Program-made: the position numbers and the translations under genes
Part shown: positions 1 to 45,779 of the stretch, piece after piece
How positions within the stretch are numbered: position 1 is the first letter of the stretch
How the letters are laid out: each line of letters starts with the position of its first letter
The notes under the pieces: model-generated
The model's input: the letters and a program-made list of their open reading frames with translations, nothing else
Told to the model about the DNA's origin: nothing
Databases searched by the model: none
Source of the DNA: Alphaproteobacteria bacterium
Lineage (GTDB): Bacteria; Pseudomonadota; Alphaproteobacteria; Micavibrionales; Micavibrionaceae
Assembly: GCA_023301585.1 (NCBI GenBank)
Contig: JAMASZ010000156.1
Location: 1-45,779 of the forward strand
Reading direction: 5' to 3'
DNA: 45,779 bases

Positions 1-2421
1 CGCGGCCGACGCTGGCGCGGCGTTTGTTCCGAGTGTCGCAAGTGACGCAAAAGCAGCAGGTGCCGCCCAAGCGCCCGCAAGTGTCGCCGCGGATGCCGTG
101 GATGCCGCTGTTGCCGACGCCGCTAGTGTTTTACCAAGGAGCGCATTGATTACCAATTGCAGCCCCATCTTGATGAGTGCGCCAATCAACTGCGACAAGG
201 CTTGCTTTGCAACATTCTGTAATGCCGAACCGAGGTCTTCCCCGTAAACAATCGCGCGACCAAAGGCATCTGCCGCACCAGACGCAAAATCTGTAAACAT
301 CGTGCCGAATGCTGTTCCAACGTCTTTCTTGAGGTCTTGAGCGCCTTTCCGCATTGTCGCTAGCTGTGCAATGAAGCCTGTTGCAAACGTCCCCTGACCG
401 CCCCCTGCTTGCAGATACGCTTGGTCTAATTGCTGTAGCATTTGGATATATTCTTGACCCGAGATAAGCCCGTCACGATATGCGGAATTTAGACGTTCTT
501 CTGCTGTGGCAATGTCATCTAACGGTTGACGCAGACGGTCGAGCTGCTGGATCAACAACTCTGCCTGAGACGCAAGAGGATTATTCTGTAGAATAATTCC
601 GAATTGTTGCGCTGTGCCACCCGTCGCAATAAACGCTTGCTCTAATTTAGCCATCGCCTGGTCGTAGCGATCCGCCGAGAGGATTCCGGATTCAAGTTGT
701 GTGTTAAGTTGTTGGACACCCGATTCTGCGAGATCGAAAGGTTCGCCTACCTTGTCGAAATCGGTAACCAGCTTCTTGAGCTGTTCCAAAGATGATAATA
801 CTTCCGGCTTAACGGGATCAAGATCCGTAACACTGTTGGTTGCGTCGGCTGTGGTGTAGCTTGTGTCCGCAATATCGACAAGCCACTGTTTCAAACCTTT
901 TGCTCCTTCACCGAGGTAATCAACATTTAGGGCGTCAACAAAGTCGCCTTTCATGCCTTCAAATACTTCACTTGCTGTTCCGGCCCATTGGTTCGATACT
1001 CGGCCAAGGGATACGCTTCCCACACGACCAAAGTCTTTCTCAAACTTCTTCGGGGTGAAGAATTTACCAACGGACTCCGCGCCCGCTACAAGGGTGTTAA
1101 TACCTGAGATTGTGGCGTTAATCATGCTCTCGGTTTGCGAGATCACCCAATTGGTCGCACGGATAGAAATGTCCGCCATTGCTCCAGGCAAACGAGACCA
1201 CTGATTCTTAATTGCGTTATAGGCACCGACGAGAATACCAATCTTCTTGTTAATCATGTCCTTTGCGAAAGACAGAACCTTCCCTGAGATCTCGCCGTAC
1301 TTCTCCATGAATCCAGCATATGCGTTCTGTGAGAAATTAACAAACTTGGACCACCCCTCGCCCATTGAATTGGTCACGCCCTTCCAGATCTGTCCGAGGG
1401 TAACGGTCTTTTCTCCGCTGGTGATTGTCGCGTCTTGGTATTTTTTAAAGAGTGCAATGACGAGCCCAATGCCGGCAATGACGAGTCCGATTGGCCCAAG
1501 GATAGCGCGCCACATAAACTTGGCAGAGAACCCGATTGCGCGGAACGTCTTAATTAGCGCGGCCCCAGTTCCGCCACCAGACATGATGGCCATATTTATT
1601 GCTAGGCCAATCATCGCCGCAGACGCAACCCCTATGTTATCCGCAAGCAGATCCATACCTTTCGTGACCCCTGTTAGAATGCCCGTTCCTTTGGCAATCT
1701 CACCAAAAGTGATTACCGCGTTGTTCCGGAGCTTCTGGAATGCTTGGGTAGGCGTTCTTGTCAGCCCTGTAAATTTACGGTCTGTCTCGTCTCGCATCTC
1801 TTCAAGTGCGTTAATGACAACATCGGTCGTTAGCTTGCCCTCTGTGGACAATTGTTTGAGTTTGCCGATAGGGATTCCCAATGAGTCCGCAATTACCCGC
1901 ATTAGAACAGGCATGTTCTCCATTAGAGCAATAAACTCGTCGCCAACAATCTTACCGCGGCTCAAGCCTTGGGTTAATTGACGCATGCCCCCAGCCGCTT
2001 CCTGTGCGTTTGCACCGCCGAGCTGCGTAAGCTTCTGAATCTGGTCGAGAACTCCAACAATTCGCTCGTGAGAGAATCCAAGGTCTTTTGTTGCGATACT
2101 CAACCGTGAGTAGCCTTCGGCTGTGCTGTCCAGGTCTGATCCCGTGGCGTTTGCTTGGCGTTGCATGGCGCGCAAAAGCTGGGTTGATGACCTTTGAGAC
2201 GTTGCAAACTGTGAGAGGCTTCGGTCAAGGCGTGCGTACTCGCTCACAAGGCGGTTTACAGCGCGAGCAGCTTGAATTGCGCCCACTGCGGCGAGCAAGC
2301 GCTTAAAACCGCTCAGGGGCGATTGTGCGTTCTTTGCTGACTTGCCTACGCGGTCAATTGAATCCGCAGCCTCGTCCCCACCACGTTCTCGGACTACAAT
2401 GTCAATATATTCCGTGGTCAT
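1..2421 (-). CDS. Tape measure protein, N-terminal ~807 codons (gene continues across the circular junction into 45280-45765)
   Basis: Open minus-strand frame from ATG at 2421 (MTTEYIDIVVRERGGDEAADSIDRVGKSAKNAQSPLSGFKRLLAAVGAIQAARAVNRLVSEYARLDRSL...), read by hand at both ends; still open at base 1 (...ATLGTNAAPASAA). Not in the ORF track because it leaves the window. Confidence 0.88.
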   Translation of the reverse strand, partial: MTTEYIDIVVRERGGDEAADSIDRVGKSAKNAQSPLSGFKRLLAAVGAIQAARAVNRLVSEYARLDRSLSQFATSQRSSTQLLRAMQRQANATGSDLDSTAEGYSRLSIATKDLGFSHERIVGVLDQIQKLTQLGGANAQEAAGGMRQLTQGLSRGKIVGDEFIALMENMPVLMRVIADSLGIPIGKLKQLSTEGKLTTDVVINALEEMRDETDRKFTGLTRTPTQAFQKLRNNAVITFGEIAKGTGILTGVTKGMDLLADNIGVASAAMIGLAINMAIMSGGGTGAALIKTFRAIGFSAKFMWRAILGPIGLVIAGIGLVIALFKKYQDATITSGEKTVTLGQIWKGVTNSMGEGWSKFVNFSQNAYAGFMEKYGEISGKVLSFAKDMINKKIGILVGAYNAIKNQWSRLPGAMADISIRATNWVISQTESMINATISGINTLVAGAESVGKFFTPKKFEKDFGRVGSVSLGRVSNQWAGTASEVFEGMKGDFVDALNVDYLGEGAKGLKQWLVDIADTSYTTADATNSVTDLDPVKPEVLSSLEQLKKLVTDFDKVGEPFDLAESGVQQLNTQLESGILSADRYDQAMAKLEQAFIATGGTAQQFGIILQNNPLASQAELLIQQLDRLRQPLDDIATAEERLNSAYRDGLISGQEYIQMLQQLDQAYLQAGGGQGTFATGFIAQLATMRKGAQDLKKDVGTAFGTMFTDFASGAADAFGRAIVYGEDLGSALQNVAKQALSQLIGALIKMGLQLVINALLGKTLAASATAASTASAATLAGAWAAPAAFASLATLGTNAAPASAA

Positions 2422-2843
2422 CGGGTTAGCGTCCTTCTTTTGATGGTCAGATTAACCGCCACCTTAATACCCTCCTGGACGTATCCAGCAGATGCTTGTG
2501 AAGAGGACCCCTCATTCAATTTCCCAATGTAACGGAGATTGTTGGTAATGTGAAGCGAATTATTTATATCTCCCCGATACGACATTGCCACAGGTGTTCC
2601 CCGTGCAATCGCGTTGTTGGCACCAAACGGGCCACCGTAGTTAGGGGCGTAATACGATTGTCTAGATTTCTCGTCTAACGTAACGAGCCAATTGGAACGG
2701 GCGCGCCCCGTGTCATGCGGGGTTGTGATTGCGACACGGCGAAGCACGTTGACCCCGAGATCACCAACCAAACTATCTCGGTTGCGTCTCAGGGCTTGGG
2801 CGATCCTTTGAAGGCGAAGTGCCGATTGTGCCGGAGTGGCCAT
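2418..2843 (-). CDS. Minor tail/neck-type protein (HK97 gp10-like position)
   Basis: ORF MATPAQSALRLQRIAQALRRNRDSLVGD...; AGGAAG RBS upstream of 2843; lies between tail chaperone and TMP; stop overlaps TMP start. Confidence 0.6.
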   Translation of the reverse strand: MATPAQSALRLQRIAQALRRNRDSLVGDLGVNVLRRVAITTPHDTGRARSNWLVTLDEKSRQSYYAPNYGGPFGANNAIARGTPVAMSYRGDINNSLHITNNLRYIGKLNEGSSSQASAGYVQEGIKVAVNLTIKRRTLTR

Positions 2844-3647
2844 TTGGTTTCTTCCTATTAACAAGCCAGTTGTCAACTCTGCGAATAATAGAAATGAACC
2901 TCACTTCTTCGTCTCCTGTTATGTCGAGACTTGCGGCGTAATCCGAAAGATCCCTCCAGGATATTGGCATTGCCTCACCGGACATCCCAGCGTAGGTTCT
3001 GCATGTGCTGAGTTCAACAAAGGCATTGTAGTAGAAGTTTTCGCCTTCATCTAACTCAGGTGCGTCTTTGATAACATCGGGCAGAGGAATCCCCCGCTCG
3101 ATGCTCTCTTCCAGAAGCTTTGCAAGCTTTGCTGGATCATGTTTGTCCTCATACTCAAGGACAGTTATTAGTTTCCCGCGACTTGTGCCTCTTCCTCGGA
3201 ACGGAACGTAGACGAGTCTTTTGCAAGCTCAAACAACTCAGTAAAGAGATCGGGAAGTTGGACAAATAGATCAATTGCATTGTCCACAGTGAACGGGATG
3301 TCTTCGCCTGTCTTACTCAGCATTGCGCCTTTCTTCCATCCGGTGCGATTTCCGTCTGCATCAAGCTCGGCACGACGCCAACTTGTAAGAACGGTGGTTG
3401 CAAACACTTTATGGTTGATACCATCAGCAATCGAATCTTCAAGCTTATTGCGTTTGATAATCGACTTGTAAGGACGCATCTCTGCTTCTAGCATTTTGGC
3501 GAACCGTTTATTGGACGGACCAAGACGGCGAACCTGGAATCCGTAATGTCCAAAGTCAATCCAGACGCCTGAATCTTCTTTCTTCTTATTGGTACCAAAG
3601 TGTGCAAACGGGTTAGAAGCTGTTTGGGCTTTTGTTTCTTTAGACAT
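2773..3647 (-). CDS. Tail assembly chaperone -1 frameshift product (gpGT-like)
   Basis: Slippery heptamer G_GGA_AAC (minus strand, 3177-3171) directly before TAA (3170-3168); the -1 frame is open through ...LITVLEYEDKHDPAKLAKLLEESIERGIPLPDVIKDAPELDEGENFYYNAFVEL... into ORF 2985..2773. Confidence 0.82.
3168..3647 (-). CDS. Tail assembly chaperone (gpG-like)
   Basis: ORF MSKETKAQTASNPFAHFGTNKKKED...; position between major tail protein and TMP; GGAG RBS. Confidence 0.75.
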   Translation of the reverse strand: MSKETKAQTASNPFAHFGTNKKKEDSGVWIDFGHYGFQVRRLGPSNKRFAKMLEAEMRPYKSIIKRNKLEDSIADGINHKVFATTVLTSWRRAELDADGNRTGWKKGAMLSKTGEDIPFTVDNAIDLFVQLPDLFTELFELAKDSSTFRSEEEAQVAGN

Positions 3648-3675
3648 AATGTGCTCCATGTATCTAAAGGGTTAA

Positions 3676-3697
3676 GACCTCGCTATTCAGCGAGGTC
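3676..3697 (-). terminator. Post-major-tail-protein hairpin
   Basis: Minus strand GACCTCGCT-GAAT-AGCGAGGTC, 9-bp perfect stem spanning the stop codon. Confidence 0.55.
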
Positions 3698-5131
3698 GGG
3701 AAGGTATGCAAAGTAGTTGATTAACAACGTGTGGTTAAAGTCAGGATGCGCCGCACCGGAGATATTCAACGGAATGGTCACGGGCTTATCTTTCTCGACC
3801 GCTGGACGTCCATCGCTCATTGTGAGGTATGGGACGTCAATCAACCAACCTTGGTTGTTGGTTACCATGCTGTAATCCAACGACACGGAGGTGTTATCAC
3901 GCACCACCTGGACGGCTTCAATTGTTGTAAAATAAGCAGACACAGATCCGGATACCTTAAAGTCACCAAGTGACATATCAAAGCTTCCGAGTGTGCCAAC
4001 CGCTTTAACACCAGTGATCCCGTTGTCAATGTTTAGCGAGGCCTCAGACACAAACGTATAAAGAGCGCCTCCTGTCTCGTCGTTCAACATCCGAAGACGT
4101 GTGACGTTGGAGACTGAGTTGTAGGCGTCTTCTACAGGAAGCGGAAGACGTGTTCCGGCGCGCTTTGTTGTCTCGCCAAGGCTATCCGCGCCCGTGTAGG
4201 TAAGTGCAGCAGTAATCTTGTCAGATGTAGGGATAGCGAGTTCCAATTGGTTCGCGGCGCATCCCACAACATACTGTAGCGCATTTGCACCAAGTTGCCG
4301 CTCAACCGTGTAAGAACGGCAGACAATGTTTGACGGATCGGACTCGTTTTTGAGGACATCACCGAAGAACATTCTAATTGTTTTACCAGAACCGTTATTC
4401 GCAACAAGACCATCCGGTAGGCGGTCACAAACCATTGTTGTGGTTCCAACCTTACTCGCGCGGTACCATCCGTTTGCGGTTCCCGTGAATTTGTCGGACG
4501 TGTCATCCCCGCCGACAAACACCCACTGTCCAGGAATAACGTAATCACTAAAATCAAACCCAGCAGCTGTAAGTGTCGCCTCGGTTCCGGATGTGGTGAT
4601 CCGTAAAACACCGGAACCAAACTCAACCCCTGCAAGTGTTAATGTTCCAGACACCCCTGATTCTGCGGTCAATCCACCGACGGTATGGGAAGTTGTTGTT
4701 CCCCCTGTCCGTTTAAAGATTCCGTTGTTCTCTGAGTTGTCAAACCCATCTGCAAAGACGAGAGCATTTGTTGGGAACGTAATTGCAGAAGTTGTAAATG
4801 CTGTGGCAGACGCTGCCGTTGCGACACCGCGGTTCTGCTGGCGCCAATTAGCAAACATGAATCCAGGAAGCAACGAGTACGGTGTCTTCTGCGTGAAGTC
4901 CATACCAAACGCCGCCGACGCTTCTAGATCAGTAACAACGCCCTTACGCAATTGGCGATCCGATTTAATTGGATTCCGCGCGACCATCGTCACGTCTCCA
5001 CCAAAGTCGCTATACTCGTTTGGCTCAAGAGGTGTCCAGATCGGGGTTGTAGGGAGGTTTTTGTAAGTTGTTTCCTCGGCAATTGCGAGGCCTGTCAGAT
5101 TGCTCTGTGTTGTATTCGTTCCAAAAGACAT
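3683..5131 (-). CDS. Major tail (tube) protein
   Basis: 482-aa ORF MSFGTNTTQSNLTGLAIAEETTYKNLPTTPIWTPLEPNEYSDFGGD...; siphophage tail tube style and gene order. Confidence 0.8.
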   Translation of the reverse strand: MSFGTNTTQSNLTGLAIAEETTYKNLPTTPIWTPLEPNEYSDFGGDVTMVARNPIKSDRQLRKGVVTDLEASAAFGMDFTQKTPYSLLPGFMFANWRQQNRGVATAASATAFTTSAITFPTNALVFADGFDNSENNGIFKRTGGTTTSHTVGGLTAESGVSGTLTLAGVEFGSGVLRITTSGTEATLTAAGFDFSDYVIPGQWVFVGGDDTSDKFTGTANGWYRASKVGTTTMVCDRLPDGLVANNGSGKTIRMFFGDVLKNESDPSNIVCRSYTVERQLGANALQYVVGCAANQLELAIPTSDKITAALTYTGADSLGETTKRAGTRLPLPVEDAYNSVSNVTRLRMLNDETGGALYTFVSEASLNIDNGITGVKAVGTLGSFDMSLGDFKVSGSVSAYFTTIEAVQVVRDNTSVSLDYSMVTNNQGWLIDVPYLTMSDGRPAVEKDKPVTIPLNISGAAHPDFNHTLLINYFAYLPDLAE

Positions 5132-5140
5132 TGTCTTCTC

Positions 5141-5575
5141 CTATCGGATCTCGGTGTATCTAAACCGCATTGTTACTGAGGTGAGGAACCAACGACCCGT
5201 CCGTCCAATTTCTTGCGCCGTTACGTCAAAGAACACAACACCGTGTGTAGTCTGCACATTTTCAAACGCATCTGTAACGACTCTAGCCAACTCTTGCGAG
5301 ACTGTCAAGACATCATCATTAGATAGCGGGACGTTAATTTGAACCTCTACTGTTCCCAGCGCCTTATACCGTCGCTGTCCAGCGGGGGCCGACACGGTAG
5401 CAGGTTGGCGAAGAGTGTGGGCATACGTTAAGGACGCCCACGGATCATCCCCGTCAAAGAACGTCCGTAGTTCGTCAGAAGGATAAATGACCTCTGGCGC
5501 GTCGTCCTGTGCATCCCAAGCTGTTTTAAATGTGCTTAGAATATCATCGACCGCTTCTTGTGGTGTTGCTGGCAT
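5141..5575 (-). CDS. Tail terminator-like protein
   Basis: 144-aa ORF between head-tail connector genes and major tail protein; position and size match gpU-like terminators. Confidence 0.6.
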   Translation of the reverse strand: MPATPQEAVDDILSTFKTAWDAQDDAPEVIYPSDELRTFFDGDDPWASLTYAHTLRQPATVSAPAGQRRYKALGTVEVQINVPLSNDDVLTVSQELARVVTDAFENVQTTHGVVFFDVTAQEIGRTGRWFLTSVTMRFRYTEIR

Positions 5576-5991
5576 TAGACGAAGACCCTCAAGATGTGGA
5601 TGATTGGCTCATCCCCGTTTACGTTGATTGTGTCTGTTGCATCTACTTTCCACAGTATGTCGCTTCCTTTGCGCTGGAGCGTGTCGCCAGCCTTCGGTGA
5701 AATTGCTAACTCGGCAGCTGCAATCAGAACGGCCTGTGATCCTGCTTGAGCGCCGGATGTTAGGGTTGATCCTGGACGGACAACAGATTCAAGAGGAAGG
5801 AATGCAGCGGTCAAGAAATCGTTCACGCTCGGCGGGGTTACTTTACGCCGCCATGGTTTGGATGTGTCGGTCGCTAGCTTGGCGTTATTGGGTATGAATT
5901 TTGTCGGGCCGCCGTAACGCTTCAAGAGGCGTTCTGCGGTAGCAATAAATCTTTCGTAAACCATTAGATCCTCCGCGTTGAGAATCCACAA
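5575..5991 (-). CDS. Head-closure / head-tail joining protein
   Basis: 138-aa ORF, overlapping neighbours by a few nt; gene order. Confidence 0.5.
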   Translation of the reverse strand: MWILNAEDLMVYERFIATAERLLKRYGGPTKFIPNNAKLATDTSKPWRRKVTPPSVNDFLTAAFLPLESVVRPGSTLTSGAQAGSQAVLIAAAELAISPKAGDTLQRKGSDILWKVDATDTINVNGDEPIIHILRVFV

Positions 5992-6497
5992 CCAGTTCCG
6001 TTGTTTAGGTTAAGAAGGGGCGCAAGAAGCTGCTCAAATTTATGAAACCGTGATTGCTCCCCTGCCGTTCCGCCCTGTTGTGGTGTCGCGTATTTGACCG
6101 TAATAGGGCCAACGGTCTCTTCCGTTACTGCCTGGCCTGTGGTGTTTGATACGAGCCCACCTTCCGTGTTGCTAGAATCCGCCGCGAGCTGTGCAAGGGC
6201 GTTCTGTAGCGCAAGGGGAATTGTGGTCCTCGCAATCGTTGCCCCGTTCTTTAGAACAACATCTTTGCGTGGCCATGCAAGCGCTTGTGTGTCGTTTGTT
6301 CTAGAACCAAGGAATGTCGGACTGTCAAACTCGATGGCTTCAAGCTGATCCATGGCGAGTAAAATATTTTGCTCTGCTACCGCGTCATCCGAAGGGAACG
6401 CAATACCGCGAGCTGCGGCGTAGGCACGGATAAACGTAAGCGAGGCGTAGCTTGTCGCCCCGCTTACGTTCAATCCTGTTTCTACAACGAGCGCCAT
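5964..6497 (-). CDS. Head-tail adaptor (annotated in many phages as DnaT-like ssDNA-binding protein)
   Basis: MALVVETGLNVSGATSYASLTFIRAYAAARGIAFPSDDAVAEQNILLAMDQLEA pattern. Confidence 0.7.
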   Translation of the reverse strand: MALVVETGLNVSGATSYASLTFIRAYAAARGIAFPSDDAVAEQNILLAMDQLEAIEFDSPTFLGSRTNDTQALAWPRKDVVLKNGATIARTTIPLALQNALAQLAADSSNTEGGLVSNTTGQAVTEETVGPITVKYATPQQGGTAGEQSRFHKFEQLLAPLLNLNNGTGCGFSTRRI

Positions 6498-6890
6498 TTA
6501 CTCTACGTCTGAGACGTCTGATTTGGCGAGATGAGCGCGGGCGTCTTTAACAGACATTCCGCGAGACACTAAGTTTGCAAGGGCGATTGACGCCTGTTCT
6601 TGCACTTCTGCTTCGGCTTCAAGGTCAACGCCCTGTGCTTCTTCAAGACGTGCAATAAGGTCATCTTTCTTGCCCGAGACAGGAAGGCCGAGGGCTTTCA
6701 ACTGCTCTTTAATCTCAGGAACACTCATCTCAGAAACAGGCTTAACCTCTTCCGCTTCTGGTGCTTCTGGAGTTTCAGGCTGTTCCGGTGTTTCCGTGTC
6801 GGCATTTGCTTGCTCGGCCGGATCAGGCTTGTTAGTGTCGTCTTGAGGCTGCTCTTCTGGTGCGCCTTCATTTTCCCATGGCTTAGACAT
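6498..6890 (-). CDS. SAP/HeH-type domain protein
   Basis: SVPEIKEQLKALGLPVSGKKDDLIARLEEAQ motif following an acidic, Pro/Glu-rich N-terminus. Confidence 0.65.
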   Translation of the reverse strand: MSKPWENEGAPEEQPQDDTNKPDPAEQANADTETPEQPETPEAPEAEEVKPVSEMSVPEIKEQLKALGLPVSGKKDDLIARLEEAQGVDLEAEAEVQEQASIALANLVSRGMSVKDARAHLAKSDVSDVE

Positions 6891-6920
6891 AGTCTGCTCC
6901 TGTTGATGTTAAGATGTTAA

Positions 6921-6938
6921 AGGGGGCCGAAGCCCCCT
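6921..6938 (-). terminator. Post-MCP UUCG-tetraloop hairpin (possible partial terminator/stabiliser)
   Basis: Minus strand AGGGGGC-TTCG-GCCCCCT then TTTAAC, just after the MCP stop. Confidence 0.65.
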
Positions 6939-6949
6939 AACGCTTTCGC

Positions 6950-7957
6950 TTAGTCGTTGACTTGTAAGAAAGCCATTGGAATATGCTTGCGGTTCCAAGC
7001 GCGGTCCCAGTTACCCGCTGTCTGGAGTTCTGCAAATGTTGCAGACTGACCAGCGACTGAGTTAGACGTGAAGTCAAAGCCCATTGGATGAATTAGATCC
7101 GAACGACGTGAATAGATAATGGACTGTCCGCCACCGTTGCCGGACTCCTCCTTGCGGTCAATCGCCGAAGGAGATTCTGTCTTCCCGTTGGCCATTCCCC
7201 AAGCACCTGATCCGTAAAGGACACATGTGTATGTGATCCGGTTCGTTCCAACAACGGCCGGAAGGGAATCGTCATACAACACAGTATACCCGAGATACGT
7301 TGGAATCAACACCTTACCATCCGACGTTGGAACGTACTCGATAAGATTTTGCTTCTGCAACCGTGTGTAGATCGCCGAGTGCATTGCAATCGCGGTTAAC
7401 GCACCAGCGTGGTCGCCCATTGTCTGTTTGGCGTTTAGAACAACGTCTGAGCTAATGCGCTCGGCGTCAGTAACCGCACCAGACGCATCTGTGGCAACAC
7501 TGATTACCATATCGCCGGCGTCATTTGCGACGTTATCCGCAAGAACACCAAGGCTTGAACGGATCAAGCGTCGCTCGTTGATTGTTGCCCAGTATTGACC
7601 AATGCGTGATGTAATCGCGCCAACTGGATCTTCTAGAGCGAGTTCACGAGAGAGATCCATCGTTGACCAAGATTGGTTCTGGCTAGCAAGCCGGAAGCGC
7701 ATCTTGTTTGTCGTGACCTTGTTAGGTGTTGACGTGTCGTCCGGATCATCATTGGAATAATTCGGCTCTGGCGTACCAAGAGGATTGAAGTTGGTAAGTT
7801 CACCAATATTGCCGCCTGCACCAATTTGGTTTTGCAGTTCGGCATCCGCGACCATTACGCCGGAATTGATAAACTTGTTAAGCTCGATTTGCGCTTCTTG
7901 CGAACGGCGAGCGAATGTTAGCGGGTTGTAGATGTCCGCGAGTTGCACAGTTGCCAT
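6950..7957 (-). CDS. Major capsid protein
   Basis: 335-aa ORF MATVQLADIYNPLTFARRSQEAQIELNKFINSGVM...; follows scaffold-like gene; typical siphophage coat protein. Confidence 0.85.
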   Translation of the reverse strand: MATVQLADIYNPLTFARRSQEAQIELNKFINSGVMVADAELQNQIGAGGNIGELTNFNPLGTPEPNYSNDDPDDTSTPNKVTTNKMRFRLASQNQSWSTMDLSRELALEDPVGAITSRIGQYWATINERRLIRSSLGVLADNVANDAGDMVISVATDASGAVTDAERISSDVVLNAKQTMGDHAGALTAIAMHSAIYTRLQKQNLIEYVPTSDGKVLIPTYLGYTVLYDDSLPAVVGTNRITYTCVLYGSGAWGMANGKTESPSAIDRKEESGNGGGQSIIYSRRSDLIHPMGFDFTSNSVAGQSATFAELQTAGNWDRAWNRKHIPMAFLQVND

Positions 7958-7971
7958 GATGGCCTCCTAAA

Positions 7972-8697
7972 TTATGCGTTGAGCATCTTTTGGTATTCGG
8001 CCGGATTGGCGTTGGCAAAAGCTGCTTCTTCGGTTGCTGTCATTTCTGAAAGTTTCTTGGTACCAAGGTCACCGCCCTGTCCCTGCCCGCCTTTAGCACC
8101 GCCACCGGAAGCATCAGATCCTTTGATAATAGCCGCATAAGATGGGTTGTCAACAAATTCTTTTTGTAAATCTGCAACGGTCAATGCGGAAGGTTTGCCT
8201 GTTGCGTCCAAGACGCGGGTAATTGCATCACCATCCGTAGTGATTTCCACAGACAAGCGGCTCTCAATCTTGTCGGCAAGCAAGTCCGGAGCGGTTGAGA
8301 TGTCAGACGCCATTGCTTGAGCAACATTCTTCTTGAGTGCTCGATTGAGTGCGGCTTCTGCCTTATCAGCACGCGCGGCCTCTTTTGCGACCGCGGCTTT
8401 CTCACGGGCTTCCCAAGAGGCCTCCAATGCTTCAACGTCGCCTTTCTTCTTGGCGGCGTCCGCCTCGGCCTTAGTCTTGGCATCGAGTGCGTCTTGCTTG
8501 TCTTTTTCGATCTCAGCAAGCTTGGCTTCCGCTGCTTGGCGCTTCTCTTTCTCATGCTGCTTGGCGCGCATGAGTTCGGCTTTGTTGTCGTCTTCGACTT
8601 TAAGGTGGAATTTACCGTCTTCCTTCTTTTCATAAAGGGCTTGCAAAGCGGCATCCAAGGCGTCGTAACCTGCGGTATCCAATAATAGTTTTAACAT
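7972..8697 (-). CDS. Capsid scaffolding protein
   Basis: Charged coiled-coil (EKEKRQAAEAKLAEIEKDKQDALDAKTKAEADAAKKKG) directly upstream of the MCP. Confidence 0.75.
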   Translation of the reverse strand: MLKLLLDTAGYDALDAALQALYEKKEDGKFHLKVEDDNKAELMRAKQHEKEKRQAAEAKLAEIEKDKQDALDAKTKAEADAAKKKGDVEALEASWEAREKAAVAKEAARADKAEAALNRALKKNVAQAMASDISTAPDLLADKIESRLSVEITTDGDAITRVLDATGKPSALTVADLQKEFVDNPSYAAIIKGSDASGGGAKGGQGQGGDLGTKKLSEMTATEEAAFANANPAEYQKMLNA

Positions 8698-8712
8698 AAC
8701 GTGCTCCGTTGT

Positions 8713-9771
8713 TTAATCGTCAAAAAGTTCCGGACGTTTCCGCTCAAGCTCATCCAATGTAATGGGCTTAAACTTCTTGTCCAAGTCAAGGCGTGCAAAT
8801 TCACTTGCACTAATTTTCCCGCTCCGAAAGATCTTAGCGCGCGTCGGACCGAGAACATCATTTTGAAAAGCCTTTGACTGTGTCTTGAGCCACTCATAAT
8901 AATTTACGCTGGAGCTGATAACACCCGAAGATGTCTTTCTTGTCAAGCCCCTAAGAAAGGATACGCCATCTCTAAAAAACGGGACGACGTGAGATCTGCA
9001 ATTGGGATGGATAGGGGGCAAAGGCCCCTCGCCGTATTGAAAGCGCTGTCCGTCGAGTCCGCGGCATTGGCGGGATGTTTTACTGTCTAAGATGGACACC
9101 CACTCGTAGCCTGCACCAAATTCAATAAATCTATCTGCGATTGTCCGAAACCGAGACAGGGAGGCGGCGTGCTGGATCACTGTGGAAATGGACGTCCGGA
9201 TCGCTCGTTGAGCCCGAGATACGAGTCCGTCCTTAAAATTACGAGACACGCGCCCGAGAATCTCAAGACGCAATTGTGTTGTTGTCCATGCTTGTGTGTA
9301 TGCCTGCCGGATCAACTTAGAAACGTTACGCCGTTGGAGCTCACTTTGTTCTTTCAGATAATCTCCAACCGTCAAACCGAGCGCGGCAATATAGGTATCT
9401 TTGACAACAGCCCATACTCGGGACTCTTTAGGAGGTTCTTGGTTGGGTGCGTCAATGGCGCGGTTGAGAAGCTCAGTATGATTCTTTGCTTCACGGAAGG
9501 AGTAATCACGTAACCACAGTAACAAGTCTTTTATGAAATCCCCCTCTGCTCGCTTCACGTCTTTATCAATCTGCTTGATAAGTGATGCAAGTTGAAACTT
9601 GTTTAAGTCAGAGATCTTCTCAGCGCCGTATTTGGCAAGACCTTTGAGCAGGGACTTGCGAATAGCAACAGACACCGGCGCGTAGGCCGTTGATTTGCCG
9701 GTCTTGAGGCGTTCAATATACACCTGGCGACGTATAAGCGAGTCCGTAACATATGTGTTGTAAACCGACAT
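8713..9771 (-). CDS. Minor head / head morphogenesis protein (SPP1 gp7 / Mu gpF type)
   Basis: SRQCRGLDGQRFQYGEGPLPPIHPNCRSHVVPF motif near the C-terminus; lies downstream of the portal gene. Confidence 0.85.
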   Translation of the reverse strand: MSVYNTYVTDSLIRRQVYIERLKTGKSTAYAPVSVAIRKSLLKGLAKYGAEKISDLNKFQLASLIKQIDKDVKRAEGDFIKDLLLWLRDYSFREAKNHTELLNRAIDAPNQEPPKESRVWAVVKDTYIAALGLTVGDYLKEQSELQRRNVSKLIRQAYTQAWTTTQLRLEILGRVSRNFKDGLVSRAQRAIRTSISTVIQHAASLSRFRTIADRFIEFGAGYEWVSILDSKTSRQCRGLDGQRFQYGEGPLPPIHPNCRSHVVPFFRDGVSFLRGLTRKTSSGVISSSVNYYEWLKTQSKAFQNDVLGPTRAKIFRSGKISASEFARLDLDKKFKPITLDELERKRPELFDD

Positions 9772-10052
9772 TACACCCCGTTGTAGAGTTGTTGTTTTAC
9801 GATTTCAATTGTTCCGATGGAGGTTTGGATATCCGGTCCGCAATTGATAAAGCGAGTCCGTGTTCCGTCATCTTTGGGATCGTTCTCACGAAAACAAAGA
9901 ACCATGGTGTCAACATTCTGATACTCACCAGAATCAATTGCTCGAAGTGCAGCAATTAGGGCATCACGAGGAGTCCAATGGATTGCCAATTCTGTTTTTC
10001 GTGCTTTATGTTCGGTTAGGGATTCAGGGTGTTCTGCGAAGTCATCACTCAT
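9771..10052 (-). CDS. Hypothetical protein
   Basis: 93-aa ORF overlapping the portal stop; operonic. Confidence 0.6.
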   Translation of the reverse strand: MSDDFAEHPESLTEHKARKTELAIHWTPRDALIAALRAIDSGEYQNVDTMVLCFRENDPKDDGTRTRFINCGPDIQTSIGTIEIVKQQLYNGV

Positions 10053-11530
10053 TCTTCAATTTCCTCTTCTTCCTCTTCTTCCTCGGGCTCTTCCGGAATT
10101 GTAATTGGCGGATCAATAAGGATCTCGCCTTTGTACTCTTCGTCCTCTTGGAATGCGATCCCGCCGCGCTTGAGGTTATGGCGCATCTCGGTACGGCTGA
10201 TTGCTTCGGCCTGCCACTCAGCAATTATTTGAGCGCGCTCTTGAGGTGTCATCTTGGCAAGGTCAAAATCACTGTTTAGCTCAAACGTGATTGTACCCGA
10301 CGTGCCAGCAAACTGTTGCGCCCATTCAAGAGCGTTCTGGTATGCAAGCGATACGTTCTTTGTTGCAGACCCGAGAATTGACAGCTCTGCCGCCTCGTCT
10401 TGCTTTGCCTCTGTGGCTGTGCGTTCGACTTGCTTTGCCTCAACCAGTTTTGCGCCGAGAGCGACCATCTGGTTTTCTTTATGTTCCATTCCGGCCATGG
10501 CCATGGTGTTTGGATCAGCCTGTAGAATCCCAGCCTGCGCATCTTTCGGAAGCGCGATCCCGCCGAGGGCACCAAAGTTCATGTTGCCTTGGAGAACATC
10601 CTCGTTCCATTCTTTCGTGATACCAGACGCCCACAATGTAGGCTGGCCCGTAACAAAGGTTGATTCTTCGTGGTCTGCACTGTTGCAAAAATGAGCAATG
10701 TTTAGATTGGCAATATCAAGGAGCGGGGCGTCGTCAATAATGTGGTCGTTGTTTTCTGCGCCAATGAATGAGAACGGAATCTCCTTGAATGGCTTGGCGC
10801 TGCTATCCACCGGTGTCAGTACCTCACCAAGAGGTTCTTGCCCACTGTTGTTCTTCCCGTCTATATCGCGATAGATTTGGACGGTGTAATTACCTGTCAC
10901 AGCATCAAGGCGAAGAACGCGGTAGCGCTTCTCTGTCTCAATCTCAAACTCGTCTTTCTCAACGTCTTCAAACTCAACAAGAACTAGTTTAGACAACAGG
11001 ACTTTGGCGCCAACTGTTTTTGTCCGCCAGTTGATTATCTCGGTTGCTCGGTATAATTTAATTACAGGGCGAATCTCACCGGATTGTTGTTGTGCAAGTG
11101 TTGTTGGACCTTCCGTCACAGGATAGTCAGTCAAGACGCCCCCGCGTCCGGTCATCATAATGCCTCGCAATGCTCGCTTAGCCTGCTGCTCAAGACTTAC
11201 CCCGTCACCTTGGGCATCGACCTTAACAGGGTCGAGTGCTGCCGGAATCTCAATCTCGGAATCACGAGCAAAGACCTGACCAACAAGACCTTTGAGCGTG
11301 CGGCCCGTGATGTTGTGGAAAACCGAACGTCCAAGGTATGCGTCGTAGCGAGCGAGATTATCCAAATCCGTGTTACCTGGATTTGGACGAGGTAGATACT
11401 TATCCCCCCGCTTTTTAACCTGTCTCTGCCCCTTAACACAATCTTCTACCACCATCCAATCTGGTGCGGCGGCTGTTACCTCAGCGCGAATAAAGGCGAC
11501 GTTCTCGGAGCGTTGTACTGGGTCTGGCAT
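10049..11530 (-). CDS. Portal protein (DUF4055-like)
   Basis: 493-aa ORF after large terminase; poly-Glu C-terminal tail. Confidence 0.85.
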   Translation of the reverse strand: MPDPVQRSENVAFIRAEVTAAAPDWMVVEDCVKGQRQVKKRGDKYLPRPNPGNTDLDNLARYDAYLGRSVFHNITGRTLKGLVGQVFARDSEIEIPAALDPVKVDAQGDGVSLEQQAKRALRGIMMTGRGGVLTDYPVTEGPTTLAQQQSGEIRPVIKLYRATEIINWRTKTVGAKVLLSKLVLVEFEDVEKDEFEIETEKRYRVLRLDAVTGNYTVQIYRDIDGKNNSGQEPLGEVLTPVDSSAKPFKEIPFSFIGAENNDHIIDDAPLLDIANLNIAHFCNSADHEESTFVTGQPTLWASGITKEWNEDVLQGNMNFGALGGIALPKDAQAGILQADPNTMAMAGMEHKENQMVALGAKLVEAKQVERTATEAKQDEAAELSILGSATKNVSLAYQNALEWAQQFAGTSGTITFELNSDFDLAKMTPQERAQIIAEWQAEAISRTEMRHNLKRGGIAFQEDEEYKGEILIDPPITIPEEPEEEEEEEEIEE

Positions 11531-11532
11531 AG

Positions 11533-13095
11533 TTACCTCGGTAGGTTCAATCTAATGTCTTTAGCAATACGATTATCGCTTGCCAACACACGGTACCGAA
11601 CCTCGTCCCAAATATGGTCTTCCGCGGAAGTGTCAACGTCGTCTGGATTGTTTTCATCCCTCGGAAGCGTCGGCAAGATAGCAATTGCATTGCGGCAATT
11701 ATCCATGAAATATATGCCTGGCCCTTCATTGTCAATAGAAGCCTCAAAGCGGTCGCGCGTTAATTGCAACCCGTTTTTGCGCGAGCCAGGTGACTTGTCT
11801 GATTTGGTCCAACGCACTTTCTCGTCTGCCATACGCTTCTCGATGGTATCAATATCGGAATCGTTTACGTTCCGGATCTGGTTATCAGCAGGCCCACCAA
11901 CGGGGCGCTTCTTGATCCATCCGAGCTTCATCAGGACGTCTTCGTACTCCTTGATCCCCTTAGCAACATTCTTAGCGGATAACTTTAAGCCACGGTTAGT
12001 TCCGATTTCCTCAGAACCATACCATTCAGCAATGCGGATCAACGTCCCAGCAGGGGGACAAAACGTCGTCCCGTCAAGAAGCTTTGCACTCTCTCCGTTT
12101 GCCTCAGCCCACCATCCGACACTGAAAGGATGAGTAGACCCCCAGTCAAAAGAACGGTCAATGCGCCACGTCTTAGGCACAACAAATCTTCTTCGTACAT
12201 GGACAGGGGGTTTCCACACGTCGTCAAAAGCTCCGCCCGCAACAATATCCCAGTCTCCGTAAAGCCACGCCTTGCGTTTGTTCTCATCACGGATGGACTC
12301 AAGTTCCATAACATACTCGGGTGAGAGGTATGTGTTTTCCTTGTATGATCCAAAGATTCTTACTTGTGTCCGAGTGTGCATCTCGCGTTGTTGTGTCCGA
12401 GGATTGAACACCTCTTTAGTCTTTCGGACAATATGCCCTGCTGGCGCGGGATCAATAAACCGACGCTTAACCCAAGCGTGTCCAGGCCCGTAAGGGTTAG
12501 TCGTGCTAAAGTTGACAAGGGGCATCTCGGGTAAAGGCTTCCCGTCTGGTGTGTCGTAACGCCATGTCTGGCGGTCAATGATTACGCGCGGTGTGTGTTG
12601 CTCAGGAAGAAAGGATGAGCGATTGCAAGACAGCATTGCGTCGTATAGGTCAGGCGTCGGAAACTTACACAGCTCGTTCCATCCAATGAACGGAAACTCT
12701 TGGCCGTGATAATTCCAGTAATCCGACGGACGTTTAATTGTCCGGAATAGAAGTTCTTCCCCCGTTGACCATACCCATTTATAATCGGAGTTGGATGAGA
12801 GGAACCTTGCGGGTGGCCCAGCGATGGTCGGAAACCAACGGCGTGATTTGGAGACAAGGTCATCAAGGTTCTTATATTCGCGGTCAAAGATTACGCCTCG
12901 CCAATATGCGCCGTAGCCCCTGCCGACGTTCTTCCGGAAAGCCATGAGTTGGTCATCTGTCTTGCCTGGCCCGCGCGATCCGTCGTAGAGGATATGGTTG
13001 CACGGGCAGGACAGGGCAAGAGTCTGTGAACCTGGTAAGGGCGACCACGCTGGACGGTCAAGCTCGCCCTCTTCAAATGTGTGGATAATGCCCAT
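11533..13095 (-). CDS. Terminase large subunit
   Basis: Walker A-like YDGSRGPGKTD, Walker B region FPFIGWNELCKF, nuclease-domain aspartates (DRSFDWGS). Confidence 0.92.
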   Translation of the reverse strand: MGIIHTFEEGELDRPAWSPLPGSQTLALSCPCNHILYDGSRGPGKTDDQLMAFRKNVGRGYGAYWRGVIFDREYKNLDDLVSKSRRWFPTIAGPPARFLSSNSDYKWVWSTGEELLFRTIKRPSDYWNYHGQEFPFIGWNELCKFPTPDLYDAMLSCNRSSFLPEQHTPRVIIDRQTWRYDTPDGKPLPEMPLVNFSTTNPYGPGHAWVKRRFIDPAPAGHIVRKTKEVFNPRTQQREMHTRTQVRIFGSYKENTYLSPEYVMELESIRDENKRKAWLYGDWDIVAGGAFDDVWKPPVHVRRRFVVPKTWRIDRSFDWGSTHPFSVGWWAEANGESAKLLDGTTFCPPAGTLIRIAEWYGSEEIGTNRGLKLSAKNVAKGIKEYEDVLMKLGWIKKRPVGGPADNQIRNVNDSDIDTIEKRMADEKVRWTKSDKSPGSRKNGLQLTRDRFEASIDNEGPGIYFMDNCRNAIAILPTLPRDENNPDDVDTSAEDHIWDEVRYRVLASDNRIAKDIRLNLPR

Positions 13096-13548
13096 CTAGT
13101 CGCGAGCTGATGCGAGAAGTTCTTCTTGTGACTTCTTGGCCGCTTCTTCCCAATCTTTAGGATCCGACACAGGAACAAGAAGTAACCCGCCCTTGCCACT
13201 ATTGAGATCAACTTTCTTGGCGGGCTGGATGTTTGTCAGGCCTGCAATCTTATCGAGAGCATTGATCCGTGCGTTTTGATTAGCTCCAGGACCACGATAT
13301 GTTGCCTCTCGTGCAAGCCTCTCAAGAACCCATGTCTTAGTGTCGTCTAGATCATCAAAATCAGGAACTTGGAAATCATCGGCGAGGACTTGGAGGACGT
13401 CGGGATGCTTATCGGCACGCTCAACAAACTCATCTATTAGCTCAGGATCAACCCCAGCGATCCGTGCCGCGTGTTGTTTGTTTCCAGTTTTAATAAATGC
13501 TTGAGCATATCTTGTATAGATTTCCTTAACGTCATCTACCGCGTCCAT
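13096..13548 (-). CDS. Terminase small subunit
   Basis: MDAVDDVKEIYTRYAQAFIKTGNKQHAARIAGVDPELIDEFVERA...; immediately upstream of TerL. Confidence 0.8.
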   Translation of the reverse strand: MDAVDDVKEIYTRYAQAFIKTGNKQHAARIAGVDPELIDEFVERADKHPDVLQVLADDFQVPDFDDLDDTKTWVLERLAREATYRGPGANQNARINALDKIAGLTNIQPAKKVDLNSGKGGLLLVPVSDPKDWEEAAKKSQEELLASARD

Positions 13549-13614
13549 TTAAATCTCCTAAGGCACCGCCATAAAGAAGATATATGTTCTCTCAGGATCT
13601 TTTGTCAATGGAGA

Positions 13615-14082
13615 TTAAAAAATATCTCTCAGTGAGCGAGATAGCTTTTTCTCGGCCTTAGATTCTTTTTGTTTTAGAACCTGCTCGTTGTATGCTTTCC
13701 ACAGTAAGTCGCAAGCTTCATCACTTTTCACGACCTTCTCATTATGGAGGCGGACAATCTCATCACGATTGCGAGATTGCGTCCGAAGGTTGGCAGGGAC
13801 GGTTGCGTTGTATTGCTGGATGAGTGTGCGCTGTGTTCTCAGTGCGGTGGGATAATCACCATACTCAGTCTTGGGATCAAGCTGCTTTGCGGGTTCAGGT
13901 GCGAGGGCAAATGCCACGTCTGAGATTGGTTGATAATTATCTAGGGTTGGCGACCGCGGACATTGCGGAGGTGAAATAGTCGGACCCGTTCCCGTAGATG
14001 CGCAGCCCGTCACTAACAGGAGCAGCGGCGCACTTATCGCCACCAGCAGTTGCCGCTTGTTTCTTTTGTTGTCCTTGAACAT
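13615..14082 (-). CDS. Outer-membrane spanin lipoprotein (Rz1-like)
   Basis: Signal peptide plus lipobox LLLLVTGC/A; overlaps the i-spanin ORF in another frame (13937-14082). Confidence 0.8.
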   Translation of the reverse strand: MFKDNKRNKRQLLVAISAPLLLLVTGCASTGTGPTISPPQCPRSPTLDNYQPISDVAFALAPEPAKQLDPKTEYGDYPTALRTQRTLIQQYNATVPANLRTQSRNRDEIVRLHNEKVVKSDEACDLLWKAYNEQVLKQKESKAEKKLSRSLRDIF

Positions 14083-14452
14083 AAATCCGCTCCACTGTTC
14101 CTTGTCTCGATTCCGAGAGCTCTACGTTGAGACCCGTAAGACGTGTGTTCTCAGTTGTCAGGGTCGTAATCTGTTTGTCTTTTGCGCCATAAATAGGAAC
14201 AAGAGCCGCAGCTGTTTGACGTTCAAGATTGATTGTGGTCTGTTGGCCCTCAATTGTTCCTTTTAGCTGTTTGATCTTAGATGATTTGACCGCTCCGTTC
14301 CAGAGGGAATGAGTTGCCCATACGGCAGGAAGGGTCATGGATGCGCCGGCAAGGAATGCGGCGAGCGCAATCTTAGGCGCACCAAACTTGGTTATTGCAG
14401 ATGTTAGAATTGACAAACTACTCCTCCATATCCTTAAACGCGATCTGTTCAA
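13937..14452 (-). CDS. Inner-membrane spanin (Rz-like)
   Basis: N-terminal TM (IALAAFLAGASMTLPAVW) then coiled coil; overlapping lipoprotein ORF. Confidence 0.75.
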   Translation of the reverse strand: MNRSRLRIWRSSLSILTSAITKFGAPKIALAAFLAGASMTLPAVWATHSLWNGAVKSSKIKQLKGTIEGQQTTINLERQTAAALVPIYGAKDKQITTLTTENTRLTGLNVELSESRQGTVERIYVQGQQKKQAATAGGDKCAAAPVSDGLRIYGNGSDYFTSAMSAVANPR

Positions 14453-14723
14453 GACGTTGACGGATACGTCTATTCTCGTCCTCCAGGTTGGTCACGCGGG
14501 TTTCCAGGCGCTCTACCTGCGCCTGGTGTGAGGATGTCAAGGCGTCGATTTGTTTCTTATGATTAGTCTGCATCTCGGAGATCAGAGTTGCAGTCATAAA
14601 ATAATACATTATTGCCATTCCGGCAAATACGCCTAGGGCAAAAAGACCCCCGCGTGGCCCAAGCATGTGTTTTACAAATCCTTGACGCAGATCTGTTGTC
14701 TGCGCATCTAAGTTATCAGCCAT
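14418..14723 (-). CDS. Single-TM/coiled-coil protein, possible holin
   Basis: TM GGLFALGVFAGMAIMYYFMTATLI plus coiled coil; between endolysin and spanins. Confidence 0.5.
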   Translation of the reverse strand: MADNLDAQTTDLRQGFVKHMLGPRGGLFALGVFAGMAIMYYFMTATLISEMQTNHKKQIDALTSSHQAQVERLETRVTNLEDENRRIRQRLEQIAFKDMEE

Positions 14724-14749
14724 TCTAGAAAGTCCCTAGCGGTTATGTG

Positions 14750-15457
14750 TTAAGCCTCATTTTCAGAGACGATAGCACCGCTAGCGTCGTATTGCGGAAC
14801 AGGCGGGAGATCCGCGCTGCACCCCATAGGTTTTCTATATCCTAAGACACGTTCTTCGTCAACCCAAACATCAGAGACCCGATTGGATTGGTTGCCTCCT
14901 CGGAGTAGGATCTTCTTATTAGCCTTATCCTGACCCATAAGGAACGCGACGTGGCCGGACATCCCGCCTTTATGTCCTCTCCACAGTATGACGACTGCGC
15001 CAAAACCCATCTCGCATTCCTGGCCGTAGTCGAGCCAGTTCCGAGCGAGGTATGGATTCTCGTCAACACGTCCGGTGAGTTCATCATCTGGCAGGGCGAG
15101 GGCAAGCGATGTCTGCACGGCGTCACCGCACCACGGATAGACAGCCGGATCACCAAGAGTGCGCCCATCTGATTTAAGCCAGGTACGCAATTCCCAGTTA
15201 TGGAATCGCTCGTGAAGTCCGAGGTACCTTCCGATCTCGTTGACCCATGGAACGTCCAATGCTTTCGGTGTAACCTTTGTCTCAACATGTAGAAGACGAT
15301 TGAGCGCGCCTTGGCTCAAATACGCCGTTCCAGGAAGGCCCTGCGACTGTTTAAATTCAATGATTGCCAGGCGAGTCTGCGGACCGTAAATACCGTCTAT
15401 ACGCCCGTGGTAGTACCCGCGTGATTGCAGGGCGGTTTGTATCTCAACGTAATTCAT
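14750..15457 (-). CDS. Endolysin: peptidoglycan-binding domain plus NlpC/P60-CHAP-like peptidase
   Basis: LQSRGYYHGRIDGIYGPQTRLAIIEFQ-type PG-binding repeat; catalytic-type YPWCGDAV Cys and SGHVAFL His; strong AGGAGG RBS. Confidence 0.85.
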   Translation of the reverse strand: MNYVEIQTALQSRGYYHGRIDGIYGPQTRLAIIEFKQSQGLPGTAYLSQGALNRLLHVETKVTPKALDVPWVNEIGRYLGLHERFHNWELRTWLKSDGRTLGDPAVYPWCGDAVQTSLALALPDDELTGRVDENPYLARNWLDYGQECEMGFGAVVILWRGHKGGMSGHVAFLMGQDKANKKILLRGGNQSNRVSDVWVDEERVLGYRKPMGCSADLPPVPQYDASGAIVSENEA

Positions 15458-15515
15458 AACGGCCTCCTGATTTGCCAATCAGATGACACGGAAGATTGTG
15501 TTTTGTCAAGATATG

Positions 15516-15710
15516 TTATTCGACCCAAACGGTTTCGTATTTAATAGGAAGATTCCCGCATGTGTGGGACTCATCTGGTGACAAGACCTCTGTGCATTGT
15601 CCTGTGTTGTGGCTTAGGTAAACGACCGGAGTTGACGCCCATAGGTGCAGGAATAGGATAAATCCGCCCGCTATGAGGCAGGCGGACATTATTACTTGTG
15701 TATTGGTCAT
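15516..15710 (-). CDS. Small membrane protein
   Basis: MTNTQVIMSACLIAGGFILFLHLWAS TM segment. Confidence 0.5.
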   Translation of the reverse strand: MTNTQVIMSACLIAGGFILFLHLWASTPVVYLSHNTGQCTEVLSPDESHTCGNLPIKYETVWVE

Positions 15711-15760
15711 TGGTCTCTCCATCATATCTAAGAATGAACGTAAAGACATAAGATTACCAA

Positions 15761-16126
15761 TTAGTTAAAAAGTGGACCGTGACCGAATTGGATAGGAACG
15801 CGCACTGTTTGATAATCAGCACCTTCCGCACCAACAACATTACCTTCCGGTTTGCCGTCGTCCGGAATGACTCTGAACCCTGCTTGCATGAGTGCGGCAA
15901 GGGCTTCTTGACCCGAGTCTACACCTTCACGGACACGGAAGACAATCTCGTCACGACCAGTCATGGGTCCGTCACGATGCTTCTCAGGTTCCGTTGTAAG
16001 GGATTCAAGAACGACCGCGTCCAGGACACATTTGCGGGTATGGCCGACGCCAACAGGATTCACTGTAATACAGTCTCGAAAGACCTCTTCTATTTTGACG
16101 CGCTCGGCGTCTGTTAAAGTGCGCAT
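15761..16126 (-). CDS. Hypothetical protein
   Basis: ORF MRTLTDAERVKIEEVFRDCITVNPVG..., GGAG RBS. Confidence 0.6.
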   Translation of the reverse strand: MRTLTDAERVKIEEVFRDCITVNPVGVGHTRKCVLDAVVLESLTTEPEKHRDGPMTGRDEIVFRVREGVDSGQEALAALMQAGFRVIPDDGKPEGNVVGAEGADYQTVRVPIQFGHGPLFN

Positions 16127-16130
16127 GATG

Positions 16131-16313
16131 CTACTCCTTCTCGTCCAGTTTCTGATTGATAGCTTCAAACTCGGTCTGGACACCCTTGGTGAAGCCAAAG
16201 AGCTCTTTCTGATCCTTCAACCACCCGTGCATGGCACCGAGGGCTATAAGGCACGCGAATATAGACGCAACAAAGAAACCTGCTATAAGGAGCAGAACCT
16301 GCCACCACGTCAC
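16131..16313 (-). CDS. Small TM protein (holin/antiholin candidate)
   Basis: MTWWQVLLLIAGFFVASIFACLIALGAMHGWLKDQKELFGFTKGVQTEFEAINQKLDEKE. Confidence 0.5.
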   Translation of the reverse strand: MTWWQVLLLIAGFFVASIFACLIALGAMHGWLKDQKELFGFTKGVQTEFEAINQKLDEKE

Positions 16314-16468
16314 GAAGACAGGACTTTAGTTTTGAGGATGCGGACACCCTGCACTTTGCGCCGTAACGCCTGCTGTGCCTGTGGCGGAGAATCTGCTTGG
16401 ACATCCATGTGTGCCTTGCGACCGCGTGCCTGCCCGTTCAGAACGTAATGGACTCTAAACATTGCCAT
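16310..16468 (-). CDS. Hypothetical small basic protein
   Basis: ORF from MAMFRVHYVLNGQARGRKAHM; overlaps next ORF. Confidence 0.45.
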   Translation of the reverse strand: MAMFRVHYVLNGQARGRKAHMDVQADSPPQAQQALRRKVQGVRILKTKVLSS

Positions 16469-16469
16469 A

Positions 16470-16733
16470 CTAATGCACAGCCTTTGCTTGATTGATCTCG
16501 TCTTGAGTGATCCCTGAATCCAGCAGAGCGGATTCCGTCGCGCCGTTTGCAAGGGCGTCGCGTAAGGCCTCGGTACGTGTGGCGAATCCTTTATCAGATT
16601 CCGCTATTACTTTATCGCCCATCAGGACCTCCGTTAATTTGGCGAGCACTAGTTTAACAACATACTCCCGTGTGGGTTCACAACATTTATAGACGGTTGC
16701 CGTGTCTCGTATATCGTATTGCATAGACGACAC
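16470..16733 (-). CDS. Hypothetical protein; first ORF of the leftward late block
   Basis: 87-aa ORF adjacent to divergent intergenic region 16734-16838. Confidence 0.5.
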   Translation of the reverse strand: MSSMQYDIRDTATVYKCCEPTREYVVKLVLAKLTEVLMGDKVIAESDKGFATRTEALRDALANGATESALLDSGITQDEINQAKAVH

Positions 16734-16778
16734 TCAGCGCGCAAGAGAAAATAAATGTAGAAAAGATAACTTTAGGGG

Positions 16779-16807
16779 TTGCACTAGATTACGAGATGAG
16801 GTATAAG
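16779..16807 (+). promoter_or_regulatory. Sigma70-like promoter TTGCAC-N17-TATAAG
   Basis: TTGCAC 16779-16784, 17-bp spacer, TATAAG 16802-16807; preceded by TTAGGGGTTG shared with the 25934 promoter. Confidence 0.65.
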
Positions 16808-16838
16808 ATGTTATCAAACATTGATTAGGAACAACAAA

Positions 16839-17159
16839 ATGATTAACAATCCAACATACGCAACGGTATCCACAGCAAAGCGCGGGGCCAAGCGTCTCGG
16901 GCTCACAAAATTCGACATTGTGCCGTGCGGTGAGCGCTTTGAGCTACGCGATTTGACACGTCCCCTATATGACGCGAGCAAACGCGCACGATCCGCCACA
17001 AAAGCGCCCGTAACGAAGGTATGGGACATATGTATTGAGCACGGCGAGTCTATGGCGCGCAAAGACATCATTGCCCTGTGTGTCACAGCAGGGATCAATA
17101 TCAACACAGCCAAAACGCAATACCAAGCGTGGCGCAAGGCAGCAGGACTAGTCAAATGA
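16839..17159 (+). CDS. Small protein with the VWD...TQY..WRKA domain (paralog A)
   Basis: MINNPTYATVSTAKRGAKRLGLTKFDIV...TKVWDICIEHGESMARKDIIALCVTAGININTAKTQYQAWRKAAG. Confidence 0.65.
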   Translation: MINNPTYATVSTAKRGAKRLGLTKFDIVPCGERFELRDLTRPLYDASKRARSATKAPVTKVWDICIEHGESMARKDIIALCVTAGININTAKTQYQAWRKAAGLVK

Positions 17160-17386
17160 GCATTGAGTTCGACACAACAGTTCTAGGTGGCCTCCCTGTA
17201 ACGGTCGAGGCCACCTTTGCAGGGGCGGATCCGGATGTCGGTATCTTTTCTGCTTACGTGGACGAGTGGGAGATTGTTGCCGTCAACGGACGGTATTGTA
17301 AAAAGTCGCCAGAATGGATCTACAAACGCCTTACGGATAAGGACGAAGAATCAATCCAGGAAGAAGCTTACGATTATTTAGATTAA
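17156..17386 (+). CDS. Hypothetical protein
   Basis: ATGA overlap with upstream ORF; MSIEFDTTVLGGLPVTVEATFAGADPDVG... Confidence 0.6.
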   Translation: MSIEFDTTVLGGLPVTVEATFAGADPDVGIFSAYVDEWEIVAVNGRYCKKSPEWIYKRLTDKDEESIQEEAYDYLD

Positions 17387-17802
17387 GTATGCGAGGCGGG
17401 ATCTAGGTAGAGTTCTATCCCTTCCGCCGCTGCCTGCCAATCGTCCATGCACATCCAGGCATATCCCTGCTCATCCACAAACTCGCCAAACTCAACTTGC
17501 GTAGAGCTCATATCCTTCTTTGGATCATGCACCTTGCGAGGGTTGGGTTTCTTCATCTCAATATAGAGACCATGGTACGGGCCACGAGCGACGGGCAAGA
17601 AGATATCATGCACCCCTGACTTCACACCCTCGGCGACCATCTTTGACGCAGACGCACGGTTACGTGACCCCCCATTAGGGATAGCGTGCATCCACCGAAG
17701 CAGGCGCTTCGTCTCAGGATCCGGATGCTTTGACGCCCAACAAAACAGAGCACACTGGATAGCATGCTCTGTTCCTGATTTGGCTAATTGCTCGGGGGTC
17801 AC
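17383..17802 (-). CDS. VRR-NUC-type nuclease
   Basis: HAIPNGGSRN...EGVKSGVHDIFLPVARGPYHGLYIEMKKP motif. Confidence 0.8.
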   Translation of the reverse strand: MTPEQLAKSGTEHAIQCALFCWASKHPDPETKRLLRWMHAIPNGGSRNRASASKMVAEGVKSGVHDIFLPVARGPYHGLYIEMKKPNPRKVHDPKKDMSSTQVEFGEFVDEQGYAWMCMDDWQAAAEGIELYLDPASHT

Positions 17803-18011
17803 GGGCGGTGATTGATTACTTGCAAATGCCCATTGATATTGTGCCGGCGGGCAGGGCGTGTGCCTGGAGGGTTGTGATAATCGCGCCCGAGCTTGTGTCC
17901 GCGAGACGAGAATCCGCCTCCGGAACGATATTGAGGGGTGGCAATTTCTATGCTGCTCATAAGGCCGGCGAGCCCCGCGCTAGCTGCGCCTAATAGTAGA
18001 TTATTTCGCAT
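17799..18011 (-). CDS. Hypothetical protein
   Basis: 70-aa ORF overlapping both neighbours by a few nt. Confidence 0.4.
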   Translation of the reverse strand: MRNNLLLGAASAGLAGLMSSIEIATPQYRSGGGFSSRGHKLGRDYHNPPGTRPARRHNINGHLQVINHRP

Positions 18012-18480
18012 TGTTCACTCTTTCGATAACGTGGTCCGGCCATCCCGTCCCATACAATTTAAGTTTATGTGTTTTCGGACCTTTTAGCCAGAGCGTCCAA
18101 GATACCTTTCCATTTGCAAGAGAATGGAACCTGTGGGCATAATCAAATGTAATCTTACGGGGCCAAATTGCCGGCATGATGGATCTGCGATATGTCGTCC
18201 CGTCTGGTCGCATGACCTCTTCCACATATCCACCTTTAAACACGATCCGGTAATTGTTGCCCTCATGCCCGTGGAAGCAATCAGGGGGATCACCCTTAAC
18301 GACCTTATGGAGGATGATTGTCCACCCACCAAATGCAAACATCTCAGGAAATGGACCTAAGATTCGATACGAGTAAAAGATTGGATCGTTCTCACCGCCG
18401 TACTGAATAAATGGATTGCGGATCTTGATGCAATACCACAAGTGTCCTATAACCAGTAAAAGGATAATTAGAAAGGTCAT
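18001..18480 (-). CDS. Membrane-anchored hypothetical protein
   Basis: MTFLIILLLVIGHLWYCI TM start, operonic. Confidence 0.5.
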   Translation of the reverse strand: MTFLIILLLVIGHLWYCIKIRNPFIQYGGENDPIFYSYRILGPFPEMFAFGGWTIILHKVVKGDPPDCFHGHEGNNYRIVFKGGYVEEVMRPDGTTYRRSIMPAIWPRKITFDYAHRFHSLANGKVSWTLWLKGPKTHKLKLYGTGWPDHVIERVNNAK

Positions 18481-18487
18481 AGTGTCC

Positions 18488-18802
18488 TCAAAGTAATTCT
18501 GGTCTGATGTTAGGCCAAGGCTCATCACGAGGCCACACCCAAATATGGCGGTAATGGAACTCTGTGGATTGGCCGTTTACAACAAACTCTTGTGGAGGGT
18601 AGAGCTCAAAACAAACCGCCTCCTCACCGAAGACAAGGTTCTTAACGCGCTGGCCGTCATGCCAGGTAAGTGTCCCGTCATGCTCGATCTCAAGATGGTC
18701 GAATTTGGTGGGGGTGTTTTGATAGAGCATTGCCGAGATTACGGAATCAGGCTTTTCGCCCTCGTGGAATACTACGGGATGGGAAATGATGTTATCAGTC
18801 AT
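18488..18802 (-). CDS. Hypothetical protein
   Basis: 104-aa ORF, operonic overlap with HNH gene. Confidence 0.5.
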   Translation of the reverse strand: MTDNIISHPVVFHEGEKPDSVISAMLYQNTPTKFDHLEIEHDGTLTWHDGQRVKNLVFGEEAVCFELYPPQEFVVNGQSTEFHYRHIWVWPRDEPWPNIRPELL

Positions 18803-19220
18803 ACTCTTCGTTTACAGGCTCAGCCCTCTTCTCGGCAACATAAAAGAAGAATGGATTTGACATATAAGCCAGACGCTCAACATGAACCGGACCACACATC
18901 TTACGGTAACCCCCTGCAAGTTTGTTATGCAAGACCATATGGCAGGTGTAGCAGAGTGTTATTCCGTTTTCCACAGTGAAGCGCAACTCCTGCCGATAGG
19001 TCGCGTGCTCGATATGATGCGCGTGAAGCTTCTCGGACGTCGTTCCGCAGTTGCGGCATGCCCCGTCGCGTCGGATCACTGAGATCGCCCAGTATTTGTA
19101 TGCTGAGTGTTGACGCCACTTCTTTGCGTATGAAGGGGTTACAAGAACTCTTGCGTCGTATCTAAGGGCCGCATTGCGGAGCTTTGTCGCGTAATAGAAC
19201 TCGTCCTTCTTAATTGCCAC
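18795..19220 (-). CDS. HNH endonuclease
   Basis: CRNCGTTSEKLHAHHIEHATY...NGITLCYTCHMVLHN. Confidence 0.85.
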   Translation of the reverse strand: MAIKKDEFYYATKLRNAALRYDARVLVTPSYAKKWRQHSAYKYWAISVIRRDGACRNCGTTSEKLHAHHIEHATYRQELRFTVENGITLCYTCHMVLHNKLAGGYRKMCGPVHVERLAYMSNPFFFYVAEKRAEPVNEEYD

Positions 19221-19575
19221 GCTTCAAGACCGTATGGATGAGCGTGGCAAAGAACATGATCCATGCCTTGAAAGGACGCACCCCGCGAGCACGCAAAGCA
19301 CGCCGGAACTCAGATGAGGCAAAGGCTTTATCAAACCCCTCCTCCAAGAGACGGTCATGGATCGCGGCAGGAACGAGAAGGTTGAGATCATGCGGATCAA
19401 AAAAGCGTTCCAACAAGCGAGGGGTGGACACGTCGGCTTGGTATCCAGCAGGGATCTCAAGTTTGTATCCGGAACCTTTTTTACCAATCTCCCATGTGAG
19501 GGGGTCATGGAACTTGTAAAGCTTGCGCGTCTTGTAGATCAAGGATGCAGCCATATATTCCGAGAACTTAGCCAT
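19210..19575 (-). CDS. DUF1353-like protein
   Basis: IPAGYQADVSTPRLLERFFDPHDLNLLVPAAIHDRLLEEG pattern. Confidence 0.65.
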   Translation of the reverse strand: MAKFSEYMAASLIYKTRKLYKFHDPLTWEIGKKGSGYKLEIPAGYQADVSTPRLLERFFDPHDLNLLVPAAIHDRLLEEGFDKAFASSEFRRALRARGVRPFKAWIMFFATLIHTVLKRGN

Positions 19576-20086
19576 TGAGCTGTGCCAATGCACCAGCAAT
19601 ATCTGCTCTAGCCGCGTCGCCGGCAGCAATAAGTTCTGCCTCGGATGTCGCTGCATCAATCGCGGCGTGAGCCTTGGCCTTTATACCAGCTGCCATCCCG
19701 ATAAGAATCTTAAAGCCATCAGATTTGGCAACTACGTTCTGAGCAAGGGCTGCTGGTTCAACGCCTCGGAACTGCGCCTCTAGCGCAATCATCTGTGCCT
19801 GAGCAGGAGTTGCAGAATCATCCAGGATGGCGCGAGAGGCCTCTTCCTTGGTTTTCCAAGTATCGCGTTCTTCTACAGACGCGTTACCAGTCTGCTTTCG
19901 CATGATTAAATCAAACTGCTCGTCTACATTGCTGCGTGCCTGGTGTTGTGCAGCTTCAAACACCATCTTCCCTGCCGTAGCTGCACCATATTCCGCAACT
20001 AACATATCCATTGGGTAGGGTACACGTTCCTGTCCAATAAGGACATTTACGGTAGGCGCTACAAGGTTGTCTGTGGTGTCACTCAT
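19568..20086 (-). CDS. Hypothetical; possible fibre-associated protein
   Basis: 172-aa ORF immediately downstream of the fibre-like ORF. Confidence 0.45.
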   Translation of the reverse strand: MSDTTDNLVAPTVNVLIGQERVPYPMDMLVAEYGAATAGKMVFEAAQHQARSNVDEQFDLIMRKQTGNASVEERDTWKTKEEASRAILDDSATPAQAQMIALEAQFRGVEPAALAQNVVAKSDGFKILIGMAAGIKAKAHAAIDAATSEAELIAAGDAARADIAGALAQLNG

Positions 20087-20090
20087 AATC

Positions 20091-20882
20091 TTATCCTGCG
20101 GTCAAATTTGAAATATAGTACTTATTGTCATTAGGATTCGCACCCGCCGCAACGTCACGATACACCCTACCCTCAACCCCTATAATGGGCGATCCTGCCA
20201 TTATGGTATTCAATGTTCCCCCGTTGATAGTCGCAAAAAGATGTGACGTGTTTCCGGAAGACTGCGTGACCGCACCTCCCGCGTAGTATACATCCACACT
20301 TCCAACAACATCTGTTGAAAACATGCCGTATGGTGACGTGCTGTCTAAATAGATAGGGACTGTGCAAAATACGTTACAACCTGACCCCCCGAACCAGATG
20401 CCTGTATAGCTAGCAACATTAGAATGATTACGCGCAATCATTCTTGCAGTTTGGCCTGCAACAGGCCTAATCGTAAGCTTAGAAGGTGGTGAGGTTAGAA
20501 GTTTGTAGTAATCAATTAGAAGGTCACCAATAACCCAAATGTTGTTGGTTACACCACCTTTCATAAGATCTAAAACCTGTTGCCATGTTCTAACCGAATT
20601 TGCGGCGCTGTCCCCTGTGGCACTATCATTTCCCGAGCTTGACACGTAGATATTGATACCAGGATTAACACTCTCAATGGAATCAAGACGAGAGGAATTC
20701 TCAGTAACAGCCGCTGGGAGAACAAGGGTTCCCATATCAGCGAGTGTCTTAGCAAGGGATTTAACATTCCGGCCGAGACGTGTGGTAAACGTCTGAGACA
20801 CTGATCCGTTAATTACGTCCTCAAGCAGTTGCGCATCTGCTGCGGCGTTCTGTAGTTGTGTTGTGCTGACGGGATCAGTCAT
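20091..20882 (-). CDS. Tail fibre / receptor-binding-like protein
   Basis: Helical N-terminus then NIYVSSSGNDSATGDSAANSVRTWQQVLDLM (repeat-rich, Gly/Ser/Asn-rich beta-type sequence). Confidence 0.55.
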   Translation of the reverse strand: MTDPVSTTQLQNAAADAQLLEDVINGSVSQTFTTRLGRNVKSLAKTLADMGTLVLPAAVTENSSRLDSIESVNPGINIYVSSSGNDSATGDSAANSVRTWQQVLDLMKGGVTNNIWVIGDLLIDYYKLLTSPPSKLTIRPVAGQTARMIARNHSNVASYTGIWFGGSGCNVFCTVPIYLDSTSPYGMFSTDVVGSVDVYYAGGAVTQSSGNTSHLFATINGGTLNTIMAGSPIIGVEGRVYRDVAAGANPNDNKYYISNLTAG

Positions 20883-20949
20883 GCCGTACCTCCCAAGGGG
20901 TTAATCTTGGGTGTATTGATACGCGCGAGAATCTCAGGATGTCAAGTGA

Positions 20950-21075
20950 TTATTTATCTTTTATGTACTCTGCAAAGCCAGGAGTGTTTTTCTTGTGCCA
21001 CTCTAGTGTCTTAGGTCCAAATTGCCCTGCCTTATAACAGGTCCACAATTGCTCTAGTTTCTTTTGGTCAATCAT
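20950..21075 (-). CDS. 41-aa small ORF (below ORF-track cutoff)
   Basis: MIDQKKLEQLWTCYKAGQFGPKTLEWHKKNTPGFAEYIKDK* read by hand; purine-rich RBS-like GGAAGGGAAG upstream. Confidence 0.4.
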   Translation of the reverse strand: MIDQKKLEQLWTCYKAGQFGPKTLEWHKKNTPGFAEYIKDK

Positions 21076-21138
21076 CGTCTTCCCTTCCTTAAAACTCTGG
21101 CGGAATGTCATCCGGCCCATATTCTTTTGGATCGTCTA

Positions 21139-21327
21139 TCAATTTGGTCTCCCTGTCCACTTGGATGGATCATAATAGATTGGATCTTCTCGCTTAGGTC
21201 GTCGCTTAAATAAACCACCGAGAAGCGCGGCACCAACCTTAGCGATATTCTCTTCCGTCTCAATCCAGCGCATCCCAATCCTATGAGCCCTCTTGTGGCG
21301 GCGATACCATTTAAGAAATCTACCCAT
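21139..21327 (-). CDS. Hypothetical protein
   Basis: 62-aa ORF overlapping next ORF start. Confidence 0.4.
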   Translation of the reverse strand: MGRFLKWYRRHKRAHRIGMRWIETEENIAKVGAALLGGLFKRRPKREDPIYYDPSKWTGRPN

Positions 21328-21541
21328 ATGTCAATACCTCCCAGCCGGACACCGAGTCTGTGACCTCAAGAACATGCCCGTAGAACGAGAGTCCCATGGC
21401 CGGAACATGATGCGGGTAGGGCTCATTGAACAGCCACGAGTATGTAGATTCGTCTATTCGGACCCTGTCCACAGTGAGGCCATCCGCCTTCTGCGTTTCA
21501 ATCTGCTGCTCAATCGCGTCTGCTATTTGCTCACCGCTCAT
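21320..21541 (-). CDS. Hypothetical protein
   Basis: 73-aa ORF with short overlaps to both neighbours. Confidence 0.45.
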   Translation of the reverse strand: MSGEQIADAIEQQIETQKADGLTVDRVRIDESTYSWLFNEPYPHHVPAMGLSFYGHVLEVTDSVSGWEVLTYG

Positions 21542-21731
21542 TATGGAGCCTCAATTGTAATGCTATATCTCGCACACCCTCATATAGGACCGTTTGTTGG
21601 CATTGAGAGCAATCCACTTTCTCGGAAACGTGGGTCGTGCTCAGAATTGGTGCTTCACGTCCACAGGCGGAGATCTTTGCTCTTTCGCCTGTACCAAAGC
21701 CAGGACGCGATCCGTTGTCTAAATGTATCAT
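21531..21731 (-). CDS. Hypothetical, Cys-containing (CxxC) protein
   Basis: MIHLDNGSRPGFGTGERAKISACGREAPILST...DCSQCQQTV. Confidence 0.45.
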   Translation of the reverse strand: MIHLDNGSRPGFGTGERAKISACGREAPILSTTHVSEKVDCSQCQQTVLYEGVRDIALQLRLHNER

Positions 21732-22042
21732 TCTTGCTCCAACGTATTATTGAACAGATCACGGATTGCATCCTCGGACGTAAAGGATTGCCCGTGCGGG
21801 GATACTGTGTCTCCATCCGCCGCCCACCATGCGTGCCAATACTCCATACCAAACTCAATATGGATCTCAATCACTTCAAGATCTGATCCTTCCACGGCTA
21901 CAGCATTCGCCATCTCACGAGTGCGCATAATATGAGCATCGTCCAAGTCCACAAACGAGGTCGCGGATTCAGGCCAGTAGCCCAGCCCATTGACATTGCG
22001 GCAGATGAACCGCGATTCTATATCTCTTGCATCTTTGCCCAT
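21728..22042 (-). CDS. Hypothetical protein
   Basis: 104-aa ORF with overlaps to neighbours. Confidence 0.5.
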   Translation of the reverse strand: MGKDARDIESRFICRNVNGLGYWPESATSFVDLDDAHIMRTREMANAVAVEGSDLEVIEIHIEFGMEYWHAWWAADGDTVSPHGQSFTSEDAIRDLFNNTLEQE

Positions 22043-22293
22043 AGGACGTTCCTCTCTTGATGTGCTCTAGCGATAGCACGCTTTGGTGTGTCTTGTCCAT
22101 TAAATTCAAGAATATAGGTAACAACATTGCCGGACTTTAAGATCATGTTGAATCCCGCATGCTGTGGCCCATCAGTCACGCGATCCATGACGGAGATGTC
22201 ATTGACACAGACACGCACCCCGTTATCCATCTCGTGATAGATTGGTTTGCGCCTAAACAATTCCAATCCCCCGTTTAAATGCTGTAAACGCAC
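22018..22293 (-). CDS. Hypothetical protein
   Basis: 91-aa ORF, overlapping. Confidence 0.45.
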   Translation of the reverse strand: MRLQHLNGGLELFRRKPIYHEMDNGVRVCVNDISVMDRVTDGPQHAGFNMILKSGNVVTYILEFNGQDTPKRAIARAHQERNVLWAKMQEI

Positions 22294-22579
22294 CTGTTCC
22301 TTTGAGGTGTAGATATGTTCCAGCGTGTTCCTTGTTTCCCTTACACGCGATTAGCGCTTCTTTGGCTTGCATCAAACCACACCCCGTTACATCACGAAGA
22401 GCTTTAACATCCTCCGCGGTGATTTGCACCGGTTTTGTTAGATCCATAAACTCTTTTAGTACATAAGAAAAAGGTGCTTCGGTGTGTTGATTGTTTCCTT
22501 CTGACCACCATTCCGCGTTTGCAGCATGGAATGCTTCTTCTAAGAGAAGGGCTATCCTATTCTCCACGATGCACTCCAA
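22253..22579 (-). CDS. Small protein with EF-Ts N-terminal (TS-N/UBA-like) domain
   Basis: ITAEDVKALRDVTGCGLMQAKEALIACKGNKEHAGTYLHLKGTGAF resembles EF-Ts VKELRERTGAGMMDCKKALxEAxGDxExAxxxLR. Confidence 0.55.
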   Translation of the reverse strand: MECIVENRIALLLEEAFHAANAEWWSEGNNQHTEAPFSYVLKEFMDLTKPVQITAEDVKALRDVTGCGLMQAKEALIACKGNKEHAGTYLHLKGTGAFTAFKRGIGIV

Positions 22580-22772
22580 TCACAGTCCGACCCGCACCAT
22601 CATCTGGAAAGCGATGCACAGACAACTTGTAACCACAGCGATTACCGACCTGGCTGGCCAGTGAGCGCGTGGCGAGCTCAGCCCACCCGACAAACTTGAC
22701 CGCCTCGCCAACGTGCAGATTCTCCAATACCTCGCGGCGATTAAACCGCTCGTAAACTTTCATCCCGCTCAT
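22557..22772 (-). CDS. Hypothetical protein
   Basis: 71-aa ORF, overlaps neighbours. Confidence 0.45.
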   Translation of the reverse strand: MSGMKVYERFNRREVLENLHVGEAVKFVGWAELATRSLASQVGNRCGYKLSVHRFPDDGAGRTVIGVHRGE

Positions 22773-22957
22773 TGTCCTTCTCCCAAATGTAAAATGCCCA
22801 TTTGATCCGAATAATACAATCCGCCGTCTTCCTCGGCAACCACCAAGGAGAAGTACCCATCGCTCGAACCCGAGACTGTCAATAGTGTACCGGATTGTTT
22901 GAGCAGTTTTGTTATCTGTTCCAATACATTATCTATGTGTTTTTCATCGTTTTTCAT
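22769..22957 (-). CDS. Hypothetical protein
   Basis: 62-aa ORF, ATGA-type overlap with next. Confidence 0.45.
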   Translation of the reverse strand: MKNDEKHIDNVLEQITKLLKQSGTLLTVSGSSDGYFSLVVAEEDGGLYYSDQMGILHLGEGQ

Positions 22958-23012
22958 AAATTACTCCTGTTCTGTATTACCTGCAAGTATGTCACTTCTA
23001 GGAAGCATTGTC

Positions 23013-23034
23013 AACTACAGGAAACTACGGGAAA
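23013..23034 (-). repeat. Iteron pair 1 (AACTACAGGA AACTACGGGA)
   Basis: Direct reading; minus-strand copies of TTTCCYGTAGTT. Confidence 0.8.
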
Positions 23035-23127
23035 TAGATCATATATAATAATATAAAAATAATATATTTTTATTATATAATTCAATAGGTTAGCGTTTGG
23101 TTTCTTTTATTCAATCGTAATAAGTAA

Positions 23128-23149
23128 TTACCTGTATTTTCCCGTAGCG
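23128..23149 (+). repeat. Iteron pair 2 (TTACCTGTAT TTTCCCGTAG)
   Basis: Direct reading. Confidence 0.8.
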
Positions 23150-23236
23150 TTTATATGCACACATGCACACGCACAAAAGTAATACGCTTAATTATTTAAT
23201 TCCAAGCCATTGATTTCATTACGTTTTTACAAATAT

Positions 23237-23268
23237 ATACCCGTATTTACCTGTAGTTACCTGTATTT
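23237..23268 (+). repeat. Iteron triplet (ATACCCGTAT TTACCTGTAG TTACCTGTAT)
   Basis: Direct reading; exact 10-bp spacing. Confidence 0.85.
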
Positions 23269-23328
23269 CTTTTTAAAAAGTAATATTACTTTCATGCGTA
23301 TGTTATATTTCACAAAAGTAATATTACT

Positions 23329-25680
23329 TTAATGCCATACCTTATCACTGTTCATTGCATACTTCGTTGCAGGGCGACCAACGTCTCCCGACGTGATAAC
23401 AACACGTTCAATTTGGTTATCGGATACCATGTTATCCAAGGCATAACGCACAGCCCGCATTGGCCCTCCTGCCGCTGTAATGGCACGGAAGGGCGCGCGT
23501 GCTCTGAGCGCATTATGGAAACGTCCAGCCGGCACGAGCCCGTCCTTATATTCCATCACCAGCACTTTCATGCAATTAACAATGGCCGCAAGTTCGATAC
23601 TATCACCGGATCCAATCTCTCCCGACTCCATGCGCTTAATAACATCCATGGTGCGCCCTGCCACAAATTGCACAGCCCATGTGACGTGCTCAGGGCGGAT
23701 TATAGGCATGGCAACATTATCGACAACAGCAGCCACTGTTGCGATCCGTTGCGCTGTGGCCCCTATACGTGAGAGCGCAACATACAGTTCAGGCAATTCG
23801 TCTGTTGGATTCTGAGCGCGGCGCGCAACCTTACGAGCAGCCACATTAAACTCACCAAGGATGCGCTGCGCGTCGGAATCAATCGCGACCTGGACAAGCG
23901 TGTCGCCTCCCATTGCGTTGAACGCAAACGTCTGATCCATACGGTTGACGATAGCGAGGAGCGATCCAAACATCTGCCCGACGTGAGCAGGGAACGCATC
24001 CAATTGGTTGTAATTATCATAGCCCAGCGTTCCCTCATAGAACATTGGAATGAAGCGCGACAAGAAACCGTCTTTCGCTTCGGACTCGTTTATAGAGTCA
24101 TACATCTTTTCAAGTGTCGTAAACCACGCAACGCCGATGGACAGGCAGGTGATCCCTTTCTTCTCGTTGGATGCACGGGACGCGGACAACGCCCACTTCT
24201 TGCCAGGCACCGCGGCGTCATACAATCGGTTGATTGCGTCCTTGAGTTCGTGATCCCCATTGGACACAGGCGAAGTCAGTGTCTTGAGCATAGAGCCGCA
24301 CTCGTCAACCATCCAGGATCCGGACGGCGTGGTCACAAAATTATCATAGATGCCTTGTGCGGATTTTGCGGACGTTGTGATGACCCGCGCGCTCGGTGCC
24401 TTTTCCAGGTCGCCTTGCGCCGGCACGTTTGAAATAAGGTGTTGGAGCGCGTCAATCGTTTGTGTCTTACCCGTCGCTGATTTGCCGGCAACAAGCGTGA
24501 ATACGTTGCACCCTGCTCGTCCGAAGCGAAAGCCCCGTCCACACACACCAGACAGGTATGCAAGCGACACAGCCACGGCGTAAGGCAGGTTTGGTGTAAA
24601 TGTTGCATCATGCACAGAACGGACAAACTCACCGAGCATGCCAGGAGGCATTGCGAGTTCGCGGTCATTCAAATCCGTGTAAGGCAAGTCAATATCATAA
24701 GGGTTTGTCACAGGTGGCTTCTCGCGTGCTTGCTTGAAGTTCTCCGCGACCTTTGCGCCAACCTCTGCCGCCTCGGCGCGCTGCTTTTCGAGCACGGCCT
24801 GTTCTGCCCATATTTTGTTGAGACACCACTTCACAAGGTATTCATCCACATACTTTGCTTCTGTGTTGTACCCACCCTTGGTGCCGCGCCATAATGGCGA
24901 GCGTCTGAATACTGCAACCGCTTTGTTTGGATCTTTGGTCGCAACTCCGATGTAGTTGAGGCACGCCAGATCAGCGCCAGAATGGTCGTTGCGATAACGC
25001 TGCAAAATGTCGGGCAGGGGACTGTCCATCATAAACGAGAATCCAACCCCGTTGGCCCAGCCTCGGATCGTGTTTATAATGTCATCCACGGATCGAGAAT
25101 CTGTCTCGTTGACAAACTCAGTGCGTCCAACTCGGGACTTTGCGAATACTGTGGTCAACTCAGACAATACGTGCTGGCAATCGGACAAGGCCCCTCGGCT
25201 GTCAATAACCTTGCCAGTGATTGTAAAGAATCGGTTGTGGTCGTAGATTTCAATTTGATATTTGGAATCCTTGATTGCGCCAATCGCCGGAGGAATCATG
25301 CCGCGCCCTATATAATGACGCCCCGCGCCAGATGGGGATTCCTCACAATATGTTGTGAACCCGTCGTGGATTTGTTTACGAAGTTCCAAAGCAACGTCGT
25401 TGTCCTCGTCTGCGACCTTATACATAGGATCAACATCCAGACCAAAGAAACCATCGCCTTTCGAGAAGACGAACCCAATACCCATGTTAGCGAGCTCGGC
25501 GGACGCGACTGCCTCAGCAAAAGAGGCCCATGTGGACGGGTTTGAATGGGACGCAAGTTGCTTCCAATTCTTCGCCTGGTAAGGAATCTTTGTTGGTTTA
25601 TCGTTCTCGTTGTATTCAATGCGCCATAACACCCATTGGTTCAACGCCTGCAAAGCAGCAGGGACATTGCTATAAGTCAA
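23329..25680 (-). CDS. Primase-polymerase (NrS-1-like N-terminus) fused to DUF3987-like helicase/ATPase domain
   Basis: N-term LNQWVLWRIEYNENDKPTKIPYQ...NPSTWASFAEA...GIGFVFSKGDGFFGLDVDP; C-term Walker A LVAGKSATGKTQTIDAL and DECGSML. Confidence 0.78.
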   Translation of the reverse strand: MTYSNVPAALQALNQWVLWRIEYNENDKPTKIPYQAKNWKQLASHSNPSTWASFAEAVASAELANMGIGFVFSKGDGFFGLDVDPMYKVADEDNDVALELRKQIHDGFTTYCEESPSGAGRHYIGRGMIPPAIGAIKDSKYQIEIYDHNRFFTITGKVIDSRGALSDCQHVLSELTTVFAKSRVGRTEFVNETDSRSVDDIINTIRGWANGVGFSFMMDSPLPDILQRYRNDHSGADLACLNYIGVATKDPNKAVAVFRRSPLWRGTKGGYNTEAKYVDEYLVKWCLNKIWAEQAVLEKQRAEAAEVGAKVAENFKQAREKPPVTNPYDIDLPYTDLNDRELAMPPGMLGEFVRSVHDATFTPNLPYAVAVSLAYLSGVCGRGFRFGRAGCNVFTLVAGKSATGKTQTIDALQHLISNVPAQGDLEKAPSARVITTSAKSAQGIYDNFVTTPSGSWMVDECGSMLKTLTSPVSNGDHELKDAINRLYDAAVPGKKWALSASRASNEKKGITCLSIGVAWFTTLEKMYDSINESEAKDGFLSRFIPMFYEGTLGYDNYNQLDAFPAHVGQMFGSLLAIVNRMDQTFAFNAMGGDTLVQVAIDSDAQRILGEFNVAARKVARRAQNPTDELPELYVALSRIGATAQRIATVAAVVDNVAMPIIRPEHVTWAVQFVAGRTMDVIKRMESGEIGSGDSIELAAIVNCMKVLVMEYKDGLVPAGRFHNALRARAPFRAITAAGGPMRAVRYALDNMVSDNQIERVVITSGDVGRPATKYAMNSDKVWH

Positions 25681-25873
25681 ATGACACTCCCCGCGCTGTC
25701 AAAAAGTTAACAAGACACGCCACCGCCTCATAGCCAGGACTTTTAACAACGCCTGTTCTAAATTTAGATTGCCAAGAGGGGGACAGCGTCATGTGCGCGT
25801 CCCATACTTCTTTTGGTGGTATGTCAGTTTTGGAGAAGACTTGTCTGACTGTCTCAAGATCGGGTAATTGCAT
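25670..25873 (-). CDS. Small protein, possible regulator
   Basis: MQLPDLETVRQVFSKTDIPPKEVWDAHMTLSPSWQSKFRTGVV...; start assigned at 25873 (AGGAAAG RBS) because the upstream in-frame ATG at 25912 lies inside the predicted promoter. Confidence 0.5.
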   Translation of the reverse strand: MQLPDLETVRQVFSKTDIPPKEVWDAHMTLSPSWQSKFRTGVVKSPGYEAVACLVNFLTARGVSFDL

Positions 25874-25896
25874 ATTCGACTTTCCTATTCGACTTG

Positions 25897-25925
25897 CATA
25901 TACGAAAGTCATAAAAGAATGTCAA
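25897..25925 (-). promoter_or_regulatory. Leftward sigma70-like promoter TTGACA-N17-TATATG
   Basis: Minus strand TTGACA (25925-25920), 17-bp spacer, TATATG (25902-25897); -10 box sits inside near-palindrome GACTTGCATATACGAAAGTC (25891-25910). Confidence 0.75.
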
Positions 25926-25940
25926 ATACGAAATTAGGGG

Positions 25941-25969
25941 TTGTAGATAATAACCAGGTATGTTACATA
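25941..25969 (+). promoter_or_regulatory. Rightward early promoter candidate TTGTAG-N17-TACATA
   Basis: Shares TTAGGGGTTG (25934-25943) with the 16.8-kb promoter; directly upstream of ORF 25995. Confidence 0.5.
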
Positions 25970-25994
25970 ATAAGGACAACAACGGAGCATTATA

Positions 25995-26669
25995 ATGAAG
26001 AACGAGCTTGAAAAGATAAAAGCAAAAATTGCCGCACTCATAGCGAAAGCAGAAGGCACAGACAACGAGCACGAGGCTGAGACCTTTATGTCAAAAGCGC
26101 ACGAGCTTTTGGAACGATATAATCTCTCTCGTTTGGAACTTGATCCGGAGGGACACACAGATCCGCTCAGTCACGATACGGAAGCCTTTACTTGGTTCGC
26201 GTCGTCTTCGTGGCATGGGAACCTATACAATGCCGCCTCTCATTTTTATGGGTGCAAGATGATCCGCAATAAAATAGGAGCAAATAAATATAGCTCAATA
26301 CTCATTGGACGTGAAGCAGCCCGTGAGACGGTAAAAATAATGTACCCTTATATAGTTGAGCAGGTTAAGGCACACGCGAAAACATTACAAACACGTTATC
26401 CACAGATGTCTCAGAGCATTGCACGTCGGCAAATGGCTGCGGCGCTTACGTCTCGAATTTGGAACCTTGTGCATAAGTGGTCACTGGATAAGGGTAATGA
26501 AGAAAAGGCGCTTGTCCCTGTTGACGAGAACCAGGCCTATATGGATTCCCTCATGGAAACGCAAGAAACTAAGGGGCGGAGCAAAGGGGCAGGTACTGCT
26601 GCTCATTCCGCCGCAGGGGCAATAAAACTATCACGCGGGGTCAAGGCAAACACAAGACGCTTAACCTAA
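25995..26669 (+). CDS. DUF2786-like protein
   Basis: KIKAKIAALIAKAEGTDNEHEAETFMSKAHELLERYNLSRLEL is the DUF2786 pattern. Confidence 0.75.
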   Translation: MKNELEKIKAKIAALIAKAEGTDNEHEAETFMSKAHELLERYNLSRLELDPEGHTDPLSHDTEAFTWFASSSWHGNLYNAASHFYGCKMIRNKIGANKYSSILIGREAARETVKIMYPYIVEQVKAHAKTLQTRYPQMSQSIARRQMAAALTSRIWNLVHKWSLDKGNEEKALVPVDENQAYMDSLMETQETKGRSKGAGTAAHSAAGAIKLSRGVKANTRRLT

Positions 26670-26733
26670 TCTCATCCGCTCTTGCGCAAAAGTGCAGGGG
26701 CGTCCATTCATTGTCATCTAAGGAGCAAACATT

Positions 26734-27138
26734 ATGACACAATTAACCAAATCACAAAAAGACAAGGCAGCACGCCTCACCGCGATCCAAGCAGAGATCG
26801 CAACACTCAAGGCCGAGGAAATGGAGCTCCGCAAGGATCTATTCTCGCGCGTCTTTCCTGATCCTGTAGAGGGATCAAAGAATAAAGCCGACATTGAGAA
26901 CGGGTATATTCTGCAAGCAACACACAAGATCAATCGTAAGGTTGAGCAGGATGAAGCGCAGAAGCTTATGGACGGCGATAACACGCGGCCCCTCGCAGAA
27001 AAGATCTTTAAGGTCACATATGCGTTAAAGCTTGCGGCGTATAAAGGTCTTGACGATGAAGACAAAAAACTCGCCGCTGCCGCAGTTACTGAGAAAGCAG
27101 GGACGCCTGTTCTCGAAGTTAAGAAACCTAAACACTAA
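26734..27138 (+). CDS. Hypothetical coiled-coil protein
   Basis: 134-aa ORF with AAGGAG RBS. Confidence 0.6.
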   Translation: MTQLTKSQKDKAARLTAIQAEIATLKAEEMELRKDLFSRVFPDPVEGSKNKADIENGYILQATHKINRKVEQDEAQKLMDGDNTRPLAEKIFKVTYALKLAAYKGLDDEDKKLAAAAVTEKAGTPVLEVKKPKH

Positions 27139-27145
27139 ACACCGT

Positions 27146-27181
27146 TTGACAAACACCAGCGCGTGTTTATTATCGCGCTGG
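27146..27181 (+). promoter_or_regulatory. Promoter TTGACA-N16-TATTAT with embedded perfect inverted repeat
   Basis: TTGACA 27146-27151, TATTAT 27168-27173; CCAGCGCG (27156-27163) / CGCGCTGG (27174-27181) flank the -10. Confidence 0.65.
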
Positions 27182-27197
27182 TCATCATGGAGCACAC

Positions 27198-27443
27198 ATG
27201 GCCAAATCAGATACCGTTACGCCTACGCAAGGCGCAATGTCGGCGGACGAGCACACCGCCTTCCTTCTTCGCATTCTCATGCACCTTGTCGCCGTCTCAC
27301 CTGGAGGCAATCTTGAGGTAGACTTAAACATGGTTGCAATGTCAACAGCGAATAAGCAACTTGATGTTGAATTGGACGGGCCGATATTCAGGGCGAAAGT
27401 AATCCCTGAGATCATCCTACCACCCCACATGAGAGGACAATAA
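27198..27443 (+). CDS. Hypothetical protein
   Basis: 81-aa ORF downstream of the 27146 promoter. Confidence 0.6.
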   Translation: MAKSDTVTPTQGAMSADEHTAFLLRILMHLVAVSPGGNLEVDLNMVAMSTANKQLDVELDGPIFRAKVIPEIILPPHMRGQ

Positions 27444-27444
27444 A

Positions 27445-27642
27445 ATGCGTTTTAGAGTTGAAAGATCGTCAAGCGGTAATCGCTGGGTCGTTCGGGATCA
27501 CCAAGGAGGTCTCACCGGTCGAGCGTCGGATTCGTTAACTGGCCAATATGCGGATTCAAGAACAGATGAAATTGCTGCCTCTTTTGCTCGCGTTGAATGG
27601 GCGGATCAATGGGCAGAATTTATGAACGGGAACAAAACATGA
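27445..27642 (+). CDS. Hypothetical protein
   Basis: 65-aa ORF, ATGA coupling to next gene. Confidence 0.5.
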   Translation: MRFRVERSSSGNRWVVRDHQGGLTGRASDSLTGQYADSRTDEIAASFARVEWADQWAEFMNGNKT

Positions 27643-28331
27643 TCCAACTTAAGAACACAGCCGACTTCAAACACAACGGGGTCAAAGTCCTCGTCTACGG
27701 CGAGGCAGGGATGGGCAAGACAACATTGATTGCCACAGCCCCGAACCCTGTTATCTTCTCAGCGGAATCCGGCCTGTTATCCCTTGCCGGCATGCAATTA
27801 CCTTTTGAAAAGATTGACACGCTCGCAAAACTCAATGAGGCGTACCAATGGTGTTTGTCCTCTCACGAGGCACGACAATTTGAGACGGTCTGTATTGATT
27901 CCCTCACCGAGATCGCTGAGCTCGTCCTGGCCAACGCTATGAAGCAGGTAAAAGATCCGCGTCAAGCATACGGGGAACTCCTTGAGAAGGTAATGTTTAC
28001 CGTCCGATGCTTCCGCGACCTTCCGAATAAGAACGTCTATATGACCGCCCAAGAGATGTCTAAGAAAGACGAGGTCACAGGCATTATGATGAATCTTCCG
28101 TCCATGCCTGGAACGAAACTCGGGCCAAAACTGCCCTACCATTTTGATGAGGTGTTCCGGATGCGGATTGGCAAACTGCCAGACGGTCAAGATTATCGCT
28201 TCTTGCAAACACAGCCCGACTTTAACAGCGTGGCCAAAGATCGGTCTGGCAGATTATTGCCAATCGAAAAACCCCATCTCGGCGAATTGTTTGCCAAGAT
28301 AACAAACGGAGGAACCCATGGTTCAACTTAA
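27639..28331 (+). CDS. RecA-fold ATPase, Sak4-like recombinase
   Basis: VLVYGEAGMGKTTLIATAPNPVIFSAESGLLSL...ETVCIDSLTEIAELV; followed by SSB-like gene. Confidence 0.8.
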   Translation: MIQLKNTADFKHNGVKVLVYGEAGMGKTTLIATAPNPVIFSAESGLLSLAGMQLPFEKIDTLAKLNEAYQWCLSSHEARQFETVCIDSLTEIAELVLANAMKQVKDPRQAYGELLEKVMFTVRCFRDLPNKNVYMTAQEMSKKDEVTGIMMNLPSMPGTKLGPKLPYHFDEVFRMRIGKLPDGQDYRFLQTQPDFNSVAKDRSGRLLPIEKPHLGELFAKITNGGTHGST

Positions 28332-28941
28332 CTTTAATGCGCGGAATGTAGCCCCTTCAACGGCTATGGAGGCGCTCCCGTCTGGCTGGTATGATGTAAT
28401 GATTACCGAGTCAGAAAACAAACCAACAAAAGCAGGCACAGGATCATATCTACAATTGATCTTGACAGTCGCGTCCGGTGAATTTAGCGGCCGTAAACTC
28501 TACGCACGCCTCAATCTCGACAATCCGAACCCTACCGCGGTGCAAATCGCTCAAGCCGAGCTGTCCGCTATCTGTTGGGTTACAGGAATGCCCGACGCTC
28601 AAGACTCACAGCAATTGCACGGTCGCCCGTTCAAAGTGTTGGCCAAAAAAGTCGAGCGCAACGACAAGCCAGGATCGTTCTCAAATGAATTGTCCGGCTT
28701 CACAGACGTTAATGGCACAACGCCGGATCAACTTGCTAAGGGCATGGGGGGCCAAGGTGGGCAACCACAACAGCAATACCAACCTCCTCAACAGCAGCAA
28801 CAACCGCCGCAGGGGCAGCAGCAATATCAACCCCCTGCTCAGACGGAACAGTCGCCGCAACAATACCAGCAGCAACAACCTCCCGCGCAAACGCAACAAC
28901 AGCAACCGCCGGCAGGTAATAAACCTCCTTGGGAGCAATAA
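28318..28941 (+). CDS. DUF669-type ssDNA-binding protein with Q/P-rich tail
   Basis: LPSGWYDVMITESENKPTKAGTGSYLQLILTVASGEFSGRKLYARLNLDNPNP; C-terminal QQQYQPPQQQQQPP repeats ending PPWEQ. Confidence 0.8.
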   Translation: MVQLNFNARNVAPSTAMEALPSGWYDVMITESENKPTKAGTGSYLQLILTVASGEFSGRKLYARLNLDNPNPTAVQIAQAELSAICWVTGMPDAQDSQQLHGRPFKVLAKKVERNDKPGSFSNELSGFTDVNGTTPDQLAKGMGGQGGQPQQQYQPPQQQQQPPQGQQQYQPPAQTEQSPQQYQQQQPPAQTQQQQPPAGNKPPWEQ

Positions 28942-28958
28942 CGCCCGCGCGTTAGAGC

Positions 28959-28993
28959 GAGGGGATGGGGCGAGTCCTTGTCCCCTCAATTTT
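28959..28993 (+). terminator. Putative hairpin terminator/attenuator
   Basis: GAGGGGA ... TCCCCTC followed by AATTTT. Confidence 0.4.
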
Positions 28994-29007
28994 CCAAGGG
29001 GAGCGAA

Positions 29008-29445
29008 GTGAGAAACAAACAAGACCAACGACGTCCAACAATCTGTCCGCCTTGCGGATCAACCCAAATAACCTTACACGCCCAAGGCAACGGAATGATG
29101 TATTTTCGTTGTAGAAACTGTAATGCCAAAGGCTGGACTCACACCGACACAGCTATCTCATTCGGTAGAATGGCGGACGGCCCCACGCGAGACCTAAGAC
29201 GTCAAGCACACGAGGCTTTTGATAAACTGTGGAAACACAACACTATGTACTCTCGGGAAGATGCCTATATTGCACTCTCGAAGCACTTAGGTATTGATCC
29301 AAATGAGTGCCATATTGGATTACTCACTGCGACACAATGCAGAAGAACGATCCGATGGGCGCAACAATCACTTGCGGGCCTGACCAAACCTAAGCGTAAA
29401 CCAGCAGGATCATGGCGCAATAAGAAGAGGAAACGCCGAAAATGA
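29008..29445 (+). CDS. Zinc-ribbon / DUF3268-like protein
   Basis: GTG start after AAGGGGAG; CPPCGS...CRNCNAKG zinc ribbon; LRRQAHEAFDKLWK...SREDAYIALSKHLGI...HIGLLTATQCRRTI. Confidence 0.75.
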   Translation: MRNKQDQRRPTICPPCGSTQITLHAQGNGMMYFRCRNCNAKGWTHTDTAISFGRMADGPTRDLRRQAHEAFDKLWKHNTMYSREDAYIALSKHLGIDPNECHIGLLTATQCRRTIRWAQQSLAGLTKPKRKPAGSWRNKKRKRRK

Positions 29446-30503
29446 CAAAGCACACCATAATTGACCTTATAGATAAACGCCTTGAATCTGACCAGGAAGA
29501 TGGAAAGCGGGGGCACCTCGGCGGATCGCTTATTGGACGCCCGTGTGAGAGAGAACTTTATTATTCGTTCCGCTGGGCAACCTCTACCGTAAACTCAGAC
29601 GAGCACACGGGAGACCACATTGACGGGCACCACGGTCGGTTGTTACGATTGTTTAACCGCGGACATCTCGAAGAGGACAGGTTTAATTCCTGGCTCCGCT
29701 CAATCGGTATTGTTGTGCGAGAATTTGACATAACGGAACATCTTATCTTTGGCGTGAAGTCAGGCAAGTTAGATGTAGTATCCACAGACAAACTCAAGAA
29801 ATACAATATGGACAATTGGGAGGACGTGACGCTTAATCCGTTCTTTTGGGAGCTCGCAAAGAAGCGAGGCCTTGAGTTCAAGAAGCCAGAACAATTCCGG
29901 ATCTTAGATGTAGATGGGCATTTTGGTGGATCACTTGACGCGATTATGACAAATGTTCCTGGCATTGAGCAGTTCGGGCTCAAACCAACGGATGAGGTTC
30001 TTGGCGAATTTAAAACACACGGCCTTAAATCTTTCAACAAGATTGCAGGGACACGTCCGAGGTACGACCAACCAAGGGAAGGTGCTGCCGGCGTCAAATT
30101 TGCAAAGCCGGAACACTGGGCTCAAATGCAGACTTACATGCACAAGCGCGGGATCAAACTGGCGCTTTATATGGCGATCTGCAAGGATGATGATGACCTC
30201 TACTTTGAATGGGTTGAGTATGACGCAATGGCAGGGGCGGCGCAAATTGGCAAAGCGCGTGACATAATACACGCCGACGCGATCCCCGTCCGCATGAGCG
30301 ATTCCCCGTCTGATTGGCGCTGTAAATTTTGCGACCATTACCAAACCTGCCACATGGGAGCGCCCCTTGCTAAGTCGTGTAGAACGTGCATCTCCTCAAA
30401 ACCCATTGCCGAGGGCCAATGGCATTGCTCTCATTGGGATTCTGTGATACCGTTAGAACATCAAAAGACAGGTTGTGCAAACTACCAAACAATAACGGAT
30501 TAG
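29442..30503 (+). CDS. PD-(D/E)XK exonuclease (RecB/Cas4-like)
   Basis: GHFGGSLDAIM ... VLGEFKTH ... plus Cys-rich C-terminus CKFCDHYQTCH; ATGA coupling. Confidence 0.78.
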   Translation: MTKHTIIDLIDKRLESDQEDGKRGHLGGSLIGRPCERELYYSFRWATSTVNSDEHTGDHIDGHHGRLLRLFNRGHLEEDRFNSWLRSIGIVVREFDITEHLIFGVKSGKLDVVSTDKLKKYNMDNWEDVTLNPFFWELAKKRGLEFKKPEQFRILDVDGHFGGSLDAIMTNVPGIEQFGLKPTDEVLGEFKTHGLKSFNKIAGTRPRYDQPREGAAGVKFAKPEHWAQMQTYMHKRGIKLALYMAICKDDDDLYFEWVEYDAMAGAAQIGKARDIIHADAIPVRMSDSPSDWRCKFCDHYQTCHMGAPLAKSCRTCISSKPIAEGQWHCSHWDSVIPLEHQKTGCANYQTITD

Positions 30504-30507
30504 TACT

Positions 30508-30933
30508 ATGCAGACACCCATAACAAGTTTTAGTGGAAAACATAGGTTTCTCAGTAATTTTTGGCCCGCACCTGTAGAATTGGATGGAAAATGGTACCCT
30601 ACAGTGGAACACGCCTATGTTGCTGCAAAGACTATTGATCTACAGGATAGGGAGAACATCAGGCACATTTATTCTCCAGGACAGGCAAAACGATACGGAA
30701 AAAATCTAGTTCTTCGAGAAGGATGGAATGATTTACGTCTCGGAGCCATGGAAGATCTTTGTACTAAGAAATTTACGCTACTAGAAGAATGTCGAGTATC
30801 CCTCCTTATGACAGGCACGGCGGAACTTGTAGAGGGCAATAACTGGGGAGATACGTTTTGGGGAATGTCTAACGGTGTAGGATGCAATCACTTAGGCGTA
30901 ATTCTTATGCGGGTAAGAAACTCATTATGTTAA
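30508..30933 (+). CDS. NADAR-family (YbiA/DUF1768) protein
   Basis: FSGKHRFLSNFWPAPVELDGKWYPTVEHAYVAAK ... NNWGDTFWGMSNGVGCNHLGVILMRVR. Confidence 0.9.
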   Translation: MQTPITSFSGKHRFLSNFWPAPVELDGKWYPTVEHAYVAAKTIDLQDRENIRHIYSPGQAKRYGKNLVLREGWNDLRLGAMEDLCTKKFTLLEECRVSLLMTGTAELVEGNNWGDTFWGMSNGVGCNHLGVILMRVRNSLC

Positions 30934-32603
30934 TGACGCCAAGGCCATACCAGGATTACGCCATCGAATCCATTTTCCGTTTCTTTGAAGAGCACAAGGA
31001 TCCGACGCGCAATCCTGTTGTTGCCATGCCTACCGGAACAGGTAAATCAATTGTTAATGGTGGATTCATTCAGCGTGTTTTCCAGCGTTGGCCAAACCAG
31101 AGCATTATGATGCTCACCCACGTTAAAGAGTTGATTGAACAAAACGCGGATAAACTTTGCAGAATGTGGCCTGGCGCTCCTGTGGGAATTTACTCAGCAG
31201 GACTTAAATCAAAGGAAGCGGGGCTTCCTATAACTTTTGCCGGCATTCAATCCGCAATCAAACATCCAGGTCTGTTTGGCAAAGTGGACATAATATTTAT
31301 TGACGAGTGCCATCTTGTTTCCCCTAACGAGAACACATCCTATCAAAAATTTATTGCGGCATTGCGAGAAGTAAATCCAAATCTTCGCCTTGTCGGACTC
31401 ACGGCAACTCCTTACCGCTTAGGCCTTGGGATGATAACAGACGGGGGAATCTTCACAGACATTTGTTGCGATATGACCACTCTGGATGCGTTCAATTGGT
31501 TTATAGACGAGGGCTATCTTTCTCCGTTGATCCCGCGTCCCACCGACACAAAAATTGACCTGTCCGGCGTTCGTAAACGCGGGGGTGAGTTCAGAGAAGA
31601 CGATCTACAGAAAGCGGTTGACATTGACGAGATCACAGAGGCGGCGGTTAAGGAAATGCTCGAAGTCGGAGCGGACAGAAATCGTTTCTTAATCTTTGCC
31701 ACAGGGATTGACCACACGGAACACATTACGGATCTGCTTTTGAGTCTCGGCCAGACGGCTGTTGCCGTTCACTCAAAGATGGGGGGCAACCGAGATAAGA
31801 TTCTTGCCGACGCACAGAACGGAGCGTACCGTTTTGTGATTAACAACAATGTCTTGACCACGGGCTATGATGACCCGCTGATTGATTGCATTCCGATGAT
31901 CCGCCCCACGTCCTCGCCTGGCCTGTGGGTTCAGATGCTCGGACGCGGAACGCGCCCTGTTTACGAGCAGGGTTTTGATTTGTCTGTGACCGAGCAGCGT
32001 CTTGCCGCGATCCAGGCAGGTCCAAAACAAAACTGCCTCGTGCTTGACTTTGCCGGAAACACAATGCGCCTTGGCCCGATTAACGATCCACAAATTCCAA
32101 AGAAAAAGCGTCCTGGAACAGGCGAGATTCCAATTAAACTTTGCAGGGATGACAACACGGTTCCCGAGGAAGGCAACTGTGGTGCGTATAATCATATTAG
32201 TGCAAGATTCTGTTGCGATTGTGATGCCGAGTTTACATTTGAGATCAAGATAAAACAGAAGGCCTCGTCTCAGGAACTAATCAAAAAAGACGTTCCGGTT
32301 GTTAAAGATTTCACCGTGACCAAAGTTGTATATTCCGTCCATAAGAAAGTCGGATCAATTGATTGCCTTAAAGTCACGTACCATTGTGGAATGCGCAAGT
32401 TCACACAGTACGTTACCGCGTGGCACACGAGCTCCGTCCGACACCGCGGCATCTCGTGGTGGGAACAACGCTCTCCCATCCCGTTGCCAAAGAATGCCCA
32501 TGCGGCTATGGATCACATTGACGATTTGAAGAAGCCAACAATGATCCGCGTTTGGATCAATAAAAAATATCCGGAGATAATGAGCTATGACTTACCAGAC
32601 TAG
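30927..32603 (+). CDS. SF2 DNA helicase
   Basis: MPTGTGKS (motif I), FIDECHLV (DECH, motif II), GLTATPYR (motif III), QMLGRGTRP (motif VI); C-terminal zinc-ribbon-like Cys. Confidence 0.93.
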   Translation: MLMTPRPYQDYAIESIFRFFEEHKDPTRNPVVAMPTGTGKSIVNGGFIQRVFQRWPNQSIMMLTHVKELIEQNADKLCRMWPGAPVGIYSAGLKSKEAGLPITFAGIQSAIKHPGLFGKVDIIFIDECHLVSPNENTSYQKFIAALREVNPNLRLVGLTATPYRLGLGMITDGGIFTDICCDMTTLDAFNWFIDEGYLSPLIPRPTDTKIDLSGVRKRGGEFREDDLQKAVDIDEITEAAVKEMLEVGADRNRFLIFATGIDHTEHITDLLLSLGQTAVAVHSKMGGNRDKILADAQNGAYRFVINNNVLTTGYDDPLIDCIPMIRPTSSPGLWVQMLGRGTRPVYEQGFDLSVTEQRLAAIQAGPKQNCLVLDFAGNTMRLGPINDPQIPKKKRPGTGEIPIKLCRDDNTVPEEGNCGAYNHISARFCCDCDAEFTFEIKIKQKASSQELIKKDVPVVKDFTVTKVVYSVHKKVGSIDCLKVTYHCGMRKFTQYVTAWHTSSVRHRGISWWEQRSPIPLPKNAHAAMDHIDDLKKPTMIRVWINKKYPEIMSYDLPD

Positions 32604-32814
32604 AAACGACCCTTTTGCCAATCAAGCCCTTGCTGATGCCCTTAACGAGGCAATCCAAAAGCACGGGGGTGACCTATTCAACAACTGTGGAAATTGTTCT
32701 CACATGAATTACCCAGGCCCACCGGTGTGTAAGCTCTTCAACATGACACCCCCCATCCAGACGATTATGAAGGGGTGTAAGAATTATAACGACGCAAAAG
32801 AAATTCCTTTCTAG
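32587..32814 (+). CDS. Hypothetical Cys-rich small protein
   Basis: CGNCSHMNYPGPPVCKLFNMTPPIQTIMKGCKNY. Confidence 0.6.
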   Translation: MTYQTRNDPFANQALADALNEAIQKHGGDLFNNCGNCSHMNYPGPPVCKLFNMTPPIQTIMKGCKNYNDAKEIPF

Positions 32815-32867
32815 GGGTGCATTCCGTAGACCAAAGGTCTATATTCTGCTTAACACAAGGAGAAATC

Positions 32868-33407
32868 ATGCTACGGTATTTTGAACATAAGTCCGCCTGT
32901 ATTAGGCACGCGGCGAGAACAATGCAAATGATGACCATTGAACATGATCCTGAAAATGGATTCTACGCGGTTGAGTCTCACGACGATGTAGCAGAACTTG
33001 CTCACCGTTTTATGCTCAAGCACTCAGATGCTTTTGTGTGTGCCGGATCGCGCGGTGATATTCCGGTTCTTGTTACGACCTGTCCAAAGGACGAGTCTGA
33101 CCCTTCCGGTATTGAAGCAATCGGGGTTCCTGATTGGTATATTGTCGAACCTATCTGTGACGAGCTTTGGAATCCTGGCAAAGCAAATAAACCTTCCCGT
33201 AAACGCTCAAATACCGCCGCAGGGCCGCGCGCTTCGTCAACTCACCCATCGCCCACCAAATTCGTTTGGGCGACGTGTGACGCATTACAGGTGAGTCTCG
33301 GGCGTGAGCCAACATCCGCGGAAGTTCGAGAGGCTTGCGAACCGGAGGGCGTCCATAAGAGCACAGCATCCACTCAATTCTATAAGTGGCGGCGCGCTCA
33401 AAAATAA
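32868..33407 (+). CDS. Protein with C-terminal VW...TQF..WR domain (paralog B)
   Basis: AAGGAG RBS; C-term TKFVWATCDALQVSLGREPTSAEVREACEPEGVHKSTASTQFYKWRRAQK. Confidence 0.7.
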   Translation: MLRYFEHKSACIRHAARTMQMMTIEHDPENGFYAVESHDDVAELAHRFMLKHSDAFVCAGSRGDIPVLVTTCPKDESDPSGIEAIGVPDWYIVEPICDELWNPGKANKPSRKRSNTAAGPRASSTHPSPTKFVWATCDALQVSLGREPTSAEVREACEPEGVHKSTASTQFYKWRRAQK

Positions 33408-33420
33408 TCTCACTTATGAG

Positions 33421-33449
33421 TTGACAGTAGGGAACAGACCACGTAATTA
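33421..33449 (+). promoter_or_regulatory. Promoter TTGACA-N17-TAATTA
   Basis: Consensus -35 and 17-bp spacing; upstream of ORF 33490. Confidence 0.65.
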
Positions 33450-33489
33450 AACCAATGTCAATTAACGACTTATCACTATGGAGCATCCA

Positions 33490-33999
33490 ATGACTAAAGA
33501 AACAGACGAAGCAGCCGCAACTGCATCAGCAAAACCAGCGCGTGAGCGCCAAAACGGTTTCACGAAGCCTGCCGAAGGCACAACAACCCGCCTTGTTTGG
33601 GATATCGCAGACGAGATCTCAGCAGCACAAGGCCGTCCGGCGATGCGGAACGAAGTCTTTGACGAGTTCACAAAACGCCTTGGTAAAGACGCCTCCGCTG
33701 GTACGTGCGGCACACAATATTCTCGTTGGTCTGGTTTCCATAGCGTCGGTCCTGTCTTGAAGAAAATGCGCGCCGAAGCCAAGGCAGCAGCGGACAAAGA
33801 AAAGGCCGATGCTAAAGCAGAGAAAGCAGCGGAACGCGCCGAAGCCAAAGCTGCAAAAGACAAGGCTGCTGCCGAGAAGAAAGAAGCGGCAGAAAAAGCA
33901 AAGGCCGATAAAGCAGCAGCTGCCAAGGCAAAGCAGGATGAGAAAGATCGTGTTGCGTCTGAAAAGGCAAAAGCAGCAGCGGCTAAAGCCAAAAAATAA
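33490..33999 (+). CDS. VWD...TQY..W domain (paralog C) fused to Ala/Lys-rich histone-H1-like tail
   Basis: TRLVWDIADEISAAQGRPAMRNEVFDEFTKRLGKDASAGTCGTQYSRWS followed by ~75 aa of KAEKAAERAEAKAAKDKAAAEKK-type sequence. Confidence 0.8.
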   Translation: MTKETDEAAATASAKPARERQNGFTKPAEGTTTRLVWDIADEISAAQGRPAMRNEVFDEFTKRLGKDASAGTCGTQYSRWSGFHSVGPVLKKMRAEAKAAADKEKADAKAEKAAERAEAKAAKDKAAAEKKEAAEKAKADKAAAAKAKQDEKDRVASEKAKAAAAKAKK

Positions 34000-34020
34000 A
34001 CCGCACCCCGTGTGAGTTTG

Positions 34021-34053
34021 AAGGGAATGTCTTCTGGCGTTCCCTTTTTATTT
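34021..34053 (+). terminator. Rho-independent terminator
   Basis: AAGGGAAtG tcttctgg CgTTCCCTT followed by TTTATTT. Confidence 0.8.
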
Positions 34054-34074
34054 GCCTTGGTATCTAAACGGTTC

Positions 34075-34103
34075 TTGACTACCCTGTTATATTGCCTTAA
34101 ACA
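34075..34103 (+). promoter_or_regulatory. Candidate promoter for the deazaguanine operon (TTGACT-N17-TAAACA)
   Basis: Good -35, weak -10; lies between terminator and queE. Confidence 0.4.
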
Positions 34104-34121
34104 AAACAGAAGGAGCAACAC

Positions 34122-34838
34122 ATGAAACCCAATAACCAACCGGTGGAAAAGCAATTCCATCACGACCGCGGAATGGTCGATCTTCACAGTATTTTCCACA
34201 CGATACAGGGCGAGGGGCCATTCACCGGCCATCGCTCAATCTTTGTCCGCCTTGCAGGATGCAATCTTATGTGTCCTGGATGTGATACCGAGTACACGCA
34301 AGGCCGCAAGAAGGTCATGCCTGAGTACGTCGTTAAAGAAGTCCAAAAGCTTCCAGAAGTTGAGCTCATTGTTCTAACAGGAGGCGAGCCTTTCCGCCAG
34401 AATATCTTACCACTTTGTCAGGTACTGTGGGATGCCGGATACAATATCCAGGTCGAGACAAATGGTGTTCGTCCTATCCCCTCTGAGTTGGCGGCGTGTT
34501 CCTCATCTTTCGGAGCAACTAAAGCGCGGTTTAGTGTTGTTGTTAGCCCTAAGACACATGTTGTCCATGAAAGCATTGCACGGATCGCCATTGCCTACAA
34601 ATACGTCCTCCAGGCAGGCAACGTGGATCGTGATGGCCTGCCTATCCAGGCTCTTCAAAATAAGGTCAAGAGGCGTGTTGCTCGGCCCACACGCAAAGAC
34701 ATTCCAATCTATATCAATCCATTTGACGAGAAAGACGATACTAAGAATCGTCTGAATCTCGACACCACCATCCGCTCCTGTTTGCAGCACGGGTACACGA
34801 TGGGAATACAGCTGCACAAATTCTTAAACATGGAGTGA
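34122..34838 (+). CDS. queE: 7-carboxy-7-deazaguanine synthase (radical SAM)
   Basis: FHTIQGEGPFTGHRSIFVRLAGCNLMCPGCDTEY (CX3CX2C) and LTGGEPF. Confidence 0.93.
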   Translation: MKPNNQPVEKQFHHDRGMVDLHSIFHTIQGEGPFTGHRSIFVRLAGCNLMCPGCDTEYTQGRKKVMPEYVVKEVQKLPEVELIVLTGGEPFRQNILPLCQVLWDAGYNIQVETNGVRPIPSELAACSSSFGATKARFSVVVSPKTHVVHESIARIAIAYKYVLQAGNVDRDGLPIQALQNKVKRRVARPTRKDIPIYINPFDEKDDTKNRLNLDTTIRSCLQHGYTMGIQLHKFLNME

Positions 34839-34841
34839 GCA

Positions 34842-35573
34842 ATGCCACAATCGACAATAGAAGCTTGTTTGGACGTAATGTCTAAACCCCCAAAACGTCA
34901 AGAAGGATCCGGACTCGTTGTTATGTCCGGAGGTCAGGATTCAACAACATGCCTTGGTGTCGCAATCATGCGGCATGGTCGTGAGAACGTGCGTGCTGTA
35001 GCATTCGACTATGGCCAGAAGCACTCAATCGAGCTTGAGCAGGCGCGCCTCATTTGCGAGCGTCACGAGATTCTCTTAATCACTGTGGACATCCCTGTTC
35101 TCAAGATGATGGAATCATCTGCACTTGTCACGCATGGCGACACGAGCGCACCACACGAATACCTTGCCGACCTGCCTGCTACGTTTGTTCCGGCGCGTAA
35201 TGCACTATTTTTGACCATGGCGTTTGGTCTTGCAATGGAAGCAAGAACGACACACATCTACACCGGCGTGTGTCAAACGGATTACTCAGGGTATCCAGAT
35301 TGCCGAGAAGAATTTGTTGTCGCCCTTGAGAACGCTCTTCAAGTTGGGTATCAATCAACAATCAAGATTGTTACCCCTCTCATGCACCTGGACAAAGCAG
35401 CGACGTTTGAGCTCGCGCGCCGGACGGGCGTTTGGGACGACGTGATCCAATTTTCTCATACGTGCTATGAAGGGGTCAGAGACAATCTTCATCCGTGGGG
35501 TGCGGGGTGTGGAGCGTGTCCAGCATGCGAGTTGCGCGCTAAAGGCTTTAACAAGTTTGAGGCTCGCTACTAA
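34842..35573 (+). CDS. queC: 7-cyano-7-deazaguanine (preQ0) synthase
   Basis: PP-loop VVMSGGQDSTTCL; YSGYPDCR; zinc motif CGACPAC. Confidence 0.94.
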   Translation: MPQSTIEACLDVMSKPPKRQEGSGLVVMSGGQDSTTCLGVAIMRHGRENVRAVAFDYGQKHSIELEQARLICERHEILLITVDIPVLKMMESSALVTHGDTSAPHEYLADLPATFVPARNALFLTMAFGLAMEARTTHIYTGVCQTDYSGYPDCREEFVVALENALQVGYQSTIKIVTPLMHLDKAATFELARRTGVWDDVIQFSHTCYEGVRDNLHPWGAGCGACPACELRAKGFNKFEARY

Positions 35574-36031
35574 TGCCGTACCGTTCAACCAAGACATACG
35601 GGCATGACGTTGGTCTGTCTTGTGTCTTCCGCCAACATGGCGCCAAGTCGCACTGTAACCAACTGCACGGGTATGCGCTCTCTGTCCGCCTTGAGTTCGA
35701 GTGTGAGCAGGGGCAGCGCGACGCTAACGGATGGGTTGTAGATTTCGGAGGCCTCAAAGAGGTCAAGCAATGGCTCAAAGATACGTTTGACCATAAGCTT
35801 TTAGTTGCTGAGAATGATCCAATGAAGGACGAGATCTGCGCCCTTGGCGGACTCGGAATTGCAGATCCCATTGTTGTTCCTGGAACGGGGTGTGAAGCCT
35901 TTGCAGCGATGGTATACATCTTTGTGAGTACATGGATGCAAAAGAAGGGTTATGTTTATGCTCGTCTTGCAGAAGTGCACGTAATGGAACACGGCGCAAA
36001 TAGCGCAATATATATTGAGGATAAGAAATGA
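35573..36031 (+). CDS. queD: 6-carboxy-5,6,7,8-tetrahydropterin synthase-like
   Basis: FRQHGAKSHCNQLHGYALSV, VDFGGLKEVKQWLKDTFDHKLLV; TAATG coupling to queC. Confidence 0.88.
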   Translation: MPYRSTKTYGHDVGLSCVFRQHGAKSHCNQLHGYALSVRLEFECEQGQRDANGWVVDFGGLKEVKQWLKDTFDHKLLVAENDPMKDEICALGGLGIADPIVVPGTGCEAFAAMVYIFVSTWMQKKGYVYARLAEVHVMEHGANSAIYIEDKK

Positions 36032-36933
36032 CACAGAAGACAATTTTGGATTACAGAACACTTGAAACCCGTGCGCGACGTGTAGCTGACGAGATTCTTT
36101 CTTCATTGACGGGCCACGAAGTTCCAGTACTATTTTACGGTGTTCCTCGTGGAGGGGTTCCGGCACTTTATCTTGTTCTTCAACATCTCTCCGGTGTGCC
36201 TTACGAAGTAACAGACAATCTTGCGATTGCTGAAATCATTATTGATGATCTAATTGATTCCGGATCCACAATGGAACGAGTTACGTTCGAGAATTCTACT
36301 GCGGATTTTTATGGGTTGTTTGATAAGCGCACAGAAGAAGACGCGGATCTTGGATGGATCGTCTTTCCTTGGGAATCGGCTGAGGACGCGGGTTTTGAAG
36401 ACAACGTCCGCCGCATGCTTCAAGCGATTGATCCAAACGCAGACAGAGAAGGGTTGATTGAGACCCCTGTCCGAGTTGCAAAAGCCTGGACAAAATGGGC
36501 AGAAGGTTACGGTCAAGATCCTGCTGGAATTTTAAAGGTGTTTGAAGACGGAGCAGGAAATTATGACGAGATGGTTACTGTTGCTAACATTCCAGTTTAT
36601 TCTAAGTGCGAGCATCACATGGCAGACATATTCGGAACGGCAACAGTGTCTTACATCCCTAACGGAAAGATTGTCGGGCTGTCCAAATTATCGCGCCTTG
36701 TCAACATCTATGCCCGACGCTTACAGGTGCAAGAGCGTCTTACTGTTCAGATCGCGGATGCCTTGCAGGAACACCTTGCGCCTCTTGGTGTTGGCGTCCA
36801 GCTCAAATGCCGGCACATGTGCATGGAATCGCGCGGCGTATGTCAACAGGGTCACCACACGGTAACGACTGCCTTGCGCGGTGTTATGAAGGAAGGCGAC
36901 CCACGGGCTGAGTTCCTGGCCGTCGCTGGTTGA
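36028..36933 (+). CDS. folE: Bifunctional fusion: Gpt-like phosphoribosyltransferase + GTP cyclohydrolase I
   Basis: N-term YGVPRGGVPALYLV ... AEIIIDDLIDSGSTM ... FDKR ... LGWIVFPWE (Gpt-like); C-term SKCEHHMADIFGTATVSYIPNGKIVGLSKLSRLVNIYARRLQVQERLT ... CRHMCMESRGV (GCYH-I). Confidence 0.9.
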   Translation: MTQKTILDYRTLETRARRVADEILSSLTGHEVPVLFYGVPRGGVPALYLVLQHLSGVPYEVTDNLAIAEIIIDDLIDSGSTMERVTFENSTADFYGLFDKRTEEDADLGWIVFPWESAEDAGFEDNVRRMLQAIDPNADREGLIETPVRVAKAWTKWAEGYGQDPAGILKVFEDGAGNYDEMVTVANIPVYSKCEHHMADIFGTATVSYIPNGKIVGLSKLSRLVNIYARRLQVQERLTVQIADALQEHLAPLGVGVQLKCRHMCMESRGVCQQGHHTVTTALRGVMKEGDPRAEFLAVAG

Positions 36934-36936
36934 TCC

Positions 36937-37839
36937 GTGCGCCTTTACCAAGCGGGCATTTATACATCCAATTTCAATCTCAAGGGCAAGGTCTACTCTA
37001 AGCTTGACGAGACGGAAAAATGGATGCGGCGATCCGTTGAGAATCACCTTGAGTCTTACCATTATATCGGTAAGCCTTCGGCTGTGCGCAAAATCCGCGC
37101 CGAAGGGATCAAGGTGTTTCTCGATAGCGGGGCGTTCTCAGCGTTCAGTCTCGGATCAGAAATCGACCTTGGAAAATACTGCGACTACATCCACGAGAAC
37201 GCGGACATAATTGACTTCCCTTCCGTCCTGGACGCCATTGGCGACGCGGAAGGCACATGGCGCAATCAAGAGGAAATGGAGCGGCGAGGAACAAAGCCTC
37301 TACCCTGTTTCCATTACGGTGAGCCGACTGAGATCCTGGATCATTATGTCAAGAATTATGATTACATAACCATTGGTGGGATGGTTCCAATCTCGACCGT
37401 TCAATTGCGGATTTGGCTGGATCGTTTATGGGAAGAACATCTCACAAACGCAGATGGATCACCAAAGACGAAAGTGCACGGCTTTGGTTTAACGTCACTG
37501 CCGCTTATGATGCGCTACCCTTGGTATTCTGTGGATAGTTCTACGTGGGTGCAGTGGGCGGCTAATGGCATGATTCTGGTTCCCACACGCACGGGCCAGC
37601 TCGATGTCTCAAACAAATCGTCTCGGCGCAAGATTCCAGGTCAACACATTGACAGCATGTCTCCTCTTGGGACGGCCGCGCTAGAAGATGACATCCGCTC
37701 TTTTCATATTGACCCTGACCGGTTAAGGGAGTATTATTATTCAAGGTGGGCATGGAACGCATGGGCTTTTCCATGGTATGCCCGAGAAAAAGAATATGAA
37801 GGGGACGTCTTTGTTCCCGACGTAATGAGGTTATTTTAA
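36937..37839 (+). CDS. dpdA: DpdA-like DNA 7-deazaguanine transglycosylase
   Basis: GTG start; IKVFLDSGAFSAF, CFHYGEPTEILDHYVKNYDYITIGGMVP, KVHGFGLTSLPLMMRYPWYSVDSSTWVQWA; TGT-superfamily-like, inside the queuosine-type operon. Confidence 0.88.
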   Translation: MRLYQAGIYTSNFNLKGKVYSKLDETEKWMRRSVENHLESYHYIGKPSAVRKIRAEGIKVFLDSGAFSAFSLGSEIDLGKYCDYIHENADIIDFPSVLDAIGDAEGTWRNQEEMERRGTKPLPCFHYGEPTEILDHYVKNYDYITIGGMVPISTVQLRIWLDRLWEEHLTNADGSPKTKVHGFGLTSLPLMMRYPWYSVDSSTWVQWAANGMILVPTRTGQLDVSNKSSRRKIPGQHIDSMSPLGTAALEDDIRSFHIDPDRLREYYYSRWAWNAWAFPWYAREKEYEGDVFVPDVMRLF

Positions 37840-38004
37840 ATGAGTGATTTTAAAGTCTCAAAAAAGACGCTAGAGTTGGCAAAACTCATAGAACCTAACC
37901 TTAATTGGGACAAAGAGTATTGGCCTCACGAAAAAAGATGGCATGCCCAATGGCGTGCAATTGGTGCTGCCGGAAGAATCATACAGGCAGGTTGGGATGC
38001 TTGA
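37840..38004 (+). CDS. 54-aa small ORF between dpdA and the clamp gene (below ORF-track cutoff)
   Basis: TAAATG junction after dpdA; MSDFKVSKKTLELAKLIEPNLNWDKEYWPHEKRWHAQWRAIGAAGRIIQAGWDA*; stop overlaps next start (37997). Confidence 0.5.
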   Translation: MSDFKVSKKTLELAKLIEPNLNWDKEYWPHEKRWHAQWRAIGAAGRIIQAGWDA

Positions 38005-38953
38005 CGCTCTCAACTTCGTGAAAGGCGCGGTCGCTAAGAAGGATTACGTTCCGGAACTCACTCACTTTCAGATCAAGGACGGAAGGGTCACCGGCTTTAA
38101 CGGGCAGATGACATTATCAAGCCCAATTGATTTGGATATTGAGGCGAATCCCAAAGCCCTGCCGTTCGTAAAGGCGGTTAACGCTTGCAAATCACAGATT
38201 GCGTTACACATTACAGGGGCAGGGCGTTTGGCGATACGATCCGGCAAATTTAGACGGTATGTTGATTGCCTTCCGGATGACGGTCTTATGACGTTTCACG
38301 AACCCGAGGGTGAGGATATGGAGGTCGGGGATAAGTTTCTAGTCGCGCTCAAAGCGTCATCTCCGTTCCAAGGTCAGGACGCCTCTCGCCCGTGGGCTCA
38401 CGGGGTTATGTTTAGGGGCCAATCTGCTTACGCGACCAATAACATCTGCATGATGGAGTATTGGCATGGTTGTCAATTCCCTGTCCCAATCAACATTCCA
38501 AAGAACGCGGTTGCGGAACTGTTACGGATCAAGCAACAGCCTACGCGGGTCCAAATGACGACCAGCTCTGTGACCTTTCATTTTGAAGGTGAGCGCTGGT
38601 TGAGAACATTACTCCTTGCCGACAACTGGCCCGACGTAACACCAATCCTTGCGTCTGGCGCACAACCGAAAAACATACCAGAAGGCTTCTTTGATGTCCT
38701 GGACGAGCTCAAGCCCTTTCTTGAAGACGGAGGCCGTGTGTATTTTGAGGACGGGATGATCTCAACAGCCGAGCACGAGGAGACCGGAACAATCATTGAC
38801 ATTGACGGGATCAACGAGGGGCCTTGTTTCCATCACAGCCAGCTCTGCATCTTAAACGGGATTGCAGATAAAATTGACTTTACAACTTATCCCAAACCGT
38901 GCAAGTTCACAGGTGAGAACGTAAGAGGTGTTATACTCGGGATGAGACGTTAA
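37997..38953 (+). CDS. Sliding-clamp-like (DnaN/PCNA fold) processivity factor
   Basis: MLDALNFVKGAVAKKDYVPELTHFQIKDGRVTGFNGQMTL...; C-terminal CKFTGENVRGVILGMRR; immediately upstream of DNA polymerase. Confidence 0.62.
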   Translation: MLDALNFVKGAVAKKDYVPELTHFQIKDGRVTGFNGQMTLSSPIDLDIEANPKALPFVKAVNACKSQIALHITGAGRLAIRSGKFRRYVDCLPDDGLMTFHEPEGEDMEVGDKFLVALKASSPFQGQDASRPWAHGVMFRGQSAYATNNICMMEYWHGCQFPVPINIPKNAVAELLRIKQQPTRVQMTTSSVTFHFEGERWLRTLLLADNWPDVTPILASGAQPKNIPEGFFDVLDELKPFLEDGGRVYFEDGMISTAEHEETGTIIDIDGINEGPCFHHSQLCILNGIADKIDFTTYPKPCKFTGENVRGVILGMRR

Positions 38954-40966
38954 TTGTCGCGCTTTGATAATATAGGCCTGTTCTGGCAGGATCTACCGTC
39001 GTCTCGTAAAAGGGGTGAGCGTGTGCTTGGCCCTATTCCGGACATTCCTGAGACAGGATGGCGACCCCCTACGTCGTTCCCTGATCTACGCGGAGAGCGC
39101 GTGATTGCGTTGGACACCGAGACATACGATCCGGAATTGAATGACTACGGGCCTGGATGGGCTCGGGACAAGGGCCATATGTGCGGGTTCTCTGTTGCTG
39201 TTCCAGGCAGGTCGTGGTATTTCCCTATGCGTCACGAGGTCCAAAAAGAATATAATATGGATCCAGATGCGTGCCTGAGATGGGCAAAGGACATGCTTGA
39301 GACCCCAAAGATTGACAAGGTGGGTGCGAACCTTATCTATGATATTGGCTGGTTTAAGCATGAAGGAATTGACGTTCAAGGCACGTTGCATGATGTCCAA
39401 TTTGCCGAGGCGCTCCTGGACGAGACATCCAAGGTTGCACTTGAAGCCCTTGGACAACGTCATTGCGGTATCGGTAAAGAATCGGACATCCTCAAAGAGT
39501 GGTGCGTCAATTATTACGGCGGATCCGAGGCCAAATGGAGGCGCAACATTTACCGCGCACCCGTCACGCTTTGCGGACGTTATGGTGAGCAAGACGCCGC
39601 ACTTCCCCTTGAAGTCATGCACAAACAATGGCCTCTGCTCGCACAGCAAGGCCTTCTCGACCTTTACAGGATGGAATGTGATTTGATTCCCCTGCTTGTC
39701 CAAATGCGCTACGCCGGTGTCAGTGTGGATATCCCATACGCTGAGAAGTTGCGTGACGAGTTCGAGACAGACGAGAAACGGATTCAAAAACTAATTGACG
39801 AGCAAGCAGGTTTCGCAGTCAATACAAATTCAGCAGACGATCTATCCCGTGCATTCCGGCAGATGGGCTTGACCCATCCAATGACAAAACCAACAACAAA
39901 TAATCCAGATGGTAAACCGTCGTTTGTAAAAGAATTTCTTGAGCAGCATCCGCACAAGTTTCCACAGTTAATCACTGAGATGCGGGGCGTCGCCAAGCTT
40001 CGCGGAACATTTGTAGAAGGTTACTTGCTCAATTCCCATGTGAACGGAAAAGTCCATGGCTCGTTTACGCCCTTAACTGGGACGGACGGCGGGGCGAAGA
40101 CAGGACGCTTTGCGAGTAAGAATCCGAATCTCCAAAACATTCCAACGCGAACCGCGGATGGCAAAAAGATCCGCCGCGCTTTCATTGTTGATCCTGGACA
40201 CGTCGAATGGCGTAAGTATGATTATTCACAAATTGAATACCGGCTACTCGCTCATTTTGCAACGGGGCCAGGCGCGGACGCGATCCGTGACGCTTACAAC
40301 AACGATCCTCGGACAGATTATCACCAGGCAACGATTGAGTTGATCCACTCGGTCACGGGAATCATGCTTGAGCGTGGCCAGGCAAAGAATATCAACTTCG
40401 GTATTGCTTACGGGATGGGGATCGTGAAGCTTGCAAAAGATCTTGGGGTGTCGATTAAGCAGGCCAAGGAATTATTGACCGCATACCATAAAGGTGTCCC
40501 GTTTGCCAAACCGACTATGAAGGCAATGTCCGAGTTTGCAGATATGCACGGGTTCAATCAAACAATCCTTAATCGCCGCACTCGGTTCAATACGTGGGAA
40601 CCTGCGGACTTTAGAGACAAACGTCGCCCCCTTCCTCTCAAGCAAGCTCTAGAAAAGTACGGATCAAACATTCAACGCGCGTACCTTTATCGGACGTTGA
40701 ATTATACCCTCCAAGGATCATCCGCAGACATGATGAAAGCGGCCATGCTCAAGTGTTACGTGGACGGTGTCTTTGACGTTACAGGTATCCCGCGCCTCAC
40801 TGTGCATGATGAATTGGACTTTAGTGTGGCTGAGCGCACCCCTATTGTTGAAGAGGGTTTCCGCGAGATGCGCCATATTATGCAGACTGTGATCCCGTTA
40901 CGGGTTCCGGTTATTTGCGACCTTGAGATTGGTCCAAATTGGGGTGACGTTAAGGAAGCGGCGTAG
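38954..40966 (+). CDS. Family A DNA polymerase with 3'-5' exonuclease domain
   Basis: TTG start; Exo motifs ALDTETYDP, GANLIYDIGW, YGEQDAA; Pol motifs YDYSQIEYRLLAHF, RGQAKNINFGIAYGMG, HDELDFS. Confidence 0.95.
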   Translation: MSRFDNIGLFWQDLPSSRKRGERVLGPIPDIPETGWRPPTSFPDLRGERVIALDTETYDPELNDYGPGWARDKGHMCGFSVAVPGRSWYFPMRHEVQKEYNMDPDACLRWAKDMLETPKIDKVGANLIYDIGWFKHEGIDVQGTLHDVQFAEALLDETSKVALEALGQRHCGIGKESDILKEWCVNYYGGSEAKWRRNIYRAPVTLCGRYGEQDAALPLEVMHKQWPLLAQQGLLDLYRMECDLIPLLVQMRYAGVSVDIPYAEKLRDEFETDEKRIQKLIDEQAGFAVNTNSADDLSRAFRQMGLTHPMTKPTTNNPDGKPSFVKEFLEQHPHKFPQLITEMRGVAKLRGTFVEGYLLNSHVNGKVHGSFTPLTGTDGGAKTGRFASKNPNLQNIPTRTADGKKIRRAFIVDPGHVEWRKYDYSQIEYRLLAHFATGPGADAIRDAYNNDPRTDYHQATIELIHSVTGIMLERGQAKNINFGIAYGMGIVKLAKDLGVSIKQAKELLTAYHKGVPFAKPTMKAMSEFADMHGFNQTILNRRTRFNTWEPADFRDKRRPLPLKQALEKYGSNIQRAYLYRTLNYTLQGSSADMMKAAMLKCYVDGVFDVTGIPRLTVHDELDFSVAERTPIVEEGFREMRHIMQTVIPLRVPVICDLEIGPNWGDVKEAA

Positions 40967-43868
40967 CGTCTTCGTCAATCTCATCGTCTGCAAACTTCTG
41001 GTCGTTGGCGTAATATTCGTCTGAATAGTTTACGCCGGAGACGTCGGTTGTGAGCCCTTCAAGCGGACGTTTTTCAACGAGTAAGAACGCTTGGGCGTTT
41101 TGTTCCCCTGAACCAACCACCTGGTATGTTGTTCTTGCGTAGGATTCCGGATCTATGCTGAGTGCAAGCCTCGGAGCATTTGCTAGAACAACTTGCGTAG
41201 GGCGTGCGCCCTCTGTTACCTGGATATTCTCAACCGTGTAGTCTGTATGTTGTAAGAAAATAGAATACGTCTTTGCGGAATCAAATTCAATTGGTTGTGA
41301 CAATGTGAGAACGAGCCCGTCCTGTGCTTTGACTTCCCCGTCTTGTGTTCCCGTGCGCGTGTTGTCCGCGTTAAGGAATCGTTCTTTGACAACCAGCAAA
41401 TCAATCTCGCTTGTTGCTTCAAATGATACGCTAAGGTTCTGGTTCATAATCTTATTGAAGTTTCTCCAGGCGTGGAAGTACGCTTGGAGGTGATTGCGGA
41501 CGCCAATGCTTTCTGTCTTTTGGGGGTTGGTTGCTGATTTGTCTTCCGGAATGTAAATTGTAATGATTGCATCATCTGCCGGATCAACATACGAAAACTC
41601 TACCCCGTCAAACTTATCCTGTGAACCAAACATTACCGTTCTCGTTTCCGAACCTGGAACCTTATTACGATGATTTAAGAGCAAAGAGCTCGTCTCAACA
41701 GGCTTCTCGAAAAACAAACTAATCTTGGTGCCTCGGCGATACGCTGTGGAAAATACCGTGTTAGCAATGATGCCGGCAGTCTCTTCGTATGTGAGGTTAT
41801 CCTTATCAAACGTGTAAGAAAACGCCGCGGCGTTAGGTGTTCCAAAGTGTGATTGAATATCCAAACCAGTATCGTAAATGTCGTCTAGGTCTAGGTCATC
41901 GAGAGACAGTCCGCCAATATAGGGGTCAACACTCAGGGCAACAAAGATGTCTGGTGCGTATGTTGTGGGTTCGGGTTGTGAAAATGTCGTTCCTGAAACT
42001 CGCCGAGGAAATTTTCTGGTCACTTCTAAATTCAGTTTACGATCCTTAACACCAAGAGCATTCTCCGTTCCGATTGTTTTAGCGTGGACGGTCGTAATGT
42101 TGCCGAAATGTGTTTCCACAGGAAGCTGGAGTCCATAAACGTCACGGATCTTCACTTCGTCAACAACTGAGCCCTCAAAATTAAGGTCTGCCGGCGTTGT
42201 GCGATACGCGCGAATCCGGACACGGGTTGCAACCGGAAGCGGGATATTCAATGTTCTGGCAACGCGGGTCTTAGTGTCTTTCGAACCTGTTAAGGTGGTG
42301 AAGTAGGTGCTAGCGGATCCTGTTGCAACACCGTTCTCGTCAATAGGCGTTACCTCGACTTGGCATTGAACACTCGCGGCGATCTGTGCTTCCCCGTCGT
42401 CCTTGTAGATACCTTGGTTCGCAACAAAGTTGATTGCGATTGCGTTTACTTCGTGCTCAATCGTAAAGGGACCAATCCAATTCGTTGTGTTGGTGTAGAT
42501 CCGAGGAGAAAGAGGCAATGTGATCCCACCACCAAACAAGGGGACGTCAAGCCACTGTTCTTCAATTGCACTCGGATCATTAAATGTTATTGTTGATCCC
42601 GTGATTGCAGAGATGGTGTAATTTCCGTCAAGATTTACCGTTGTTCCCCCCGTTGACGCCCCGCCTGTAACGGAACACGTTTTGTAGTAGGTTGTTCCGC
42701 CTCCATACATGGAGGACAGGCGGCTCCATTGGCTCGCCTTGTTACTTGGGATCGTAAACGTTAGGGTTCCCCCTGAGACGCCAGTAACGACGTATGGGCC
42801 GTTTAGGTCGGCGGTAACGATGTAAGTAAACTCATCCCCGCCGAAGTCTGTCTCATCTTCTTCATATTCTTCTACAAACACCGCGTTCCCGAGTGTGACA
42901 ACATCGCCCACGCTTATACCTGAGACGTCCGCTGCTGTCTGCGCTTGCATCGTTCCTGAATTATCGAACCGGACAGAAATGTTTGTTGTAGCGGCAGGCA
43001 TTACAACATCGTCAGAATGCTCGCAACCTTCTACGGTGCAAACGTCTCCTACCTGGAACTCTCTGTTGAAGATATGCGACGATCCGTCCGAAGTGACAAA
43101 CCCAGTTGGTGTTGCGGCAATGTCTGTCCGGCCTACCACGTTCTTAGAGTTTGGTGCCTCTAGGGTTTGTCCTACCACCGCGTTACTTTTGTGGACGATG
43201 TAAAGAGGTTCCGCAATGGCATCACCAATACGAAGTTGAGCAATACCTCCGGACATTGGCGATGTATTTGGTCCAAAGATTTCCACAGATGTCCCACCAA
43301 TCAAAAGTGCTCTCGTGTCGCCATCTTTGACCTCATTTGGATCAACATAATACTCCCCGCGCCCAATACAAAGATATGAATACTCAACCTCGGTGTTGTC
43401 AATAAATATGGTATACGGAACAGACAACAGGTCGGGTGTTGAACGCACGGTTCCAACAATGTCCGGTATCCGGCCTGCAATCCGTGCCTGGTTTGAGCGT
43501 GCGGACAAGGCATTATTTGGACTCTCCGCCTGTGTATTGCGAAGTGTGGGCGTAGGGGGTTTTGGAACGAGGAGAAAAGCGGCTGCGGCAACAATCGCTC
43601 CAACCGCAATTGCAATAAGCGTGATTGGATCGCCGGCAATAACTACAACATAGACTGTTCCCTCAAGTTCTGATAGGGCAACAATTCCGGTCTCATCAAT
43701 GGGGGTTACGTTTGTTTCTTCGGACACGGTCTCGTGATAGATTCGAGTGTTTGAAGGAAGCTTTCCGTCAAAGCGGTCGTAAATACATTTGAGCACGTCG
43801 TCTGTCTCAACGGTTTCCCACTTGTCAACGTCAAGAGTATCAATGGCAAATTTTATACACGCTTGCAT
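40950..43868 (-). CDS. Tail tip / host-specificity protein (J-like, with gpI-like N-terminus)
   Basis: 972-aa ORF; VVVIAGDPITLIAIAVGAIVAAAAFLLV hydrophobic segment followed by NNALSARSNQARIAGRIPDIVGTVRSTPDLLSVPYTIF. Confidence 0.78.
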   Translation of the reverse strand: MQACIKFAIDTLDVDKWETVETDDVLKCIYDRFDGKLPSNTRIYHETVSEETNVTPIDETGIVALSELEGTVYVVVIAGDPITLIAIAVGAIVAAAAFLLVPKPPTPTLRNTQAESPNNALSARSNQARIAGRIPDIVGTVRSTPDLLSVPYTIFIDNTEVEYSYLCIGRGEYYVDPNEVKDGDTRALLIGGTSVEIFGPNTSPMSGGIAQLRIGDAIAEPLYIVHKSNAVVGQTLEAPNSKNVVGRTDIAATPTGFVTSDGSSHIFNREFQVGDVCTVEGCEHSDDVVMPAATTNISVRFDNSGTMQAQTAADVSGISVGDVVTLGNAVFVEEYEEDETDFGGDEFTYIVTADLNGPYVVTGVSGGTLTFTIPSNKASQWSRLSSMYGGGTTYYKTCSVTGGASTGGTTVNLDGNYTISAITGSTITFNDPSAIEEQWLDVPLFGGGITLPLSPRIYTNTTNWIGPFTIEHEVNAIAINFVANQGIYKDDGEAQIAASVQCQVEVTPIDENGVATGSASTYFTTLTGSKDTKTRVARTLNIPLPVATRVRIRAYRTTPADLNFEGSVVDEVKIRDVYGLQLPVETHFGNITTVHAKTIGTENALGVKDRKLNLEVTRKFPRRVSGTTFSQPEPTTYAPDIFVALSVDPYIGGLSLDDLDLDDIYDTGLDIQSHFGTPNAAAFSYTFDKDNLTYEETAGIIANTVFSTAYRRGTKISLFFEKPVETSSLLLNHRNKVPGSETRTVMFGSQDKFDGVEFSYVDPADDAIITIYIPEDKSATNPQKTESIGVRNHLQAYFHAWRNFNKIMNQNLSVSFEATSEIDLLVVKERFLNADNTRTGTQDGEVKAQDGLVLTLSQPIEFDSAKTYSIFLQHTDYTVENIQVTEGARPTQVVLANAPRLALSIDPESYARTTYQVVGSGEQNAQAFLLVEKRPLEGLTTDVSGVNYSDEYYANDQKFADDEIDEDATPLP

Positions 43869-44188
43869 GAGTAGTACCTAATCTTCTCGCTGAACCCTCG
43901 GGCAACAACGCTGGGCTTGAGGTTCTCCACCCCTGTTCTGTTCAAATGAATAATGGTCCTTCCTAAGAAGACACCAATATGCGGATTATTTCCCCGCTGT
44001 TGAAGCAACGCAATACACGGGGCGACGGGCTTCTGCAAGCGGGTAAAGTTCTTGCGTAGGGCGAAGTCTGAGTCTAACAAATCAAAAATGTTGTCCCCTG
44101 TTAGGTGTTCCCATACGTCGCCAACAAAGTGAGTGCAACGGTAAGATTCTTTATTGTAAACCTTAAAGAATAACGGATCAAGATTCAT
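43853..44188 (-). CDS. NlpC/P60-like tail assembly peptidase (gpK-like)
   Basis: SYRCTHFVGDVWEHLTG ... NNPHIGVFLGRTIIHLNRTGV; position before J-like gene. Confidence 0.65.
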   Translation of the reverse strand: MNLDPLFFKVYNKESYRCTHFVGDVWEHLTGDNIFDLLDSDFALRKNFTRLQKPVAPCIALLQQRGNNPHIGVFLGRTIIHLNRTGVENLKPSVVARGFSEKIRYYSCKRV

Positions 44189-44700
44189 TACAAGAATCCT
44201 CGAAGCATAGGGAAACGGTCGAGTGTATATGATTCCCCCGTCTTGCTAACATTTAAAGAAGGAGCCTTGGCCAAGAACGTCGCGCCCTGTTCTTTAAATG
44301 TAAATTCTTGGACCTCAAGTTCAACAGGGCCAAACATGGGAGCGGATAGATCGTCAGAGCGGTAAGCGCGATACGTCACAACAGGAAGAACATTGAAACC
44401 CCCTGCTGCCGCAACGGCGTCCATCTCAGTTGGTAAAATCTCGCCAAGGTCGCCAAACGTGATGTTAAACCCGTAATCAAGATTGTCTCTTGTCTCGGTC
44501 TGTTTAATCAGCATCGGGGCGTAATCAAACGTGTGGACAGAAGAATCTTCTAGCGTAACTGTTACCCCACCCCGCGCGTTCCGAACCTTGCGGTATGTTT
44601 GCGTAAAGTCAGGGTGTGAGATTTCAAGAAGTTCGAGCTCAACAACATGCGAGCTTGAGCCAAGAAAGAACTCTTTGTATGTTTCCAACGTACTAGGCAT
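44188..44700 (-). CDS. DUF1833-like minor tail protein
   Basis: 170-aa ORF VELELLEISHPDFTQTYRKVRNARGGVTVTLEDSSVHTFDYAPMLI. Confidence 0.65.
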   Translation of the reverse strand: MPSTLETYKEFFLGSSSHVVELELLEISHPDFTQTYRKVRNARGGVTVTLEDSSVHTFDYAPMLIKQTETRDNLDYGFNITFGDLGEILPTEMDAVAAAGGFNVLPVVTYRAYRSDDLSAPMFGPVELEVQEFTFKEQGATFLAKAPSLNVSKTGESYTLDRFPMLRGFL

Positions 44701-45280
44701 TTACGAACCTGTCATTTCCGATAACTTTTAAATCACTAACAACCTGATTCTCATCTTCTCCGTAGGTCTGCAAGAACATCACCTGTTCCGGTGTCCAATT
44801 AAAAGATCCAACATCACAGAAGCGAAAGTTTCCGATTGTCTCAAGGGGATTAAATATGTCGCCAAATTTTTCCCCATATGCGTCCACCATGTCCAGGTAG
44901 GCAAGGTCTGTGGCTTCATCTGTTTCCACAGGCTCGACTTCCAATTGTGCGGTGATTGTCCGCGAATGACCCTTTACCGAGACAAGGCGAAAGCTTCCAG
45001 GAACAAAATGAACAGTATGTTCTGTCAGGTCTCCATCATCAATTATTAAATCAATCAAGAAAGGAACGGATGCCTTCTTAGAAACAGAATTATAGAACTT
45101 CTTTAGATATGTGTAGCCCACAAGGGACAACGTCCAGCGGGCACTTACCACGGATGTGGAGCTCAGGACGTCCTTGCGGTAGCGTGAAGCTCCACCCTGC
45201 AAGTTAACTGTCAAAGTCTCGTTGGCCGGCGTGTCTGAGTAGCTCGACTGATCCGGAGCGTATGTTAATTTCCGAAGCAT
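44693..45280 (-). CDS. Distal tail / minor tail protein
   Basis: 195-aa ORF immediately downstream of the TMP; gene order. Confidence 0.6.
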   Translation of the reverse strand: MLRKLTYAPDQSSYSDTPANETLTVNLQGGASRYRKDVLSSTSVVSARWTLSLVGYTYLKKFYNSVSKKASVPFLIDLIIDDGDLTEHTVHFVPGSFRLVSVKGHSRTITAQLEVEPVETDEATDLAYLDMVDAYGEKFGDIFNPLETIGNFRFCDVGSFNWTPEQVMFLQTYGEDENQVVSDLKVIGNDRFVNA

Positions 45281-45779
45281 TAGTTTCTCTTCCGTTGTGT
45301 CTGTGTGTTCCGTGCAAGCGCATTGGAGACGCGGCTATTTGGGTTTGCAATATCAGCGGCAACCGCTTTTGGTGCCTGCTCGCGCACGACTGATGCTGCC
45401 TCTTCTCTTGCGATAACACGCACCTCCCCGCTGGATAACTGCTGCACTTCGTGGGATACACCAGGTGCGTAGTTCTCAACAGATACGTTAAGCGCCGTAG
45501 GTGCGCCCCCTCCGCCGGCGTTTGCAGCTGTAACGCCGAGACGACCATCCGCTCCTCGTTTGAGGGGGAGGATCGCCTCGGGTCCAGCTTCTCCCAAAAC
45601 TCCAAGGGACGGAGCACCACCCCGAGAGAATTGGAAGGCTGTTGGTTGATTGAAGACACCGCCATTTGCAAACATCTCCACGCCCTGAGAACCAAACGCG
45701 CCGCCGTTCTTGAAGAAACTGGTAGCGGCCGCAAGCCCCTCCGAGAGCGCGGTTGTTCCAAGAATCGCGGCCGACGCTG
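45280..45779 (-). CDS. Tape measure protein, C-terminal portion
   Basis: Frame of ORF 45280..45681 is open to the window edge (ASAAILGTTALSEGLAAATSFFKNGGAFGSQGVEMFANGG...); GEAGPEAILPLKRG motif typical of lambda-like TMP C-termini; in frame with base 1 once the 14-nt redundancy is removed. Confidence 0.88.
   Translation of the reverse strand, partial: ASAAILGTTALSEGLAAATSFFKNGGAFGSQGVEMFANGGVFNQPTAFQFSRGGAPSLGVLGEAGPEAILPLKRGADGRLGVTAANAGGGGAPTALNVSVENYAPGVSHEVQQLSSGEVRVIAREEAASVVREQAPKAVAADIANPNSRVSNALARNTQTQRKRN

Follow-up and report, generated by a model that had tools for sequence, protein, structure and literature searches.

A phosphoribosyltransferase domain without the flexible loop fused to GTP cyclohydrolase I in phage DNA 7-deazaguanine operons: a candidate for guanine salvage

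The phage preQ0/dG+ operons described by Hutinet et al. (2019; PMC6884629) contain folE, queD, queE, queC and dpdA, as does the locus analysed here, and the group without an amidotransferase is predicted to put preQ0 in DNA. No phosphoribosyltransferase (PRT) domain is mentioned in the text of that paper. The locus adds such a domain to the N-terminus of FolE; its FolE half shares the complete domain and the zinc and GTP residues of phage and bacterial GTP cyclohydrolase I (phrog_2197, TIGR00063). With the type I purine PRTase Gpt (XGPRT) of Escherichia coli (1a95, 1nul, 4jls), the PRT domain has in common the fold, the loop I RGG, the loop III IDDLxDxGxT, the base-contacting Lys and W-I-x-x-P-W, in the same order, but it is about 118 residues long rather than 152, has a shorter hood, is fused to FolE and lacks a 22-residue segment that includes flexible loop II. 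The purine PRTase of Pyrococcus horikoshii (1vdm) carries an identical WIVFPWE segment, but is longer, its PPi and PRPP loops lying some 23 residues further apart, and is unfused. A further possible likeness is to the animal GTP cyclohydrolase I regulated by GFRP, in that an accessory module that binds a ligand may control FolE, although GFRP is a separate and unrelated protein.

Both protein families and the operon are known, and sequences of the fusion have been public for years. The loop-less PRT domain and its fusion to FolE do not seem to have been described; a search for such a fusion in mostly open-access literature found no description.

The fusion reading frame and its operon

The window, a stretch of 45,779 nucleotides, is a phage contig within a metagenome-assembled bacterial genome, an assembly that we read as a bin because of its 387 contigs and 88% completeness. 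Megablast of its right half against phage records gave no match. On the forward strand, to which all coordinates below refer, an open reading frame of 301 residues (36028–36933) runs from an ATG without internal stop, its start overlapping the queD stop codon (ATGA at 36028). It encodes a PRT domain at residues ~1–118 (36028–36381), followed by a complete GTP cyclohydrolase I at residues ~124–300 (FolE domain, residues 124–301 plus stop, 36397–36933). The first-pass annotation had read this region as a single uninterrupted PRT and complete FolE frame set in a deazaguanine operon; the coordinates, the start codon, both Pfam domains and the position between queD and dpdA all agree with that description.

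The FolE half matches PF01227 over residues 124–298 (E = 2.5e-63, score 213 over 27) and TIGR00063 at 196.4 bits, above the curated cut-off of 181.6. The CEHH, SK, Q-E, H-x-C and R motifs are invariant in 36 sequences, in which the zinc ligands and GTP residues, aligned with 1wm9, are kept (C194, H196, H197, S219, K220, E236, H263, C265 and R269). A different phage FolE, that of phage 9g, complements E. coli (PMC6884629).

The gene order is queE, queC, queD, PRT–folE, dpdA, clamp and DNA polymerase A. The radical SAM protein QueE (34122–34838; PF04055) has TIGR04322 as its best match, under the cut-off of that family, and directly 5′ of it lies a gene whose product ends in a long, Lys/Ala-rich tail (33478–33999). 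QueC (34842–35573; TIGR00364, 212 bits over 150.3) has no amidotransferase domain, so that, following the scheme of PMC6884629, the expected modification would be preQ0 or one of its derivatives, not archaeosine. QueD (35573–36031; PF01242, 3.5e-16, and motif) is a variant with C-x3-H-G-Y in place of the usual C-x3-H-G-H, in which a presumed zinc ligand is altered; HGY was found in 45 of 159 related loci. DpdA, the phage DNA-guanine transglycosylase (36937–37839; phrog_887, 1.5e-76), shows the TGT-type Asp motifs DSGAF and SVDSS in its translation, and is followed by a DNA polymerase processivity factor, or sliding clamp (37943–38953; phrog_947, 2.9e-67), and a family A DNA polymerase (38954–40966; PF00476, 8.4e-72).

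Fold and conserved residues of the loop-less domain

Residues 1–121 alone matched PF00156 with E = 3.4e-7 (30.2 bits, cut-off 26.3). In hhalign, the PRT profile matched E. coli Gpt with a probability of 97.3 (E = 2.5e-11), and all of the Gpt landmarks listed in the first-pass annotation were aligned in this comparison. The AlphaFold2 model of the domain (pLDDT 93, pTM 0.86) had as its best Foldseek matches the purine PRTs 1vdm and E. coli XGPRT (probability 1.00, E about 1e-6; TM 0.6–0.65 by query length against purine PRTs). Domain search and structure prediction, proposed earlier as checks on the N-terminal half, both returned the PRT fold. Chance resemblance of motifs was ruled out by hhalign, by Foldseek and by the near-invariance of the motifs across 103 distinct fused frames.

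Conservation was scored in an alignment of 104 rows representing these 103 distinct frames, in which the window is entered twice and one row is a fragment. In the PPi loop (loop I, VPRGG, residues 39–43; 36142–36156), R41 is kept in 98 rows, G42 in 101 and G43 in 102. The PRPP loop (loop III, IDDLIDSGST, residues 72–81; 36241–36270) retains D73 (103/104), D74 (102/104), D77 (100/104), G79 (103/104) and T81 (101/104). The base-contacting Lys and the W-I-x-x-PW segment of the XGPRT type are present as K100 (36325–36327; 99 rows) and as the purine-stacking segment W110-IVFPWE116 (36355–36375), with W110 in 102 rows, P114 in all 104, and W115 and E116 in 103 each. These ligand-site residues are the best-conserved portion of the domain. 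Among 11 measurable pairs, not all of them independent contigs, dN/dS of the PRT part was 0.04–0.43; the substrate-site motifs are near-invariant and under purifying selection. One fused copy (L054, 5947–6894) has decayed PPi and PRPP motifs (VTKEV and LDLVLNTG) next to an intact FolE.

A feature overlooked in the first-pass annotation is the deletion of the flexible loop, an element described as common to all HPRTs and as covering the active site during catalysis (PMC6783271). Relative to Gpt, hhalign placed a 22-residue gap between the PPi and PRPP landmarks, at the position of the Gpt flexible loop, and the joint alignment agrees. In its place stands a short turn, DNLAIA (residues 63–68; 36214–36231), in which A68 is kept in 99 of 104 rows. 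The model accordingly runs from a strand (59–61) through a short helical turn to a strand (70–76), with no intervening hairpin. The segment is absent from every fused copy: RGG-to-DD spacing is about 24–40 residues in measurable copies compared with 51 in Gpt, a few larger values stemming from an earlier Gly-Gly. Judged by the features of type I PRTs (PF00156), the fold and the PRPP-binding motif DD..DSG.T are present and the flexible catalytic loop II is absent. The XGPRT/Gpt equivalog NF006613 was not reached by the window domain (19.8 bits, cut-off 138), and the best of 33 relatives matched it with an E-value of just 3.8e-8. The earlier label of 'Gpt-like' holds for the XGPRT-type fold and the substrate-contact residues, but without the flexible-loop segment this is no ordinary Gpt; by its sequence, the module is a loop-less derivative of XGPRT.

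Distribution of the fusion and its relatives

A search for other PRT–FolE fusions, which the first-pass annotation had suggested, recovered 110 distinct fused frames, mostly in phages and phage contigs, together with 32 distinct FolEs that have no PRT domain; the counts come from two viral-contig scans (with the whole protein and with the PRT domain alone) and one genome scan seeded with a narrower alignment. So many fused frames rule out an annotation error, or a frameshift that had merged two genes. Of the 80 loci from the viral scan seeded with only the PRT domain, 79 had it fused to FolE and the last had FolE as the next gene; within phages, the loop-less PRT domain belongs to FolE. By tblastn, the fusion occurs in isolated phages of Pseudomonas (PaMx25, NP1 and others), Stenotrophomonas, Xanthomonas, Sphingomonas (MMDA13), Variovorax and Vibrio. 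Where annotated in isolate records, it is called GTP cyclohydrolase only. In the PaMx25 record (L003, 5907–6798), the fusion frame is open, but the annotation breaks it up: folE is shortened, and a hypothetical protein is called in a different frame. The FolE of Vid5, which carries an N-terminal extension, is not a PRT fusion.

DpdA lies beside 73 of the 75 distinct fused frames with at least 2.5 kb of flank on both sides, and QueC, QueD and QueE are all present at 60 of these 75. The fusion is therefore not found mostly apart from a deazaguanine transglycosylase, an outcome that had been named as one that would count against its proposed role. Both fused loci without DpdA are Chloroflexota chromosomal copies (L177, 5935–6903; L178, 5905–6774) that combine a mini-PRT with a diverged, degenerate FolE in which one His of CEHH is lost; metabolic genes surround them, and no que or dpdA genes are nearby. 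DpdA likewise accompanies the unfused FolEs recovered by this search (25 of 25). In all, the roughly 30 distinct DpdA-linked FolEs without a PRT domain rule out the idea that the PRT accompanies DpdA wherever it is present, and indicate that the module is optional and unneeded for DNA deazaguanylation. No link was visible to GAT-QueC (archaeosine) as against plain QueC: among fused loci 22 of 84 have GAT-QueC, and among unfused loci 6 of 27.

In the FolE tree, sequences with and without the PRT domain are intermingled, with a minimum of 11 changes, and well-supported branches force at least five gains or losses. Some pairs diverge very unequally between their halves (in L096/L095, dN is 0.017 for the PRT and 0.184 for FolE), and this suggests that exchange took place where the two domains meet.

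The genome scan also revealed a loop-less PRT, about 130 residues long, that stands alone in Prochlorococcus and its relatives (e.g. L193, 5869–6306). Of 61 Prochlorococcus genomes searched, 51 have it, several of the others being small and probably incomplete assemblies; it looks like a core gene of the genus. The Prochlorococcus and Synechococcus proteins share the deletion boundaries, RGG, DD, Lys and WIVFPWE with the phage domain, but are unfused, lie away from que and dpd genes, and have DDVYETG in loop III, with Glu in place of D77. Neither HGPRT (TIGR01203) nor XPRT (NF006613) was found above cut-off in the five cyanobacterial genomes tested, and an HGPRT-like match in one of them looks PyrR-like. 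Since it has no output domain and no above-cut-off HGPRT or XPRT accompanies it in the genomes tested, the standalone protein is probably an enzyme. This makes catalysis by loop-less PRTs in general more likely, though indirectly, given the Glu in loop III of the cyanobacterial proteins.

Guanine salvage and its alternatives

We propose that the PRT domain phosphoribosylates guanine, and not preQ0, thereby feeding GTP back to FolE, and put the probability of this predicted activity at slightly under one half (about 0.47). TGT-type enzymes free one guanine for every base inserted, and DpdA is expected to do likewise in DNA. With domain, fold, residues, operon, co-occurrence and selection as observed, the activity, substrate and flux that we infer would run as follows. 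A domain descended from the Gpt branch, its flexible loop gone, would still bind PRPP-Mg and guanine, and would yield GMP either slowly or with a lid contributed by an adjacent subunit or by the FolE domain. DpdA would swap preQ0 into DNA and release guanine, which the PRT would recapture as GMP; host kinases would raise GMP to GTP, and this would re-enter preQ0 synthesis at its first step, FolE. Recapture would also pull the DpdA exchange forward. The fusion is a candidate answer to two questions in phage 7-deazaguanine biology, what becomes of the guanine that DNA transglycosylation sets free and the GTP cost of preQ0.

Guanine salvage is favoured by the retention of all the substrate-contact positions (RGG, DD, D77, T81, K100, W110 and PWE) over deep divergence. 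It is also supported by the tight linkage to DpdA and, at all 80 loci of the PRT-seeded scan, to FolE, and by the probably enzymatic nature of the Prochlorococcus protein. D77 and K100 correspond to Asp137 and Lys165 of human HGPRT, the residues nearest to purine N7 (3.6 and 3.4 Å; PMC2228302), and their conservation would favour guanine over 7-deazaguanines. Against this reading stand the absence of the flexible loop from all copies, the DpdA-linked FolEs that manage without a PRT and the gains or losses forced on the tree, the copy that lost its PRPP motifs and kept FolE, and the fact that hosts usually have a Gpt or Hpt of their own. If the PRT is active, it would be an exception to the accepted flexible-loop requirement of type I purine PRTases, and an unexplained Prochlorococcus core gene would gain a likely role in purine salvage. 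A broader version, in which loop-less PRTs form a separate lineage of functional purine PRTases that work without a lid and the phage protein is a bifunctional enzyme closing a guanine–GTP–preQ0–DNA cycle, seems to us rather unlikely.

A close rival, which we regard as quite possible, is that the lid-less domain acts as a ligand sensor, binding PRPP, GMP/guanine or (p)ppGpp and tuning FolE to the purine supply in a GFRP-like manner. The catalytic loop is gone from all copies and the binding loops are retained, as might be expected of a sensor, and the partner, FolE, is the first and committed step of the pathway. There is precedent in the known complexes of GFRP with GTP cyclohydrolase I (7ala, 7alb, 1is7) and in the HPRT of Bacillus subtilis, where ppGpp binds across loops I and III and a tetrameric loop II deletion binds pppGpp as well as the wild type does (PMC6783271). 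However, the standalone homologues of Prochlorococcus have no output domain to be tuned, and the residues that contact PPi, Mg and base are all retained, which is more than a simple sensor would need. In particular, retention of the PPi-loop Arg argues for catalysis, since a sensor of the base or GMP only would not require it. Were the domain a sensor, phages would have invented a GFRP-like control of FolE.

It is improbable that the PRT is mainly a structural or oligomerization module, joining FolE to QueD, DpdA or another partner, for example, with its motifs as ancestral leftovers. Its repeated gain or loss and the single degenerate copy would fit such a role, but scaffolding would not need the ligand-site residues to be the most conserved. 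The alternative raised in the first-pass annotation, phosphoribosylation of preQ0 or a related 7-deazapurine base, we consider very improbable: the domain lies in a preQ0 operon and preQ0 is similar to guanine at O6, N1 and N2, but this reaction would give a nucleotide whereas the neighbouring DpdA takes the free base, the nearly invariant Asp and Lys lie, in homologous structures, nearest to an N7 that preQ0 does not have, and the cyanobacterial homologues are found outside que/dpd operons. The presence of the fusion in culturable phages (PaMx25, NP1, Bhz54, MMDA13 and VpKK5) makes these readings directly testable.

Two further genes of the window lie upstream of the operon. One encodes a DUF3268 zinc-finger protein (28978–29445) that weakly matches Lar, a restriction alleviation protein. 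The other, between genes for a Cas4-like exonuclease and a helicase, encodes a NADAR-domain protein (30508–30933; PF08719, E = 2e-23); NADAR enzymes act on N-glycosidic bonds, and the gene is of interest beside a system that exchanges guanine in DNA.
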